Origin: a virus
Strand: one strand, 5' to 3'
IMG/VR virus record: IMGVR_UViG_3300044997_000902
Location: 1 to 64,000 of that record
Length of the DNA: 64,000 nucleotides
Below are positions 1 to 64,000 of this stretch, in pieces (the stretch's first letter is position 1; each line of letters begins with the position of its first letter). A program made the position numbers and the translations under genes. The notes under the pieces were generated by a model. It did no database searches. It saw nothing but the letters and a program-made list of their open reading frames with translations, and was not told the DNA's origin.

Positions 1-32
1 GCACCACAAATTAGCCAAGAAGCCAGTGTCAT
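1..32 (-). CDS. possible N-terminal fragment of a gene leaving the window
   Basis: An ATG at 32 on the minus strand opens a frame that runs off the left edge. It reads M-T-L-A-S-W-L-I-C-G, a hydrophobic start. The AGTGTAAT element found upstream of the virion genes lies at 41-48 with only a short A/T-rich gap before the ATG, which is the main reason to list it. Ten codons cannot establish a gene, and the same bases belong to the tail of a terminator. No function can be given. Confidence 0.2.
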   Translation of the reverse strand, partial: MTLASWLICG

Positions 33-34
33 AT

Positions 35-77
35 AAAAAGATTACACTTAGCACCAAGGCTTGAACTTGACGCTAAG
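35..77 (-). terminator. intrinsic terminator of the Hsp20 gene
   Basis: On the minus strand, arms at 66-77 and 47-58 form a 12-pair stem with two G-U wobbles and a 7-base loop. A T-rich stretch follows at 35-46. It lies 8 bases after the Hsp20 stop codon and faces the right way to end that transcript. Confidence 0.55.
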
Positions 78-84
78 ATTATTA

Positions 85-435
85 TTAGTCTATTTTAATT
101 TTATTTTGTAGTTTTTTATTTTCTTTAACGAAGGTAATAGTTAGCAAACCATCCTCATGCTTTGCTTTAACTTCAGAAAGATCTACTTTTCTAGGCAAGT
201 AAAAAGATTTTTCATATTTTACTTTGCCTTCTTTTCTAGTAGCCTTAACTGTTAGATATTCTTGATTTGTCGTAATGTCAATATTTTCTTTCTTAAATCC
301 TGCAAGAGGAATTTCAAGAGAATACTGATCATTTTCTAAAACAAAGTCAGAATAATTATTATAACTTAAAGTCTCATTTAATATATTATCAAATATATCT
401 AGTGGACTTCTTCCATTTCTTAGTGTCAATAGCAT
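85..435 (-). CDS. small heat shock protein, Hsp20/alpha-crystallin family
   Basis: Predicted ATP-independent holdase that would keep unfolding proteins soluble during infection. The 116 residues are nearly all alpha-crystallin domain. Residues about 40-52 (EIPLAGFKKENIDI) form the first conserved strand, followed by the typical YEKSFYLPRKVD segment and the signature DGLLTI near the C-terminus. The N-terminal arm is short, as in phage Hsp20 proteins. A strong ribosome site (AAAGGAGG, plus-strand 447-454) supports the ATG at 435. The gene is transcribed divergently from its right-hand neighbour. Family assignment is secure; the client protein is unknown. Confidence 0.92.
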   Translation of the reverse strand: MLLTLRNGRSPLDIFDNILNETLSYNNYSDFVLENDQYSLEIPLAGFKKENIDITTNQEYLTVKATRKEGKVKYEKSFYLPRKVDLSEVKAKHEDGLLTITFVKENKKLQNKIKID

Positions 436-446
436 ATTTTTCTATG

Positions 447-498
447 CCTCCTTTATTTATATTTATAAGCAAGATCTATGCCAAGTCTCTACAGAGAC
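447..498 (-). promoter_or_regulatory. Hsp20 promoter region with palindrome and strong SD
   Basis: Read on the minus strand: a palindrome GTCTCT-GT-AGAGAC (485-498), then TTGGCA (479-484), a 17-base spacer, TATAAA (456-461) and AAAGGAGG (447-454). The palindrome abuts the -35 box, as an operator would. A start 7 bases after this -10 box would fall inside the SD, so the true start may lie further upstream. The local TATAAATA also resembles the T4 late box. Confidence 0.45.
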
Positions 499-599
499 AA
501 AATATTAATATAGAGTCAAAATGACATAATAATTAATTTGGCTACATTGACAAAATGGCTCACTTCGAGTTTGAAATATTTTATGTGTATATATTATAT

Positions 600-1013
600 A
601 TGCCAATACCCCAACCAAAAGATAACGAAAAGCAAGGTGATTATATGGGGCGTTGTATGGACTTTTTAAGCAAAGAAGAGCGTATAGATAGACCACAAAA
701 ACAAAAAGTTGCAATATGTTTAAATACATTTAACGCTCCAAAAAAGAAAACTAAAGGCAATTCAGTAGAGATTGATTTTTCTGAAAAAATTAAAGAAATG
801 AAAGAAAAAAAAGCTCAAGAATTAGCCAAAAAAGAAGAACCAATTAAAGTAGAAGAGCCAAAAATTGAACCACTTAATAATGCTGTAACTGCTCCAGCGG
901 AACCAGTTATTGAAGTCCCAGTAGCAGAAGCGCCAAAAGTTGAAACTCCTGTTCTTGAATCTCCAGTTACTGAATCAAAAACTGAGGAAAAGAAAGATGA
1001 ACAGAAAAGTTAA
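600..1013 (+). CDS. small phage protein with 'MPIPQPK' N-terminal motif and acidic, Pro/Val-rich tail
   Basis: The start MPIPQPKDNEKQGDYMGRCM resembles a short module (M-P-[IL]-P-x-P-K...F-[IM]-x-R-C-M...QKxAVC) that I recognise from the N-termini of many phage head-assembly proteins such as maturation proteases, where its role is unclear. Cys residues at the expected places (RCM, AICLN) support this. The rest is low-complexity: a Lys/Glu helix, then a run of Pro-Val-Glu repeats up to the C-terminus. An upstream ATG at 555 exists in frame, but the motif starts at 600. No enzyme domain follows, so the module stands alone here. Function unknown; possibly a scaffold-like or virion accessory protein. 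Confidence 0.65.
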   Translation: MPIPQPKDNEKQGDYMGRCMDFLSKEERIDRPQKQKVAICLNTFNAPKKKTKGNSVEIDFSEKIKEMKEKKAQELAKKEEPIKVEEPKIEPLNNAVTAPAEPVIEVPVAEAPKVETPVLESPVTESKTEEKKDEQKS

Positions 1014-1036
1014 CACAAAAAAGAACACAATCTTTC

Positions 1037-1065
1037 TTGATATATATTAAAATAAATCCTATAAT
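1037..1065 (+). promoter_or_regulatory. sigma70-type promoter, predicted leaderless start
   Basis: TTGATA (1037-1042), 17-base spacer, TATAAT (1060-1065). Only 9 bases separate the -10 box from the ATG at 1075, and no SD is present, so the mRNA should begin at or within about 3 bases of the start codon. Confidence 0.7.
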
Positions 1066-1074
1066 AATAGGATA

Positions 1075-1998
1075 ATGAATATAGCTGTTAGGCTAGAAGG
1101 CGGTCTTGGAGATCATCTATTAGGAAATAGATTTATTCACGCTGTTAAAGATAAATATAAAAATTCAAATTTAAATATATTCTCTGATACAGAAAATAAT
1201 AGCATTTCAATAGATATTTTAAAAAAATTATTTCCAAGTCTATATCAAAACACCAAAGTAATTCCATATAGAAAAGATAAAAATTATAAGATATTCACTA
1301 AATTTGGAACAGAGACATATCCAGCTCATCTTAATAATCTTCCAGACGATATAGCTCTAGAAATTAAAAAACATGATAAATTCTATGATTTGCATATAGA
1401 TTCATTAAAATGGTTGAATTACGATCTTGATTGGTTAAGATATTACTATTTCTTTCCCAAACCAGAAATAGACGTAAAACAAAAATACAATGAAAAGTAT
1501 ATAATGACACATCTTTATTCTAGGCCAGATTCACCTTATAACTTAGATCAAAAATATGTAATCGAGTTATTGAATAAATTCTCTGAAAATAACGACTACA
1601 AGATAGTAATTTTAACCATGGAAGAACATAAGGAGTATTATAAGGAATTGTATGATAATAAAAATATAATTATAGACACTTCAAATAATATATATGAAGT
1701 TTTTGAAATCACAGCAGGATGCTCAGCTTTTCTAGGTATAGATAGTGGCATAAGATATATACCCTACCACTTTAGTAAACCAACTTTTGTATTTTCTAAA
1801 TATTGTGATAGGTACGGTTCAGTAGCACCGTCTCACTTAATTAGATGGTTGATATTTGAAAAAAATGTGTTTCCTATAGGATTTAATATAGAATTTGTAA
1901 TAAATATAATTAATAACTGTATTCAATACCCAGCAAATCAATTATTTCCTCAATATATAAAAGATATTGATTCAATCGTTGTTGATAGAAAATTATAA
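1075..1998 (+). CDS. GT9-like (heptosyltransferase-type) glycosyltransferase
   Basis: Probable nucleotide-sugar-dependent glycosyltransferase with the two-Rossmann GT-B fold of the GT9 family. Residues 4-20 contain the N-terminal glycine motif (RLEGGLGDHLLGNRF) typical of GT9. Near residue 220 comes GCSAFLGIDSGIRYIPYH, matching the family's C-terminal 'xxFxGxDSGxxH' donor-site motif, although the final His is displaced. At 307 residues it is close to family length. It is the first gene of a short operon (next start 2 bases after its stop) and has its own leaderless-type promoter. The acceptor and sugar cannot be read from sequence; host surface glycan or virion decoration are both possible. 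Confidence 0.7.
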   Translation: MNIAVRLEGGLGDHLLGNRFIHAVKDKYKNSNLNIFSDTENNSISIDILKKLFPSLYQNTKVIPYRKDKNYKIFTKFGTETYPAHLNNLPDDIALEIKKHDKFYDLHIDSLKWLNYDLDWLRYYYFFPKPEIDVKQKYNEKYIMTHLYSRPDSPYNLDQKYVIELLNKFSENNDYKIVILTMEEHKEYYKELYDNKNIIIDTSNNIYEVFEITAGCSAFLGIDSGIRYIPYHFSKPTFVFSKYCDRYGSVAPSHLIRWLIFEKNVFPIGFNIEFVINIINNCIQYPANQLFPQYIKDIDSIVVDRKL

Positions 1999-1999
1999 T

Positions 2000-2749
2000 A
2001 TGATTGATGTAAATAAAAATTATGGTATTAAAGATTATGATAGTGGTATAGGAGATGCAGTTATTAAAAGTTCATTTCCAGAGAATTTCTTTTTCAACTA
2101 TAATAAAAAAGTAATAGATCTTGAAAAGAAATGGATATTTGATTATAATCCATACGTAGAAAGAGATAAAAAAGCAGATGAAGTATTGCATTTTTTAAAA
2201 AAACAAGCGGAAATTATTAATGAAGGCAAAAGGATTTGCCATCCATCTCATGCCTCGGAGTATTGTTACAATTTTTCTTTGCCAAAATGTTTTCTTAGAA
2301 GGCCAAGGTTATATAAATACGAAGATCTAAAAACTATAAAAGATAGAGTAGTCGTACATACCAAAGGAAGAACCGTAGATCAAATGCCGGATATTATAAA
2401 AGATCAAATCTCAAAAAACTATATAGATTATAATATAATACAGATCGGCATGCCAGATGAACCTTTGATACAAAACGCTCAAGATGCTAGAGGTCTTAGC
2501 GTTTGGGATACAACAGAAATAATTGCTTCTTGCGCAATTTTTATAGGCGTTAATAGTGGATTTCATCATATATCGAAAGCGTATCCAAAAGTAAGATCAA
2601 AATTAATCTTGGAAATTCCACAAGATAAAATTTTAAATTTTAGACCTTTAGATTTAAAAAACCATTTTGAATGGTTTGAATTTGGATTAGAATTTTACAA
2701 TTGTTCGAAATATGATATAGGGATAACAGACAGTTATTTAAAGATATAA
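2000..2749 (+). CDS. second GT9-like glycosyltransferase, C-terminal-half-like
   Basis: The segment CAIFIGVNSGFHHIS around residue 190 is the GT9 donor-site motif. A preceding IIQIGMPDEPLI fits the second Rossmann domain, and VHTKGRT begins that domain. The N-terminal part lacks the glycine-rich GT9 start, so this 249-residue protein may be a divergent or partly degenerate relative of its left neighbour. I chose the ATG at 2000, directly after the previous stop; an in-frame ATG at 1967 would overlap the upstream gene by 32 bases. Its TAA shares one base with the next ATG, indicating translational coupling. Substrate unknown. Confidence 0.55.
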   Translation: MIDVNKNYGIKDYDSGIGDAVIKSSFPENFFFNYNKKVIDLEKKWIFDYNPYVERDKKADEVLHFLKKQAEIINEGKRICHPSHASEYCYNFSLPKCFLRRPRLYKYEDLKTIKDRVVVHTKGRTVDQMPDIIKDQISKNYIDYNIIQIGMPDEPLIQNAQDARGLSVWDTTEIIASCAIFIGVNSGFHHISKAYPKVRSKLILEIPQDKILNFRPLDLKNHFEWFEFGLEFYNCSKYDIGITDSYLKI

Positions 2750-3342
2750 TGAACTCATTTATACAATATGATAATTCTTTTGATTCCCATATGAAGCAGG
2801 GTATAGATCGATTTTATACATTTAAAATAGCCATGAATTACTATCTACAGTATAACGGTAAAATCATAGTGGAGACTGGAACACAAAGACAATTAAATGA
2901 TTGGGGGGCTGGATGCTCTACTAGTTTAATAGGTAAATTTATTTCAGAATTTAGCCCAAACAGTAAATTATATTCGGTAGATATATCTCACTTAAATGTT
3001 CAAATTTCAAAAGAAATATGTTGTCAAAATTATCAATCTTATATAAGTTGGTATGCAGAAGATTCAATTGGATTTCTTAAAAATTTTAATCAAAAGATAG
3101 ACTTTCTTTATTTAGACAGCTATGATTGGTTCGCAGAAGAACCTGGATTAAGCGAGTGCCAGAAACACCAACTAGAGGAAATGAAGGCATCTTTAGATAA
3201 AATGAATGATAAATCAGTTATTCTATTAGATGACAATGATTTGCCAAATGGTGGCAAAAGTAGATTAACAAAGGAATTTCTTATTGAAAGTAATTGGATT
3301 TGTGTTCTAGATCTAAAGCAAAGCGTTTGGATAAGAAGATAA
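2749..3342 (+). CDS. class I SAM-dependent methyltransferase-like protein
   Basis: Predicted Rossmann-fold methyltransferase of 197 residues. Motif I is seen as IVETGTQR...GAGCST (residues about 40-58), the acidic end of strand 2 as LYSVDIS, and motif IV as DFLYLDSYDW. A late ILLDDND follows the same pattern as FkbM/Methyltransf_24-type proteins that act on sugars or small molecules. It closes a three-gene operon with two GT9-like transferases, so a role in decorating a glycan is a reasonable inference. The substrate is not known. Confidence 0.6.
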   Translation: MNSFIQYDNSFDSHMKQGIDRFYTFKIAMNYYLQYNGKIIVETGTQRQLNDWGAGCSTSLIGKFISEFSPNSKLYSVDISHLNVQISKEICCQNYQSYISWYAEDSIGFLKNFNQKIDFLYLDSYDWFAEEPGLSECQKHQLEEMKASLDKMNDKSVILLDDNDLPNGGKSRLTKEFLIESNWICVLDLKQSVWIRR

Positions 3343-3380
3343 AACGCTTTATAATTGCGTACCGTTTTATAAAGAGTTTT
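3320..3380. repeat. overlapping inverted repeats (alternative hairpins)
   Basis: Three segments can pair in two exclusive ways. AAAGCGTTT (3320-3328) pairs perfectly with AAACGCTTT (3342-3350). AAAACGCTTTATAA (3341-3354) pairs with TTATAAAGAGTTTT (3367-3380) with one mismatch over 14 bases. The methyltransferase stop codon sits in the first loop. It may act as a terminator or attenuator, or be a scar beside the pseudogene that follows. Confidence 0.4.
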
Positions 3381-3596
3381 AAATAAAATTGTTCGTAATT
3401 GCGGATGGCACTTTACGTTTTTAGGAGGAGCAGAATCTATAGCTGAAAAAATAAAAGCATACGCACATCAAGAAAGTAATAATGATTTTATTACTAATAT
3501 AGAAAGATTGGAAAATTCATTAAAATTCAACTTGAAAAGAAAAAGATAAATGGCAATTTCGTTGGAATATTGTCCGATTATCCAGTATTATATAAA
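3373..3596 (+). pseudogene. C-terminal remnant of a GT17-family glycosyltransferase
   Basis: A frame without a start codon (3373-3549) encodes GWHFTFLGGAESIAEKIKAY followed by AHQESNN. This strongly resembles the conserved C-terminal signature of GT17 proteins (beta-1,4-mannosyl-glycoprotein N-acetylglucosaminyltransferase type, 'GWHFSxxGG...KIxxFxHQExN'). After a shift of frame near 3520 the sequence continues as GNFVGILSDYPVLYK, which fits the usual C-terminal end. The N-terminal catalytic part is missing entirely. The remnant therefore shows a deletion plus at least one frameshift. Its last bases carry the promoter for the next gene. Confidence 0.6.
3562..3591 (+). promoter_or_regulatory. 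sigma70-type promoter, predicted leaderless start
   Basis: TTGGAA (3562-3567), 18-base spacer, TATTAT (3586-3591), then 7 bases to the ATG at 3599. No SD. It lies within the GT17 remnant. Confidence 0.5.
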
Positions 3597-3598
3597 TA

Positions 3599-3937
3599 AT
3601 GATTAATTTACTGGTTGATGAAGCCTACGCTTTTGATTATTTAAGCATTTTACATGTAAAAAAACAATTTAATTCAAAAGTCGTTAATAATTGGAGAAAA
3701 TGCTTTTTACATCTAGAAGAGCAAGTGTCAAAAGATCTAATGGATAAGATTATTAACTCTAAAGAATATCTAAATATGATAGAAGCAAATAAAATTACAT
3801 TTAATGCAGTAGAACAAGCAAGATATGGAAATATAACTGCAAAAGAGGTAGATGAGGCAAATATGCTAAGATATAAAAGAAAATTAGAATTACAGAATAG
3901 ATTTTTCAATAATACGCTTACGGAGACCAAAACTTAA
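3599..3937 (+). CDS. hypothetical protein, coupled to gmd
   Basis: A 112-residue, soluble, mostly helical protein that I do not recognise. It opens with MINLLVDEAYAFDYLSILHV and continues with charged helices. There are no Cys clusters, signal peptide or membrane segment. Its stop overlaps the gmd ATG by one base, so the two are co-translated, and a leaderless-type promoter precedes it. Context suggests a partner in nucleotide-sugar metabolism, but this is inference only. Confidence 0.7.
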   Translation: MINLLVDEAYAFDYLSILHVKKQFNSKVVNNWRKCFLHLEEQVSKDLMDKIINSKEYLNMIEANKITFNAVEQARYGNITAKEVDEANMLRYKRKLELQNRFFNNTLTETKT

Positions 3938-5100
3938 TGAGTTTAAATTTTATGGAAACATATTACGGAAAAAAAATAGATACAGCAAATATATTAAATA
4001 TTGATGACGCAAGTAAATTATTAGACGGAAGAAAAGTCGTTGTAGTTACTGGGGTTACAGGTCAAGATGGAAGTCATATGGTTGATTATTTGCTGAAACA
4101 TACTAATTATATCATATTTGGTGGAGTTAGAAGATTAAGCGTATATAATCATAACAATATTAAACATATTGATTCAGATAGATTTCACCTTATTAATTTT
4201 GATCTTACGGACGCTCACGCTATAGCTAGAACAGTAGAAAAATTAAAACCAGATTACTTCATCAACTTCGCTGCTCAAAGCTTTGTAGCAAGTAGCTGGG
4301 ATTTTGCAAGACAAACATGGGCGACAAATTCTACATCAATATTAGATATATTAGAAGCAATTAGACTTCACAAGCCTAACTGTAGACTATATCAAGCTGG
4401 TTCCAGCGAAGAATTTGGTAATGTTTTATATTCTCCTCAGAATGAAGATCATCCACTTAGGCCAAGAAGTCCATATGGAGCAAGTAAAGCTGCATCTAGA
4501 CAACTAATTAAAGTTTATAGAGAGTCTTACAATCTTTATGCAATCCAAGGATGGTTATTTAACCACGAAGGGACTCGAAGAGGAGAAGAATTCGTTACGA
4601 GAAAAATAACTAAAAAAGTTGCACAGATTTTTAACGCTATAAAAAATGAACAATCTTTTTCTCCACTTCAACTTGGAAATGTTGATGCTAAAAGAGACTG
4701 GAGTGATTCAGAAGATTTTATTGATGGAGTCTGGAGGATGTTGAATCAAGATAAATATAATGCAAATTACGATGGAAAACCCAAAGAATATGTTTTCTCA
4801 TCAAACGAAACCCATACAATAAGAGAATTTGTGGAATTAGCATTTGGATTTTGTTACATGATGGGTAAGTGGGAAAATAAAACGGGTAAACCAGAAGATG
4901 AAAAATATTATGTTTATATACAAAATAAACCAGTATTAGTTGTAGAAATAAATCCTAAATTTTATAGACCAGCAGAAGTGGAATTGCTTTTAGGAGACTC
5001 TAGCAAAGCTCGAAAAGAATTGGGATGGAAACCTTACTGCAACTTTCCATCCTTAGTAGAAAAGATGATTAGAAGTGATTTAGAAGTTTATGAAGATTAA
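3937..5100 (+). CDS. gmd: GDP-mannose 4,6-dehydratase
   Basis: Converts GDP-D-mannose to GDP-4-keto-6-deoxy-D-mannose, the precursor of GDP-fucose, GDP-rhamnose and GDP-perosamine. It is an extended short-chain dehydrogenase of 387 residues, close to family length. The NADP-binding TGVTGQDG occupies residues 38-45. SSEEFG follows in mid-protein, and the catalytic YGASK has Y180 and K184. The substrate-binding block FNHEGTRRGEEFVTRKI is characteristic of this enzyme. It is co-translated with the 112-residue gene before it. No epimerase/reductase partner is in the window, so the final sugar is unknown. Several glycosyltransferases nearby could use it. Confidence 0.93.
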   Translation: MSLNFMETYYGKKIDTANILNIDDASKLLDGRKVVVVTGVTGQDGSHMVDYLLKHTNYIIFGGVRRLSVYNHNNIKHIDSDRFHLINFDLTDAHAIARTVEKLKPDYFINFAAQSFVASSWDFARQTWATNSTSILDILEAIRLHKPNCRLYQAGSSEEFGNVLYSPQNEDHPLRPRSPYGASKAASRQLIKVYRESYNLYAIQGWLFNHEGTRRGEEFVTRKITKKVAQIFNAIKNEQSFSPLQLGNVDAKRDWSDSEDFIDGVWRMLNQDKYNANYDGKPKEYVFSSNETHTIREFVELAFGFCYMMGKWENKTGKPEDEKYYVYIQNKPVLVVEINPKFYRPAEVELLLGDSSKARKELGWKPYCNFPSLVEKMIRSDLEVYED

Positions 5101-5106
5101 AAATAT

Positions 5107-5706
5107 ATGAATATAATTAATATATTCCCAATCCCAATTGCAAAATTTAAACTAGAAAGACAATTGACTCAGGACGAAAAAAACCATTTAATTAATCTGG
5201 ACATCAAGCCAAATAAAGAAAACTTTATAACTTTAGATTCATATGTATTAGAACATAAAAAATGCAAGATTTAAAAAATGGATAACACTACAATTAATTG
5301 AGTATTATAATAAAGTTTATCAGCCTAAATATTCTAGTCAAATTTACATTACTCAATCTTGGGTTAATTATTCTTCTAAGGGATAATCACATCATAAACA
5401 TTCTCATAAAAATTCTTTTTTAAGTGCGGTTTTTATATAAAATCAAATCCAAATAGTGGAAGAATTGTATTCCATAAAAATAATTTTAGAGACATAGACA
5501 TTGAGCCAGGAGCGATAAATGAATACAATGGAGATTCATATAATTTGCCCGTTAACACGTTAGATTTGATAGTTTTTCCATCTGATTTAATTTATTCTGT
5601 AGAATTATTAACTTCAGATGAAACTAGAATAAGTTTAGGTTTAAATACTTTTATTAAAGGAATGTTTGGAGATTTAGAAAAATTATCAGAATTAAAAATT
5701 TCTTGA
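5107..5706 (+). pseudogene. broken 2OG-Fe(II) oxygenase (PF13759-type) gene
   Basis: Three consecutive frames together spell a phage-type 2-oxoglutarate/Fe(II) dioxygenase. The ATG at 5107 starts MNIINIFPIPIAKFKLER, and this frame stops at about 5274. A second frame gives DLKKWITLQLIEYYNKVY...YITQSWVNYSSKG, an in-frame TAA, then SHHKHSHKNSFLSAVF. The third frame gives NPNSGRIVFHKN...LDLIVFPSDLIYSVE and ends at the TGA at 5704. The HxH iron-ligand region is still readable. Two frameshifts and one stop make an active product very unlikely. Its final codons overlap the -35 box of the next promoter. Long intact genes around it argue against general sequencing error. Confidence 0.8.
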
Positions 5707-5731
5707 GTGAAATTAATATTAATGCTACAAT
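5703..5731 (+). promoter_or_regulatory. sigma70-type promoter, predicted leaderless start
   Basis: TTGAGT (5703-5708), 17-base spacer, TACAAT (5726-5731), then 9 bases to the ATG at 5741. No SD. It would drive the recombinase operon. Confidence 0.65.
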
Positions 5732-5740
5732 AGTCTTATT

Positions 5741-6088
5741 ATGTTAAGAGATTCTTTAACTCCATATAAATTATGCTGTTATATTGTAAAGAAATTTGTT
5801 AAATCTAAAAATATAGCTTGGGGCTATGAAATTAATCAAGCCAAGAAATTGTTGAAATTTGAATCAAAAGACACATTTTGGTTTAAAATTAAATCAAAAG
5901 AATTAAAATCTTTAGATTGGTTATTATCTTATGAGGGAAAAAAGTTTCTTTTAAAAGAAAAAGCGTTATTAGATGTTGACAAAACTAATAAAATCACATA
6001 TAATTTAAAAGATGATAAAATCGGAAATGATAAACCTATCATAAAAAAACCAAAAACATTAAAGGAGTTTTTAAATGGCAAGACCTAA
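5741..6088 (+). CDS. hypothetical protein upstream of the recombinase
   Basis: A 115-residue basic protein, unrecognised. Its N-terminal half is helical (YKLCCYIVKKFVKSKN). A middle part with alternating hydrophobic residues and WLLSYEGKKF follows, then a Lys-rich tail. Its last 14 bases overlap the start of the recombinase gene, and the recombinase SD (AAAGGAG, near 6062) lies inside it, so the two are expressed together. A role accessory to recombination is possible from context alone. Confidence 0.7.
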   Translation: MLRDSLTPYKLCCYIVKKFVKSKNIAWGYEINQAKKLLKFESKDTFWFKIKSKELKSLDWLLSYEGKKFLLKEKALLDVDKTNKITYNLKDDKIGNDKPIIKKPKTLKEFLNGKT

Positions 6089-7217
6089 AGCAGTTGTAGA
6101 AGAATTAGCTCAAGGACCTATATCAAACGATAGGTTAAAAGCATTTTTAAAAGATAATAAAGAAGACCATTATAATTTTGAAGATGAAATTTACTATAAA
6201 GTATCATCTGGCAGCTTAAATTTAGATTTTGTAATGGGAGGAGGATTTAGTCCGGGGTTACATAGATTTCTTGGAATGAATGAAGGTGGAAAAACATCCG
6301 AAGCCTTAGAAGTCATGAAAAACTTTCTTAAAACAGTTACAAATGCAAGAGGAGTTTTAATTAAAGCTGAAGGTAGACTCTCAAAAGAGATTCAAGAAAG
6401 GTCGGGAATCGAATATATAACAGATCCGGACAAATGGAAAGACGGAAATTGTTTTGTATTTGAATGTAATATATTTGAAACAGTTTCAGAATTGATGCTT
6501 GAACTTGTAAAAAATAACCCTGAAAATAAAAAATATTTATTCATTCTAGATTCTGTAGATGGATTAATGCCAAAAAATGACGTAGGGAAAACCCTATCAG
6601 ACGCAACGAAGGTCGCTGGTGGAGCAGTAATATCCTCAGTTTTAATGAAAAAAATGTCTATTGCCTTATCTAAGAGAGGCCACATGGCAATCTTTATTAG
6701 CCAAGTTCGATCAGATATTAAACTTGATCCATATGCAGCAAATAAAGATATCAGACAAACTACTGCTACAGGCGGAAATGCATTATTACATTTTGCAAAT
6801 TGGATTATTGAATTTGAGCCACGTTTTAATAGAGATCTTATATTAGAGAAACCAAACGAAAAATATGACCCAATTAAAAACAAAATCATTGGTCACACAG
6901 CAAAACTTACAATTAAAAAGTCGACAAATGAAACAACAAATCATAAAGTAGAGTATCCAATTAAGTATGGACGTAAAAGCGGAACATCTATTTGGAGAGA
7001 ATATGAAATTATTGATCAACTTATTGCTTGGCAATTTGTTACAGCAAAAGGAGCTTGGATTACAGTAGGTGATGATCTAATCAAAGAATTAAAAGATGCA
7101 AATCTAGATTTAACTAAACAACATCAAGGAATAGATAATTTTAGAAAATATTTAGAAGAAAATCCAAAGATCACAGAATATTTATTTGATAAATATAAAA
7201 AATTAATACCTGCATGA
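6075..7217 (+). CDS. RecA/UvsX-like recombinase
   Basis: Predicted ATP-dependent strand-exchange protein for phage recombination and recombination-dependent replication. The 380 residues hold the RecA core. Walker A is GMNEGGKT (residues 67-74), and Walker B is YLFILDSVDG. FISQVRSDI and TATGGNALLHFANWII correspond to the loop regions of RecA/UvsX. The start is well supported by AAAGGAGTTTTTAA directly before the ATG. It is downstream of a small helical protein (14-base overlap) and its stop overlaps a small nuclease gene by 4 bases (ATGA). Whether it is closer to bacterial RecA or T4 UvsX needs an alignment. Confidence 0.9.
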   Translation: MARPKAVVEELAQGPISNDRLKAFLKDNKEDHYNFEDEIYYKVSSGSLNLDFVMGGGFSPGLHRFLGMNEGGKTSEALEVMKNFLKTVTNARGVLIKAEGRLSKEIQERSGIEYITDPDKWKDGNCFVFECNIFETVSELMLELVKNNPENKKYLFILDSVDGLMPKNDVGKTLSDATKVAGGAVISSVLMKKMSIALSKRGHMAIFISQVRSDIKLDPYAANKDIRQTTATGGNALLHFANWIIEFEPRFNRDLILEKPNEKYDPIKNKIIGHTAKLTIKKSTNETTNHKVEYPIKYGRKSGTSIWREYEIIDQLIAWQFVTAKGAWITVGDDLIKELKDANLDLTKQHQGIDNFRKYLEENPKITEYLFDKYKKLIPA

Positions 7218-7633
7218 GGTTATATAGCCTAAACGGAAGACTTGTAAACAAAAATGTTTCAAGATATCTTGTTGATTGGGATAAATCCAGCAGAAGTAAA
7301 ATTCAATTTAATATAAAAAAATTTTTTGAACAATACTGGAAAAGTCATATTGTATATGAAGAATTTCCCGTTTACGGATCTTTAATGAAAGTTGATTTAC
7401 TTAACGCTACAAAAAGAATTGCAATTGAGGTAAACGGTGAACAACATGAAAATTTTAACGAATTCTTTCATGCAAATTCACGAATGAATTATTTGCAAAG
7501 CATAAAAAGAGATTGCAAAAAAGCAGAGTGGTTAGAAAAAAATAATTTTAAATTTATTGAATTATATCAAAAAGATTTAAAAAATTTATCACCAAATTTC
7601 TTTTTAGAAAATTTCGATATAAACATATTTTAG
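7214..7633 (+). CDS. small PD-(D/E)XK (DUF559/Vsr-like) nuclease
   Basis: A 139-residue protein with the restriction-endonuclease-like core. D61 lies in MKVDLL and E72 in AIEVNGEQH, giving the D-(x)10-ExN arrangement typical of DUF559/Vsr relatives. The subsequent RDCKKAEWLEKNNFKFIELY is the usual last strand and helix of that fold. The Lys of the classical ExK motif is replaced by Asn. It starts within the recombinase stop codon (ATGA), so the two products are made together. It could process DNA ends or junctions for the recombinase. The exact DNA substrate is unknown. Confidence 0.7.
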   Translation: MRLYSLNGRLVNKNVSRYLVDWDKSSRSKIQFNIKKFFEQYWKSHIVYEEFPVYGSLMKVDLLNATKRIAIEVNGEQHENFNEFFHANSRMNYLQSIKRDCKKAEWLEKNNFKFIELYQKDLKNLSPNFFLENFDINIF

Positions 7634-7641
7634 TGTAAAAT
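7613..7641 (+). promoter_or_regulatory. weak sigma70-type promoter before a GTG start
   Basis: TTCGAT (7613-7618), 17-base spacer, TAAAAT (7636-7641), then 5 bases to GTG at 7647. The geometry matches the other leaderless promoters, but the -35 box is poor. Confidence 0.35.
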
Positions 7642-7646
7642 TTTAT

Positions 7647-7895
7647 GTGCAGAAAGATTTTCCGAAGTCGTTGCTTGAATCATTAAATGAAAATTCATTT
7701 GGAGGATTCATTTTATTTAATTTTAATGCAGAAGGCGACCCTCAAGTAATGACAAAATTTGATAATCAATTAAACGCTATGGCTTTACAGCAATATGTTA
7801 ATTATTGGGCAGAAGCTATGAATTTATTAAATATAGACTGCACAATACAAAATATTGCGGAGATAGGTAAAAAGAAACGCAAGAAAAAAGATTAG
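7647..7895 (+). CDS. hypothetical 82-residue protein with Lys-rich tail, GTG start
   Basis: Unrecognised small protein. It has a compact alpha/beta-looking core (SFGGFILFNFNAEGDPQVM...ALQQYVNYWAEAMN) and ends in GKKKRKKKD. An ATG two bases upstream leads to a stop after 13 codons, so GTG is the likely start. Another gene at 13411 has the same size and the same kind of basic tail. The location between a nuclease and the replicative helicase suggests a DNA-related accessory role, by inference only. Confidence 0.6.
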   Translation: MQKDFPKSLLESLNENSFGGFILFNFNAEGDPQVMTKFDNQLNAMALQQYVNYWAEAMNLLNIDCTIQNIAEIGKKKRKKKD

Positions 7896-7924
7896 TTGAC
7901 TAAAAATTAAATAGATACTAGAAT
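7896..7924 (+). promoter_or_regulatory. sigma70-type promoter, predicted leaderless start
   Basis: TTGACT (7896-7901), 17-base spacer, TAGAAT (7919-7924), then 8 bases to the ATG at 7933. No SD. It would drive the helicase-thyX-primase-nuclease operon. Confidence 0.65.
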
Positions 7925-7932
7925 TAGATGTT

Positions 7933-9423
7933 ATGCCTATTTATTCCGTACAGGTCGAGAGACATGTTCTAGGTGGCCTCATAAGGAATCCAGAAATATT
8001 TTTTGATATTTCAAAATTTATATCTGAAAAAGATTTTTTTAATGATGTTCATAGTACTATATTCTCTTGTATTAAAGACGAACTTAATAAGAATAATAAG
8101 ATAGATAAAGTTCTATTGGCTCAAAAAATTAAAAACCTTGGCATATCTTTCAAAGACGAGATTGATATATTTTCATATATTGATGCACTTGCATTAACTC
8201 AAATTAATTCTCAAGGAACAATTAACGCATGCAAAGAATTAAGCAAATTAAAAGTGAGAAGAGAGTTAATGGAAACAGCAGAAAATGTAAAGAAATATGT
8301 TAAAGAAAATGCAGAAGAAAATATAGATGCAATTGTATCTAAAGTAGATGGGATATATAATAATAAAATTAGTCAATATTATATTGAAGGAGAACCTATC
8401 AATTTATTTGAAGAATTGGAGAGCATTATAGAAGAAATAGGTAATAATCCAAGAGATGAAACTGGATTAAAAACTCCATATAATAATTTTAATAATCTAT
8501 ATGGAGGTCTAAAACAAGGGAATATTTATTCGATAGTGAGTAGACCAGGCCAAGGAAAATCAACATGGCTTAATGATATTGGTTATAAGACATCAAATGT
8601 ATCTAATAAAAATACAAAAGCTTTAATCTTAGATACAGAAATGAGCACTTTAGATACTCAAATGCGTTTAGTAGCAAGTATCTCTGGAGTACCACTTTGG
8701 TTTATAGAAACTGGAAATTGGCGAAAAAATCCAGAGATGATTCAGAAAGTCAGAGATGCTTGGCCCAAAGTAAAAAATATGACTCATTATCATTATCATG
8801 TTGCTAATAAAAATATTGACGAAATTTCTTCTATTATAAGAAGATGGTATTATACAAAAGTAGGAAGAGTGAATCAAGCAGTAATCGTATATGACTATAT
8901 TAAATTAACTGGCGAAAAAGTTGGTCAAAACTGGGCCGAGCATCAAGCTATTGGAGACAAAATTGATAAACTTAAAAGAATTTCAGAAGAAATTAAATGT
9001 CCGGTTATTACTGCTATGCAATTAAATAGAACTGGAGAAAATTTTAATAGAAATGCTAATCAGGTAACAGACGACAGCTCTGCAATTGCACTTTCTGATC
9101 GTATGCAATGGTTCGCATCTTTTGTTGGAATCTTTAGAAGAAAGACTCAAGATGAGATACAAGTTGATGGTGAACAATTTGGTACTCATAAACTTATAGC
9201 GATTAAAACTAGATTTCAAGGAAAAGATGGCGCGGGTCATCATGATTTAGTTCGTAGAAGAGTCGGAGAAAATGAATTTAAATATTTCAATAATTATATT
9301 AATTTTGAAGTTAATAATTTCAATGTAGAAGAAAGAGGAACTCTAAGAGAAATTGTAGACGCAGAAAATGAAAGATTGGATTTTGATCAAGAAGGTCAAA
9401 GTGAAGATGGAGAATTACTATGA
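7933..9423 (+). CDS. dnaB: DnaB-like replicative helicase
   Basis: Hexameric 5'-3' helicase that would unwind the phage replication fork. The 496 residues give the full two-domain form. The N-terminal domain begins SVQVERHVLGGLIRNPE, and a linker helix precedes the RecA-like motor. Walker A is SRPGQGKST (residues 203-211), followed by LILDTEMS, the Walker B region VIVYDYIKLTG and the DnaB block ITAMQLNR. A short acidic C-terminal tail (DFDQEGQSEDGELL) may bind partners. It is the first gene of an operon: its stop overlaps thyX by 4 bases, followed by primase and nuclease. The start lies 8 bases after the -10 box. Confidence 0.92.
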   Translation: MPIYSVQVERHVLGGLIRNPEIFFDISKFISEKDFFNDVHSTIFSCIKDELNKNNKIDKVLLAQKIKNLGISFKDEIDIFSYIDALALTQINSQGTINACKELSKLKVRRELMETAENVKKYVKENAEENIDAIVSKVDGIYNNKISQYYIEGEPINLFEELESIIEEIGNNPRDETGLKTPYNNFNNLYGGLKQGNIYSIVSRPGQGKSTWLNDIGYKTSNVSNKNTKALILDTEMSTLDTQMRLVASISGVPLWFIETGNWRKNPEMIQKVRDAWPKVKNMTHYHYHVANKNIDEISSIIRRWYYTKVGRVNQAVIVYDYIKLTGEKVGQNWAEHQAIGDKIDKLKRISEEIKCPVITAMQLNRTGENFNRNANQVTDDSSAIALSDRMQWFASFVGIFRRKTQDEIQVDGEQFGTHKLIAIKTRFQGKDGAGHHDLVRRRVGENEFKYFNNYINFEVNNFNVEERGTLREIVDAENERLDFDQEGQSEDGELL

Positions 9424-10076
9424 ATGTAGAATTAATTTCAATTACAAACCCAGAGATTCAAGTAATAAAAAATGCAGAAGATCTTGTTGCTTATTGCGCC
9501 AGAGTCAGTAATCCATCAAATCAAATGAATATTGAAACATCTCCTAAATTACTTGCGTTTCTCATAAAGCATAAACATTGGTCTCCATTTGAAATGGTGG
9601 ATATGACAGTTGAAATTAAAACAAGTAGAGCAATTGCAGCGCAAATTTTAAGACATAAATCATTTTCATTTCAAGAGTTTAGTCAAAGATATAGTGTTGC
9701 TACAGAATTTGAAGACATTGAATTAAGACTTCAAGGAGATAAAAATCGTCAAGTAGGAGAAAAACTTTTTGATACAAATGATGCAAGATATGAAGATTTA
9801 AAGTCTTCTATCAAAGAAGCTATTTCACTTTCTTCAACTACATATGATAAGATGATAGAGAATGGAATAGCTAAAGAAATCGCAAGAATGATATTGCCAT
9901 TAGCAACTCAAACAACGATGTATATGAAAGGATCTTTGAGAAGTTGGATTCACTATATCGAGTTGCGAACAGAGCAAAACACACAAAAAGAACATAGAGT
10001 AATAGCAGATAAATGTAAAAAGATCTTTACAAAACAATTTCCTGTCATTAGCGAAGCATTAAAATGGACAACATAA
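9420..10076 (+). CDS. thyX: flavin-dependent thymidylate synthase
   Basis: Makes dTMP from dUMP with methylene-tetrahydrofolate, NADPH and FAD, supplying thymidine for an AT-rich genome. Its 218 residues are family length. The signature reads RHKSFSFQEFSQRY from R78; the classical form is RHR-x7-S, so the third residue is Lys here. The C-terminal block GSLRSWIHYIELRTEQNTQKEH contains the expected nucleotide-binding Arg residues. It starts in the helicase stop codon (ATGA) and overlaps the primase start by 13 bases, placing nucleotide supply in the replication operon. Confidence 0.93.
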   Translation: MNVELISITNPEIQVIKNAEDLVAYCARVSNPSNQMNIETSPKLLAFLIKHKHWSPFEMVDMTVEIKTSRAIAAQILRHKSFSFQEFSQRYSVATEFEDIELRLQGDKNRQVGEKLFDTNDARYEDLKSSIKEAISLSSTTYDKMIENGIAKEIARMILPLATQTTMYMKGSLRSWIHYIELRTEQNTQKEHRVIADKCKKIFTKQFPVISEALKWTT

Positions 10077-10972
10077 AAGAATTATTATCTAATCTAGGCT
10101 ACAATTTAAAAGAATATTCAAAAGAATATCGTACAAAGCCTTTGTATAGAGATTCAGATAATGAAAATGTTTTGGTAATCTATAAGGATAGTGGAAAATG
10201 GATTGATTACAAGGAGAATATAACTGGTAATCTTCAAGATTTAGTTAGAATGACACTCAATTTACCTAATAATTTAGAAGCAAAGGAATGGATAAATCAA
10301 AAAACTCCAGTAAATAATACTTTTACAGTTTATAAAAAACCAGAGATTAAACAAGTCAAATGCTATTCCCACGACGTTTTATCAAAGTTAGTCAAAGATC
10401 ATGCATTCTGGCATAAACGTAATATTAGTGATACAACTATGGAAATTTTTGAAGGTGGAATTTTAAAAGAAGGTAGGATGAAAGGTAGATATGTTTTTCC
10501 TATTCTTAATAAAGAAAGACAATTAATAGGAGTAGCAGGAAGAGATATTTTAAATAGAAATGAGAAACTTTGTCCTAAATGGAAATTGGTAGGAGATAAA
10601 GTAGATTGGAAATATCCACTTCAAGTTAATTCTAAAATACTAATTAAATCTAAAGAAGTTATCTTAGTAGAAAGTATAGGAGATATGTTGAATTTATGGG
10701 AAAATGGAATTAAAAATACTATAGTAACTTTTGGACTTAATCTTAGCGTGGGAATTTTAAATACATTATTAATATTAAATCCTAATAAAATTTATCTTTC
10801 ATTTAATAATGATTCAAATAAAAATAACGCAGGAAATCTCGCGGCAGAAAAGACTAAAGAAAAATTACTAAAACATTTTGATCATCATCAAATTAAAATT
10901 AAACTTCCTTCAAAAAAAGACTTTGGAGAAATGTCAAAAGAAGAAATAAATCAATGGAAAACAAACCTTTAA
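10064..10972 (+). CDS. TOPRIM primase (DnaG-like), without zinc finger
   Basis: Probable RNA primase for lagging-strand synthesis. The 302-residue protein has a DnaG-like RNA-polymerase core and a TOPRIM fold: the catalytic E203 is in VESIGD, and D250 is in SFNNDSN at the metal-binding strand. The upstream GRYVFPILNKERQLIGVAGRDI is the usual basic core motif. The N-terminus has no Cys-rich zinc-binding domain; it starts with a helical region and YKDSGKWIDY, a pattern seen in small phage primases. It lies between thyX (13-base overlap) and the Cas4-like nuclease (19-base overlap), and its partner is probably the DnaB-like helicase. Confidence 0.8.
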   Translation: MDNIKELLSNLGYNLKEYSKEYRTKPLYRDSDNENVLVIYKDSGKWIDYKENITGNLQDLVRMTLNLPNNLEAKEWINQKTPVNNTFTVYKKPEIKQVKCYSHDVLSKLVKDHAFWHKRNISDTTMEIFEGGILKEGRMKGRYVFPILNKERQLIGVAGRDILNRNEKLCPKWKLVGDKVDWKYPLQVNSKILIKSKEVILVESIGDMLNLWENGIKNTIVTFGLNLSVGILNTLLILNPNKIYLSFNNDSNKNNAGNLAAEKTKEKLLKHFDHHQIKIKLPSKKDFGEMSKEEINQWKTNL

Positions 10973-11946
10973 AAGTTTTATCTGCTTCTAGAATTAAAAC
11001 CCTAGAGACTTGTTCTTGGGTATATTGGAATAATTATCATACAAAAATTCCACAGACTCAAAACGATGGTGCATTAAGAGGTACGGTTTGTCATAAAATA
11101 TTTGAGATTTTATTAAATAAAAAACACAAAAAACATTTTACATCAATTATAAAAAACAACTCTATCAAAGGAAGTAAACCGATTGAAAGATTAACAAGAA
11201 AATTAATAAATCAAGCTCCATTAGATATGAGCAATTTTGAAATCATTGACGAAATGATATTAGTTGGATTAAAGCACGATTTTTATGGTCAAGATGGTAA
11301 AATTGTAGCACCAGAATATGCTTTTGAAATCAAGAGTGATAGCCCCAGATATCACGTTAAAGGCTTTATTGATAAGCCTATTAAAATGAAAAATAAAATG
11401 CTTATAATTGACTACAAGAGCTCCAAAGCTAAATTTAGGGGTGATGACCTTGAAGCGAATATTCAAGCCATGATGTATAGTCTTGCTAGTAAAAAATTAT
11501 GGCCTAAATTAAAGCCTATTGTAAGATTCCTATTTTTAAGATTTCCAAAGCAGCCAATTCAAGAGCTTGAGTTTGACGACAATCAAATTAAAGGATTTGA
11601 ACACTACCTTGAATATGTTAATGCTCATATTAATAACTTTGATATTAATAGTGCAGAATCTAATTTTGCATCAGATAACCCAAAAAATAAATGGATGTGT
11701 GGAGTAGGAAACTGGAAATGCCCTTACAAAGACTCTTTTGAATATTACGTTAAATTAAATGATAAAAATGAAATTATTGAATCTAATTTTGATGGTAAAT
11801 TTAAAGTCATAGAAGGATTTAAAATAGAAAAAAGAAAATACGCTGGATGCCCAAGGTTTAATAATGTTTCCATAAATCAATCAACAGACGATATTTTAGA
11901 TGAAATGACGTCAAAATCAAAAGACACTTTTGATGATTTATCTTGA
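10954..11946 (+). CDS. Cas4/RecB-like PD-(D/E)XK nuclease with probable Fe-S cluster
   Basis: Predicted exonuclease that could resect DNA ends for the phage recombination system. Start LSASRIKTLETCSW carries C20. GTVCHKIFE supplies the GxxxH-type motif, and the catalytic D153-x-K155 lies in LIIDYKSSK, followed by the QAMMYSLA helix of the RecB family. C249 and C256 (MCGVGNWKC) and C299 (AGCPRF) complete the one-plus-three Cys pattern of the 4Fe-4S cluster in Cas4/AddB. The protein is 330 residues long. No other Cas gene or CRISPR is present, so this is a phage replication or recombination nuclease. Last gene of the helicase operon. Confidence 0.82.
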   Translation: MENKPLKVLSASRIKTLETCSWVYWNNYHTKIPQTQNDGALRGTVCHKIFEILLNKKHKKHFTSIIKNNSIKGSKPIERLTRKLINQAPLDMSNFEIIDEMILVGLKHDFYGQDGKIVAPEYAFEIKSDSPRYHVKGFIDKPIKMKNKMLIIDYKSSKAKFRGDDLEANIQAMMYSLASKKLWPKLKPIVRFLFLRFPKQPIQELEFDDNQIKGFEHYLEYVNAHINNFDINSAESNFASDNPKNKWMCGVGNWKCPYKDSFEYYVKLNDKNEIIESNFDGKFKVIEGFKIEKRKYAGCPRFNNVSINQSTDDILDEMTSKSKDTFDDLS

Positions 11947-11971
11947 CATGACAACTACAATATAGTATAAA
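11943..11971 (+). promoter_or_regulatory. strong sigma70-type promoter, predicted leaderless start
   Basis: Perfect TTGACA (11943-11948), 17-base spacer, TATAAA (11966-11971), then 6 bases to the ATG at 11978. The -35 overlaps the end of the upstream nuclease gene. No SD. It would drive the polymerase genes. Confidence 0.75.
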
Positions 11972-11977
11972 TAAAGC

Positions 11978-12739
11978 ATGTACAATACAATACCTTTATT
12001 TAAAAGCCACTTTTCAATAGGTAAAAGTATATTAACTCTTGAAGAAAAGAATGAAGAAGAAAATGAACCAGATTCAATTATACAAATCGCTAGAGATAAT
12101 AAATTAAAAAAATTATTTCTTGTCGAAGACTGCTTTAGCGGCTTTTTGCAAGCTTATAAAAATCTAAAAGCAGCGAATATTGATCTCGTATTCGGTATTA
12201 AATTTGTATTTTGTGACAACATATCAAATAAGAATGAGGAAGAATTAAAAAAGCATCATAAATTAATATTATTTACTAATGGTGACGAAGGGTATAAGAC
12301 GTTAATTAAATTATGGACAAAAGCCAATGTTGATGGTTTTTACTATACGCCTAGATTGGATATGAATATTTTAAAAGAAAATTTTAACGATGGTATTAAA
12401 ATTGCTATACCATTTTATGATAATTTTATATTTAATAACTCTTTTAAAGGATATCAATGTTTGCCTTTTATTGAAAATTATAAACCATCTGTTTTTATAG
12501 AAAATAATAAATTAATTTTTGACGGTTTAATCAAGAATAAAATGGAAGATTTTGCAAAATTAAACAAATTAGATTTAATAAAAACAAAAAGCATTTATTA
12601 TAAAAATAGAAAAGATTTTAAAAGTTTTTTAACTTTTAGATGCATTAATAATCGAACCACACTAAATAAACCAGAGATGGAACATATGTCTAGTAATGAA
12701 TTTTGTTTTGAAAGCTGGAAGGAACAAAATCATGGATGA
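11978..12739 (+). CDS. stand-alone PHP domain of DNA polymerase III alpha
   Basis: This 253-residue protein corresponds to the N-terminal PHP domain that is normally fused to the polymerase. It opens PLFKSHFSIGKSIL (H11), then A-R-D-N-K...FLVEDCFSGF (D51), then LVFGIKFVFC and an ILFTNGDEGY strand, all in the order of bacterial DnaE N-termini (LHxHSxYS, TDH, GxE). Most metal-binding His residues are lost, so it is probably structural rather than catalytic. It ends just where the palm/fingers gene at 13649 would begin. The proofreading exonuclease starts inside its last codons (8-base overlap). The role follows from position and resemblance; a profile search would settle it. Confidence 0.6.
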   Translation: MYNTIPLFKSHFSIGKSILTLEEKNEEENEPDSIIQIARDNKLKKLFLVEDCFSGFLQAYKNLKAANIDLVFGIKFVFCDNISNKNEEELKKHHKLILFTNGDEGYKTLIKLWTKANVDGFYYTPRLDMNILKENFNDGIKIAIPFYDNFIFNNSFKGYQCLPFIENYKPSVFIENNKLIFDGLIKNKMEDFAKLNKLDLIKTKSIYYKNRKDFKSFLTFRCINNRTTLNKPEMEHMSSNEFCFESWKEQNHG

Positions 12740-13373
12740 ACATCTTTTAAGATTTGATAAAAGCAAGACTTTTTTATTTATAGATTGCGAGACGTTTAAT
12801 CTATGTTTAAATTTTTGTCATAATTTACCTTGGCAAATCGCTATGTTAAAATGTCAAGGCGATAGGATTATAGAATCCAAGGATATACATCTTAGATGGA
12901 AGACTCATTTAAAAATAAGTAAAGATGCAGCAAAAATTACAAGATTTGATCCCAAGACAATAGAAAAGAAAGGCATTGATCCAGAAGCATTTTTTCCTAC
13001 ATTAAAAGATTGGATAGATAAAACAGATTATATCGTTGGTCATAATATAATAGGATTTGATTTATATATAATTAATGAATATTACAAATTTATGGAAATT
13101 GAACCGGTTGATCTATTATCTAAATCTATAGATACAAATTTATTATATAAAGGAATCAAAACTGGAAAATCTTATAACCCTAAAAAAGAGAGTTTACAAG
13201 AATATATGTATAAACTTTATCATACGAAATTTAAAAATATAAGAACAAATTTAACTGCTACTGGAAAAGATTTGAATATTCAGCATGATTATGATTCTTT
13301 ACATAATGCTCTTTCAGATCTAGAATTAAATTTTAAAGTCTGGAATAAAATTAAATATATGGTCAACATTTAA
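12732..13373 (+). CDS. DnaQ-like 3'-5' proofreading exonuclease (DEDDh)
   Basis: Predicted epsilon-type exonuclease that removes misincorporated bases. Exo I is FIDCETF with D18 and E20, Exo II is VGHNIIGFD, and Exo III is HNALSD with H191 and D196, defining the DEDDh class. The 213-residue length is that of a single exonuclease domain. I chose the ATG at 12732, which follows an AAGGAA ribosome site. An in-frame ATG at 12696 would add 12 residues before the conserved start. It lies between the two halves of DNA polymerase III alpha and overlaps the PHP gene by 8 bases, so equal production with the polymerase is likely. Confidence 0.85.
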   Translation: MDEHLLRFDKSKTFLFIDCETFNLCLNFCHNLPWQIAMLKCQGDRIIESKDIHLRWKTHLKISKDAAKITRFDPKTIEKKGIDPEAFFPTLKDWIDKTDYIVGHNIIGFDLYIINEYYKFMEIEPVDLLSKSIDTNLLYKGIKTGKSYNPKKESLQEYMYKLYHTKFKNIRTNLTATGKDLNIQHDYDSLHNALSDLELNFKVWNKIKYMVNI

Positions 13374-13402
13374 TTGCATTCTAAATAAGAAAGGAATATA
13401 AT
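13374..13402 (+). promoter_or_regulatory. sigma70-type promoter, predicted leaderless start
   Basis: TTGCAT (13374-13379), 17-base spacer, TATAAT (13397-13402), then 8 bases to the ATG at 13411. An AAGGAA also lies inside the spacer, but it would be upstream of the predicted transcript start. Confidence 0.55.
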
Positions 13403-13410
13403 AACTAATT

Positions 13411-13665
13411 ATGGCATCAATGGATTTTATATACGATATTCTCAATAAATTTGAGAAAGAAAATATTGATTATCTTTTAATAACATTACAGCATGGAAAA
13501 ACGAATAGTAAAGCTGACGTATTTTACTCATTAAATAATGAAGAGAGATCATTTGAAGCCTTGAAAGAGGGTTTAACTGAATTTCAATCAAATATAGATA
13601 AATCTATAAATAAACATAGATCAAATAAAAAGCGTAAAAGAAAAAAGGATGACGACGAATATTGA
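13411..13665 (+). CDS. hypothetical 84-residue protein with Lys-rich tail
   Basis: Unrecognised small protein: IYDILNKFEKENIDYLLITL, a Ser/Asn-rich middle, a helix, then KKRKRKKDDDEY. Size, layout and basic tail resemble the 82-residue gene at 7647, hinting at distant paralogy. Its last 17 bases overlap the polymerase core gene, so it is co-translated with it. A DNA- or polymerase-associated role is inferred from context only. Confidence 0.65.
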   Translation: MASMDFIYDILNKFEKENIDYLLITLQHGKTNSKADVFYSLNNEERSFEALKEGLTEFQSNIDKSINKHRSNKKRKRKKDDDEY

Positions 13666-16186
13666 TTTTATAAATTCATTCAAAAAGATTGAATTACCTC
13701 TTTATGGGGTAAGACTACCAGAATTTAAAGTTAAATCAGAGTATAAAAGGGGTCTAGCTTTATCTGAAGACGCCTCTAATACAGATTTCTTAAAGAAGCT
13801 GGCATATTCTAAATTGCCAGTAGGCAAAGACTATAAAAAACGTCTTGATCATGAATTTGAAATTATAGAAGATTTAGGTTTCATTGACTATATAATCTTA
13901 GTCTGGTTAGTTATTAATTATTGCAAGGAAAATAAAATTCCTACAGGTTTAGGAAGAGGAAGCGCAGCGGGAAGTCTTATTTTATTTTTAATAGGAGTAA
14001 CTAAGATTGATCCAATTAAACACAATCTTTACTTCGAAAGATTTATATCTAAAATTAGAGCTAAAAAGCAAGTCGTAAATGGAATAACATATCTGGATGG
14101 AAGTTTGATGTGTGATGTTGATTTAGATATTTGTTATTATAATCGTCATAAAGTAATCGATTTCTTAAACGAAATATTTCCAAATAGAATTAGTAAAATA
14201 TTAACCTTTAATACTCTTAGTGGAAAGTTATTAATCAAGGAGTGCGGAAAAATAGTAGAAGAAAAAAGTGAAACAGAGATGACTAGTGTTAGCTCTTTGA
14301 TTCCAAAGATATTCGGACAGGTTAAAGATATCTCTGAAGCCTATCGAGATGTTGAAAAATTTAAAGAATGGTGTGATGAAAATCCTGATATTTATAGTAT
14401 AGCTTTGAAATTAAGAAATTTAATTAAGAATAAAGGTGTTCATCCTTCGGGAGTTCAAATTTCTCATAGTCCTTTGTCAGAAACTTGCCCATTAGAATTA
14501 TCTTCAGATAAAGAACAAGTAAGCGCTTTTGATATGAACGATATTAGTCAGTTCAATGTCAAGTTAGACCTTTTAGGCTTAAGGAGTGTTTCTGTAGTTT
14601 ATGATGTATGCAGCATGATAAATAAAAATATTGAAGATATAGACATAGAAGATAATTTTATATATCAACAATTACAATTTTTAAGAAGTCCACATGGACT
14701 GTTTCAGATTGAAGCAGATACAAATTTTAAAGTTTGCAAAAAAGTTAAACCAAGAAATTCAGAAGAGCTGAGCGCAGTACTAGCATTGGCAAGACCTGGA
14801 GCTTTGCAATTCGTAGATCAATATGCAAAATATGTAGAAACTGGAGAATTCCAATCTATCCATCCATTTTTTGACGATATCTTAAAACGAACAGGTGGAG
14901 TAGCCTTATATCAAGAACAGTTGATGCAAATGGCAAGTAAGATAGGTTTCACTTTAGATGAAGCAGAAATTTTAAGAAGAATCGTAGGAAAGAAAAAAGT
15001 AGAAGAAATTAAGGCTTGGAAAGAGAAAATTGAAAAGAAATGCGTTAAGAATAATTTACCAAAAGAGGTAGGCGAAGTTTTATGGAAGATTTTAGAAGAT
15101 TCTGTGAATTATTCTTTTAATGCAAGTCATAGTCAAAGTTACGCAGCATTAGCTGCAATAACTATTTATTTGAAATTTAAATATCCTAAAGAATTTTTTC
15201 TCTCCTTGCTTAAAATGACAAGATTCGAGCCTGACCCAATAACAGAAATATCTAAAATTCATAAAGAAATGGATTTATTCGATATCAAATTATTACCTCC
15301 ACATATTGTTAAATCTGAAATGGATTTTAGTGTAGAAGGAAATAATATAAGATTTGGTCTTCTTTCTATTAAAGGAATTTCAGATAAATCAATTGAAAGA
15401 CTAAATAATTTTAGGAATAAATATGCTACAAAATTTGATGTATTTAAATCTGCTCAACAGGCTAAATTATCTATTAGAGTTTTATCTCCTCTTATACAGG
15501 CTGGAGCATTAGAAAATTTTAAACAATCAAGAAGTAAAGTTGTATTAGAAGCTCAATTATGGAATATATTAACTCAGAATGAGCAAAAATACGCGATGAT
15601 GTATGGAGAAAAATTTGATTATGATTTATTCAAAATTATTAAATTTTTGAATGCCACGAAAGATGAAAAAGGCAAGTTTATAATTAAAGAAGCTAGGCTT
15701 GAAACAATTAGAAAATCTTATGATCCATACAAAAAGATATACGAACAAAATAGCAAAAATGAAAGATTTGCAAATTGGTATTATGAAAATAAATTATTAG
15801 GTTATACATATAACACTACATTAAAAGATATTTTCTCAGATCAAAAGCCAGATCTTCTCAATATAAGAGAAGTCAATGAAGCTCCTCAAAACCTACCAGT
15901 ACTATTTATAGGAGTTATTAAAGATGAATATTTGGGTACATCTAATAACAGTAAGAAAACAAGATATTTAAGATTAAATGTCCAAGATGAAACATCTACA
16001 ATTAACGCTCTTATATTTAATGATAAGATTGAAGAATGTAAAGAGATGAACAGTTTTCTGCCCGAAGAAAATAATATTGTTATTGTAAAAGGTAAAAAGA
16101 AAAGTGAAGATGCGGTTTTTGCAGACCTAATAGCCGTTCAAGATCATAAAATATTTATGAAATTAGGAGAAATTAAAGAAAAATAA
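13649..16186 (+). CDS. dnaE: DNA polymerase III alpha, catalytic core without PHP domain
   Basis: The main replicative polymerase of the phage. It begins within the palm region: GLGRGSAAGSLILFLIGVTK and then CDVDLDICYY with D156, D158 and D160 as metal-binding residues. LRNLIKNKGVHPSGVQIS, LARPGALQFVDQYAKYV and YQEQLMQMASKIGF are DnaE fingers signatures. SFNASHSQSYAALA is also typical. Helix-hairpin-helix and OB-fold parts (LPVLFIGVIKDEYLG...VKGKKK) finish the 845 residues. A full bacterial DnaE has about 1160 residues and starts with a PHP domain. Here that part is a separate gene at 11978, with the proofreading exonuclease between. No beta-clamp gene is visible in the window. Confidence 0.92.
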   Translation: MTTNIDFINSFKKIELPLYGVRLPEFKVKSEYKRGLALSEDASNTDFLKKLAYSKLPVGKDYKKRLDHEFEIIEDLGFIDYIILVWLVINYCKENKIPTGLGRGSAAGSLILFLIGVTKIDPIKHNLYFERFISKIRAKKQVVNGITYLDGSLMCDVDLDICYYNRHKVIDFLNEIFPNRISKILTFNTLSGKLLIKECGKIVEEKSETEMTSVSSLIPKIFGQVKDISEAYRDVEKFKEWCDENPDIYSIALKLRNLIKNKGVHPSGVQISHSPLSETCPLELSSDKEQVSAFDMNDISQFNVKLDLLGLRSVSVVYDVCSMINKNIEDIDIEDNFIYQQLQFLRSPHGLFQIEADTNFKVCKKVKPRNSEELSAVLALARPGALQFVDQYAKYVETGEFQSIHPFFDDILKRTGGVALYQEQLMQMASKIGFTLDEAEILRRIVGKKKVEEIKAWKEKIEKKCVKNNLPKEVGEVLWKILEDSVNYSFNASHSQSYAALAAITIYLKFKYPKEFFLSLLKMTRFEPDPITEISKIHKEMDLFDIKLLPPHIVKSEMDFSVEGNNIRFGLLSIKGISDKSIERLNNFRNKYATKFDVFKSAQQAKLSIRVLSPLIQAGALENFKQSRSKVVLEAQLWNILTQNEQKYAMMYGEKFDYDLFKIIKFLNATKDEKGKFIIKEARLETIRKSYDPYKKIYEQNSKNERFANWYYENKLLGYTYNTTLKDIFSDQKPDLLNIREVNEAPQNLPVLFIGVIKDEYLGTSNNSKKTRYLRLNVQDETSTINALIFNDKIEECKEMNSFLPEENNIVIVKGKKKSEDAVFADLIAVQDHKIFMKLGEIKEK

Positions 16187-16187
16187 C

Positions 16188-16216
16188 TTGATTTCTTTTA
16201 TAAAACTTGATAATAT
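16188..16216 (+). promoter_or_regulatory. sigma70-type promoter, predicted leaderless start
   Basis: TTGATT (16188-16193), 17-base spacer, TAATAT (16211-16216), then 7 bases to the ATG at 16224. It sits in the 37 bases between the polymerase and the next gene. Confidence 0.65.
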
Positions 16217-16223
16217 ATAATAT

Positions 16224-16808
16224 ATGATACAAATATATAAACCAACACCTCGTAATACTGGTACAGCTTGTAGCTTTTCATTCAATAATCTTGATGGTAA
16301 TTTTTATTTAAATTTAATTAAACAAGCCTCTTGGAATGATCAAAAGAAAATCGGTAGTTTTGCTGAAAACGCTCAAAATCCAGAAAAAAAGGTAGTAGTT
16401 AAATTATCTAAAATTGAAGCGTGTGGCATTTTAGATGCTCTCGACCACAATAGAACAGCAGATTTTTTTCATAATTCAGAAAATCAAAAATTAGGTATTA
16501 AATTTTCTCCCTATATTAGGGAGGACAAACAAATTGGGTATAGCCTAAATGTTATAAAAAATTCCAAAACTCAGACCGCTCAGCCAGCAGTAAGTTTTCT
16601 TATCGGATTTACATTCTCAGAAGCGAGACTTGTCGCAGAATATATTAAATTTGGCTTGGGGCATATATTCTCTACAGAGCGTAGCGAAGAAATAAAAAAG
16701 TTAAAAAATATTAAATCAAAAGCTATCGAAGATAGAAAGCACAAGGACCAAGTAGAAGACTTAACAGAAGAAGGCAATCTCTCAGAACAAGAAGACGATC
16801 TTTGGTAA
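16224..16808 (+). CDS. putative single-stranded DNA-binding protein
   Basis: A 194-residue protein with a beta-rich N-terminal domain (YKPTPRNTGTACSFSFNNLD...VVVKLSKIEACGILDAL...IKFSPYI) of the kind seen in small phage ssDNA-binding proteins of the PC4/Whirly-like group. A linker helix and a strongly acidic tail ending EQEDDLW follow. The acidic tip is a hallmark of SSB proteins, which use it to recruit partners. No other SSB is visible in the replication block, which supports the call. The family assignment is inference: I recognise the layout, not a diagnostic motif. Confidence 0.5.
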   Translation: MIQIYKPTPRNTGTACSFSFNNLDGNFYLNLIKQASWNDQKKIGSFAENAQNPEKKVVVKLSKIEACGILDALDHNRTADFFHNSENQKLGIKFSPYIREDKQIGYSLNVIKNSKTQTAQPAVSFLIGFTFSEARLVAEYIKFGLGHIFSTERSEEIKKLKNIKSKAIEDRKHKDQVEDLTEEGNLSEQEDDLW

Positions 16809-16813
16809 AAAGA

Positions 16814-18733
16814 ATGCGAAAAAAGATCGTCTTTCAATCTGATTTCTCATTAGCAAAAACTGGTTTTGGCAGAAACGCCAAAGCAATTCTAAAATATCTA
16901 TATAAAACTAATAAATATGATATTGTACATTATTGCTGTGGAATGCAGAAGGGTAATAATCAGCTGGAAAGAACTCCCTGGAAAAGTTGTGGAGCCTTGC
17001 CGAACACACATCAAGAACTTGAGAAATTAAATAAAGATCCTCATCTGGCTAGACTGGCGAGTTATGGAGCCCATCTTTTAGATGAAGTAATTAAGGAAGA
17101 GAGACCAGATGTATACATAGCTGTGCAAGATATATGGGGTGTAGATTTTGCGATTAATAAGCCATGGTTTAATAAAATTAATTCTGTTATATGGACTACA
17201 TTAGATTCTTTACCGATTTTAGATTCTGCTGTAAAATGTGCACCAAAAGTCAAAAATTATTGGATTTGGAGCGATTTCGCTACCAAAGAGTTGCATAAGC
17301 ATGGCCACGTTCATGTTAAAACTGTCCATGGAGCTTTAGATATAGAAAATTTTTATCGTTTATCAGATGAAAAAAGATTAAATCTTAGAAGAAAGTTCAA
17401 TATTGAAGAAAATAAATTTATTGCTGGTTTTGTTTTTAGAAATCAATTAAGAAAAAGTGTTCCCAATTTGTTAGAAGGGTATGCCATATGGAAAAAAGAA
17501 AATAATATTAAAAATTCTGGTTTACTTTTGCATACCAGTTTTGGAGAGGGCTGGAACATAATGAAATTAGCAAAAGAATATAATATAGATGAAAAAGATA
17601 TTTATACTACATATATATGCAAATTATGTGGAGATTATAAAATTAAAAATTTTACGGGACAAGATCAAAATTGCGAATCGTGTGGATTAGAAAAAACTTT
17701 AAGTACGACCAACGTTGGATTAGGAGTCTCTGAACAAGAATTGAATGAAATATATAATTTAATGGATGTTTATTGCCATCCATTTACAAGCGGTGGACAA
17801 GAAATACCTATTCAAGAGGCAAAACTTACAGAATTAATTACTTTAGTTACAAATTATAGTTGCGGAGAAGAAATGTGTAAGAAAGAAGCGGCAAGTTTAC
17901 CTTTAAATTGGTTTGAATATAGAGAGCACGGAACAGAATTTATTAAAGCATCGACAGATCCAAAATCTATATCAGAAAATTTAAAAGTTGTTTCTTCCAT
18001 GAGCGCAGAGGAAAGAAAAAGACTTGGTAAGCAAGCGAGAGAATGGACGATTAATAACTATTCAGTAGAAATTATAGGCAAATTTATAGAAAATTTTATA
18101 GATTCTTGTGAAGAAACAAATAAAGATTTAACTTTTAAAACAGAAGAAAAAGATCCTTATATTCAAATTCCAGCAATAGAAAATGATTCTGATTGGCTTA
18201 AGTTTATGTATGAAAACATATTGAAAATGAAAAATATTGATGAAAATGATGATGGACATAAGTATTGGATGAATGAAATTAAAAAGGGTATTAAAAGAAT
18301 AGACATAGAAAGTTATTTCAGACAAGTCGCTTTACAAGACAATAATAAAAATAAATCTAGATCTTTTGATGATCTTCTAGATAAGAACGATGAAGGTAAA
18401 AGACTTCTTTATGTAATGCCAGAAAGCATTGGAGACGTATTCTTATCTACGAGCTTATTTAAATCTATAAAAGAACAGTATCCAGAATATAATTTATATG
18501 TAGCAACAAAACCAGAATATTTTGATGTTTTGGAAGCGAATCCATATGTACATAAAGTCATTCAATATATACCTCAAATGGATAACCTAGTTTGGTTGGA
18601 GGGGATAGGACCCCATAAAGGATATTTTGATATTGCATTTTTACCCTATACTCAAACTCAAAGAGTTTTGACTTATCTTCATAATGGAAAAACTAATATA
18701 GCTTATAAGGATTATAAATATGCATCTAGTTGA
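16814..18733 (+). CDS. GT4 glycosyltransferase with zinc ribbon, fused to N-terminal half of a GT9 domain
   Basis: The N-terminal part (residues 1-430) is a GT-B glycosyltransferase of the GT4 type. VFQSDFSLAKTGFGRNAKAI is the acceptor-side start, FVFRNQLRKSVPNLLEGY the second Rossmann domain, and HPFTSGGQEIPIQEAKL the family's ExxxxxxxE donor motif. A CKLC...CESC zinc ribbon is inserted near residues 270-295. After an Asp/Asn-rich linker, residues about 530-639 read LLYVMPESIGDVFLSTSLFKSI, the start of a GT9 domain, but the protein stops before the donor half. That half is the next gene. I took the ATG at 16814; a TTG at 16802 would overlap the previous stop. Confidence 0.75.
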   Translation: MRKKIVFQSDFSLAKTGFGRNAKAILKYLYKTNKYDIVHYCCGMQKGNNQLERTPWKSCGALPNTHQELEKLNKDPHLARLASYGAHLLDEVIKEERPDVYIAVQDIWGVDFAINKPWFNKINSVIWTTLDSLPILDSAVKCAPKVKNYWIWSDFATKELHKHGHVHVKTVHGALDIENFYRLSDEKRLNLRRKFNIEENKFIAGFVFRNQLRKSVPNLLEGYAIWKKENNIKNSGLLLHTSFGEGWNIMKLAKEYNIDEKDIYTTYICKLCGDYKIKNFTGQDQNCESCGLEKTLSTTNVGLGVSEQELNEIYNLMDVYCHPFTSGGQEIPIQEAKLTELITLVTNYSCGEEMCKKEAASLPLNWFEYREHGTEFIKASTDPKSISENLKVVSSMSAEERKRLGKQAREWTINNYSVEIIGKFIENFIDSCEETNKDLTFKTEEKDPYIQIPAIENDSDWLKFMYENILKMKNIDENDDGHKYWMNEIKKGIKRIDIESYFRQVALQDNNKNKSRSFDDLLDKNDEGKRLLYVMPESIGDVFLSTSLFKSIKEQYPEYNLYVATKPEYFDVLEANPYVHKVIQYIPQMDNLVWLEGIGPHKGYFDIAFLPYTQTQRVLTYLHNGKTNIAYKDYKYASS

Positions 18734-19892
18734 AACATATGCTTTAAATTGCGGTTTAAAGATTGATAAGCCATTCATATATGAGAAGTATTGTCCAATA
18801 CCTTTCGATAAATACATATCTTTTCAATCTTGTAGCAAATACACATCTAAAAACTATGATTTTTGGCAAGAAGTAATCAATCAGCTTATACCAAAGTTAA
18901 ATGAAAAAAATATTCACATAATACAAATTGGTGGCAAAGATGAAAAACCAATAGATAACTGTTATCATCTGCAAGGTAAAACCACCATTAATCAAGCCGC
19001 TTATTTAATTAAAAGAGGTTTACTGCATTTTGGTGCGGATAGCTTTGGCGTTCATATAGCTAGCAGTTATGATAAACCTATAGTTGTATTATATTCAAAT
19101 AGTAGACCAGAAAATGCTGGACCATATTTTAACTCTAAGAATAAAGTTAAAATTCTAGAAATCGATAAACAAGATAGAAAACCAAGCTATTCCGCAGAAG
19201 AATCGCCAAAGACAATTAATGAGATCGACCCAATTGAAATTGCTAATTCTATTTTAGAATTTTTAGATTTGACTAAATGCAATATGAAGACTGTGCATTT
19301 AGGTCAAGATTATAATAGGAAATTAATAGAATCTGTACCAAATTCAGTAATAGCAGATATATCTAAATTAGGCATTAATTCATTAATAATGAGAATGGAT
19401 TACGAATTTAACCAAGAGGTTCTCGAAGAGCAATTAAAAAGAAATAATTGTTCTATAGTAACGTCCAGACCTATAAATTATGATTTACTTAACAAATATA
19501 AAAATAATATTTCTCAAATTATTTACGATATCGGTGAGAATCAAAACTCTGATTTTGCAAGAGACCTAAAAAGATTAGGAAAACCATTTGTATTATCAAG
19601 TTTTTTATCAGAGGATTTTATAAAATTAATTAAATTAGAATATATGGATTATGCTCAAATTATAAAATTAAATAAAACTACTAAAAATGATATTAAAAAT
19701 TTAAAAGATAATCTAAGTGATTTATATTACAAATCAAATAAAATAACAATTAGTCAGGGTAAGATTTACAATTCTAAAGCCGCTTATATGAATAAGATTC
19801 CTTATAATGGCAATTCTATGAAGATTATAGATATTCCAGAGCTTTGGGAAGAGTCTAAATATTTATATATATTTGAGTTGACAAATAATTAA
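18720..19892 (+). CDS. C-terminal half of GT9 glycosyltransferase with extra domain
   Basis: The first 190 residues complete the GT9 fold begun in the preceding gene. IIQIGGKDEKPIDNCYHLQG, then GLLHFGADSFGVHIASSYDKP, is the nucleotide-sugar half with the conserved D-S-x-x-x-H-I-A. The frame is +1 relative to its neighbour, with a 14-base overlap and no SD. Expression may come from reinitiation, or the pair may be a recently split gene. Residues about 195-390 are a different, unrecognised alpha/beta domain (LGINSLIMRMDYEF...IIYDIGENQNSDFARDL). Whether the two halves reassemble is unknown. Confidence 0.7.
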   Translation: MHLVETYALNCGLKIDKPFIYEKYCPIPFDKYISFQSCSKYTSKNYDFWQEVINQLIPKLNEKNIHIIQIGGKDEKPIDNCYHLQGKTTINQAAYLIKRGLLHFGADSFGVHIASSYDKPIVVLYSNSRPENAGPYFNSKNKVKILEIDKQDRKPSYSAEESPKTINEIDPIEIANSILEFLDLTKCNMKTVHLGQDYNRKLIESVPNSVIADISKLGINSLIMRMDYEFNQEVLEEQLKRNNCSIVTSRPINYDLLNKYKNNISQIIYDIGENQNSDFARDLKRLGKPFVLSSFLSEDFIKLIKLEYMDYAQIIKLNKTTKNDIKNLKDNLSDLYYKSNKITISQGKIYNSKAAYMNKIPYNGNSMKIIDIPELWEESKYLYIFELTNN

Positions 19893-19906
19893 ATCTATAG
19901 TAATAT
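19878..19906 (+). promoter_or_regulatory. sigma70-type promoter, predicted leaderless start
   Basis: Perfect TTGACA (19878-19883), 17-base spacer, TAATAT (19901-19906), then 6 bases to the ATG at 19913. The -35 overlaps the end of the preceding gene. Confidence 0.7.
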
Positions 19907-19912
19907 TAACAA

Positions 19913-20701
19913 ATGGAAGAAACAATTTCAATTGGTAGTTCGGAACTCTCTAAAATAGAGCCTATTAAAACAGAAGTGATAATCCCTAAAACAACTATAT
20001 CTCCTCCAAAACTTTTTATTAGAAATCAACATGGCCTACTAGAGAATGATAATATTAATTATCAATTTAATGATGACGGCTCTATTAATTGGAGAGCCAT
20101 GATAAAACAAAATTATCTTGTGCCAAATCGTCAAAAGACGCAAGAAACAGATATTTCGAAACTTGAAGACAAAGATTTATTAATTCTTTTGGGAGGAATT
20201 AAAGAACTAGCTCAAATAAGAGGTTTTACTAGCGTTGAATATAAAGTAGTAACTGCCACAGAAAATTACTTTGCTACATCTTGTAGGATTACTTGGGTGC
20301 CAAATTACGAAACAGAGAATCGTTCAGTTACATTTGAGGCGCTTGCAGATGCTTCTCTTGTAAATACAAAAGACTTTGCTAGATATTTTCTAGCTGCAAT
20401 TGCAGAAAATAGAGCTTTTGTAAGATGTGTTCGTAACTTTTTGAAAATTAATATTGTTTCTCAAGAAGAACTAGGTGACGCAAAACTTGGTCTTGTTGTC
20501 AAGGAAGATACAGAAAAAGAAAACCCAATGAATCCTACGGTTCTTCTGGAAAAGATTATGCAAGAAAAAAATATTACATTCGAAGTCTTAAAGAAGAAAC
20601 TTGTAAAAGAAAAGTTTGAGAATGCTGAGTCTTTTAATTTTATCAAAGATGTACCCAAAAGCAAAGTGTTTGAATTGATAGAAAGACTTAAAAAAGTTTA
20701 A
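19913..20701 (+). CDS. candidate ssDNA-annealing (Rad52/Sak-like) recombination protein
   Basis: A 262-residue protein with an unstructured N-terminus, then a compact domain (ILLGGIKELAQIRGFTSVEY...CRITWVPNYETENRSVTFEA). It continues with ADASLVNTKDFARYFLAAIA and ENRAFVRCVRNFLKINIV. The order of a beta-sheet region followed by a helix with ENRAFVRCVRNFL resembles Rad52/Sak-type annealases of phages, where such a helix packs on the DNA groove. A short C-terminal helical domain follows. It has its own strong promoter and ends tail-to-tail with the fibre gene (4-base overlap of stops). The annealase call is an inference from layout. Confidence 0.4.
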   Translation: MEETISIGSSELSKIEPIKTEVIIPKTTISPPKLFIRNQHGLLENDNINYQFNDDGSINWRAMIKQNYLVPNRQKTQETDISKLEDKDLLILLGGIKELAQIRGFTSVEYKVVTATENYFATSCRITWVPNYETENRSVTFEALADASLVNTKDFARYFLAAIAENRAFVRCVRNFLKINIVSQEELGDAKLGLVVKEDTEKENPMNPTVLLEKIMQEKNITFEVLKKKLVKEKFENAESFNFIKDVPKSKVFELIERLKKV

Positions 20702-23700
20702 TTTTTAATCATTAAGAAATTACCACTACGGTACACTCCACCAACAGGTAAAGAAGATGTACTTGTATGTTGTGGTAATTTACTAACATCTAAAATTATT
20801 GGGGACATATTAGTTCTATTTCCAGTGATATAAACTCCATTAGCAAAATTTAAAACCATAGTATTTTCTTGTGATATTTTTTTGATGCCACTAGAAGCAT
20901 CACTAAATACAGTAGACCCAGAATTAGTTATATTAATATTATTACCCAAAGCAACACTATATGCTCCGCTGATTATATTATTTGCTCCTCCCAAGATATT
21001 GGAAAATATTCCAGATACTATATTTGCAGTACCACCCAGTATTGAAGAATAGCCACGCTCTTCAATTTGGTCATTATTAACAATTAGATTTCCGGAGCCG
21101 CCTAAAATATTAGTATATTGTAAATTGCCAGTAATTAAGTTATTGCTACCTCCTACAACAGTACAAAATGCACTTTTAGGATATTGAGCATCTAAATTAG
21201 TTACATCTATTATTCGATTGCTTCTTCCGCCAGGTATAAGATTAAAATCACCAACAATAGTATTATTAACTCCTCCAGCTATACTCGAAACTAATCCTTT
21301 AATATAATTACCTGTTCCTCCTCCGATAGTAGAACTACCTATATCATTAAATCCAAACGCCGCTAGTCGAGCATAATTAAATATGCTTAGATTTGCTTTT
21401 GCAATATTAAAATCTCTATCAAGGTCTGTAGCCATATAATCGCATCTTAAACCAGTCATATTATCATAGGATAATCTATCAGATAAAGATATCGAAAAAC
21501 TATTGCTATCTTTATCATATACGTTCCATAAATAGACATAATTTTGAGTATAAACTTTAGTAAATACTCTTAATTCAGAATGATCAAATGTAGCAGGTAA
21601 ATCTATATGAATTCTACCCGTAAAATCGATGTTTTTATCTACGATTTTAAGATTTTGAGCGCGGAATGAATTGTTTCCAGTATGATCTATAGCTAAGCAA
21701 TTTATTTTTATAGATTCTCCAGAGCTAATTGAATTAGAAAGTTTTACGAATATTCCCGTTGTTGAAATATGATCTAAACTTAATAAATAATTATTTTCAA
21801 TATTAGTATTTTCTACAGATAAAAATACAATTGGCAAGTTAGTTAAAGATCTATTAAAATTAATAGGAACAATATTATCATGATAATTACCGCTACATGT
21901 AATTTTATTGACATAGAAGTTAGCATTATCAAAGGAATAGTATCCGGTTTTATATATTCCGACATTTAAAACGTGAGGCTCTTTTATTTTTTCAGTATAG
22001 TTTAAAAAGAAAAGCCCCGTTTTTAATCCAGATGTATAATAATTATAATAATTTTCTAATGGAGCTCCTGTCTGAATGACGTTAATGAAAGTTGAATAGT
22101 CTTGAGTTATACCAGATATTAGATTGATTTGATAGCTACCAGATCCAGAAGGTATACCTGTTTGATATATTTGAATATTATTATTAAATATATTTCCAGT
22201 ATAGCCTAATGCATTTACATGTAAATATCCATCACTATGAGGATTGATTTCTGTAGCTAAATTAAACTTTAATCTATTGTCTCCAGATCCAGAACATTGA
22301 GCAAGATAAAAGTATTCACTTCCTCGATCATATACATTAAAGAAATTTATCCTAGATCTTGCTTTTAAATCTAAATCAAAATAGTTTTTATTACCAGAAG
22401 CTAGATTACTAAAAGGATAAACGTAAGAGATCTGCAAAGAAGCTCCGATATTTTCATCTGTACCCGTATAATAACCTGTAGGCCCAATAAAATAGTTAAT
22501 ATATCCATTCGTATTTAAAGTATTAGGAAGCTCTATATTAAACCCACTTCGATCAATTTCACTTATAGTGGATAATTTATAATTTCCGTCTGCCGAAAGA
22601 ATGTAATCCATTAGAACAAGCGTATTTCCTCCAGTATAATTTACGAAATTTTTATTAAACTTAACTCTTTGATTTTTTATTCCTAAATTTAAACCCGTTC
22701 TAGCAGTTTTAAATTCACATACTTTATTCGTTCCATCTGCAGCAATAAAAGAGCCAGAATATAAATTCTCAGAAAGTAAACTGATCCAAGAATGAACTTT
22801 AATTACATCATCATTTTCTAATGAGGGAGATATGTTTAAAGTATAGTCTGTTGTTTTAATATCAGAAATATGTTCTATTTGATAAACGTTTTTATTACTT
22901 TCTAAGTTAACTAAAAATACTAAGTCGTTTGTAAAAATCTGAGCTAAATATTCAATTAAAAACACATCTCCACCACTAATACTGGTTATGAATGATTCAT
23001 TTGCGATTGCAGATAAGCCCGTGGAAGTTGCATCAATAACGTTTCCATATCCACCCACAATATTACAATAAGATCCATATAGAACATTACTTTCTCCACC
23101 CCCTATTGTAGAACTATCACTAAGAAAATTTTGAACTGTAGTAATCTTATTGTCTTTACCAGCTACAATACTACACCTTCTTGATCCTGTTATTATATTA
23201 GAAGTCCCAAATATAAATACGTTATCATTTTTTCTATTTATCTTATTATTAATTCCTAGGGCCACAGAAGAATCAGCCTCTACAATATTATTCGCATTCT
23301 TAATATTTTTAGAAGTTGTTATGACTCCAGATAAAGGACCTAAAATATCTAAGCCTTCTCCATCAAATTTTATATAACTATCTTGATTTCCAACCCTAAA
23401 TTTTGGTTTTCCAAAATTATATCTATTATCATAACCCAAAAAGAAGCCACTTCCTTCATCTACATTTTTATCATTAACAGTTTTTATATATCCACTTGGA
23501 ATACCTTCTTGTCCTATATTTAACGCTTCGGTAATGTTTGATTCTTCAGCTAATAATATTTGAGTTGCTGTTGCTGCAAATTCATTAGTAAACGGTATCC
23601 AATTTGGATTACCAGCTTGAGGTTCCGAATCTATATTTGTGTAAGCTGCGTACCAATAATTTACTCCTTCTCTTGAATATTTAACGACATCTCTTCTTAA

Positions 23701-26199
23701 ATTACTACCAACATATCCAACTCCATATCTCCAAGGACCCCTGTAAGTAATGCCTGGACCACTTAATGATCTGCCAGAATATCCAACTGCAAGGTTCAAT
23801 ATCATTCCTTCATTTGGTCTTTCACCATCCAAAGCTCTAATTTTTAAGTAATAGATTCCTCCGACTAATGGCTGACCAAAGATTTGATTAGCGCTATTTA
23901 GATATGTTTCTAAACCCGTAGGCCAATCTCCCTCTCCAACACCAGAAATTGTAGTTGCAGAAAATTCAAATCTTGTAGTCCTAGAATTAGTCTGTATTTG
24001 GTAAAAAAATGCATTTTCTAATGGAGTAGTTACATATGCAGGACTAGTAAATATATCTGAATTAGGTGGTCTAAATCCGCTTATAGCAGCTACTCTTACA
24101 TTTTTATTTTTAGTAATTACTAAATCTTCATATCCAATCCCAGTATCATAATAGTTATTAAATAAAAATAATTCTCCAGAGCCAGTGATATCTCCACCTA
24201 ATTTAGCTTCAAAAATTGAATATCCATTAAGATTATTTCCTCCTACTCCATTGATACCAGTTATTTGAGTTAAATCTTTGCTTACTATTTCTAATGGAAA
24301 ATTTCTTATTTCTTTATATCCTAATAAATTTTGAGTACCAGGATAACCACTAAAATAAATTAAATTAGCGTTAGAAGCATTAATTCCAGAAATAGTAATA
24401 TATCCTAAATTATTATATAGAGTATTTGAAGAAGAACAGCTGTGTATAGTTGGTAAAATATCAATAGATTTATTCGAAGGCAATATATAGCTTTCACCAA
24501 AACGATTTCTTTTTATCCTAATTCTTGCTTGAGGATTTCTTACTTCTCTTGGAACTCTAAATCTAATTCCTGTAGCAGAATTTTTTAATTTGATTCCACT
24601 TATTAAATAATCATTTGCTGCGTCAACATGGCCCGTAATACCCAAGAAAAATACATCTGAGTTTGTTAAATTACCATAATCTCCAGAAGTTCCGCTAGAA
24701 CTATAAATTTCTATTTCATCTAAATATTTTGCTCCTTGTATACCGGACAAATATCTTATATTAACATTATTTTCCGATAGCCTGACTGTAGAAATCAAAA
24801 GATTATTTGAACTAGGAGATTCTATTAATGTACCAGAATCTGGAAAATCTACAGAAAATATACGAAGAGATGTGGTAGTATAATTATTGGGTAAAATAAA
24901 TGATGCTCTATCTGCATTAGCATTTACTGTTATGTCTTTTCTTAAAATATTTGGTTGTCCAAGATTAATATAATTAATACGCTGTAAATATTTTCCACTT
25001 ATATTGACAAGAGTTCCTGTTCCAGCGAGAACATCATTTGGAGTAAACCCACTAGCTAAAACTGGAGGATAGAAAATATTTAAAATATTTCTGCTTTTAT
25101 CTACTCCATACTGTCCAGATAAAGTAACATAATTTGAAGAACTATAATTAGGTATATTAAATATTATTCCTGTGTCTTGTATAATGTTAAAAGGAGGGAT
25201 TATTTTTTGATCTCCAATTTTTATTTCTTGGACAAATGATAAATTATCACCGCTTAATAAAATCTGCGTTGTTTCTATTTGTCCAGTCTCAGGATAAAAT
25301 CCATATATGTTTGGATATCCTGCGATATAAAAACTACTAAATTTTGCTCCGCTAGTAACGCCTCTATATTTAAGATTTTCTACAATACCGCTTTGATTTT
25401 TCCTTATATTATATGGGACTTGAAATTCTAAAAATTCTATTGTTCCTGTATTTTCATATTTCTCATAAGATACATCAATCAACGCATTTGTTCCTGTCCC
25501 GTTATTAGGAGTGAATTCTATTCCTGAACTTTGATTAGGTACGGTAAAAATACCAGAATTATTTATATTGAAACTTCCTAAAGAACCATTTATACCAGTC
25601 GTGGTAACAGTAAATACTGCATAAGAATTTGAATTATAATTTTTTAAACCTTGTAAATGAAATATATCTCCTACATTATATCCTGATCCATAATTTTGAA
25701 TTTGAGCTCCTGTAACTCTATATAAACCAGTTTCTTGAAAAGATGGGGTGACTTTATTTCCACTGACATCAATAAATGTTATATTTGCACCTGGAAGAAA
25801 ATTAGAACCAGAAACTCTTACATATTGTCCAGGTAACACATTAACATCGTCAAAACCACTAATAGAAGGCCGATCTAAAATTTTTAAATTAATATAATTG
25901 CTAGAGACATCTGCATCATTATAAACATATATTTTATATTTTGACGATGTAAGCCCAGACAAAGTAAATCCAACGACATCGTCTCCAATAGTGTTATTGA
26001 TTCCCGATACATTTTGATTACTAAGCCCATTAATAGAAAAATTTAAACCAGGATTATATATATTTTCTCCAGAAATAGCGATAATATTTTTCTTAAATTG
26101 TTCTCCAGATATAAAAATAGTTTCTCCATTTATAGCTAAAACGCCTGTAGAAGAAGTTATTACTGGTTGAGCAGATTGTATTGTGAAAAATACGCTCAT
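20698..26199 (-). CDS. giant tail fibre with IPT/TIG domains and YadA-head-like repeats
   Basis: An 1833-residue virion protein, likely the host-binding side or tip fibre. Residues 1-450 carry IPT/TIG-type Ig folds (ISGFDDVNVLPGQYVRVSG; GFTPNDVLAGTGTLVNISG). Residues about 818-870 form a carbohydrate-binding-type W/Y module (WRYGVGYVGSN...NPNWIPF). From about 970 to 1060 and again 1620-1767 come YadA-like head repeats (VALGINNKI, STIGGGESNVLYGSY, NTIVGDFNLIPGGRSN, SNILGGANNIISGAYS). These fold as a left-handed beta-roll in trimeric adhesins. A roughly 550-residue beta-rich segment lies between the two repeat blocks. A short tip follows (LPVGGVYRSGNFLMI). It overlaps the next-upstream gene by 4 bases (ATGA). 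Confidence 0.75.
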   Translation of the reverse strand: MSVFFTIQSAQPVITSSTGVLAINGETIFISGEQFKKNIIAISGENIYNPGLNFSINGLSNQNVSGINNTIGDDVVGFTLSGLTSSKYKIYVYNDADVSSNYINLKILDRPSISGFDDVNVLPGQYVRVSGSNFLPGANITFIDVSGNKVTPSFQETGLYRVTGAQIQNYGSGYNVGDIFHLQGLKNYNSNSYAVFTVTTTGINGSLGSFNINNSGIFTVPNQSSGIEFTPNNGTGTNALIDVSYEKYENTGTIEFLEFQVPYNIRKNQSGIVENLKYRGVTSGAKFSSFYIAGYPNIYGFYPETGQIETTQILLSGDNLSFVQEIKIGDQKIIPPFNIIQDTGIIFNIPNYSSSNYVTLSGQYGVDKSRNILNIFYPPVLASGFTPNDVLAGTGTLVNISGKYLQRINYINLGQPNILRKDITVNANADRASFILPNNYTTTSLRIFSVDFPDSGTLIESPSSNNLLISTVRLSENNVNIRYLSGIQGAKYLDEIEIYSSSGTSGDYGNLTNSDVFFLGITGHVDAANDYLISGIKLKNSATGIRFRVPREVRNPQARIRIKRNRFGESYILPSNKSIDILPTIHSCSSSNTLYNNLGYITISGINASNANLIYFSGYPGTQNLLGYKEIRNFPLEIVSKDLTQITGINGVGGNNLNGYSIFEAKLGGDITGSGELFLFNNYYDTGIGYEDLVITKNKNVRVAAISGFRPPNSDIFTSPAYVTTPLENAFFYQIQTNSRTTRFEFSATTISGVGEGDWPTGLETYLNSANQIFGQPLVGGIYYLKIRALDGERPNEGMILNLAVGYSGRSLSGPGITYRGPWRYGVGYVGSNLRRDVVKYSREGVNYWYAAYTNIDSEPQAGNPNWIPFTNEFAATATQILLAEESNITEALNIGQEGIPSGYIKTVNDKNVDEGSGFFLGYDNRYNFGKPKFRVGNQDSYIKFDGEGLDILGPLSGVITTSKNIKNANNIVEADSSVALGINNKINRKNDNVFIFGTSNIITGSRRCSIVAGKDNKITTVQNFLSDSSTIGGGESNVLYGSYCNIVGGYGNVIDATSTGLSAIANESFITSISGGDVFLIEYLAQIFTNDLVFLVNLESNKNVYQIEHISDIKTTDYTLNISPSLENDDVIKVHSWISLLSENLYSGSFIAADGTNKVCEFKTARTGLNLGIKNQRVKFNKNFVNYTGGNTLVLMDYILSADGNYKLSTISEIDRSGFNIELPNTLNTNGYINYFIGPTGYYTGTDENIGASLQISYVYPFSNLASGNKNYFDLDLKARSRINFFNVYDRGSEYFYLAQCSGSGDNRLKFNLATEINPHSDGYLHVNALGYTGNIFNNNIQIYQTGIPSGSGSYQINLISGITQDYSTFINVIQTGAPLENYYNYYTSGLKTGLFFLNYTEKIKEPHVLNVGIYKTGYYSFDNANFYVNKITCSGNYHDNIVPINFNRSLTNLPIVFLSVENTNIENNYLLSLDHISTTGIFVKLSNSISSGESIKINCLAIDHTGNNSFRAQNLKIVDKNIDFTGRIHIDLPATFDHSELRVFTKVYTQNYVYLWNVYDKDSNSFSISLSDRLSYDNMTGLRCDYMATDLDRDFNIAKANLSIFNYARLAAFGFNDIGSSTIGGGTGNYIKGLVSSIAGGVNNTIVGDFNLIPGGRSNRIIDVTNLDAQYPKSAFCTVVGGSNNLITGNLQYTNILGGSGNLIVNNDQIEERGYSSILGGTANIVSGIFSNILGGANNIISGAYSVALGNNINITNSGSTVFSDASSGIKKISQENTMVLNFANGVYITGNRTNMSPIILDVSKLPQHTSTSSLPVGGVYRSGNFLMIKN

Positions 26200-27902
26200 T
26201 CGAAAAGTCCTCCATCTTCAGAAATCATCTGTATAATATATTTACCTGTAGGTATATTATTTAAAGGAATAGATCCGCTCAATAAATCTTTATCTATAAT
26301 TCTAAAAGATGTTTGAAATGTGCTTTTACTTTCTGGATAAATATTATCAGAATATTTGAAACGCACAAAACAACTATCATATTGATATGGATTATCAATT
26401 AATATTGGTTTTTTGAAACTTTTTCCTTGGATCATTACATTAGTACCTCTATATCCGCTGTTAGGCAATACGGCTGAAGGAGAAGGAGTCTCTATAAAAT
26501 TATTTTGTGAAATTTTTGATATTTGAGCGCTATTTATTAGTTTAATTTTTCCATTTATATAATAACTTGTCGATGGAAGTTCGAAAGATATTTTATTTTT
26601 ATTGTATATTATTAAATTTGATAATGGAATCGATTCTTGAAAAGCGTTAGCATCTCCAGTTAGTAAATAAACTTTTTTATAATATGAAGAATTTCCATTA
26701 TAAGTGAATGTAGATAAATTTATTCCTGTATTTGCAATTGTAAAATAATTTAAACGAAAATTTTTATTATTGCTTGCATTAGGGATATTTAATTCAAAAT
26801 AATTTTTTTGCAAATTATATAAATTTACAGAAACGTAAGTTGTTCCAATATCAATTGCATTAATTTTTTCTATACTTGAAAATATAAAAGGAGGATAAAG
26901 ATTGCTGTCTACTCTATTAGTTGGATCAAGATAAATTGTTTGACTAGAGTAATTGGGAGTAACATCTACATAATTTCTTTCGAAAAATCCAGAATCAAAT
27001 ATGAATCCACTATTTTTAAATAAAAATACATTAACATCCGCATCATATTCAAGAGTATTATTTATGTTTATATTAAATGATCCCGTAGTCTTATTGCTTA
27101 TATAACTATCATTGTAATTTAATCCTGTTTGAACAATGTTATAAAAGACCGCATAATCAGTGTCTGAATATTTATAAGGCAAATCAATTGTATAAGTAGA
27201 TGATCCAGATAATATTCCGGTTCTAAAAAATTGAAAACCAGAACTAATTATTCCTGATGTAGAAAAAAGATGATTTTCATAATATTTTTTATATAAATTT
27301 ACAGGAACATCATATTTAACAGTTATTGATCTTCCGCTACTATAATTAAAATTATTTATATTTAATATTTTAAAATTATTTATTTCGGACGCTAAATTAA
27401 AATTTTGAACTAAATTCACTTCTGCAATTCCACTCTTAGTAGACATAGGTATTGTAAATGTATTTGTTTCTCCACTAAAATAATAATCTATATCATCTAG
27501 AACTGGTATTGCAGAAATGGCACCAGTTGTTATAGATGTTAAAACTTTTCCAGTAATATTTATTACATCTCCTTCGGAACCATTTTTAGGATCAAAATCC
27601 TCGAAAGTAAATATAGGTAAAAATGGTAAATTATTTTGACCTGTAATTTCAAAACTATTAGATGCTATAATTAATTCTCCTGTATCTGGATTTGAAGGAA
27701 CTACAAAATCCATTCTTTGTGTTCCGTTAATTAGCGCAAAATTTAAACTTTCTCCAGCAAAAAACAGCTTATCAACATAATCTAGATCTTCACCATAAAT
27801 TGATATAACTTGACCTAAGTCTCCTGTTGGGCTAGATGTAGAAGTAATCTTTGGGTTAGGAGGTATGTATTTAAAAAATTCTGTCGATACAATAAGTCCC
27901 AT
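26196..27902 (-). CDS. IPT/TIG-domain virion protein
   Basis: A 568-residue beta-rich protein. The N-terminus has two IPT/TIG-like folds (STSSPTGDLGQVISIYGEDL; FDPKNGSEGDVINITGKVL) and the C-terminus a third (VLPNSGYRGTNVMIQGKSF). Between them a module with STYTIDLPYKYSDTDYAVFY and NIVQTGLNYN resembles a segment of the giant fibre next door, so the two share building blocks. It starts five bases after the stop of the tube-like gene upstream and overlaps the giant fibre by 4 bases. Its role is likely fibre or fibre-adaptor; this is inferred. Confidence 0.65.
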   Translation of the reverse strand: MGLIVSTEFFKYIPPNPKITSTSSPTGDLGQVISIYGEDLDYVDKLFFAGESLNFALINGTQRMDFVVPSNPDTGELIIASNSFEITGQNNLPFLPIFTFEDFDPKNGSEGDVINITGKVLTSITTGAISAIPVLDDIDYYFSGETNTFTIPMSTKSGIAEVNLVQNFNLASEINNFKILNINNFNYSSGRSITVKYDVPVNLYKKYYENHLFSTSGIISSGFQFFRTGILSGSSTYTIDLPYKYSDTDYAVFYNIVQTGLNYNDSYISNKTTGSFNININNTLEYDADVNVFLFKNSGFIFDSGFFERNYVDVTPNYSSQTIYLDPTNRVDSNLYPPFIFSSIEKINAIDIGTTYVSVNLYNLQKNYFELNIPNASNNKNFRLNYFTIANTGINLSTFTYNGNSSYYKKVYLLTGDANAFQESIPLSNLIIYNKNKISFELPSTSYYINGKIKLINSAQISKISQNNFIETPSPSAVLPNSGYRGTNVMIQGKSFKKPILIDNPYQYDSCFVRFKYSDNIYPESKSTFQTSFRIIDKDLLSGSIPLNNIPTGKYIIQMISEDGGLFE

Positions 27903-27907
27903 ATATT

Positions 27908-28879
27908 TTATGCTAAAGTTAGCATCCTTATTTGTTGATTAGTAGCGTTTTTGATACGAGGAACAGTCGCAGTAATATAATTATTATTAGAAATAGTAAA
28001 ATTATCCGCTTCATATTCTCCAAAAAAAACTTGAGCAACATATTGAAAATTATTTCCGGAGATCTGTATTTTATCTCTATAACGGCCAGACGTAGGAGAA
28101 AAACCAGAAATCGTAGCTTCTTCAATCACATTATATTGTTTTATAGTTAATTCATTTGTTAAAAATTCTTCTGCTCTAACTTGAAATGCTTTTTTCGTTA
28201 AAAATCCAGTTACGCCATAACCCTGAGTAATTAAAGAAGTTCCAAACGGAGCCGTACCTAATACAACACCGACTTTTGATCCAGATATTTCTACTAAAGG
28301 ATTTAAATTATCACAAGTTATTGTTAAAGTAGTTTCTTTTGGACCAAAAACTCCTCTTCTCTCTTCTATATCTCCAATATATATTTCAGGTCGAATATCT
28401 GTTGTATAAGTATAATTTGCATTTAAATAAGATCCAGTTAAATTTTGATTGCTAAAGTTAGTAATGCTTATTTCATTAATATGCACAACAGAATTTGAAA
28501 AATCAATATGATCATATGTCGGAATAAAATTTCCTGTTGGAGTTCTAAAAAATATAATTTCAGTTGTACAAATGACTGGATTGTGTGGAGCAAATCTAGC
28601 ATTATAGCTTTTAATATAGCCCAGTTCTTGAATACCTCCTAAATTAAAAGTAACGGCTTCGTCTAAATTTAATAGATTTTTTATTGGATCTACACCAGTA
28701 TAATAATAACTAAAACTCAAAGACCCTTGAATAGAATTATTAGGTCTAACTTCATCCGAATACCTCTGACCGATTTCTAAATATGGAGATATTTGAGCCT
28801 CATATGACATTTGAGCTTCGGATGCAATAATCGATTGATTATTTATTTGTAGATTTACATTTTTTCCATTGTAAAACAT
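27908..28879 (-). CDS. tail-tube-like protein with C-terminal IPT/TIG domain
   Basis: A 323-residue protein. Its N-terminal two thirds share a pattern with the major tail protein and the two proteins encoded upstream: ASEAQMSYEAQISPYLEIGQ followed by a strand of the type SLSFSYYYTG. Its last 80 residues add an IPT/TIG fold (SGFSPTSGRYRDKIQISGNN). A tube-fold protein with an adhesin-type domain suggests a decorated tube or a fibre base. One base separates its ATG from the preceding gene's stop codon. Function is inferred from these similarities. Confidence 0.55.
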   Translation of the reverse strand: MFYNGKNVNLQINNQSIIASEAQMSYEAQISPYLEIGQRYSDEVRPNNSIQGSLSFSYYYTGVDPIKNLLNLDEAVTFNLGGIQELGYIKSYNARFAPHNPVICTTEIIFFRTPTGNFIPTYDHIDFSNSVVHINEISITNFSNQNLTGSYLNANYTYTTDIRPEIYIGDIEERRGVFGPKETTLTITCDNLNPLVEISGSKVGVVLGTAPFGTSLITQGYGVTGFLTKKAFQVRAEEFLTNELTIKQYNVIEEATISGFSPTSGRYRDKIQISGNNFQYVAQVFFGEYEADNFTISNNNYITATVPRIKNATNQQIRMLTLA

Positions 28880-28880
28880 A

Positions 28881-29711
28881 TTAGTAATATTGTACTATTG
28901 TTTTAGTCGCTCTTATTATATCATCCAGATTTGATTCTGTTGTAGAATTATTAATAAATGCGTCGGGCATTTCTATTGTAAAGCTATTTGAATCTAAAAG
29001 TCCAGACATTTGTATTCTTAAAGGTATATTTTCTCCAGTATAAACTAATTTTGTAAATAGACTTTCTGTCATATTTACAGTTTCTTGAGCTCTAATAGGT
29101 TTAACCTCTACAGGAGTTTGCTGACCTAAAACATAAATTGGCGTTAAATTACAGCTAAATGTATATGTTAAATTATATAAATCTGCAGTTAATTCGCTTG
29201 CGGTTCCTTTAGCAAATACATTTCTTCCAGAAATTAAATTTGTTTTTGAACTATGAGCAATGCTATCCGCAGAAGCGTTATTGGGATTAGTCAAATCTCT
29301 AGGAACAGGGAACAAAGAGTTCGTTATTATTGGTTCATAAGTTATATAACTGGCCTGAGCAGTAATTACATTATTAGGTTCTACTTTAAGGCTATAATTA
29401 TTTAAATAACATTTCTGACCACTAACCCCTGCAAATCCTATATTAACACCATTATAGTTCTGAGGAGCAGAAATAAAATTTTTGATTTCTTTAACTGTAT
29501 TAAAAGCTGGATCACCAGTTGGGTTTATTAAGTATGATATTTGAAATGTGCTTGAACTTGGTCCTGTAGTTATCTGTTTTTTAAATGGTTTTCTTTTGCC
29601 TAAAGTATAAACAGGCCCCATAGTTATATCTGAATTAAAACTTGCGGATATTGCTAATACCCCAGTATTATTGATCCTCACCTCACATTGATCATAGTAT
29701 ATTCTAGACAT
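28881..29711 (-). CDS. tail-tube-like virion protein
   Basis: A 276-residue protein with the same layout as its neighbours: VLAISASFNSDITMGPVYTL then a strand ending FQISYLINPTGD, and a similar repeat in the second half (YNLTYTFSCNLTPIYVLGQQ). The duplication inside the protein is compatible with two tube-like beta-barrels. The AGTGTAATT element (29738-29745) and AAAAAGGAATAAGGAAT precede the ATG. Its role in the tail is inferred; it may form part of the fibre attachment region. Confidence 0.55.
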   Translation of the reverse strand: MSRIYYDQCEVRINNTGVLAISASFNSDITMGPVYTLGKRKPFKKQITTGPSSSTFQISYLINPTGDPAFNTVKEIKNFISAPQNYNGVNIGFAGVSGQKCYLNNYSLKVEPNNVITAQASYITYEPIITNSLFPVPRDLTNPNNASADSIAHSSKTNLISGRNVFAKGTASELTADLYNLTYTFSCNLTPIYVLGQQTPVEVKPIRAQETVNMTESLFTKLVYTGENIPLRIQMSGLLDSNSFTIEMPDAFINNSTTESNLDDIIRATKTIVQYY

Positions 29712-29737
29712 ATTCCTTATTCCTTTTTCCTATTAAA

Positions 29738-29745
29738 ATTACACT
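29738..29745 (-). promoter_or_regulatory. AGTGTAAT late element
   Basis: Minus-strand AGTGTAAT, 26 bases before the ATG at 29711, followed by TTTAATAGGAAAAAGGAATAA with an SD. It is shared with other virion transcription units of this window. Confidence 0.5.
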
Positions 29746-29746
29746 A

Positions 29747-30553
29747 TCATCTTGAGATAGTGCTTTCATAAGTTAATTGCATTAGAGCGCTTCCGTCTAC
29801 ATCAGTATTGTAATCTTCTTTGACTAATAATGCATCAGTTATATTAAACGAATTGACTATAGTAGACGAATTATTTTTCTTTAAATTAATGTCAAAATTA
29901 TATATATTTTCTTTAACGGGATAATCAAATAAGCTCTTATTTTTATAATCATGCAAAGATATTGAAAAGCTTGTTGTTATTGATATAGGATATTGGAGTT
30001 TAACATCTACGGGTTTTATAGAAGTTGCATCGAAAATAGGAAGCCTATTCGATCTAATAGTTATATTTAAATTATTTATTTTCTCCGATTCTAATTCGCT
30101 AAAGTTAATTTCTATATCTCCAGGATTAACTATATTTAATTTACCCTCTTCCATAACGAATGGTAATTTTGAAGATGAAGCATTACCAAAATCACTATAA
30201 AAGTTCCATTTTGTAGCTAGATTTGGTATTGTACCTACTCCGCATGAAAATTGATATTCTGCCAGGTAGCCACTATTCATTACAAATGTATTTTTGTCGT
30301 ATTGAATCTTCAAATTTGCTGCTTTTTCACCTGTATACTCTATAAATTGATCAGTATTAATAAATAAAGATTCCAAATTTAAAGCTCCCACGAACATTCC
30401 TATAGGCACTGTATTTAAATGATTATTATTACATCCTAGATATTTGACATTTTCTATTGGTAGATCATAACTGGCAGCAATAGATTGCGCCCCTGTGATA
30501 GGCACATCATTAATATAAATTCTATTGAATTCTCTTGTAAATCTAGATAACAT
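29747..30553 (-). CDS. tail-tube-like virion protein
   Basis: A 268-residue beta-rich protein that again shows the tube-like pattern: GAQSIAASYDLPIENVKYLG near the start and SFSISLHDYKNKSLFDYPVK in the second half. First gene of the minus-strand fibre operon. Its promoter region is shared head-to-head with the tail-tip operon, 66 bases away. The stop codon lies just before the AGTGTAAT element of the next gene. It is probably a virion component; I do not recognise a named family. Confidence 0.55.
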   Translation of the reverse strand: MLSRFTREFNRIYINDVPITGAQSIAASYDLPIENVKYLGCNNNHLNTVPIGMFVGALNLESLFINTDQFIEYTGEKAANLKIQYDKNTFVMNSGYLAEYQFSCGVGTIPNLATKWNFYSDFGNASSSKLPFVMEEGKLNIVNPGDIEINFSELESEKINNLNITIRSNRLPIFDATSIKPVDVKLQYPISITTSFSISLHDYKNKSLFDYPVKENIYNFDINLKKNNSSTIVNSFNITDALLVKEDYNTDVDGSALMQLTYESTISR

Positions 30554-30569
30554 ACCTTATACCTGATAA

Positions 30570-30595
30570 TAATTACACCCCTTTAAGTGTAATTA
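30570..30595. promoter_or_regulatory. divergent late control site: back-to-back GTGTAATTA elements
   Basis: TAATTACAC (30570-30578) and GTGTAATTA (30587-30595) form a perfect 9-base inverted repeat around an 8-base centre. Each arm is the late element for one side: the fibre operon starting at 30553 (minus) and the tail-tip operon starting at 30619 (plus, with SD AAAAGGAG). The symmetrical layout suggests one bidirectional control point. Confidence 0.6.
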
Positions 30596-30618
30596 CTAAT
30601 ATAAAAGGAGCAAGGTTT

Positions 30619-31113
30619 ATGCAAGGAATATATGAAGAATTATATACATTCTTACTAGCCGAGAATGTCGAAGAAACAAAGGTTTACTGTTTCAAAGATT
30701 GGCTAACGTGGTATATAGAGAATAATCTATATCATATTCAAAAGAATCAAGATGGGTCTATTGAAAAAGTTGTCTTTATAAGAAGATTAAATTCAAATGA
30801 TATTGCTGAATTTCCCGAATATCTTCACCCAGAAATACCTAATGTTGATAAAATTACAAAATATAATCTACATAGACCAGACGGCAATATATTTTATTGC
30901 GAATTACTCGTAGATAAGATAGAGAAAGTTGATGATCTAAAGATAGAAAATATGAAATTTGCATTTGAATGGGCAAAGAATAGGTTTAATATCACAACAG
31001 ACCAATTAAGCCCTGCAGATATACTCTTGTATTATAAAAAAGGTCACAAAGCGAAAATTACTTTAAGAGACATGAGTACTTTAATTGACAAGATCTTAAA
31101 TTATAGTTCATAA
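30619..31113 (+). CDS. hypothetical protein, first gene of the tail-tip operon
   Basis: A 164-residue soluble protein of unknown family (YEELYTFLLAENVEETKVYC; RRLNSNDIAEFPEYLHPEIP). It has no signal peptide or membrane segment. A good SD (AAAAGGAG near 30604) and the late element support the start. It lies immediately before the lambda M-like gene, so it is likely a tail assembly factor or minor tail protein. This is positional inference. Confidence 0.65.
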   Translation: MQGIYEELYTFLLAENVEETKVYCFKDWLTWYIENNLYHIQKNQDGSIEKVVFIRRLNSNDIAEFPEYLHPEIPNVDKITKYNLHRPDGNIFYCELLVDKIEKVDDLKIENMKFAFEWAKNRFNITTDQLSPADILLYYKKGHKAKITLRDMSTLIDKILNYSS

Positions 31114-31129
31114 CTAAAGGGAAAAATAT

Positions 31130-31720
31130 ATGGGAATGGGTTTACCAAAAATTGATTTAAGACAAGAAGATACGGGATCTATTAATGATCCCATGGTTCA
31201 ATGGGCAAATAAATCATTGGGGCATAATTTTTTAAAAAATGATATTGTAAAATATAAAGGATATTTTTGGTATTGCCTTAAAGATCATTTTAAAACCTCA
31301 CAGAGCGAGCCAGATACAATTTCTGGAAATGAATATTGGGGAGGAATAATTACATTATCTAGTGATATAAGAATTACAAAATTTGTTTGGATTCCTTCTT
31401 ATACATCTACTATTCAGCATAAACCTAGCGTAACAACAATAAGATTTGGAAACGGATATGAACAAAGAATCGCTAAAAGTATTAATCCAGATTTAAAAAC
31501 TCTTCAATTAAACTTTGATCAGAGGACTTCTCGAGAAGCTAGAGCAATTATACATTTTTTAAAACAAAGAGCCGGAGTACAAGCTTTCGCTTATAATCCT
31601 GGAGATATTTATTCTGAACAAACATATAGAACAAAATATGTTTGCAGAGAATGGGAAACTAATTTTACATTTAAAGAAAACTATTCTGTTCGAGCAAAAC
31701 TTGAAGAAGTTTCTGCATAA
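31130..31720 (+). CDS. minor tail protein, lambda M-like, with N-terminal carbohydrate-binding-type module
   Basis: The C-terminal half matches the phage minor tail family of lambda gpM: IRFGNGYEQRIAKSINPDL, then LNFDQRTSREARAIIHFLKQ, and finally AFAYNPGD...YVCREWETNF. It would sit at the distal tail end where the tip complex joins. Residues about 33-72 form an extra module (NFLKNDIVKYKGYFWYCLKD...EYWGG) resembling the Trp/Tyr chitin-binding 5/12-type fold, also found in two other tail proteins here. It is 196 residues long. The position directly before an L-like gene repeats lambda order. Confidence 0.78.
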   Translation: MGMGLPKIDLRQEDTGSINDPMVQWANKSLGHNFLKNDIVKYKGYFWYCLKDHFKTSQSEPDTISGNEYWGGIITLSSDIRITKFVWIPSYTSTIQHKPSVTTIRFGNGYEQRIAKSINPDLKTLQLNFDQRTSREARAIIHFLKQRAGVQAFAYNPGDIYSEQTYRTKYVCREWETNFTFKENYSVRAKLEEVSA

Positions 31721-31744
31721 TGAAAATATTGGAGAATTTATAAT

Positions 31745-34054
31745 ATGGGAATGGGATCAAGTCCTAATCAAGTTGTACAGGCTAGCGAATACTTTCTTCA
31801 AGCCCTTGAAGCTCAAAGATCTATTAATTCTCATATCCATGAGATTGAGCCTACAACCCCTATATTTTTATATGAAATAGATTTAAATGAAATTAAACCT
31901 GCGACGATCTTATACCCAAATAGAAATGGCCCAGTTAAAGATGGTGTGATAAGAATTCATAATGATTTTAATCTTTTTCATATTAATAGAGGAATTATAA
32001 AATGGAGAGGAAATCTTTACTTTCCATTTCCTGTCTATGGAGATCAATTTGATATAACTTCTAATGGAACAATTCCAACTCCGAAAGTAAAATTTTCTAG
32101 TCAGTTTTTAGATGATGAATTTAATTCTTTTTATAAATATATAAGAATGCAGATTCAAGAGCTGAAAGATATAGTCGGCTCAAAAGTTACAAGAAGAAAA
32201 ACTTTTGTTAGATATCTAAGTCCAGACAATTTTCCAGCGGCAGTAAATCCATTTAATACTTTCTCAGATACTCCATGGGCGTCAAGAGATGGAGAAGTAT
32301 TAACTGTGAGATCTTTAGAGAGATTACCAATAGGATTCTCCAAATGGTTAATTTACGGAGTAAAGCCTATACAGACTTCTAATAAGGTTTTTACATGTTT
32401 AAGAACAGACGATAGGTTAAAAACTTTAGAAATTAATCTTCAAAAGTATAATTATCATTTAAATTCTTTAGACTTTTTCAATCTATTTGTAAATGAAGAT
32501 ATAAATCTAACTGACGATGTAATAGATGTGTTTTCTTCTGATGTTTTCATTATTCCTGCGAATAATACGTATACTAGCATAATTCCTAATGTTGAAAAAG
32601 AATTTAAAAAAATAAATTCAAATTCAACGATAAAAGCTTTATGTTATTTTAATTCTATATCTTTTAATAATACATCTAGTTCTACTATAAATTATCCCGT
32701 TACATTTTCTGAAGATGGCTCTAAATTAGTTACGTTTATTTCTTTAAAATCAAATAATGAAACCATAGCAGAAAGATTTAATTATTCTATATCTACCCAA
32801 ACATCCACTAGTTTTAGTGCAGCTTTTTCTAAACCTTTAAATAATAATTTTGAAATTAATTATTTAACAATTCCAAGCGGGAATTATACTGGAATTAATC
32901 CGTATTCAAATGAGAATACAAAACTGGTTGCATTAAAATTAAATCCTAATTTTGGCGTATCTACCTCTGGAGAATATAACATCATTTTTCCCACAATATT
33001 CTCTAATACTCCAAAAATATTATTTAATAGTTGGGGAAGCGCGGGATTCTTGTATAATCAATATTTAAAAGATATTAGTTCTAGCGGTTGTACATTTGTT
33101 GCAACTCATACGGGCAATAATGTTGCATTACAAACTCAAAATATTCATTTAATTGCAACGGATTATATAACAGAAGAATTAACTATCTCAAATACAACTC
33201 AAATATATACTTCATATCAAAATATGGCAAGAGATTATTTAGATCAAATTAATCAAAAGAAGATTGATATTTATGAAGTAGAATTAACGCCAGATATATA
33301 TTACATTGATCGGAAAGTTCAAGAAGACTCTCAAAATGTTGTTTATGAGTTAGCTTCATTATTGGATATAGAAGGAGTTAAATTACCAGGAAGAATCCTT
33401 CTATCTAAAAATTGCCCATTTACATATCGAGGTGAAGGGTGTGTATATGAGAGGCATGATAGATTAAATGAAATGCATTCTGGGGTATATGGGATAGTTA
33501 ATTCTGTGATAAATCCAAATAGTACAGCGGGATCAGATGGAGTATCAAGAGTTAGCGTTTCTTTATCTCAATCATGCAGAGGATTGCGAAGTGCTCCGCC
33601 GGTAGCAAATGGTTCTGATTCAACTTTTACCCAATATAGACAAGGCAACTGGATTGATAGAGATGCTTGGCAACAAGGAGTAAATTATGCATATGGAAAT
33701 TATATTCATATAGAAAAAAATAAAATAAAATATTATTTTGTATGCAAACAAAATCATACGGCAGATTTAATAAATTCTCCTCCAAATTTCGAGTATTGGG
33801 AATCAGATACATGTTCTAAAACTCTAATTGGATGTAGACTAAGATGGAAAGATAATATAAATTTTGAAACAAAAACCTTAGCGATAAATCATATGTTTGG
33901 ACCAAATGAAAGTATCCCTGATACTTTATTAAAATTTCAAATCAGAGCTCCATTAGCTGCCGACGGTACTCAATTAGTTGGAGTTTTGCCATTTGGTGGA
34001 TTTCCATCTGTAGAAGGGAAATTCCAATCTCAGCGAAGCATGGAAGGACCATAA
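31745..34054 (+). CDS. minor tail protein, lambda L-like, with Fe-S cysteines and large insertions
   Basis: Lambda gpL has about 230 residues; this protein has 769. The family parts are split. The N-terminal third contains IIKWRGNLYFPFPVYGDQFD, then VGSKVTRRKTFVRYLSPDNF. A family C-terminal part follows after residue 500 with LDIEGVKLPGRILLSKNCPF. C557 and C566 (C-x8-C) and C690 and C697 (C-x6-C) repeat the spacing of the lambda gpL 4Fe-4S ligands. Between lies a roughly 250-residue beta-rich insertion. A second carbohydrate-binding-type module (residues about 637-688) is inserted between the two Cys pairs. SD TTGGAG precedes the ATG. Confidence 0.8.
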   Translation: MGMGSSPNQVVQASEYFLQALEAQRSINSHIHEIEPTTPIFLYEIDLNEIKPATILYPNRNGPVKDGVIRIHNDFNLFHINRGIIKWRGNLYFPFPVYGDQFDITSNGTIPTPKVKFSSQFLDDEFNSFYKYIRMQIQELKDIVGSKVTRRKTFVRYLSPDNFPAAVNPFNTFSDTPWASRDGEVLTVRSLERLPIGFSKWLIYGVKPIQTSNKVFTCLRTDDRLKTLEINLQKYNYHLNSLDFFNLFVNEDINLTDDVIDVFSSDVFIIPANNTYTSIIPNVEKEFKKINSNSTIKALCYFNSISFNNTSSSTINYPVTFSEDGSKLVTFISLKSNNETIAERFNYSISTQTSTSFSAAFSKPLNNNFEINYLTIPSGNYTGINPYSNENTKLVALKLNPNFGVSTSGEYNIIFPTIFSNTPKILFNSWGSAGFLYNQYLKDISSSGCTFVATHTGNNVALQTQNIHLIATDYITEELTISNTTQIYTSYQNMARDYLDQINQKKIDIYEVELTPDIYYIDRKVQEDSQNVVYELASLLDIEGVKLPGRILLSKNCPFTYRGEGCVYERHDRLNEMHSGVYGIVNSVINPNSTAGSDGVSRVSVSLSQSCRGLRSAPPVANGSDSTFTQYRQGNWIDRDAWQQGVNYAYGNYIHIEKNKIKYYFVCKQNHTADLINSPPNFEYWESDTCSKTLIGCRLRWKDNINFETKTLAINHMFGPNESIPDTLLKFQIRAPLAADGTQLVGVLPFGGFPSVEGKFQSQRSMEGP

Positions 34055-34058
34055 ATGT

Positions 34059-34805
34059 ATGGAGTTTAACCCCCAAATTAAAAATTACATTAAAGATCTT
34101 GCAATTAGAAAAGCTCATGAAGAAATCTGTGGGTTTATATACTTCAAATCTAAAGAATATAAATTTGATATATATCCATGCAAGAATAGAGCAGAAAATA
34201 GAAGTAATAATTTTATAATATCTCCACAAGATTATTTGAATTGTTCAAATTTAGGTAAAATTATTGCTTGTTATCATTCACACGTTAATGAAAGTGTTGA
34301 TTTTAGTGAGATTGATAAAAATAATAGCAATGTTTATAATATTCATTATATATTATATAATGTAAAATATAATATGTTCAACTTCTACTCTCCAAATAAA
34401 GAAAGTAATCCATATATAGGAAGACCATTTGTCTTGGGCAAGTCAGATTGTTTTACATTAATGCAAGAATATGCATTAAAAGAGGAAAAGGTTAAAATTA
34501 ATTTTCCTCGAGATTTAATTTATCCAAGACATTTAGAAGATATAAAAGATTTATACGAAATTAATTTCAAAAATCAAGGTTTTATCAAATTAGATAAATC
34601 AGTAAAATTGAATAAATCAGACGGAATTATGATGATGTTTCCTGGAGTTTCAGATAAATTCCCTACGCATGCGGCAGTATATATAGGAGATGGATTGATC
34701 TTGCATCAGCCTTTTAATTCTTTTTCTTGTGTAAATATATATGATAACTTCTTCAAGAAACATACTAGTTATGTTTTGAGGTATAAGGAGCGCATGAATG
34801 GTTAA
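34059..34805 (+). CDS. tail-tip peptidase, lambda K-like (JAMM + NlpC/P60)
   Basis: Two hydrolase domains, as in lambda gpK. The N-terminal JAMM metalloprotease has an EE-x-CGF start and the zinc motif H73-S-H75-x7-S83-x2-D86, complete in all ligands. From residue about 120 comes an NlpC/P60 Cys peptidase with C131 (GKSDCFTLMQEY) and H204 (PTHAAVYIGDGL). Together they probably trim tail-tip proteins and open peptidoglycan during entry. It is 248 residues long, overlaps the I-like gene by 8 bases, and follows the L-like gene by 4 bases. The intact JAMM next to Hint-bearing tip proteins makes processing of these proteins worth considering. Confidence 0.88.
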   Translation: MEFNPQIKNYIKDLAIRKAHEEICGFIYFKSKEYKFDIYPCKNRAENRSNNFIISPQDYLNCSNLGKIIACYHSHVNESVDFSEIDKNNSNVYNIHYILYNVKYNMFNFYSPNKESNPYIGRPFVLGKSDCFTLMQEYALKEEKVKINFPRDLIYPRHLEDIKDLYEINFKNQGFIKLDKSVKLNKSDGIMMMFPGVSDKFPTHAAVYIGDGLILHQPFNSFSCVNIYDNFFKKHTSYVLRYKERMNG

Positions 34806-36114
34806 AGTTAAATTACATGGATATTTAGGTCAAGAGATTGGCGAAGAATGGGATTTAAATGTCTCTAGCGTTGCAGAAGCTTTTCGAGCTATAGAAGCTA
34901 ACACAAAAAAGCTAACAAAACTTTTTATAGATCAATCTGAAAAGAATGCAAAATATGAAATATTAATTAATCATAGACCTTTGTGGGTTCCTAAAGCGGA
35001 AGAAATGCCTCTCAATTATAAAGACGTTAATAAAAAACATTTTGCAAGATTATCTGAGTCTGAAATGTTTATGGATTTTGGATCAACGTTAAAAACTATT
35101 GATATTATCCCTATCGTAGAAGGTGCGGGTGGAGGAGGCGGTGGTGGTGCGCAAGGATGTTTTCCAGCTGGAACAAAAATTTCCACACCCCAAGGTGAAA
35201 AAAATATAGAAGACCTAAAAGAAGGAGACGAAATATATTCTTTTGATAAAGATAAAAATATACAAATTGACATAATTGAGAAAGTTTTTGAACATGAAAA
35301 TAATAAAATTTTAAAAATTACGTTATGGGATGGATCAGTAATTAGAAGCACAGGAAATCACTGGTTTTTTAATGAGTATAATAGATTTACTCCTCTTGAA
35401 AATTTTCAAGTTGGAGATGTTCTAATTCATAAAAGTGGAGACGTAATGCCTATTGAAAGAATAGAAGAAGATGGAAATGAAAAAGTTTATAATTTTCATG
35501 TGATGAAAAATCATACATACATAGCTAGTAATATTTTTGTGCATAATGGAGGAGGAGGAAAACAAGGTGGAGGAGCTAAAGGAGGAGGCGGTGGAAGTGG
35601 ATTTAAAAGTGTTTTCGCGGTATTCCTAGCTATAATTTTAGCTCCAGTTTCTGGTGGAGGTTCATTAGGTATATTAGGCATGTTAGCTCCAGCCATTTTA
35701 GGATTAGTAGCTTTAGGAGTTTCTATGCTGTTAATGAAACCACCACCTATGGTTAGCCCGCAACAAATAGCGAATCCTTCAGCAGATTTCGAAGCTTCTC
35801 CAGATACTGGAGGAGGAGAACCATCTTACACTTTTAATGGTCCAGTAAATACAATTGGAGAGGGAGGACCAGTACCAATAGGTTATGGCAGATTAATCAT
35901 AGGTAGTCAACAAATTTTTAGTTCGTATGATCAAATATACAGAATTCAATCAAGAGCAAATAAATATGAAAGCGATGGAAAAGCTCCAATTGGCGCAGGA
36001 GCATCAGAAAAAAATTATCCTACAAAAAGTTTTTATTTTACTCATCACGGATATCCCATAAATATTCAAGATATTCAAGGGAATTCAATGAGCGATAACT
36101 CATTATCAATTTAA
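34798..36114 (+). CDS. tail assembly protein, lambda I-like, interrupted by a Hint/intein-like domain
   Basis: Residues 1-110 are the ubiquitin-like N-terminal domain of lambda gpI relatives (VKVKLHGYLGQEIGEEWDL; LWVPKAEEMPLNYKDV). A glycine-rich linker (110-120) is followed by a Hint domain at residues 121-250 and then by more glycine linker. The hydrophobic segment (VFAVFLAIILAPVS; LGMLAPAILGLVALGVSML) and the conserved PVPIGYGRLIIGSQ follow. The fold would read normally if the Hint domain were removed. It overlaps the K-like gene by 8 bases and is followed after 3 bases by the J-like gene. Confidence 0.8.
   Translation: MVKVKLHGYLGQEIGEEWDLNVSSVAEAFRAIEANTKKLTKLFIDQSEKNAKYEILINHRPLWVPKAEEMPLNYKDVNKKHFARLSESEMFMDFGSTLKTIDIIPIVEGAGGGGGGGAQGCFPAGTKISTPQGEKNIEDLKEGDEIYSFDKDKNIQIDIIEKVFEHENNKILKITLWDGSVIRSTGNHWFFNEYNRFTPLENFQVGDVLIHKSGDVMPIERIEEDGNEKVYNFHVMKNHTYIASNIFVHNGGGGKQGGGAKGGGGGSGFKSVFAVFLAIILAPVSGGGSLGILGMLAPAILGLVALGVSMLLMKPPPMVSPQQIANPSADFEASPDTGGGEPSYTFNGPVNTIGEGGPVPIGYGRLIIGSQQIFSSYDQIYRIQSRANKYESDGKAPIGAGASEKNYPTKSFYFTHHGYPINIQDIQGNSMSDNSLSI
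35158..35547 (+). other. Hint (bacterial intein-like) domain in the I-like protein
   Basis: 130 residues. It starts at C121 in QGCFPAGTKI, has block B TGNH (T-x-x-H), and ends VYNFHVMKNHTYIASNIFVHN at N250 with the terminal His-Asn. The residue after Asn is Gly, not the Cys/Ser/Thr of a classical intein. There is no homing endonuclease insert. These are features of bacterial intein-like (BIL) domains, which cleave or splice in atypical ways. Confidence 0.8.
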
Positions 36115-36117
36115 TTT

Positions 36118-39100
36118 ATGGCAAAAAAATGTAAAGATTGTGATCCAAATAAATATATCGAAGGAGTTTCCTGGAGAGGAAAAAATGGTATTTCTTATGA
36201 TGGATATACAGTTTATAATGATGTAGGCAAACCTAGTTCAACAGATATAACTTTAGCAGATGTGTCAGATTTAGTAGATGCATATAATCCAATATTTTCT
36301 GCAAGCACAACTTACCCTAATCCTTTACCAGAATCATCTAATAATCAAATTAATATAGACGGAGTTGATAGAGGAAATGGATTTTGGTTTGTATGGAGTC
36401 TTGTGAATGGATTAGTCATGTATGGCACTCCTGGCGTAAATCCAACTCCTTCAGCTATTTTAAGTTCTGCAACAACAACAGCCAAGTACGGATCTGCTTT
36501 TTCTTTTAATGTCGAATTAGAACAAGTGGTATCATCATTAAATTATACTGATTTTGGAATTTTAGCAGATTTAAATTCTAGTGATAGGTTGAGATTCGTA
36601 GGAACAAATAGTACGATTATAGAATTTAAAAAAAATTTAATTAACTATGTTGGATATTATACGGGTATTATTGAATCCATATTAAATGGGAATAGATATA
36701 TAAGCGTAGGCAGTGGTAAAAATAAAACAACTCGATTAGAAACGTTTAAAGCTTTTAAAAGTTTAACAATAAAAAGCAAGGATCAATATGGGAATGATCC
36801 TATATATGTAAATAGTGCACCAACAGTTCATGCATTTAGAGGGCAAGCTTTTGGCTATAGTTTAACTACTAATTTGCCTAGTAATCAGTATAGCGCTAGT
36901 TTAGATGCAAACTCTTTAAATATCTTACAAAATTTAGGATTAGTATGGAATCCGAATACTAAAACTATTACTGGAACAGTAGCTCTTAATGTCGAAGCAG
37001 ATATAAAAACTTCAACTTTAAGTTTTATAATCTATGGTCCAAATTCAGACGCAGGAAATAGAAAAAATTTTAATTTATCTATACTATATGGCGAGCAGAA
37101 GACCACAGATGTTTTACCAACTATATCTGCTAAAACTTATAGTGGTACGGTAGGAACTGCAATTGGAAATCAAACTTTAGCCGGACTAAATAATAAACAT
37201 ACTATTTTAGCTGTCTCTTCTTTACCTGAAGGTTTAGTTTTTAATTCTACTAGTAAAACTATTACAGGAATTCCAAGGCATGCGGGTACATTTTACGCTT
37301 ACGCAAGCTGTTCTAACGCTAAAGGATCTAGTTCAAAAGTCACATTAACATTTAATTTTAATCCGTATACTAAAGATAATAGACCTACAGGGGCGAATAG
37401 TTATCCAAGTCGATTAAATTTGCCTTCCTGGAATTTTGATATTATTAAAAACAATAAAATTATTTTAAATTTAAGAAGCGCTGGAGATGAAATTTTAAGC
37501 TTTAAAAAAATAAGCATAAATGAATTTGAGACCATAAGAAAAAATGGAAAACCAGACGGAATTACAAATATTGGTGGATCTATACCAGATACTACTTTTT
37601 CTCCTGGGCAAGGAGTAGAATCTGAAAGTTGCTTCTGGCTTAACATTGATGATCCAACCGCTGCAAACGCAAGGGCAAGAAGAGTCTCTGGAGTTTTAAT
37701 ACAACCAGAATTTAGCATATCAATCTTAGGAAACTATGCTATAAGATACGCTTCTGTAAATCAAGTAGATCTTCTTGGAAATGTTTGCTATACTCCAGAT
37801 GCTAACTCTAGTGGTCCAGCTTCTACTCCTTTTGTAGAGAATCTAACAGTCATAGCAACAAGTACGGTCAAAAACTCTATTAGCGCTAATCAAGCTGAAA
37901 ATGTTCCAACAATAACTATTAGTCCAACACAAATAGAGCATCAAGTTATCTTTACAGGAGGCTCTTTAGAAACGAGTTCCCCAACAGCAACAACACGATT
38001 ATCAAAAAGTAATCTTTTGAAGTATCCAAATGGCATTCCCAATAGAAATGGGACATATCCATTTTATGTACAAATGGCAGATACTTGCGCATTTAATTTA
38101 AGATCAGATAGATTTAGTATGTTCATAGGCACATATACAACAAGAGCTGGAGATGTGTATACATGCACTTATTCAAGTACATGCTTTCCAGCTGGAACAA
38201 AAATTTATACTCCTTATGGATTAAAAAATATAGAAGAGTTAAAACAGTCTGATGAAGTGTATGGTTACGATGATAAAACTCAAGATTTAAAAATTTCTAA
38301 AATATCAGAAATTTTTGATGAAGGTCAAGATCTTGAACCTATAACTAAAGTGACTTTAGAAGATGGATCACAAATAAGATGTACAAAATGTCACCCGTTT
38401 TTAACTGATAATAATGAATATAAGCTTCTTTTAGATATAAAAGTTGGGGAGCATTTGTATACATTCAACAAAAAGAAATTAAAAATATTAAAGATGGAGC
38501 ACGACGGTTTTGAAAAAGTATATAATTTTGAAGTAGAGAAATATCATAATTATATTGCAGAAGGAATTTTTGTTCATAATAGATATGGTGGCGTCAGAAA
38601 AGGGACAAGAACATGGAACGATAATTATACATTACCAAGCTCTTCGATTCCAAGGAATTGTCACACTTTAGTAAGTAGAGTGGGAGATAGACAACAAATA
38701 GATCGGTATGGTTTTAGATATGGAAATACGTTAAAAGATACAAAAGATATAGGCATAACTTCTTTAACAAATATATCTTTGTTAGACGTTCTTGGAGAAG
38801 GTCCTATCGAAGGTATTGTAGATTATGAAATAGTCCCTAATCCAGGAGCAACAATAGGAGATATAGGTTATAAAAATGGAGTTAAAATAATTAAATATCA
38901 AGGACCAGATTCTTTATTAAGATCTGTATATTGGAATGAGATACCTATAGCAGATAATACTTATCCAGCTAAGGGAAGTTTAAATTTTGAATTTATTAGA
39001 CTCGCATATGATTATGGTGATTCAGCCCCAAGACATACAAGACTAAATGAATTAAAAAATATAAAATTAGAAGAACCATTCTACGCAAGAAAAGTAAACA

Positions 39101-41511
39101 ATGGGCAATATCTTGATACGGTGTCTTTATATGATGAAAATGCAAATACTTTATTATCTAAAATAAAAATGCCCAGAAGGTTAACTAGTACGAAAATTGT
39201 TGGAACAAGACTTTTTGGTAGAAGAAAATTCCAAGATGGAAGTTCTAGAACTTATAAAAAATCTTTAACAATTCTTACTAAAGATTTATATGGTTTAAGA
39301 CTCCATCTAAAAGCTTTAAGTTTATTTAAAAGTATTGTTGATCTAACCATTTGGGAAAGCGCCGATGATGCTTCAAAAAATTCAGTCAGCGGTAGAATGG
39401 ATCGACAGGAAATGACTTTTTATCTTTATTTAAAAAGAATAGATTATATTCCAAATGTAGGAAAACAAGTCACATTAATCCCTAATCCAAATTATACAGG
39501 AAGTTCATCAGGAGCATTTACAATAAGCGAAGAAGAATATTATAATACAGTTTTTAGTAAAGAATATGATGTTTTGGGTTTATTCTGGCCCCCTGATAGT
39601 CCTGGAGGTGGATCTGGTCCAGACGGATATAAAAGAAAACCAGCAAACTTTACTGAATTCATAAATGGAAGAACAACTTATTCTCATAGACATGATGGTA
39701 AGATATATACAACATACGCTAACGATGTTAATAAGTTGCAACGTGATTTTCGAGCTTCTTTACAAGATTATAAAGATAAAAGACAAAGACTATTAGTAGG
39801 AGAAGCTAGAGATTACGCTACGTTAACAATCGCAGGTAAATTAAATCAAGGACCTTATATCGAAACATTTGAATGGACAGGTTTAAATAGATACACAAGA
39901 TCAACAACTGTTGGATGGGAGATAGAAATTGAGCCTGTTTATGATGAAAGCGTTGATCCAAATATAGTAGTAAGAAGTGCAATAGATTCTATTACTGAAA
40001 TTTACGATGATTTTCTTGTTTTACCCCATACAGCTGGAATTTTAACCACTTTTGATTCTAGGTATTTTACTAGTATACCACAAAGAGCCTATGACACAAG
40101 ATTGTTAAAAGTAAAAATCCCCAGTAATTATAATCCTTATTCTAGAACTTATGATGGTATTTGGGATGGAAATTTTAATTTAGGATGGACAGATAATCCT
40201 GCTTGGTGTTTTTATGATTTAATTACTAATAGAAGATATGGATTAGGAAAATATGTAGATCCAAACCTAACAGATAAATGGACTTTATATGAAATTTCAA
40301 AATATTGTGATCAATTAGTCAGTTCGGGAGGAACAGGAGATGGAAAAGAGCCAAGATTTACTTGTAATGTACTCATTAGCACCAGAGAAGACGCTTATAA
40401 AGTTGTTAATGATATGGCAAGTATTTTTAGAGCAATAGTTTTCTATAATGCCGGATTAATATTTACTTCTCAAGATAGACCAAAAGATCCATTGTATATA
40501 TTTAATAATAGTAATGTAAAGGATGGAGAATTTACATATAGTAATACTAGTAAAAGAGTTAGAAGAAATGTAGCGTTAGTCAGATATAATGATAAAGAGA
40601 ATTTTTATAAACCTGCAGTAAAATATGTAGAGAGTAGAGAAGGGCTAATTAGATTTGGGATAAAAGAAATTGAAGTTAGTGCCTTTGGATGCACAAGCGA
40701 AGGTCAGGCTGAAAGATTAGGGAAATGGACTTTGTTATCAGAGAATCTAGAATCAGAATTAGTTACTTTTGAAACGAGTTTACCCGCGATGTATTTGAAG
40801 CCTGGAGATATAGTTTTTATACAAGACCAGAATAGGCAAAATAAAATTTTAGGAGGAAGAACATACGTATTAAATAAAAATTATGCAATTTTAGATATTA
40901 AGTACGAAGATATATCTGGATTTTTACAAGCTATAAACGGATGTAATTTTAACGTATTAACTCCAGCAGGAAATATTGAGATAGGAACAGAAACAGGAAA
41001 TGCGGTCTTAGAATTTTCTGCAGATAATAATAGCCCATTTACCGTAGCAAAGCCAGATGGACAAAAGACATTGGTTTCAGGGTTAGACACGTCTTTAATA
41101 AGAAAAAAGCAGATTCAAACAATAAAATTTGAATCAAATTACTCGATTCTTGATCCAACTGACACAAATGTTTTTGGTAATTATGTGACGATAGAAACTA
41201 CTGGTAATTTTGAGGGATATACCAAGATTGATTTTGGAGGTCAATCTTTAGACGATACAGAGCATACGTTAATGCAAAATACAGTTTGGACTATAGAAAT
41301 AGAACCAGAGAATTACGATTATAATAAAAGTCCAAGTGTTTCTGGAATTAGCGATCCAGGAGTTAAATATCCAGGAGCGTCATTAGAACCTTATATGGAT
41401 AAAACACAGAAATTTAGAATCTTAGATATTGAGGAGCAAGAAGAATATAGATATAAAATAACTGCCTTGCAATATGATGAAACTAAATATAATTTAGGAG
41501 ACAATGTTTAA
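36118..41511 (+). CDS. central tail-tip/host-specificity protein, lambda J-like, with Ig-like N-terminal extension and Hint domain
   Basis: A 1797-residue protein. Residues about 822-1797 form the gpJ core: SLTNISLLDVLGEGPIEGIV is the diagnostic start, followed by domains found in tail-hub proteins (YDLITNRRYGLGKYVDPN; TREDAYKVVNDMASIFRAIV). In lambda this protein forms the tip and binds the receptor. Before it lie about 688 residues with putative Ig (He_PIG) repeats such as SSLPEGLVFNSTSKTITGIP. A Hint domain separates the two parts (residues 689-821). Self-cleavage there would free the core from the extension. No SD is seen; the ATG is 3 bases after the previous stop. Confidence 0.82.
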   Translation: MAKKCKDCDPNKYIEGVSWRGKNGISYDGYTVYNDVGKPSSTDITLADVSDLVDAYNPIFSASTTYPNPLPESSNNQINIDGVDRGNGFWFVWSLVNGLVMYGTPGVNPTPSAILSSATTTAKYGSAFSFNVELEQVVSSLNYTDFGILADLNSSDRLRFVGTNSTIIEFKKNLINYVGYYTGIIESILNGNRYISVGSGKNKTTRLETFKAFKSLTIKSKDQYGNDPIYVNSAPTVHAFRGQAFGYSLTTNLPSNQYSASLDANSLNILQNLGLVWNPNTKTITGTVALNVEADIKTSTLSFIIYGPNSDAGNRKNFNLSILYGEQKTTDVLPTISAKTYSGTVGTAIGNQTLAGLNNKHTILAVSSLPEGLVFNSTSKTITGIPRHAGTFYAYASCSNAKGSSSKVTLTFNFNPYTKDNRPTGANSYPSRLNLPSWNFDIIKNNKIILNLRSAGDEILSFKKISINEFETIRKNGKPDGITNIGGSIPDTTFSPGQGVESESCFWLNIDDPTAANARARRVSGVLIQPEFSISILGNYAIRYASVNQVDLLGNVCYTPDANSSGPASTPFVENLTVIATSTVKNSISANQAENVPTITISPTQIEHQVIFTGGSLETSSPTATTRLSKSNLLKYPNGIPNRNGTYPFYVQMADTCAFNLRSDRFSMFIGTYTTRAGDVYTCTYSSTCFPAGTKIYTPYGLKNIEELKQSDEVYGYDDKTQDLKISKISEIFDEGQDLEPITKVTLEDGSQIRCTKCHPFLTDNNEYKLLLDIKVGEHLYTFNKKKLKILKMEHDGFEKVYNFEVEKYHNYIAEGIFVHNRYGGVRKGTRTWNDNYTLPSSSIPRNCHTLVSRVGDRQQIDRYGFRYGNTLKDTKDIGITSLTNISLLDVLGEGPIEGIVDYEIVPNPGATIGDIGYKNGVKIIKYQGPDSLLRSVYWNEIPIADNTYPAKGSLNFEFIRLAYDYGDSAPRHTRLNELKNIKLEEPFYARKVNNGQYLDTVSLYDENANTLLSKIKMPRRLTSTKIVGTRLFGRRKFQDGSSRTYKKSLTILTKDLYGLRLHLKALSLFKSIVDLTIWESADDASKNSVSGRMDRQEMTFYLYLKRIDYIPNVGKQVTLIPNPNYTGSSSGAFTISEEEYYNTVFSKEYDVLGLFWPPDSPGGGSGPDGYKRKPANFTEFINGRTTYSHRHDGKIYTTYANDVNKLQRDFRASLQDYKDKRQRLLVGEARDYATLTIAGKLNQGPYIETFEWTGLNRYTRSTTVGWEIEIEPVYDESVDPNIVVRSAIDSITEIYDDFLVLPHTAGILTTFDSRYFTSIPQRAYDTRLLKVKIPSNYNPYSRTYDGIWDGNFNLGWTDNPAWCFYDLITNRRYGLGKYVDPNLTDKWTLYEISKYCDQLVSSGGTGDGKEPRFTCNVLISTREDAYKVVNDMASIFRAIVFYNAGLIFTSQDRPKDPLYIFNNSNVKDGEFTYSNTSKRVRRNVALVRYNDKENFYKPAVKYVESREGLIRFGIKEIEVSAFGCTSEGQAERLGKWTLLSENLESELVTFETSLPAMYLKPGDIVFIQDQNRQNKILGGRTYVLNKNYAILDIKYEDISGFLQAINGCNFNVLTPAGNIEIGTETGNAVLEFSADNNSPFTVAKPDGQKTLVSGLDTSLIRKKQIQTIKFESNYSILDPTDTNVFGNYVTIETTGNFEGYTKIDFGGQSLDDTEHTLMQNTVWTIEIEPENYDYNKSPSVSGISDPGVKYPGASLEPYMDKTQKFRILDIEEQEEYRYKITALQYDETKYNLGDNV
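38182..38580 (+). other. Hint (bacterial intein-like) domain in the J-like protein
   Basis: 133 residues. It starts at C689 in STCFPAGTKI and carries the T-K-C-H form of block B. It ends VYNFEVEKYHNYIAEGIFVHN at N821. The next residue is Arg, so normal splicing chemistry is not expected. It is clearly related to the domain in the preceding gene. No endonuclease insert. Confidence 0.8.
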
Positions 41512-44500
41512 ATGAGTAATCCAACAACATTACCTTCTACAGAGATAGATATAATTAATATCACAAAAAATACTCAAGGCTTTAAGATCAGGATAAACCC
41601 AATTAATAATATAGAAAATATAGAAACATATAATCTATATCTTAGTGATTATACTTATAATCTCGAGCCAAATAGTAATCCAGTCAACTTTTTAATAAAA
41701 GAGTTGCCTGTTTTAGAAACGGATCAGTATTTCTACTATATTCCTAAAAATACAGGCATGCACTATTTAACTATTTTTTCTAAAAATAATATGGGATTAG
41801 AATCTTCTGGAATTCTATTTACCGGAATAATTCCTTATCAAAATTTAATAAAAGAAGTTAGTCTAGAGAATTTAAATTATTATACTAGTGGATATATGCG
41901 ATTATGCGATAATGCTAGCACAATCACTTTAAATGAACCTTATGCTTTATTAGGATATCAGTTGAATTACTCTTCTGCAACAACTCAAGATTATATCAAT
42001 AATCAAGGTTTTTTATATAAAGATTTTGCCCCGTATTTCAAAAATAAATATACAAGAATATATAACAGAGTAATCCCAGCCATAGATAATAATAGCGGTA
42101 TCCTTTTTGATCAAACTATATTAAGAAATTCATCAAATGATATTTATGCAATTCAATCAGTTGGCAACTCTGTAAATAAAGATTTTTCTGTAAATGAAAG
42201 TATTTCTATTTCTGATGTAAATATAGTTCGTTCTCCAGAATATTCATCGATATCTTCTGATAATAATAGATATTTTATTTTTGATTATAGTAGTAATTAT
42301 AGTGCATTTTTAACTTCTAATACAAAATATATCCAAGGTACTTCAGATGAAAATACAATATTGTTTAATCCAGACATGGATACGACAGGTTCATTTTTTA
42401 ATAAAATATTAAATTTAACTGGAACTACTGGAGAAATACCAACTAATTATGTCAGAATAAGTGAGCCAGGGCATTATAATTCATATTATATAACTAGCGA
42501 GGCGATTGACGAAGATGGTTTTTCTTCTGCTGGTGGAAATATAAATAAAAAGGATGATCCAGAAAGGTATACAAATCAAGATGGGTATAGAATAGTTAAA
42601 ATACAACATAATACAATATCTAGAGATCATGTTAGTAAAATGTTTAAAAATTATAAAAGAGTGGATGAGAATAAAATCACTTTTGATATAAAAGGAGATT
42701 TATTACCTGTTGATATTGGCCTAGAAGCTATAGTAATTATTCCTCAAAAATACGAACAAAACATCAATATTAAACAAAATAAAGTTTATTCTGATGATTT
42801 TATATTCTTAAAAAATCTAGATAAGTTAGAAAACAATACAGAGAAAAATTACTCTGTTGAATTAATCGATTCTCAAACTGAAACGAAATACCGAATAACA
42901 ACATATTTAAATCCAGATAGTCCTTTATTAAGAGATAACATTTTCTCTGCAAGAATATATTACTTAAACGCTTTACAGTCATATTCATTGTATGCTTATC
43001 TTAGCGAAATAGGATTTACAAATGAAGGTTTAGAATATTATATTCAAAATACAGAATTAATTAGTAAATATATTACTTTAAATAAATTTATAAAAGATAC
43101 AAAAAATTATACTTCTATAATTGCGGCAAGTTATCAAGGTTTAGTTTACTTTTTTACTCCAGAAAGTCTTCCTTATATAGCTTGGCCTAATCAAAATTAT
43201 AGAGATCTCTATCTTAAAAAAGGTGGTGCAAGAATGTTAGATTTTGAATACGATGGATTAGCTTCTGGACCAGAATTTTTTGATTATTTTCCATTATCGA
43301 ATGCTCAAGAAAATAATAACTTTTTGCTTGGAGATAAATATAAAACTACTTATAGATGTTTAGATTCTTATAAATATATAAGTAATGCAAGCTATGCGTT
43401 TTTAACTCCAGAAGATGTGCCAAGCTCTGGTATTTATGGCAGTGAAAGTTATCTTGGGGTTTATGATCCTGGTAATATTGGAGATGCACAATCTCCAAAT
43501 ACTGCTGATTTTAAAAGCGTAAATTATGATTTAAATTATTTTAAAGCCAAAAATATATTAGCAGTTAAATTTATTCGTGCAGGAATCCAAAAAGATGATG
43601 CTTATGCAATAATAGAATTTATATTAGATATACCAGATGCAGAAGACTTTATTATACAAGGGATATCTGGAACAGATACAATATTAGAAAAAGGTATAAA
43701 AGAAATAAATGGAGTAAATTATCATTATTTTGTAGCAAAATTTGTATCTTCTTGCGGTGTAGATACAGATCCAGTTTTAGATGGAGTAATAATAGATCAA
43801 AAAAATATCGTTGATTCAAAAAAAATGATATCATTTTTAGTCTATCCTACTAAATTTAAACTTGTTGAAGATCCAGATGATGTTCCTTTCTTTGGAGATA
43901 TTTATCTCTTAGCCACGAATTTAGATAATAATCAATTTAGCATATTAAAAGAATGTCCATATACGATATTAAATAATAACATGGATTGCACTAAAGGCTG
44001 CTGCGTTCAAGATATTAATCCAATAACTCTTAGAGCACCATATAAACAATTTTATATATTGTCTAAATTTATAGCTAATCAAACAGAAAATAACTATCCT
44101 TTTGGTAAAATAGATGGAACTACAAATTACGTTCTAGGATCTGCAGCATGGAGATATAAAGTTTTAGATTATAGCGAATCAGTTCATCAAATAAAATATA
44201 AGAAACCAACAATATCAACTAATAGATTTAGTTTTGGAATAGTATGCTATCCCGAGCATAATGTTGGATTAGATAAAATATTAATTTATATGAAAAATAT
44301 TTATAATATAAATGATATTACATGGAAAGGCTCAGATTTAATTGATTCTTACACTTTTGATGATATTGTTAAAACATATCCAATCTACTTATCTATACCT
44401 GATTTTTCATTCTCTAAAAAAGGAACACAATTATTCGAAAAAATAGCTAACGATTATAATTCTTGGATTAAGAATGGTAATATGTTCGCTATTAAAATTC

Positions 44501-44568
44501 ATCTTGTAGATAAAAGCGGAGATGTTTTATCTCAAACTTTCGCTTTTATTAATGACGAAAATATTTAA
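41512..44568 (+). CDS. large tail-tip/fibre protein following the J-like gene
   Basis: A 1018-residue protein I do not recognise as a named family. Its N-terminus looks like a fibronectin-III-type fold (IDIINITKNTQGFKIRINPI...YLTIFSKNNMGLESSG), the type that ends many gpJ relatives. The remainder is Asn/Tyr-rich and beta-dominated. A small Cys cluster (DCTKGCC) lies near residue 825. The ATG abuts the J-like stop with AGGAG upstream, so it is co-expressed and is likely a gpJ-associated receptor-binding or fibre protein. It converges with the tape-measure gene, the stops overlapping by 4 bases. Confidence 0.6.
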   Translation: MSNPTTLPSTEIDIINITKNTQGFKIRINPINNIENIETYNLYLSDYTYNLEPNSNPVNFLIKELPVLETDQYFYYIPKNTGMHYLTIFSKNNMGLESSGILFTGIIPYQNLIKEVSLENLNYYTSGYMRLCDNASTITLNEPYALLGYQLNYSSATTQDYINNQGFLYKDFAPYFKNKYTRIYNRVIPAIDNNSGILFDQTILRNSSNDIYAIQSVGNSVNKDFSVNESISISDVNIVRSPEYSSISSDNNRYFIFDYSSNYSAFLTSNTKYIQGTSDENTILFNPDMDTTGSFFNKILNLTGTTGEIPTNYVRISEPGHYNSYYITSEAIDEDGFSSAGGNINKKDDPERYTNQDGYRIVKIQHNTISRDHVSKMFKNYKRVDENKITFDIKGDLLPVDIGLEAIVIIPQKYEQNINIKQNKVYSDDFIFLKNLDKLENNTEKNYSVELIDSQTETKYRITTYLNPDSPLLRDNIFSARIYYLNALQSYSLYAYLSEIGFTNEGLEYYIQNTELISKYITLNKFIKDTKNYTSIIAASYQGLVYFFTPESLPYIAWPNQNYRDLYLKKGGARMLDFEYDGLASGPEFFDYFPLSNAQENNNFLLGDKYKTTYRCLDSYKYISNASYAFLTPEDVPSSGIYGSESYLGVYDPGNIGDAQSPNTADFKSVNYDLNYFKAKNILAVKFIRAGIQKDDAYAIIEFILDIPDAEDFIIQGISGTDTILEKGIKEINGVNYHYFVAKFVSSCGVDTDPVLDGVIIDQKNIVDSKKMISFLVYPTKFKLVEDPDDVPFFGDIYLLATNLDNNQFSILKECPYTILNNNMDCTKGCCVQDINPITLRAPYKQFYILSKFIANQTENNYPFGKIDGTTNYVLGSAAWRYKVLDYSESVHQIKYKKPTISTNRFSFGIVCYPEHNVGLDKILIYMKNIYNINDITWKGSDLIDSYTFDDIVKTYPIYLSIPDFSFSKKGTQLFEKIANDYNSWIKNGNMFAIKIHLVDKSGDVLSQTFAFINDENI

Positions 44569-47500
44569 CGTCCTAAGTCTCTTCCTTTGCTACCTTGATA
44601 TAATACTCCACCTGGACGTTGTTCTTCAACGATAACTTTCAATACTTGTTGTCTTAGTAATTCCGCAAGGACTCTAGATCTTTCCATAGTCTTCTTGAAT
44701 TTTTCTTGATCTGTTTCTTGATTTGTTCCAGAGCCTTGATCTTCTTGTGTAGTTGAATTTGTTGTTTTTCCATTTTGATCCACGTTAACATTTATATTAA
44801 TATTATTTGTAACTCCACCTCCACCAGATTCTGTAGTATCAGTTGCTCCTTCGTTTTGAGTTTTAGTTTCTCTATTTTGCTCTTCAATGCCTTTATTCAA
44901 TTGCTCTAGAGATTTAACTAATTTAGTAATTGATTCTACAAATTGATTTCTTGAATTATCTTGCTGGGTATTTTGATCCATACCAACTGATGGTAAATTA
45001 GTACCTACTGGTCCTCCTTCTGCAAACCCTTGAACTTGTCCTCTATTTAGACGATTAAAGAAGGGCTCGCCCATCTTATCTACAATATCTTTGCGAATAA
45101 CATATTCGCCACCCATTAACATTGCTGGAACATCATCTTTATAAGATGTTCCTCCATATATCATACCTCCAATAGCCCTACTTGCCCAGCTTGGAGTTAT
45201 GCCTAATCTACTGCCAGTCGAAAACCAGTTACTAAAAGGAGTTCCAAAAGAATTAAATCCAGATTGATATCCTGTTCCGCCAAATCCACCAAAATATCTA
45301 CTACCAAATGCAAATGGACTATATGTATTTGGAGTCATTGGAAATTTAAAAGCATTTAATTGAGAGAGAGATGAGAATGGACTTGCGCCAATGTAATTTA
45401 AATAATTATTAAATCCTTTTTCTCCAAATGAAGAATATCTATTCTTGAAATTATTCCCGTAGAATGAAGAAAATCTTGCGGCTAATTTACCATAATCTCC
45501 TTTATTTTTTACATCATATAGACTTCCAACACTTTGATAAAGATTTGGAGCATTTCCTGTCGCCATATCTACCATATTTCTTAAATCTCTGAAATATGGA
45601 AGTTGCATCATTGAAGCCTGAGCAGCTTCTTCAAAAAGCTGAGACTGACTTTTTACATATTCTGCAATTATAGGATCATTAAGATCAAGCGGAGTTTGGT
45701 TTGCTCCTGGTATATTAACTTGGGTAGAGGGTAATCCACCTCTTTGCGATGTTGTAGGCGCATTAACTTGAGGTCCAATTATAGGAATATTGCCTGGACC
45801 TTTTGAGATAGTAGGAATTGCTCCTTTCCCCAATCCTCCACCAGATGGAAGTATACCTAAAGGATCACGAAAATATTCACTAACTTTTTTAGCAAAATTT
45901 TGCGTAGTTGCTCTTGCATTAGTTGTTATCGGAGGTTGCGCTACTCTAGGCGAAGTTATAATATCCTCGCCCATGCTGTACATGATGGGGCTTTTAGTAG
46001 GGCCTATAGATACATCAGGGATTTGAGTTGTTGGCATTCCTCCCATAGGCATTTGCGAAGCTAGTGTACCTATTCTAGACCCTCTACTACCAACATATGG
46101 CATGTCTGAACGTGTAGGTCCATATGGGATAGCAGAACGAGTAATATAGCTAGGCGCATTCGTCATAGATCCTTGACTACCAACATATGGCATATTTGAA
46201 CGAGTAGGTCCGTCTGGAGTAAGATAGCGAGTAATAGGATTAGTGTTAGTGAAAGGATTAGCTTGAGGACCAACAGTGGATATGTTCGTTCCAGCTATAG
46301 TATTTGTATTTGCTCCAGGAAAAGGTGCATTTAGAGGTAAATTTAGATATTCTGCTACAGCTTTTTTACTTAGGATCATGCCCGCGATCTGAGTATTATC
46401 TGCGGGAATACCCATATTCATCATTCTTATTTTTTTAACTCCTGATTTTTTTAATTGAACATCAAAATGTTCTCCTGTAGAACCAGGAGTTCCAATTCCT
46501 TCATAATTTAATGCATAATCTGCTCCAGCCTGCAGTCCATATTCTTTTTCTAAATTATCTACTATCATGCTCTTTTGCTCTTGGTAAAACTTATTTTGGC
46601 CTTTTAATGTAAAATCTACTTTATATCCTGTTCTATGAGATGTGTCTGGAGCTCTTCTAGTCATATGATATAGATCATTTACTCCAGTGATTCTATTAAA
46701 TCCACCTCCTGGTAATCCAGACATACTACTTATCATGGACACAAATTGCATAACTTCTGGACTATTAAATCCTCCTCCAAAAGCTTGTTGATTCATTTTA
46801 TTTAAATCTGCATAAGTACTATTAGTTGTCAAACCTAATTGTCTTAATGTAGTTGTTTCTCCAAAATTTCCTTTTATAGGAAGATCGAGTTGATCAGGAG
46901 TAATATATTTGCTTGCTCCACCTCCATCAAAATAACCTCTAATTAATCCACCTTTTGCATATCCTCTGCTATAGCCAAATGGATTTGTATTTTGATTTAA
47001 GAAATCGTAAACTAAATTATTACGACCAGGAGCAATCGGTGTTACTGGTGAAGCAAAATTTAAGAGGTAATCTTGTTGTGCATTTTGAGTATAAGTTTGA
47101 AAACCTGCTGGAGCACCTAACCCAACTCCAAATTGAAATCCACCTATGCTTGAAGTTGGTAAAAAATTTGATCCACCTCCCATACCGCCTCCAAACCCTC
47201 CTTGATTACCAAATTGAGGGAAAAGATTTGCTTGTTTTCTAAAATCATTAAATCCATAATTTTGATACGAAGTTATGGCTTGTTCGTTCTGCTTAGCTAT
47301 CATCTCTTTTTGAAAAGCGCTCATTGTTTGAGATCCACCGCCTTGACCAGCGCCACTAAAGATTCCTTGAACAACATTTTGAGCTATGTTCTGTATTCCT
47401 CCAAATATTCCTCCAAAACCTCCACCTCCTCCCATGCCTCCTAAAAATGGTGAGACCGCTGAAAATCCTACGCTTAATAATCCTCCTATAAGAGTTCCCA

Positions 47501-50500
47501 TTCTTTGTTGATTATAAGCTGCCATTCTTCTCGCGTTCTCTTCGTCTGCTAAGCGTTGAGCTTCTTTTCTCTGTTCTTCTACTTGACGATATTGTTCATT
47601 ATATCCAGTCTTAAAATTTGCTACTTGTTCTTGATAACTTTGCATACCAAGAAATCTTTGAGTTCTAAGAGCATTCATTGGATTATTCTCATCAGTTACA
47701 GCTCTTGAACTTAGAAGATCTGATATATTAAATCTTCCTGTTAATGCTGGTACATTAGCTAATTCTTTTGGAGAACCAACCGTTGTTTTGAATGCTTCGG
47801 GCATATAATATTCATTTAATTTTTCTCCAGCTGCTCCATAAAAATCATATTGATTTACAAGCAGACTGTTAATACTTCCACCTGTTGCATAACCTCTAAT
47901 TCTGCCACCTTTAGACAAGATATTATTTCCACCGCCAGGAAAATATCCTAGTTCGGCCATCGATTGATCAAATAAATCAAGATTACCAAATATTCCTCCT
48001 GCAACTCCAAGCATTTTGACTCCTGTCTTTAATAAAGGACTACCAAATCTTGTGGCTAGTCCTTTGGCAACATTGTTGCCTAAACCCAAAAGCGATTTCC
48101 CAATTTTTTGAAGCCTTGGGGATACTGGTTTGTATTGACCTCCCCCAATATGTTTCCATATTTTGGTTTTTTTGGCATCCATTTCTTTTAAATGGTTTCC
48201 AGCTTCATCTGTCGGGAAATGAGTACCGGCTTTGCCGTGTCTTCCCATTTTAGAGGGTTGTAGTGATTTATCCCCAGTCTCAATAATGTAGTGATTCGGA
48301 TCACCTGAAGCATAGCTCATGCTTGCCTGTCCCTTGGCGAAAGACGGAAACGTAGTTGGCCTACCATCTAGTCTAATTTTTCCCGATGCCGTTGGGTCAT
48401 AATCAGCTCCCCGATATGTTGGACTACCTGCCGTTCTAATTTTTTGTGACTCTACGATATCATCGTAAACATCTTGCCCGCGCACAACCCTGTAAAATTT
48501 GTTAGGGTCTGAGAAATAATCTATGTTTTGGTTGCCAAGTGGCTTTAATCCTCTACTAAATAAAGAAGGTTTTGCTACAGAGCTCATAGTGGGAGAAATA
48601 GTTGGTGTTGTACCAGGTTTTGAAACTTCTATAGGCTTTTGTAAACTCCAGGCCATTCTTACATCATCAAGAAATGCAGATGTAGGTCCCATGCCTCTTG
48701 CATTTTTAGCGCTTTTTAAAGAATCAAAATAACGACCTCTTGCAGCTTTATCCATGTAATTTGGATTAGATCTTTTTGCGTCTTTAATTTCTCTATCTAT
48801 TTGTCTTCTAAGAAATGCTGGCATGTTTACAGCTTTATCTCTCATTACTAAAAATGTTCGATCTTTTCTTCCTCCCATAGCATTTAATTCTAGTCCATCA
48901 TATTGTGAAAGTGAAGTAAGCTGTCTTTGATATAAGGGTAAATTATTTAGGACTTTATCTGAAACTCTTGCATCGAAATAATCTCCTAATTTTACTCCAG
49001 ATACTTTTAAGCCCATAGCTTGCGAATATACAGATCCTCCCATACCAGGACGCATTACAAGCCGCTTTTCTAAACCTGAAAAAGCTTGAACCGTCTTTGC
49101 TTTTGATGCAAATGGTACATTATCTTCTGATCCACTAACATAAAATAGTTTTCCTGCTACGTTCTGGAATCGCATAGCAAGCGCACTGTTTGCATATCCT
49201 GCGGCCTGTTGAAAATGTGGAGTAGCATGTAAAGCTTTACCGGTAACTGGTATTCCTCCTTGTAAAGATTTTGTAAAAGGAATGGGCATACTTAACATTT
49301 TTCCACCTTTGCCTCCTCTAAACACCATTCTGTTATTAGCTTGTAAAAATCTATCGTTTAAATAACTTGATACATCATTTCTGGGAAAAAATAATTCTTC
49401 AATAAATGTTGAAGCGCTTCTATCTGCGCCTCGGATACCCATTGCTTGTATTCCACCCCCACCACCATATCCTTTTATCATTCCGCCCTGATTAAGCATA
49501 TTTAGAGCATTTATACCATATTTATTAACAGCGCTTTTTCTTAATACATATTCGCCATCTGTAAGCATAGCTGGAACGTCATCTTTTACTCCACTCCCGC
49601 CATCTACATAACCGCCACCACTATATTTTTTAATTAATCCTCCTTTAGCTTTGCCACCGCCAAATATACTGTTAAATATTCCTCCTAAAAATCCACCACT
49701 ATTTCCTCCACCTGCAGATCCAAATCCACCTCCACCTGTAAATGCGCCTATAAGACCACGCATACCAATACTAAATTGTTCCTTAATAATTTGTTGAGAT
49801 ATGCTAAGTAACATATCTTTAAAAGCTTGATCTGCGGTTTTTGTTCCATCGACAAATGCTCCAAAAGCGTCTTCAAATCCGGTTTGTAAATTTTCAGCTA
49901 GATTACCAAAAGATTTATTAATTTTATCTGCAGTCGTAGCCGCATTATCTCCAAAGCGATCAAAGAAAGAATTAAGAGGATCTAACCCTTCTGCAAAATT
50001 ACCTTGTTTTAATTGTTTTTCTAATATGTCTTGTCTTGCTTGAGCTCTTTCTCCAGAAAACATAAATGGCGCATTTTTTTCAAACTCAATTTTATCTATA
50101 GCTATTTTTAATCTTTCAAAAGCTTGAGTTGTTGATATTGCACCATTATTCCAATCTTTTTGTATCTCTGCTGCTTGCTGAGTATATTCACTGAGATATT
50201 TTATTCTATCTGCTCCGTATCCCAACGAATCACTCAACTCTCTATATCCGGTAGCAAATTGTTCAGCAAAATTCTGATTTTTTTGACCACTTAAATTTTG
50301 TTCCATCTTATTAAAATCTATTCTTCCTAAAGCGGCAGGAGTAATTCCTCCAGGCATAGCGAATTGTCTTTGTAAGTCTTCTATTCTTGTTATAGGCATT
50401 TCTCCTCTAGCAAATGCTGCATTTGTTTCTGCTATTAATTTTTCTGTTCTTTCTGCAGATTTTTGTAGCTCTAACCATTTATTAAAATATCTCTCTAAAG

Positions 50501-53500
50501 TATCAGGATTAATTTCATTAAGTATTTCCGAAATATAAGCTGCGTCTTCTCCATTTTTTACAAGTCCCGATATAAGATCTTTTAATCCTGAAAGACCTTT
50601 AGAATTAAAAGTATTTATTAATTCTTGAATTTTTGAACTTTGAATATTTCTTTCCGTATTACTTAAATTATTAAATAATCCAGCCACACTTTCTGCACCA
50701 ATCCTTACGTCTTCATTTAATTGTCTTCTTTCCGTTGGTTTTAATTGTTTTTCATTTGCAATTTGTAAATCTCTCAAATCAATATTGGGAGATAATCTTA
50801 ATAACTGAGAAGGACTAAACATTCCTGGGCTAAGCAAATCTTCTATTTTTTTCGAGCTTGAAACTACTCTTGTGCCAGATATTACTGCTTGAGAAGATTT
50901 TTGAGCTTCTGCTTGAAGTTCTGAAATTTTAGTTTTTAATTCGGAGGTATCTCCAACTTTACGATAAAGATTCTCGATTTCAGCCCCTGCTCCTGGAAGA
51001 GCTTCATTTAATTTTGCTATACTACTTGCAAGATCTTCCGTTGCTTTTTCTTGTAGTCTTACTCTTTGTTCCGTGCTCAAACTTGTATTATTTTGGATAC
51101 TTGAAAGAGTTTCTAAAGATGTAGAAAGCAACTGAGTTGCAGAATTTACATTATTTAAACTTTCTTGAGCTTTTTCTGCTCTATTTTTTAATTCTGGCAT
51201 TATGTCATTAAATTCTTTAATCGCGGTAGTTGCAGCAGAAATTGCTCCTAACCCGCCACCGATTATAGCTCCTGCTCCTGTGCCTAAACCTGGTATAGCA
51301 CTTCCTACCATTGCTCCTATTCCAGCATAAGAAGCTACCGTACCTAGACCTGTTACTCCAGCTTTAGTTGCTCTACCTCCACGAGTAACATCATCTCCAA
51401 CAAATTCGCTAGCTACGCCAGAAAGTAATGGCGCAGCTAACGCTATTCCTGTTCCATATCTCCCCATAAATCTTCCTGCTGCTCCGCCTATTCCACCAAC
51501 AATTCGACCTCTAGGATTTCTCGCAAATACGCCCATTTGATTTTCCATAGAAGCTCTTTGACGACTTTCTGCTGCTTCAAATTCTGCTTTCTCTTGAGTA
51601 AGCGTTGTAATTAATTTTTGATCTTTAACTTCTGCTTTTTCTGCTTGAGCTAATAATTGTTGAGCAGCTCTTCTTTCTTTTAAAATTCTAGCCAATTTAT
51701 TTCTTTCTTCTTGCATTACAGCTTGATCCATAGTATTCTGGCCCATTCCCATAAAACTTTGCATTGTAAAAAATAAAGTCATTGGATCAAAACCGGCTGG
51801 AGCAAAATTAGGCACAAATCCATTTGATACTAAACCTTGCATATTTTTGGAGTTTTTAATTGCTTTCTGTAATCCCTCTGGATGGTCTTTCATTACTGCT
51901 GCGAAATTTGGTTGAGTTGCTCTATCTCTGACATATAATCCAAGTCCTTCTTTATAATCTAAAGTAGGCTGACCACCAAGATTTTTTTCTGTTTCAAAAG
52001 CTCTTTTTAATGGAGAAAAATTAGGTATAAATCCAAGAGCTTTTTCCATGCTGTTAGTAATAATTTTTTCAGCCATGCTATTTCTATTGTCAAGGGAAAG
52101 AGAATTTTTAAAATCTCCTCCTTTCCATTTCTCATTATCTAATACTGGATTTTTAAAAGTTTTTCCTAGCTGCTGTAATTCTTTACTAGTTAAATCTAAA
52201 ACACGAGTACGATCAGATGGAACTATATTTAACGCAGCTAAAATTCCTCCTTCAAAAGCGTTACCAACTATTGTACCAATTTGATCTTGAGATATGTTAC
52301 TTTTTAAATATCTTTTAAATTGCGCTTTTTTAATAATCTCTGGATTAACTCCCGCTAAACCAGTTAAAAAGTTAGAAGACGAATCTACTAAAGCATTAAT
52401 TGCATTTCCATAAATACCTGGACCTATAATTGAATTTTTTTTACTTTTTAATTCCCCTGGAAATGGAACTGCATAAAAACCAACTTGTTTACCATCTTTA
52501 GATTTGCCTATAGTTGGAAAAGACATATCTGCATTACTAAATCCAGGATATACCAATACATAATCTCTTATTTTACCTCCACCTTTTTCATATAGTCTTC
52601 CTTTTTTTGCTGCGGTATCTTCTAAATATTTTTTAGAATTAAAAACTAATTTATTATATTTTGATTCTGGCACCCAATATGATCCATATAGTGGTACAAC
52701 TCCTAATTTTGCCCCTTCTATTTTGCCTTCTTTTGTATCTAAATATTGTTTTAATTCATTACCACTAGCTTTTACATATCCTTTTTTTATCATTATGTCT
52801 GTTTGAGCTTGAGTAGTTGGTCTACCTGCAAAATTAGGAATAAATCCGCTACTAGCATAAGGATCAATTCCATATTTATCTTTAAATTTTTGTTTATAAT
52901 TCTTGCCAGCTTCGCTACTTTCTGGAGGCATAATTCCAGGCTGTTTTAATCCTTCGAATTTTTTTACTTCTTCAGCGCTATTATAAGTAACTCTTCCATA
53001 ATTAGGGATATTCATAGAACGAATTTTTCCTGGCATATAACCGCCAGCTATTGCTCCCATTATTTCTTTATTTGCGCTAAAATTAGGAATAAAACCTTGG
53101 CTTTTTGCTCTAATAACGCCTTTTTCAGATGTTACTCCACGAGACATTAAACCACGAGAAAGTGTCGCAGCTATTGCGGTAGATTGTTGGCGAGCTTGAG
53201 TTTGAGCTTGTATTACAGTGAGAATATCTTTTTCTACCTGCAAAAGAGATACTTGTTTATTTAAAATATTTTGAACTAAAGCCGGATTTTGAGATAAAAT
53301 AGCGTTTATTCTTTCTTGTATCTGGGCTTGAGCTTGAGCTTCTCTATTTAAGCCTAATACGGTTTTAACTGCGTCAGTAGTAAATTTAGCAAGATTAAGA
53401 AAAATCTTTCCAAATACTCCAATTAATAAAGCTAATCCTGGACCAGAGATAAAAGATCCAATACCATCAAAAATTCCTTTTCCTATTTTACTTCCTATGC

Positions 53501-54731
53501 TATCTCCCTTAACATCAAATGATTCTAAAGCCGTATTTAATCCTCCTAAAACTTTTTCTATGGCTGGTTGAAATGATAAAGCGCCGATTTCACTTCCAAC
53601 CTTAGTAAGATTTGCAAAAGTTTTATTTAATAGAGCCGCTAAAGTTTTATTTAATTCTTCATTTCTTCTAATAGCCTCATCACCCGCATTTGTAGCTGTT
53701 TTTAAAGCATTTCCATAAATTGAATATTCTTTACTTAAATCTCCTAATGCAGCTTTTAATACGTTAATTTGAAATACGCCGCCGACCAACTCTGCAATTT
53801 GAGCTTTTTGAGCTGCTCCTAATTGATCGAATTTAGTAGCAAGACCGGTTAAAATTTGAATCGCTGGAGCTGTATTTCCTTGCAGATCTCTAACAGCAAT
53901 ACCTAAACCTTCTAGTTGATCTAATACATCAGTTCTTTGAACTCTAGTAAAAATAGTTTTTAATGAGTTACCGATAACTGCTCCACCTCGCGCGGTAGTT
54001 TGATTAACGCTAGCAACAATAGCTAATAATTCATCGAAACTAACTCCTACATCTTGCGCTGAACTACCAACTCGTTTTAAGGCTTCAGCAAGATCTGCAG
54101 AACTTACTGCAAATGCAGCATCAACGCTAGCTAATTTATTTACAATTTGAGTAGAATCTAAAGCTGAATTATTAAAAGAATTTATTGAAGCTGTTAAAGC
54201 TTCTACGCTTGAAGCTGCATCTAAACCAGAAAGACGAGCTAAAATTAATGCATCGCTTGTTCTCTTTAATGTTTGTTCTAAAGTTAAACCCTGACGAGCA
54301 AGTTCTCCAGCTGCTGTGGCTACTGTAGCAAATGTTTGACCACTGTTTTTAGCTATTTCAAATAATTGATCTCCAAATTGGCTTAATGTTTTTGTGCCAG
54401 CATTTAATATGACATTAATATCTGTTAAAGATTTTTGAACTTCTATAGTGCTAGATATTAAAGCTGTGAAGGCTCTTTGAACATTGTAAATAGCTCCTGC
54501 AGATGCACCGAATGCAATAACACGAGCATTTGAAGCGTCCAATGACTTTTGGAACTCATTTGCTGCCCCAGTAATACGACCCAGAGGTTGAGTAAAAGCT
54601 CTAGAATTAATTCCTTGACCTAAATTAAAACCTCTACTTTCTAGTCTTTTTAACGCAGCTGAAACTTCCCTTTCCATTTGGGAAGTATTAACTGATAAAT
54701 TAATCTGCGCCTCGCCAATATTTTGAGCCAT
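44565..54731 (-). CDS. tape-measure polyprotein with embedded enzyme-like domains
   Basis: 3388 residues. Residues 1-380 are a TMP-family domain (INLSVNTSQMEREVSAALKR; ELARQGLTLEQTLKRTSDAL). Four GF[IV]PNF linkers follow at residues 546, 629, 900 and 971. The segment between the second and third has a nuclease-like pattern (GNAFEGG...VLDLTS...GGDFKNS). Hydrophobic Gly/Ala stretches near 1100-1165 precede coiled coils. Residues 1640-1700 resemble the lambda gpH C-terminus (QAFKDMLLSISQQIIKEQFS). KDDVPAML[TM]xGEYV occurs twice (about 1713 and 3200). Two ART-like segments (about 1778-2037 and 2065-2214) and an M15-type peptidase-like segment (SHRTGYKVDF...TGEHFDVQL, about 2680-2775) lie between. 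It probably sets tail length and carries entry functions; the internal domain calls are inference. Confidence 0.85.
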   Translation of the reverse strand: MAQNIGEAQINLSVNTSQMEREVSAALKRLESRGFNLGQGINSRAFTQPLGRITGAANEFQKSLDASNARVIAFGASAGAIYNVQRAFTALISSTIEVQKSLTDINVILNAGTKTLSQFGDQLFEIAKNSGQTFATVATAAGELARQGLTLEQTLKRTSDALILARLSGLDAASSVEALTASINSFNNSALDSTQIVNKLASVDAAFAVSSADLAEALKRVGSSAQDVGVSFDELLAIVASVNQTTARGGAVIGNSLKTIFTRVQRTDVLDQLEGLGIAVRDLQGNTAPAIQILTGLATKFDQLGAAQKAQIAELVGGVFQINVLKAALGDLSKEYSIYGNALKTATNAGDEAIRRNEELNKTLAALLNKTFANLTKVGSEIGALSFQPAIEKVLGGLNTALESFDVKGDSIGSKIGKGIFDGIGSFISGPGLALLIGVFGKIFLNLAKFTTDAVKTVLGLNREAQAQAQIQERINAILSQNPALVQNILNKQVSLLQVEKDILTVIQAQTQARQQSTAIAATLSRGLMSRGVTSEKGVIRAKSQGFIPNFSANKEIMGAIAGGYMPGKIRSMNIPNYGRVTYNSAEEVKKFEGLKQPGIMPPESSEAGKNYKQKFKDKYGIDPYASSGFIPNFAGRPTTQAQTDIMIKKGYVKASGNELKQYLDTKEGKIEGAKLGVVPLYGSYWVPESKYNKLVFNSKKYLEDTAAKKGRLYEKGGGKIRDYVLVYPGFSNADMSFPTIGKSKDGKQVGFYAVPFPGELKSKKNSIIGPGIYGNAINALVDSSSNFLTGLAGVNPEIIKKAQFKRYLKSNISQDQIGTIVGNAFEGGILAALNIVPSDRTRVLDLTSKELQQLGKTFKNPVLDNEKWKGGDFKNSLSLDNRNSMAEKIITNSMEKALGFIPNFSPLKRAFETEKNLGGQPTLDYKEGLGLYVRDRATQPNFAAVMKDHPEGLQKAIKNSKNMQGLVSNGFVPNFAPAGFDPMTLFFTMQSFMGMGQNTMDQAVMQEERNKLARILKERRAAQQLLAQAEKAEVKDQKLITTLTQEKAEFEAAESRQRASMENQMGVFARNPRGRIVGGIGGAAGRFMGRYGTGIALAAPLLSGVASEFVGDDVTRGGRATKAGVTGLGTVASYAGIGAMVGSAIPGLGTGAGAIIGGGLGAISAATTAIKEFNDIMPELKNRAEKAQESLNNVNSATQLLSTSLETLSSIQNNTSLSTEQRVRLQEKATEDLASSIAKLNEALPGAGAEIENLYRKVGDTSELKTKISELQAEAQKSSQAVISGTRVVSSSKKIEDLLSPGMFSPSQLLRLSPNIDLRDLQIANEKQLKPTERRQLNEDVRIGAESVAGLFNNLSNTERNIQSSKIQELINTFNSKGLSGLKDLISGLVKNGEDAAYISEILNEINPDTLERYFNKWLELQKSAERTEKLIAETNAAFARGEMPITRIEDLQRQFAMPGGITPAALGRIDFNKMEQNLSGQKNQNFAEQFATGYRELSDSLGYGADRIKYLSEYTQQAAEIQKDWNNGAISTTQAFERLKIAIDKIEFEKNAPFMFSGERAQARQDILEKQLKQGNFAEGLDPLNSFFDRFGDNAATTADKINKSFGNLAENLQTGFEDAFGAFVDGTKTADQAFKDMLLSISQQIIKEQFSIGMRGLIGAFTGGGGFGSAGGGNSGGFLGGIFNSIFGGGKAKGGLIKKYSGGGYVDGGSGVKDDVPAMLTDGEYVLRKSAVNKYGINALNMLNQGGMIKGYGGGGGIQAMGIRGADRSASTFIEELFFPRNDVSSYLNDRFLQANNRMVFRGGKGGKMLSMPIPFTKSLQGGIPVTGKALHATPHFQQAAGYANSALAMRFQNVAGKLFYVSGSEDNVPFASKAKTVQAFSGLEKRLVMRPGMGGSVYSQAMGLKVSGVKLGDYFDARVSDKVLNNLPLYQRQLTSLSQYDGLELNAMGGRKDRTFLVMRDKAVNMPAFLRRQIDREIKDAKRSNPNYMDKAARGRYFDSLKSAKNARGMGPTSAFLDDVRMAWSLQKPIEVSKPGTTPTISPTMSSVAKPSLFSRGLKPLGNQNIDYFSDPNKFYRVVRGQDVYDDIVESQKIRTAGSPTYRGADYDPTASGKIRLDGRPTTFPSFAKGQASMSYASGDPNHYIIETGDKSLQPSKMGRHGKAGTHFPTDEAGNHLKEMDAKKTKIWKHIGGGQYKPVSPRLQKIGKSLLGLGNNVAKGLATRFGSPLLKTGVKMLGVAGGIFGNLDLFDQSMAELGYFPGGGNNILSKGGRIRGYATGGSINSLLVNQYDFYGAAGEKLNEYYMPEAFKTTVGSPKELANVPALTGRFNISDLLSSRAVTDENNPMNALRTQRFLGMQSYQEQVANFKTGYNEQYRQVEEQRKEAQRLADEENARRMAAYNQQRMGTLIGGLLSVGFSAVSPFLGGMGGGGGFGGIFGGIQNIAQNVVQGIFSGAGQGGGSQTMSAFQKEMIAKQNEQAITSYQNYGFNDFRKQANLFPQFGNQGGFGGGMGGGSNFLPTSSIGGFQFGVGLGAPAGFQTYTQNAQQDYLLNFASPVTPIAPGRNNLVYDFLNQNTNPFGYSRGYAKGGLIRGYFDGGGASKYITPDQLDLPIKGNFGETTTLRQLGLTTNSTYADLNKMNQQAFGGGFNSPEVMQFVSMISSMSGLPGGGFNRITGVNDLYHMTRRAPDTSHRTGYKVDFTLKGQNKFYQEQKSMIVDNLEKEYGLQAGADYALNYEGIGTPGSTGEHFDVQLKKSGVKKIRMMNMGIPADNTQIAGMILSKKAVAEYLNLPLNAPFPGANTNTIAGTNISTVGPQANPFTNTNPITRYLTPDGPTRSNMPYVGSQGSMTNAPSYITRSAIPYGPTRSDMPYVGSRGSRIGTLASQMPMGGMPTTQIPDVSIGPTKSPIMYSMGEDIITSPRVAQPPITTNARATTQNFAKKVSEYFRDPLGILPSGGGLGKGAIPTISKGPGNIPIIGPQVNAPTTSQRGGLPSTQVNIPGANQTPLDLNDPIIAEYVKSQSQLFEEAAQASMMQLPYFRDLRNMVDMATGNAPNLYQSVGSLYDVKNKGDYGKLAARFSSFYGNNFKNRYSSFGEKGFNNYLNYIGASPFSSLSQLNAFKFPMTPNTYSPFAFGSRYFGGFGGTGYQSGFNSFGTPFSNWFSTGSRLGITPSWASRAIGGMIYGGTSYKDDVPAMLMGGEYVIRKDIVDKMGEPFFNRLNRGQVQGFAEGGPVGTNLPSVGMDQNTQQDNSRNQFVESITKLVKSLEQLNKGIEEQNRETKTQNEGATDTTESGGGGVTNNININVNVDQNGKTTNSTTQEDQGSGTNQETDQEKFKKTMERSRVLAELLRQQVLKVIVEEQRPGGVLYQGSKGRDLGR

Positions 54732-54751
54732 AATGCCTTTTTCCTATTATA

Positions 54752-54759
54752 AATTACAC
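54752..54759 (-). promoter_or_regulatory. GTGTAATT late element
   Basis: Minus-strand TGTGTAATTTATAATAGG with an A-rich SD region (AAAAAGG), 20 bases before the tape-measure ATG at 54731. Confidence 0.5.
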
Positions 54760-54800
54760 ATTTATTGGAAAAATATTAGGCAAGTATATAATATTATCTC

Positions 54801-55811
54801 TTATAATCCATGCAATTTAATAAGGTCTTGCATATCTAATTTGCCACCCTTTTTAGATGCTTCTTTAGCTAAATTAATATCTGTAGATTTGTCTTCATTT
54901 TTAATACCCAAACGTTTAAGATCTTCTTCTGTAGCTCCTACAATAGACGAAGCGATGTTATCTTTTTGAGTTAATTTGCTATTCTTATTAAGAACATTTT
55001 CAACATTTTTGCTTCCTTCAAACCATTCTATTAGACCTTCTGGATCAGCCATTAGATATGATGGTGGTTTTGTTTTTGCATTGCTAATAATACTTTTAAA
55101 ATATTTGCCATAACTAAATAATTCTATTTGATAAAAACTTAACTCAACTAGCGGTTTTCCATAGAAAATATATGGATCATCATTGCTAAGATAAAATATA
55201 TTAGAGAAATATCCAGCTAAACTAATTCTTTTTAAATTTCTATCATTAAATTTATCATTAACTTCGTTATAACTTCTAATTAATAAAACTATATCTTTAT
55301 TGTCTAATTCATCATAATCTTCTTTTTTAAAGAATCTATTTTGAAGCTTTTCATCTTCAAATAAAGAAACATACATGTAGTATTCATTTATTTTTTTTGC
55401 AGCATATTCTTCTACAGTATATCCTATAAGATCTTTCTTTTCATATTTTAGAGCTTTTAATTCTGCATCATTTTTATCAATCTCGGTGTTAATTTGATCA
55501 ATTTGAGCTTTAAGAAATAGTTTACTTTTAGTCGTTTTTAAATTTGATATAAATTTATCTAATTCTATAATTTTTTTATTTTTATCTTCAGACCATAATC
55601 CTTCTTTTATTAAATATTCTTCTTGTTGTTTAGCTGTAGGCAAACCCATGCTTTTCGCTTTTTCAAAAAATTGCTCATGATATATATCAATATCAGCAGA
55701 ATCTTGATTATTTATATGCTTAAAAAATAAAGTCCCAATACCTTCGATATTCTTTTTAGAATATCCTTTGATTATTTCAGAAAAAATAATCTTTAGGTTT
55801 GGATCTATCAT
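54801..55811 (-). CDS. tail assembly/chaperone-region protein
   Basis: A 336-residue charged, largely helical protein (KQQEEYLIKEGLWSEDKNKK; a coiled-coil-like block around residues 85-130 with IDQINTEIDKNDAELKALKY). It lies directly before the tape-measure gene, where many tailed phages encode the tail assembly chaperones that bind the tape measure. Its start overlaps the upstream gene's stop (ATGA). I do not recognise the family, and no frameshift signal is visible. Role by position. Confidence 0.55.
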   Translation of the reverse strand: MIDPNLKIIFSEIIKGYSKKNIEGIGTLFFKHINNQDSADIDIYHEQFFEKAKSMGLPTAKQQEEYLIKEGLWSEDKNKKIIELDKFISNLKTTKSKLFLKAQIDQINTEIDKNDAELKALKYEKKDLIGYTVEEYAAKKINEYYMYVSLFEDEKLQNRFFKKEDYDELDNKDIVLLIRSYNEVNDKFNDRNLKRISLAGYFSNIFYLSNDDPYIFYGKPLVELSFYQIELFSYGKYFKSIISNAKTKPPSYLMADPEGLIEWFEGSKNVENVLNKNSKLTQKDNIASSIVGATEEDLKRLGIKNEDKSTDINLAKEASKKGGKLDMQDLIKLHGL

Positions 55812-56605
55812 TCATTCTTATCTGTAATCTTTATTTCGCCTTTTGATTCTACTAGAGGTTCATCTACTTCTAACGTAGCTGCAGCAAGTTTTTCAAATTC
55901 TTCTTGAGAAGATGCGCGACCCACGTACCAAAAGCTTACGAAATAAGCTAATTTACGACATACAAGATTTTCAAAATCCGTTCCATTTTCTTCGATATTA
56001 TCGTAAACTTTAATCTTTGAATAATAATCTCCTTCTCCAAAAAAAGGATATTCTCTTCCCTTTTCATCAAAAGCATAAGCTAATTGTAGTACCCACCATA
56101 AGATGGTTTTGTTTCTTGCTCTATTTTCTGCTGTTTGATCGAAAAGACTTGCTTGAGCTGTTTCAAAGTCTTGAATTTGAGTCCTTAACTCAGTTAATTC
56201 TCCTACGACTTCTTTATATCTTATTTTTTCTTGTTCTGTTCTTTCAGATTCGTCTTTAATGCTAAGCTTTTGAAATTCATTTTGTCTTTCAAATAAAGCT
56301 ACATAAAGTGTGGCGTATACATTTTTTTCTTCTTCGCTAAGTACTCCACCATCATTTGTAAACCTTTTAGATAGTAAAGCTCTAGTTAACAAGCCAGCTT
56401 TAATTCCTTCTGATAAGCGAACTCCATAAAATAATTCTGCTTCATCAAAAAGCGCGCGTGTTGGTTTACGAAGAAAAACCTTAACTTGCTCTTTCTTTTT
56501 AACCTTTTTAGTAGTTTTTACTTCTTCACCTTTTTCATTTTTAGAAGTCTCAATTTCTTCAATCTCAACTTCTTTTGGTACCATAAATTCAAATAGCTTT
56601 TTCAT
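55808..56605 (-). CDS. putative tail assembly chaperone
   Basis: A 265-residue protein with a Lys/Glu-rich N-terminus, then FLRKPTRALFDEAELFYGVR and helices consistent with a phage tail-assembly chaperone. The C-terminal part contains FENLVCRKLAYFVSFWYVGR and an acidic tail. I chose the ATG at 56605, preceded by GAAAGGAATAAGGAAT; an in-frame TTG at 56623 lacks an SD. It overlaps the following gene by 4 bases. Located between the major tail protein and the tape-measure gene, the classical chaperone position. Confidence 0.6.
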   Translation of the reverse strand: MKKLFEFMVPKEVEIEEIETSKNEKGEEVKTTKKVKKKEQVKVFLRKPTRALFDEAELFYGVRLSEGIKAGLLTRALLSKRFTNDGGVLSEEEKNVYATLYVALFERQNEFQKLSIKDESERTEQEKIRYKEVVGELTELRTQIQDFETAQASLFDQTAENRARNKTILWWVLQLAYAFDEKGREYPFFGEGDYYSKIKVYDNIEENGTDFENLVCRKLAYFVSFWYVGRASSQEEFEKLAAATLEVDEPLVESKGEIKITDKNE

Positions 56606-56864
56606 ATTCCTTATTCCTTTCAATTGATTCTATATATTTTTTTATTTTTTTAAATTGCACTCTGCCTCCTAGCAAAGATATAAATTTATTTTGTTTATCC
56701 TTATGCCATCTATCATAATTTTTACTTAAAAAATTTGGATTTGTTACAACTTCAAATGTAGGTTTTAATACTCCATATTCTTTAAGAGATCTTTGAATAG
56801 TTTGTAATTCAAGATTATTACGAATAACAGCTTCTTCTGAATATTTAAAAATCATTTTTTTCAT
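56589..56864 (-). CDS. hypothetical protein in the tail operon
   Basis: A 91-residue basic, helical protein (SEEAVIRNNLELQTIQRSLK; HKDKQNKFISLLGGRVQFKK). Its last 17 bases overlap the chaperone gene, and its first bases overlap the gene upstream by 4 (ATGA). Unrecognised; expressed with the tail genes. Confidence 0.65.
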   Translation of the reverse strand: MKKMIFKYSEEAVIRNNLELQTIQRSLKEYGVLKPTFEVVTNPNFLSKNYDRWHKDKQNKFISLLGGRVQFKKIKKYIESIERNKEYEKAI

Positions 56865-57091
56865 TTTAAATTAAAATCAAATTTTTCTAATTCTTCTTCT
56901 ATTTCACGAATCGTATCGTTTCCGTGATCGAGTATTCTTTTACGATATTTTTGATATGATTCATTATCCATATTATATTGAGAATTTACAGCATCTTCAA
57001 GAATAAATAAACAATGTTTATATAAATTTGTTATTTTTCTACGAAATTGGAATAGCACGTATTCCCTTAATTTTGGGTCACCTTTTTCCAT
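56861..57091 (-). CDS. hypothetical protein in the tail operon
   Basis: A 76-residue, highly charged helical protein (LREYVLFQFRRKITNLYKHC; IREIEEELEKFDFNLK). First gene after the terminator of the major tail gene, with its own AGTGTAAT element 27 bases upstream. It may act in tail assembly. Family unknown. Confidence 0.65.
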   Translation of the reverse strand: MEKGDPKLREYVLFQFRRKITNLYKHCLFILEDAVNSQYNMDNESYQKYRKRILDHGNDTIREIEEELEKFDFNLK

Positions 57092-57117
57092 AATATTTAC
57101 CTTTTTCCTTACCTTAT

Positions 57118-57125
57118 ATTACACT
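57118..57125 (-). promoter_or_regulatory. AGTGTAAT late element
   Basis: Minus-strand AGTGTAATATAAGGTAAAAAGG before the ATG at 57091. It begins right at the end of the T-run of the preceding terminator, so transcription could restart here. Confidence 0.5.
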
Positions 57126-57162
57126 AAAAAAATACCCCGCCAAGTTACCTTGACGGGGTATT
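57125..57162 (-). terminator. strong intrinsic terminator after the major tail gene
   Basis: On the minus strand AATACCCCGTCAAG, a short loop GTAA, then CTTGGCGGGGTATT form a GC-rich stem with a single T-G wobble, followed by a seven-T run. It allows high output of the major tail protein with less of the downstream tail genes. Confidence 0.88.
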
Positions 57163-57189
57163 AAGTCTAATTATTTATCTATCTATATA

Positions 57190-58293
57190 TTAATCTTTAA
57201 CTCCGCTCATGAACAATCCACGATCATTTTGATTTGGACCGCCAATTTGAGAAGAGAATGTTAATGTTACCAATTTGTTATCACCGATAGAACTGCTAAA
57301 TTCTTGACTATCAAGTTTAGCTCGTTTAAGAGTGTATTTTGCTGCAACTGTAGAATCAGTTGGATTCTTGAGGGAAACACTCAAATCGTAATTCTTATCT
57401 GATGTAACGATATCTGATAGATTTCCTGTAGTTAAATCACCAAGTAATGCGTCAACAGATAATATTACGGTTACTGGGAATGTGATTTCGCGAGCAAATG
57501 CGAATTTGCTGCCTAACTTCTGGAGGGGTTCACGAGCAAGATCAAAGCTTAATGTATAGCTTTGAATCTTGGCGTCGCTAATTTTTGCACCACCGTCATC
57601 ATCAGTTGCAAATGCTCCTAGATCAAGAGTAATATCTCCTGGACGAAGAGCACTAACGCTATCAGCACCAATTGAACTTACAACGGTTGGTAAAGCATAT
57701 TTAACGCCAGTAATCTTAGAACCATCTGTTGGGTTAACTGCTGGAACATGATTGCCCGTAGTTCCTGCGTCAAAAGCCATATTAAGAGCTTCTATATTAA
57801 CTGTGACTGTTGGGAAATTACCAACAGAACCTTCTGTAGAATAAGAACTAATAAATCCGTTGCCAATACCGATAACGCTTTGATTAGCTGCGCCAGTAGC
57901 AACTCCTAGAGCATCTACGCCTTCACTTACTGTACGAATAAAATAATTTCTTTCGTCTTGAGTTTTGTTTAAGATACCAGAAATACAAGAAGAAGTGCCA
58001 TCTAGCGGAGCGAAACCAAGTTCCTCTTCGTTTGCTAAACTATTTAGTAGGTAACTAAAATCAAGAGAAACTGTTGGGGATTCTAGGATCACTCGATCAA
58101 TAGCTGCTAGCTCACCAAATTGATTAACGTCTTGACGAGCAATATTAAAACTATAATTAGCGCTTTGAACACGATGTAATTGTTTAACTAAATTGCCACT
58201 CAAATTTTCTTGATCTGTAAAATGATTGCCCGTTGCTGGACTTGGTCCTGCATAAAGGGCTTCAGATTGATAAATGATTCTATTTCTTGCCAT
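57190..58293 (-). CDS. major tail (tube) protein
   Basis: A 367-residue protein that is the likely tube subunit. It is encoded alone between a late element and a strong terminator, as expected for the most abundant tail protein. The start MARNRIIYQSEALYAGPSPA is followed by the tube-type pattern VQSANYSFNIARQDVNQFGE and SLDFSYLLNSLANEEELGF, shared with three smaller proteins of the fibre operon. Its base composition is richer in G and C than its neighbours, fitting high expression. It could instead be a major capsid protein, but position among connector and tail genes favours tail. SD AGGAG precedes the ATG. Confidence 0.7.
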   Translation of the reverse strand: MARNRIIYQSEALYAGPSPATGNHFTDQENLSGNLVKQLHRVQSANYSFNIARQDVNQFGELAAIDRVILESPTVSLDFSYLLNSLANEEELGFAPLDGTSSCISGILNKTQDERNYFIRTVSEGVDALGVATGAANQSVIGIGNGFISSYSTEGSVGNFPTVTVNIEALNMAFDAGTTGNHVPAVNPTDGSKITGVKYALPTVVSSIGADSVSALRPGDITLDLGAFATDDDGGAKISDAKIQSYTLSFDLAREPLQKLGSKFAFAREITFPVTVILSVDALLGDLTTGNLSDIVTSDKNYDLSVSLKNPTDSTVAAKYTLKRAKLDSQEFSSSIGDNKLVTLTFSSQIGGPNQNDRGLFMSGVKD

Positions 58294-58319
58294 ATTAAAA
58301 TTCTCCTATATCTACTTTA

Positions 58320-58327
58320 ATTACACT
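58320..58327 (-). promoter_or_regulatory. AGTGTAAT late element
   Basis: Minus-strand AAGTGTAATTAAAGTAGATATAGGAG, with the SD 9-10 bases before the ATG at 58293. It lies in the 64-base gap upstream of the major tail gene, which is otherwise A/T-rich. Confidence 0.5.
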
Positions 58328-58357
58328 TATTTTTTGATATTTATACTTATTTTTTAT

Positions 58358-59209
58358 TTATGATCTTGGGTATCTATATATTTCAAGCTCAAAATCAATA
58401 AAAGATGATATTGCATCTGGGTTAAGATCTTGATATTGACTTCTATTAGCCACATTTTTGCTAATATATATATTTTTTATATATACGCTATTAGAGCTAC
58501 CAGCTCTGCCTGTGGTTAAAAGATCATAATTATAGCCAGATTTTAAGCCATTTAAGCTATTAAAGGGCATTTCATTTGGCTGAATAAGAGGGATATATGT
58601 ACGGACCACATCTTTAAATATGCTAGTTACTGCATCCATACTAAATATAGAGTCTGATATTACTATAGCTCTTACATTAATGTTGGTGCTATCTAAACCA
58701 CCAAAAGCAAGGGGCTCATTGTTGCCACCATTATTTTTAAGATATATTGCAGGATAAGTTTGGGCATTAATTGGTAATCCTGTGGGGCTTTCTATAGTTT
58801 TTGGATTTAAATTAAATTTAGTTTCAAATAAAATCTTTTCTTCATTTTCATTAGTAAGATATACGCCATAGTCTTTAACAGCATATGCTCCACTTATTGT
58901 ATGAGATGATTGATCGCTATCAAAATATAATTGTCCTTGATCTGCATTTATAGCCACAAGACCACTTTGACCAGTAGTAATAAATGTATTATTAATATAA
59001 ACTCCACTTATAATATTAGATTCAATTATAGATTCATCTCTTACTAGATTTCTAAATGGTGCACCATAAGTATAATAACCATTATATATATTTGTAATAG
59101 GATAAAAATTACTGACATGATTAGAAAATGCTTCACCTTTTTTGACCAATGTATGATCAAACCAAAGAATCATGCTGCTCATTAAAACATTTTCAAATTG
59201 TGGTTTCAT
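58358..59209 (-). CDS. virion protein of the neck/tail-terminator region
   Basis: A 283-residue beta-rich protein. It starts MKPQFENVLMSSMILWFDHT and ends FIDFELEIYRYPRS; segments such as GVYINNTFITTGQSGLVAIN suggest a fold exposed on the virion. It occupies the place where siphoviruses encode the tail terminator or completion protein, just before the major tail gene. It overlaps the preceding gene by 4 bases. No diagnostic motif; role by position. Confidence 0.5.
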   Translation of the reverse strand: MKPQFENVLMSSMILWFDHTLVKKGEAFSNHVSNFYPITNIYNGYYTYGAPFRNLVRDESIIESNIISGVYINNTFITTGQSGLVAINADQGQLYFDSDQSSHTISGAYAVKDYGVYLTNENEEKILFETKFNLNPKTIESPTGLPINAQTYPAIYLKNNGGNNEPLAFGGLDSTNINVRAIVISDSIFSMDAVTSIFKDVVRTYIPLIQPNEMPFNSLNGLKSGYNYDLLTTGRAGSSNSVYIKNIYISKNVANRSQYQDLNPDAISSFIDFELEIYRYPRS

Positions 59210-59823
59210 ACATTAAACTTAGCGTTAACCTTTGAATAAAATTTCTTTAAAATAGTTGACATATATGATGTTGGCTTAAATGAGCCAGGTCTAATTTCAG
59301 ATTCTGTTTGAAGCCCTGTTCCAGAACGACTTCCTTTAAGATATTTTTTAAATATATAATAGCTAAAACCAGATATACCTTTTTCTATACCTCTAACCCA
59401 ACTACGACCTCCTTCAAATGGCATAGGCGTAACAGATTCTATCTCATTTAATGTTGGCCCAGATATTGGAAAACTTATTTTTAAATCTTTGCCAGTAGCA
59501 GTAATAGTTGGCTTATTGTCTACTCTAACATCATTAGCAAGAATATCTTTTATGATTTCAGTTGGATTACTCCCATCATTAAAACCAATATAACTAAAAA
59601 GATTGCCTTCACCGCCAAGAGTATTAGAAATATTGGAAGCTTCTGGCCCCGCCTCAATTTCTTTGGTAACAGGATGATTTTCAAATTCATTTATCATTTG
59701 CTGCTTATTTTTCTCTACATATTCTTCAACAAGATCTTTTACTTGTTCACGAATAATCTTAACTACTCTTGGATTATTTGAGATTGATTTAGACAATTGG
59801 TTTTTATTTAATTTTAATCTCAT
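59206..59823 (-). CDS. putative neck / tail completion protein
   Basis: A 205-residue protein. A helical N-terminus (KIIREQVKDLVEEYVEKNKQ) is followed by a beta-rich part and SWVRGIEKGISGFSYYIFKK. The layout resembles HK97 gp10-like tail completion proteins. It shares one base with the preceding gene and overlaps the next by 4 bases. Inferred from order and secondary-structure pattern. Confidence 0.45.
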   Translation of the reverse strand: MRLKLNKNQLSKSISNNPRVVKIIREQVKDLVEEYVEKNKQQMINEFENHPVTKEIEAGPEASNISNTLGGEGNLFSYIGFNDGSNPTEIIKDILANDVRVDNKPTITATGKDLKISFPISGPTLNEIESVTPMPFEGGRSWVRGIEKGISGFSYYIFKKYLKGSRSGTGLQTESEIRPGSFKPTSYMSTILKKFYSKVNAKFNV

Positions 59824-60266
59824 TATGATGCAGCCTCTAAAAAAAATACAAAATATTCAGAAGTAAGAAAACGCTTCATTGTATCATCTGTAACAACATT
59901 AAATGGTTTATTATCAATAACTATTCTCTCTGTTTTGCCATTTTGCATTATAAAATCTCTGGCTTCTCTTTGGACTCTAATCTTAACAATCCCTTTACTA
60001 ACTCTGCTTTTTAATTCTGGCAATAATTCAAGTTCTTGTTTTGGATTATATTTTACTTTAGCATCAAAAGTTCCGCTAACTGGAATATAAGTAATATTTG
60101 TTTTAATTGCAGCTTCACCATATCCAGGAAGGCTATTTGTAGAGACTTGATTAATTATCTTTTTAGGTTCTTTGTATACTACTATTGGTCTAGAGAAAGT
60201 GTCAAAAAGATCACCCATTACTCCTGTGGCATTTGTTATCTCTATATCTGAAAGAAGACTTGGCAT
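59823..60266 (-). CDS. putative head-closure (stopper) protein
   Basis: A 147-residue, beta-rich protein (YIPVSGTFDAKVKYNPKQEL; IVKIRVQREARDFIMQNGKT; RIVIDNKPFNVVTDD) with the size and strand pattern of small head-tail stopper proteins. It lies between the adaptor-like gene (one-base overlap) and the completion-like gene. The family is not certain. Confidence 0.45.
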   Translation of the reverse strand: MPSLLSDIEITNATGVMGDLFDTFSRPIVVYKEPKKIINQVSTNSLPGYGEAAIKTNITYIPVSGTFDAKVKYNPKQELELLPELKSRVSKGIVKIRVQREARDFIMQNGKTERIVIDNKPFNVVTDDTMKRFLTSEYFVFFLEAAS

Positions 60267-60778
60267 TAGATTGACCTATTATAAGTATTAACAGATTGAT
60301 CTCCTCCGGTTGATAATCCAGGAATTGTGTCGTCTCCTGCAACTTGCAAAGGAGTAATTTCATTTGTTGAATAGGCTTTAAGCATATCAGATAGTTCAAG
60401 CATTTCTTGCTTTTTAATACTAGCAAAAGTTTTGCTAAGTTCATTTTTATTTACTTTTGTTACAGAACTGCCTTCATCTGAAATACTAACAACACTATCA
60501 AGATTTACGCTCACAAGAGTTTTTCTTAATTGGCGATCATAATAATGTATTGTATATAATTTCTTAAAAATAACTTTTTCATTTATATTAAATGGATCTG
60601 TTGATGTATCTTCAACTTCAAGAGAAGATTGATTAATAGTATAAGGTTTATTTAAAAGCACATTTAATGAACCAATATTGGTTCTTAGCCAAAAAGCTAT
60701 AGAAGGAACGCTTATATCATCTGGCTCGCCAAGTTCATGAAAAAGCTCATCTGCTATATCAACAATTTTAGTAGTCAT
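60266..60778 (-). CDS. putative head-tail adaptor protein
   Basis: A 170-residue protein with the helical pattern of gp6-like connector adaptors (VDIADELFHELGEPDDISVP; SIAFWLRTNIGSLNVLL; IHYYDRQLRKTLVSVN). These would sit below the portal. First gene of the minus-strand connector-to-tape-measure series. Its ATG lies a few bases from a doubled AGTGTA element and has no SD. Portal, terminase and capsid genes are not in the window. Confidence 0.55.
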   Translation of the reverse strand: MTTKIVDIADELFHELGEPDDISVPSIAFWLRTNIGSLNVLLNKPYTINQSSLEVEDTSTDPFNINEKVIFKKLYTIHYYDRQLRKTLVSVNLDSVVSISDEGSSVTKVNKNELSKTFASIKKQEMLELSDMLKAYSTNEITPLQVAGDDTIPGLSTGGDQSVNTYNRSI

Positions 60779-60780
60779 AG

Positions 60781-60796
60781 TACACTAAATTACACT
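60781..60796 (-). promoter_or_regulatory. doubled AGTGTA late element
   Basis: Minus-strand AGTGTAATTTAGTGTA, two bases before the ATG at 60778. The spacing is much shorter than at the other late elements and would yield an almost leaderless mRNA. Confidence 0.4.
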
Positions 60797-60843
60797 ATTT
60801 TAGGAGTAATATTAATATAGGTTATGCTAAACTAAAATAATAC

Positions 60844-61467
60844 TTATTTTTCAGCCCTGCCAGGTTTATGTACCTTAATTTGTAGGCGTAAACTTTCTGC
60901 CACATTACTCTTTGTATTTAAATCAATGTTTAACTGCCGTGCACCTAACATACCGTCTTTTACCATATTTTGAAAAATACTTGTTATATCATAATCGGCG
61001 CTCAAGACCTCTAAATCTATCCCGTTTTGAATACCATGAAGACTATGACTTAATTTCTTTTTTCTAGTATTTTCGTTTAAAACTTGATCAAACATTCTAA
61101 AAGTATTTTCCGTTATAATTCGTACATGGGTAAAATCATTAAAAAAATTATCACACCGGTGATGAGGAGTCAATATAGTCCATACACACCCCGGTACACT
61201 AACACGGTACATTTCTTTTATAATCTCCAAAAATTTTTGAGGAGTTTGCCCCAGATGTTCGAGTATACTGTCAGCATTAATTTTAATGAAAAAACTATCC
61301 TTAAAGGGCCAAGGAGTTTGTTCAAAATTCAATACCTGATCGGGGTTACAGTCTTTCCAGATGTCCACATTCCAGTAGTCTAACAGCTTACGGTATCCAC
61401 ACCCCATGTTTAGTTGGTTGTGTTCAGGAACTAAAACAGTTGAGATATTTTCTTTCGTTTTCTTCAT
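60844..61467 (-). CDS. SAM-dependent methyltransferase (type 11-like)
   Basis: A 207-residue methyltransferase. LNMGCGYRKLLDYWNVDIWK holds motif I and the acidic residue of strand 2. ADSILEHLGQTPQKFLEIIK is the 'H(V/L)E' helix region, and REMYRVSVPGC-like EMYRVSVPGCVW is post-motif III. I chose the ATG at 61467, where similarity starts; a longer frame to 61653 has no conserved content and overlaps the GT25 gene deeply. It still overlaps that gene by 44 bases. Last gene of the GC-richer island. Likely acts on a glycan or small molecule. Confidence 0.7.
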   Translation of the reverse strand: MKKTKENISTVLVPEHNQLNMGCGYRKLLDYWNVDIWKDCNPDQVLNFEQTPWPFKDSFFIKINADSILEHLGQTPQKFLEIIKEMYRVSVPGCVWTILTPHHRCDNFFNDFTHVRIITENTFRMFDQVLNENTRKKKLSHSLHGIQNGIDLEVLSADYDITSIFQNMVKDGMLGARQLNIDLNTKSNVAESLRLQIKVHKPGRAEK

Positions 61468-62128
61468 GGTTGTTAAAGGTAGGGTGTTGAATGGTAGAAA
61501 CCGGACCCTCATCATATGCATATATGTCATCTTGTAGAATAGAAAAAATATCTCCCCGGATAAAAGCATCCAAAGAAGTGGTAATTCCGTATTTAATAAC
61601 CTGGGATAACATATTTTTTGCCACATACGGGTCAATGGCATAAGCATGGGCACAATACATAAACCGGTAATTAGGATTAAGTTGTCCGTAAATCATACGG
61701 GTATCATTTCTTTCCAATTGATATTTACATCCCAAATAAGCAATACAGTTATATGCTTTATGGGTCTTGTAGGGTTTAATAACGATTGCATCATGTTCCA
61801 GCACAATAATAGGTTTATCCAATTCAACACATTTCGCCCAAACCGATACATGACTTAAAAAGCATGCCACCTCCGAGGGAGTAAGCCATTGATTCATTTT
61901 TTTAATCCACTGTATCCAGGTTTGTTTTTTTAGATTATTAGGCACGACAATATGGTCGTTTTTCGTGCTAAAAGCATCATGAAAATAATAGGGTATGTTG
62001 TTTTGGTTACAAGATTCCGCACACCTTTGTGCGTATTTTTCAGATACCTTATTACCTTTTATGGTAATAATATGGGCTGAATCTATATCTTGATTAAATT
62101 TAAAATCTAAACTATTCACTATATCCAT
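61424..62128 (-). CDS. GT25-family glycosyltransferase
   Basis: A 234-residue enzyme resembling LPS-type GT25 galactosyltransferases. SAHIITIKGNKVSEKYAQRC is the N-terminal start, and LTPSEVACFLSHVSVWAKCV plus IIVLEHDAIV (the E-x-D metal motif) are the family core. HAYAIDPYVAKNML and later SLDAFI fit the second half. It overlaps the sulfotransferase gene by 10 bases, so it is translated from the same message. Its sequence is visibly richer in G and C than the phage core. It probably transfers a hexose to a host or virion glycan. Confidence 0.8.
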   Translation of the reverse strand: MDIVNSLDFKFNQDIDSAHIITIKGNKVSEKYAQRCAESCNQNNIPYYFHDAFSTKNDHIVVPNNLKKQTWIQWIKKMNQWLTPSEVACFLSHVSVWAKCVELDKPIIVLEHDAIVIKPYKTHKAYNCIAYLGCKYQLERNDTRMIYGQLNPNYRFMYCAHAYAIDPYVAKNMLSQVIKYGITTSLDAFIRGDIFSILQDDIYAYDEGPVSTIQHPTFNNHEENERKYLNCFSS

Positions 62129-62904
62129 GCATCCCAGAAGATTTCCCGGTTATACTGCTCGTATAAATCCAATCCGATATACTCCACACAGTTAGTCACA
62201 GTTCTATCCACCGACGGTTTTATTTTATGTAGATCGGGTAAACTGGTGGCCAGATCATTATAAGTCTCGGTTTGTTCTATCTTTTTAAAATTATGTTCAA
62301 ATTTAGGCAGTTGAAAAAAATCATATATTCTTTTCATTTGACTCTTGGGACTATTACAAAATCTATTGTAATCAACAAATAACATATTGTCTTTGTGACC
62401 TTGAATGCATGCATCCTTAATGCCTGCATGGGCCAGACCTAAAATACCAGCTGGTCCAGAGTAGTATAATGCCCGGGCAGCAATGGTCAATCCTCCGGTG
62501 TCTCCGGCAACCACTGAAAGGGGGTTATTCCTTTTAATCTTTTCAAAAGAAGTAATAATTTCCGCTGGGCTTCTTACCGGACACAACATTTTAATATCAT
62601 AAGGTAATAGTTTTTTAAGCAATCCAATCTGGGTAACCCACATTCTGTCTTTATCAAAAACTATTTCTTTACTAGAAGCATTATGATAATTATTTAAAAC
62701 AGCTTTCAATACATTTATTTTTGCATTTTCATCGGGAAATTCACGATTGGCTTCCATATTATTCCAATTGGCAATAATATTGGCAATCAACGAACTCAAG
62801 GAGCTCACCGCATATCCTTCTACCTGGGGGTTTTGTTTTAGCAGATTAATTATCATGGTACTCCCTGAACGAGGCAGACCGGCCACAAAATAAAGGGTCT
62901 TCAT
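62119..62904 (-). CDS. sulfotransferase (PAPS-dependent)
   Basis: Predicted to move sulfate from PAPS to a sugar or protein. Residues 9-18 (GLPRSGSTMI) form the 5'-phosphosulfate loop, and CPVRSPAEIITSFEKIKR corresponds to the 3'-phosphate site. LFVDYNRFCNSPKSQMKRIY and FFQLPKF match the C-terminal family block. It is 261 residues long. A leaderless-type promoter lies directly upstream. It heads a sulfotransferase-GT25-methyltransferase unit. Sulfotransferases of this kind occur in marine phages; the acceptor here is unknown. Confidence 0.85.
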   Translation of the reverse strand: MKTLYFVAGLPRSGSTMIINLLKQNPQVEGYAVSSLSSLIANIIANWNNMEANREFPDENAKINVLKAVLNNYHNASSKEIVFDKDRMWVTQIGLLKKLLPYDIKMLCPVRSPAEIITSFEKIKRNNPLSVVAGDTGGLTIAARALYYSGPAGILGLAHAGIKDACIQGHKDNMLFVDYNRFCNSPKSQMKRIYDFFQLPKFEHNFKKIEQTETYNDLATSLPDLHKIKPSVDRTVTNCVEYIGLDLYEQYNREIFWDAWI

Positions 62905-62910
62905 ATTATT

Positions 62911-62938
62911 ATTATAATATCTAGACCAAGGTTTTCAA
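62911..62938 (-). promoter_or_regulatory. sigma70-type promoter, predicted leaderless start
   Basis: Minus-strand TTGAAA (62933-62938), 16-base spacer, TATAAT (62911-62916), then 6 bases to the ATG at 62904. It overlaps the end of the TPR-GT9 gene. Confidence 0.65.
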
Positions 62939-63937
62939 TTTTTTTTCAATTTCTTTAAAAGGTTTTTTCCAACAACCAAATTTTTTCTGTCTAAACACCT
63001 GAGTGGATTTTTGGTACCACGGAGAATGTTTGTCTCCATAAGCCCAAATATGATAAGGTAAAATAGGTACTACCACCCAAGTGGGTTTGCCCATGGCACT
63101 GGCAAGATGGGCAATGCTGGTACAAGAGGTTATCACTAAATCCAGGTTGGCAATACAGGCGGCGGTATCTTCCAGGGAAATCAATAGATATTGAAGATCA
63201 GTAATGTGAGGGGGTAATTCCAAGGTATCATTATCTCTTTGTAAACTATAAAATTGTATGTTTTCATGATTGCAAATATTAACTAAATCTTGTGGAGGAA
63301 AGTACCGGAACTGTTGATGCTCATACTTGGGATTCCCACTCCACTTAATACCCACCTTAAATTTATCTGACTTTATAATTTGTTTCCAATTGGTCACGCT
63401 CAAGGGGTTGGGAAAAATATAAGGTTCATTGGGAATGGTATCTCGGGTATGTCCAAAAATCCAGGAAGTGCTAAATCCAGGTATCCAATAATCAAATTCA
63501 ACACTGGTTATTTGAGTGGGATCAATGGCATGATGAACCCCCGGGACCCGTTGAAACAGACTTTTCAAATGAGGTGAGCACACCACTATACATTTGCCTT
63601 TGCGGGCAAGTATTTCTTTGGCAAATCGTACAAATATAATTTCATCCCCCAACCCTCCCTCTCCATTGATCAGCACAGTTTTATTGGTGATATCGTGATT
63701 GTTCCAAATAGGTTTTTTATGAGTAAGAAACTCACCTCCATACACCCCCACATGACGACCTGCTTCCAATAATTTAAATCCATTTTGAAAATCACCTTGG
63801 TGGATGATAAACCATGCCCGGTTGAACATGTGACGGAGATTGTCTGGTTCAGTTTCCTCTAATTTTTGACTAATTTGCCATGCCTCTTTAAACCGTCCTC
63901 GTATCATGAGATTCAATTGTTGATCAATCAAATGCAT
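62921..63937 (-). CDS. TPR-containing GT9-like glycosyltransferase
   Basis: A 338-residue enzyme. The first 75 residues form TPR helices (LNLMIRGRFKEAWQISQKLE; MFNRAWFIIHQGDFQNGFKL). The GT-B part begins VLINGEGGLGDEIIFVRFAK, the GT9 glycine motif, and ends with VITSCTSIAHLASAMGKPTW, the donor motif with His. The TPR-GT arrangement is common in large aquatic phages and may bind a protein acceptor. It has its own leaderless-type promoter. It belongs to the GC-richer right-hand island. Confidence 0.82.
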   Translation of the reverse strand: MHLIDQQLNLMIRGRFKEAWQISQKLEETEPDNLRHMFNRAWFIIHQGDFQNGFKLLEAGRHVGVYGGEFLTHKKPIWNNHDITNKTVLINGEGGLGDEIIFVRFAKEILARKGKCIVVCSPHLKSLFQRVPGVHHAIDPTQITSVEFDYWIPGFSTSWIFGHTRDTIPNEPYIFPNPLSVTNWKQIIKSDKFKVGIKWSGNPKYEHQQFRYFPPQDLVNICNHENIQFYSLQRDNDTLELPPHITDLQYLLISLEDTAACIANLDLVITSCTSIAHLASAMGKPTWVVVPILPYHIWAYGDKHSPWYQKSTQVFRQKKFGCWKKPFKEIEKKLKTLV

Positions 63938-63943
63938 ACTACT

Positions 63944-63971
63944 ATTATATAATAATCTGTAAAAATTTCAA
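63944..63971 (-). promoter_or_regulatory. sigma70-type promoter, predicted leaderless start
   Basis: Minus-strand TTGAAA (63966-63971), 16-base spacer, TATAAT (63944-63949), then 6 bases to the ATG at 63937. No SD. Confidence 0.65.
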
Positions 63972-64000
63972 ATTATACTGCAGCTATGGCTATATGATGT

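Follow-up and report, generated by a model that had tools for sequence, protein, structure and literature searches.

A large lineage of uncultivated, mostly aquatic phages carries a C-family (DnaE-type) replicase in which the PHP domain has a gene of its own, separate from that of the polymerase core, and the gene of a proofreading-type exonuclease lies between the two. The reading we favour, to which we assign a probability of roughly two in three, is that the detached PHP protein is catalytically dead and serves in trans as a structural subunit that aids the core and the placement of the proofreader. The window analysed here is a stretch of 64,000 nucleotides from a viral record of 68 kb (IMGVR_UViG_3300044997_000902), and the genes concerned are the following:

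7933-9423, + strand: DnaB helicase, conserved replication block
9420-10076, + strand: ThyX, conserved replication block
10064-10972, + strand: Toprim primase, conserved replication block
10954-11946, + strand: RecB-like PD-(D/E)XK nuclease, conserved replication block
11978-12739, + strand: stand-alone PHP protein, predicted to be catalytically degenerate, 253 aa, homologue of the PHP domain at the N-terminus of DnaE
12732-13373, + strand: DEDDh 3'-5' exonuclease, 213 aa, putative proofreader that lacks a C-terminal tail of epsilon type
13411-13665, + strand: 84-aa protein, predicted helix-strand-strand-helix, confined to the closer part of the family
13649-16186, + strand: polymerase core of DnaE type (C-family), 845 aa, lacking PHP, with palm, fingers, HhH and a weak OB
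16224-16808, + strand: 194-aa protein, C-terminal tail acidic, weak similarity to Whirly, same replication block

The four open reading frames described in the initial annotation (PHP-like protein, exonuclease, 84-aa protein and core) all lie where it had placed them; the PHP and exonuclease genes overlap by 8 nt, and the 84-aa and polymerase genes by 17 nt. The gene at 16224-16808, which is conserved 3' of the polymerase, gave a Whirly match below the cut-off (E = 0.0059), and its acidic-tailed product may possibly be an unusual single-strand DNA-binding protein.

The 253-aa protein had been called PHP-like, with a PF02811 (PHP) profile search proposed as the check and the lack of any PHP match as grounds for abandoning the idea. 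The search returned a match at E = 1.5e-11, above the family cut-off, and the assignment is borne out by two further lines of evidence. The protein also aligns to residues 53-254 of Thermus aquaticus DnaE. Profile-profile comparison with the PHPs of other DnaEs gave a probability of 99.6 (E = 1.9e-23), and an AlphaFold2 model (pLDDT 81.8, pTM 0.83) searched against the PDB ranked DnaE PHP domains first (3e0d, E = 8e-12, TM 0.71), so that the predicted fold is nearer to these than to the stand-alone PHP enzymes. The model also matches 4gx9/4gx8, a chimera of the isolated E. coli PHP and the epsilon tail, which indicates that a PHP domain folds without the rest of alpha. Across the family, 50 of 51 members match PHP and no other domain. 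The PHP protein of one locus (L058:1751-3070) is 439 aa long and has an additional, unassigned domain at its C-terminus.

Active bacterial PHP domains keep nine metal ligands, HHDHEH[C/H]DH (PMC12926913). All nine are present in seven of seven reference phage DnaEs; at most one of the nine (H11) is kept across 119 distinct split PHP proteins, scored on an alignment that is uncertain at ligands 1-3. The residues that replace the ligands are nearly fixed (S13, K/R75, K95, S205 and Y207). Judged from these substitutions, the split PHP appears to be catalytically dead, and the idea of an active PHP serving as a second proofreader was rejected because the metal ligands are gone.

The exonuclease matches Pfam RNase_T (E = 2.8e-12; domain 15-202 of 213 aa) and its active site is intact, with the DEDDh residues D18, E20, D110, H191 and D196 invariant among 39 sequences. 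Its reading frame is open from 12696 (225 aa), and the first methionine conserved without exception in the relatives lies at 12732, giving 213 aa. Although the protein qualifies as a DEDDh enzyme by its active site, the PHP-binding tail that marks a strict Pol III epsilon (DnaQ) is absent, the chain stopping about 11 residues past the catalytic domain. In E. coli, epsilon binds PHP via its C-terminal tail (PMC3666897); because the phage exonuclease has none, a PHP-exonuclease contact cannot go via such a tail, and the suggestion that the exonuclease docks as in E. coli was not supported. A tblastn search with the exonuclease gave no match in the cultured-phage collection. Roughly half of the exonucleases have a clamp-motif match; these matches differ among themselves and are probably due to chance.

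The 845-aa protein matches the Pfam profiles DNA_pol3_alpha (1.4e-55), finger (1.6e-32) and HHH_6 (3.7e-19), and no PHP domain was found in it by the Pfam search. The catalytic aspartates at 156, 158 and 307 (D156, D158 and D307) are invariant in the cores, and palm and finger domains with such aspartates mark a C-family polymerase. A PHP domain in the same chain is typical of these enzymes, though not strictly defining, and in each of the 153 complete loci of the family PHP has a gene of its own. In sequence comparison, the last conserved PHP motif marks the end of the PHP protein, and the chain of the core opens with the helix that precedes the palm, which places the cut at a domain border; the linker that fused DnaEs have between those points is mostly without counterpart in the PHP protein. 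The proposal of a DnaE-type polymerase, split at the PHP/palm boundary and with a proofreading-type exonuclease gene between the parts, thus holds.

At the other end of the core the OB match is weak (E = 0.0082) and is followed by 27 residues before the chain stops. No tau-binding C-terminal domain was found in the core, nothing following the OB, and the order typical of DnaE1 (OB, then tau-binding domain) is absent; this domain is also lost in DnaE2 (PMC3919608). No conserved clamp motif of the form Qxx[LMI][FL] was found in the core by a scan that finds it in E. coli and in only some reference DnaEs. A clamp (PF02768) was not found in 14 related records of 91-184 kb, nor a clamp loader (PF13177) in 15 long related records, all of them possibly fragments. 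Since neither motif, clamp nor clamp loader was found and the core stops after the OB, processivity may depend on the host clamp, bound by way of a motif that escaped recognition, or may have another source.

Five loci have a core that is further divided into two open reading frames (L165:11608-14592, L192:5983-9867, L199:7372-11250, L200:7372-10576 and L208:7374-11185). Each frame bears half of an apparent intein, at the site SFNK/C...N/SHS, and the two frames lie about 20 to 920 nt apart. From their sequences, these intein halves in a phage DnaE core are probably natural split inteins.

The 84-aa open reading frame is a real coding gene, under purifying selection (dN/dS 0.05-0.22). Sequence searches with the protein found no reliable known family, and its model (pLDDT 80.5, pTM 0.55) gave no significant match in the PDB (best E = 0.39). 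Its description as basic is accurate for the C-terminal tail in the close relatives of the window only; elsewhere the tail is short or acidic. The gene is absent from more divergent relatives, so the four-part enzyme envisaged in the initial annotation is not general, and a role of the protein as a required fourth subunit is not supported.

Relatives were collected from viral contigs and bacterial genome bins, and loci were counted as distinct by sequence. Of 165 distinct loci, 153 have all three main genes; the order is PHP-exonuclease-polymerase in every one of them, and a fusion occurs in none. Recurrence in 153 distinct loci excludes chance as the source of the arrangement. Ten of the remaining 12 loci are cut at a contig end and two are real exceptions: the PHP gene of L190 (1-597) is upstream of a helicase gene, in a record of 31 kb that gave no exonuclease match, and L187 has neither PHP nor exonuclease in 16.7 kb, both records possibly being fragments. 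A PHP gene of this family is present on at least 533 viral contigs. In a tree of 31 rows, quickly built and with long branches, the split cores group together as a single clade (SH-aLRT 100) to which no fused polymerase belongs. The tree does not place the sister group; the simplest reading is a single ancestral split of PHP from the core. All parts are under strong purifying selection, with dN/dS between the window and six close relatives at 0.02-0.03 (core), 0.04-0.07 (PHP), 0.06-0.17 (exonuclease) and 0.05-0.22 (84-aa protein), values of which only the direction is safe as many dS estimates are near saturation.

Collinear replication genes are common in phages and do not prove a complex. 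Gene order alone is weak evidence here, because the whole replication block is collinear in the close relatives of the window. A better argument comes from 17 divergent loci, in which the trio is linked and the helicase, primase, RecB-like, ThyX and SSB-like genes were not found in the fetched flanks. The slot between the PHP and exonuclease genes is an insertion hot spot, occupied in many relatives (L018, L033, L040, L046 and L067 among them) by unrelated genes that were judged by eye to be cupin-like, SET-like, HNH-like and others, with the flanking PHP and exonuclease intact. The same split is present on seven contigs from bacterial genomes (L163-L169), in bins assigned to Woesebacteria, Halobacteriovorax, Verrucomicrobiales, Flavobacteriaceae, Lokiarchaeota and Bacteriovorax; these are probably phage contigs swept into the bins, and so are not host evidence. 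One record labelled as phage (L175, MT835632) has a fused DnaE1 beside apparently bacterial housekeeping genes and looks like bacterial DNA.

In bacteria, loss of the PHP metal site accompanies a separate proofreader, the dead domain being kept for structure, and in E. coli the dead PHP stabilises and scaffolds Pol III (PMC3666897). The phage family has the same pairing, a dead PHP with a dedicated exonuclease. Under the favoured reading, an ancestral split would have left the PHP gene separate from the polymerase chain throughout the lineage, and the PHP, its metal site lost, would act in trans as a non-catalytic structural subunit that binds the core at its N-terminal or palm side, in the way known for PHP in cis, and helps to position the dedicated DEDDh exonuclease as the proofreader. 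We infer that the proteins associate physically, that PHP and exonuclease are in contact and that proofreading takes place within the complex. A stronger form, in which the PHP would be a dissociable but obligatory non-enzymatic adaptor between polymerase and proofreader, working with no host clamp and perhaps with the 84-aa protein as an accessory, seems doubtful.

The PHP could instead bind the core only, for folding or stability, with the exonuclease joining in some other way or acting alone. The lack of an epsilon-like tail on the exonuclease would be in keeping with this, as would the reduced whole-enzyme stability and polymerisation caused by PHP mutations in E. coli (PMC3666897), but the PHP and exonuclease genes are directly adjacent and often overlapping in many members, and loss of the metal site accompanies a dedicated exonuclease; we consider a core-only role unlikely. 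Less probable again is a new role, as a ligand sensor or a regulator that binds nucleic acid, for instance, with the detached PHP having ceased to be a subunit of the polymerase. Such a change of function might explain why the former metal pocket has a new, nearly invariant set of residues and why the PHP gene of L190 does not adjoin a polymerase. However, the PHP is retained in every locus of sufficient length, one short record being a possible exception, it stays with the polymerase where the rest of the block does not, and its predicted fold is closest to the PHPs of DnaE and not to stand-alone PHP enzymes.

Breakage of a once intact gene by insertion of a homing endonuclease, intron or intein, or an assembly error or frameshift, has to be weighed as well, since two-piece DnaEs are known from three cultured phages: Cellulophaga phi13:1, Bacillus KLEB27-3 (where an HNH gene is present) and Rossellomorea phiT1. 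The breaks in those phages fall inside the polymerase domain, whereas the split described here is at a domain border, has an exonuclease gene between the parts, each part having its own start, and is fixed across a deep clade under purifying selection. An origin of this kind is highly improbable, and frameshift, assembly error and simple breakage were rejected in view of the 153 loci, the single clade and the purifying selection.

PHP is near universal in the same chain among 1590 bacterial C-family sequences (PMC3919608) and is retained even where its catalytic site is dead, for a reason that is still debated (PMC3919608, PMC3666897). No description of a split-off PHP was found in the literature searched, which was mostly without subscription papers, and the PHP-exonuclease-core arrangement was not found in the cultured phages inspected, which have a fused DnaE or breaks inside the polymerase domain. 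The parts are of known families, and it is the arrangement that is new relative to the literature searched. It suggests that a PHP domain, near universal within the chain elsewhere, is able to function as a loose subunit and that a C-family replicase can be modular, which matters for the annotation of viral contigs, where such a PHP protein may otherwise be annotated as a phosphoesterase. The lineage, in which PHP has long been a separate protein, amounts to a natural domain separation: the effect of PHP on the polymerase could be measured by adding it or leaving it out, and its presumed contact with the exonuclease could be studied with no polymerase present.

Compared with known systems, the phage enzyme shares with the E. 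coli Pol III core (DnaE alpha and DnaQ epsilon) a degenerate PHP, a DnaE-type core and a separate DEDDh exonuclease. It differs in that the E. coli PHP is within the alpha chain and the phage PHP is a separate protein; in addition, E. coli has a PHP-binding C-terminal tail on epsilon and, on alpha, both a clamp motif (QADMF at 920) and a tau-binding C-terminal domain, and none of these three features was found in the proteins of the phage. The Cellulophaga phages phi13:1/phiST, Bacillus KLEB27-3 and Rossellomorea phiT1 likewise make DnaE from two genes, but their break is within the polymerase domain (in phi13:1, one protein covers positions 4-98 of the polymerase profile and the next 100-260), PHP is on the N-terminal part and no exonuclease lies between the parts. 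In PolC, as in the phages, PHP, a DEDDh exonuclease and a C-family core form one functional set, although there the exonuclease sits as an insertion within the PHP domain and all parts belong to a single chain (PMC3919608). The cultured Pbunavirus PB1 also has a DEDDh-type exonuclease gene (RNase_T, 5.2e-18) directly upstream of DnaE (ORF55/ORF56), and its DnaE has a degenerate PHP (Pfam PHP at E = 0.0034 only). PB1 differs from the split family in that PHP and polymerase are one chain of 1035 aa, and with this fused chain it obeys the same rule as bacteria, a degenerate PHP together with a separate exonuclease gene.
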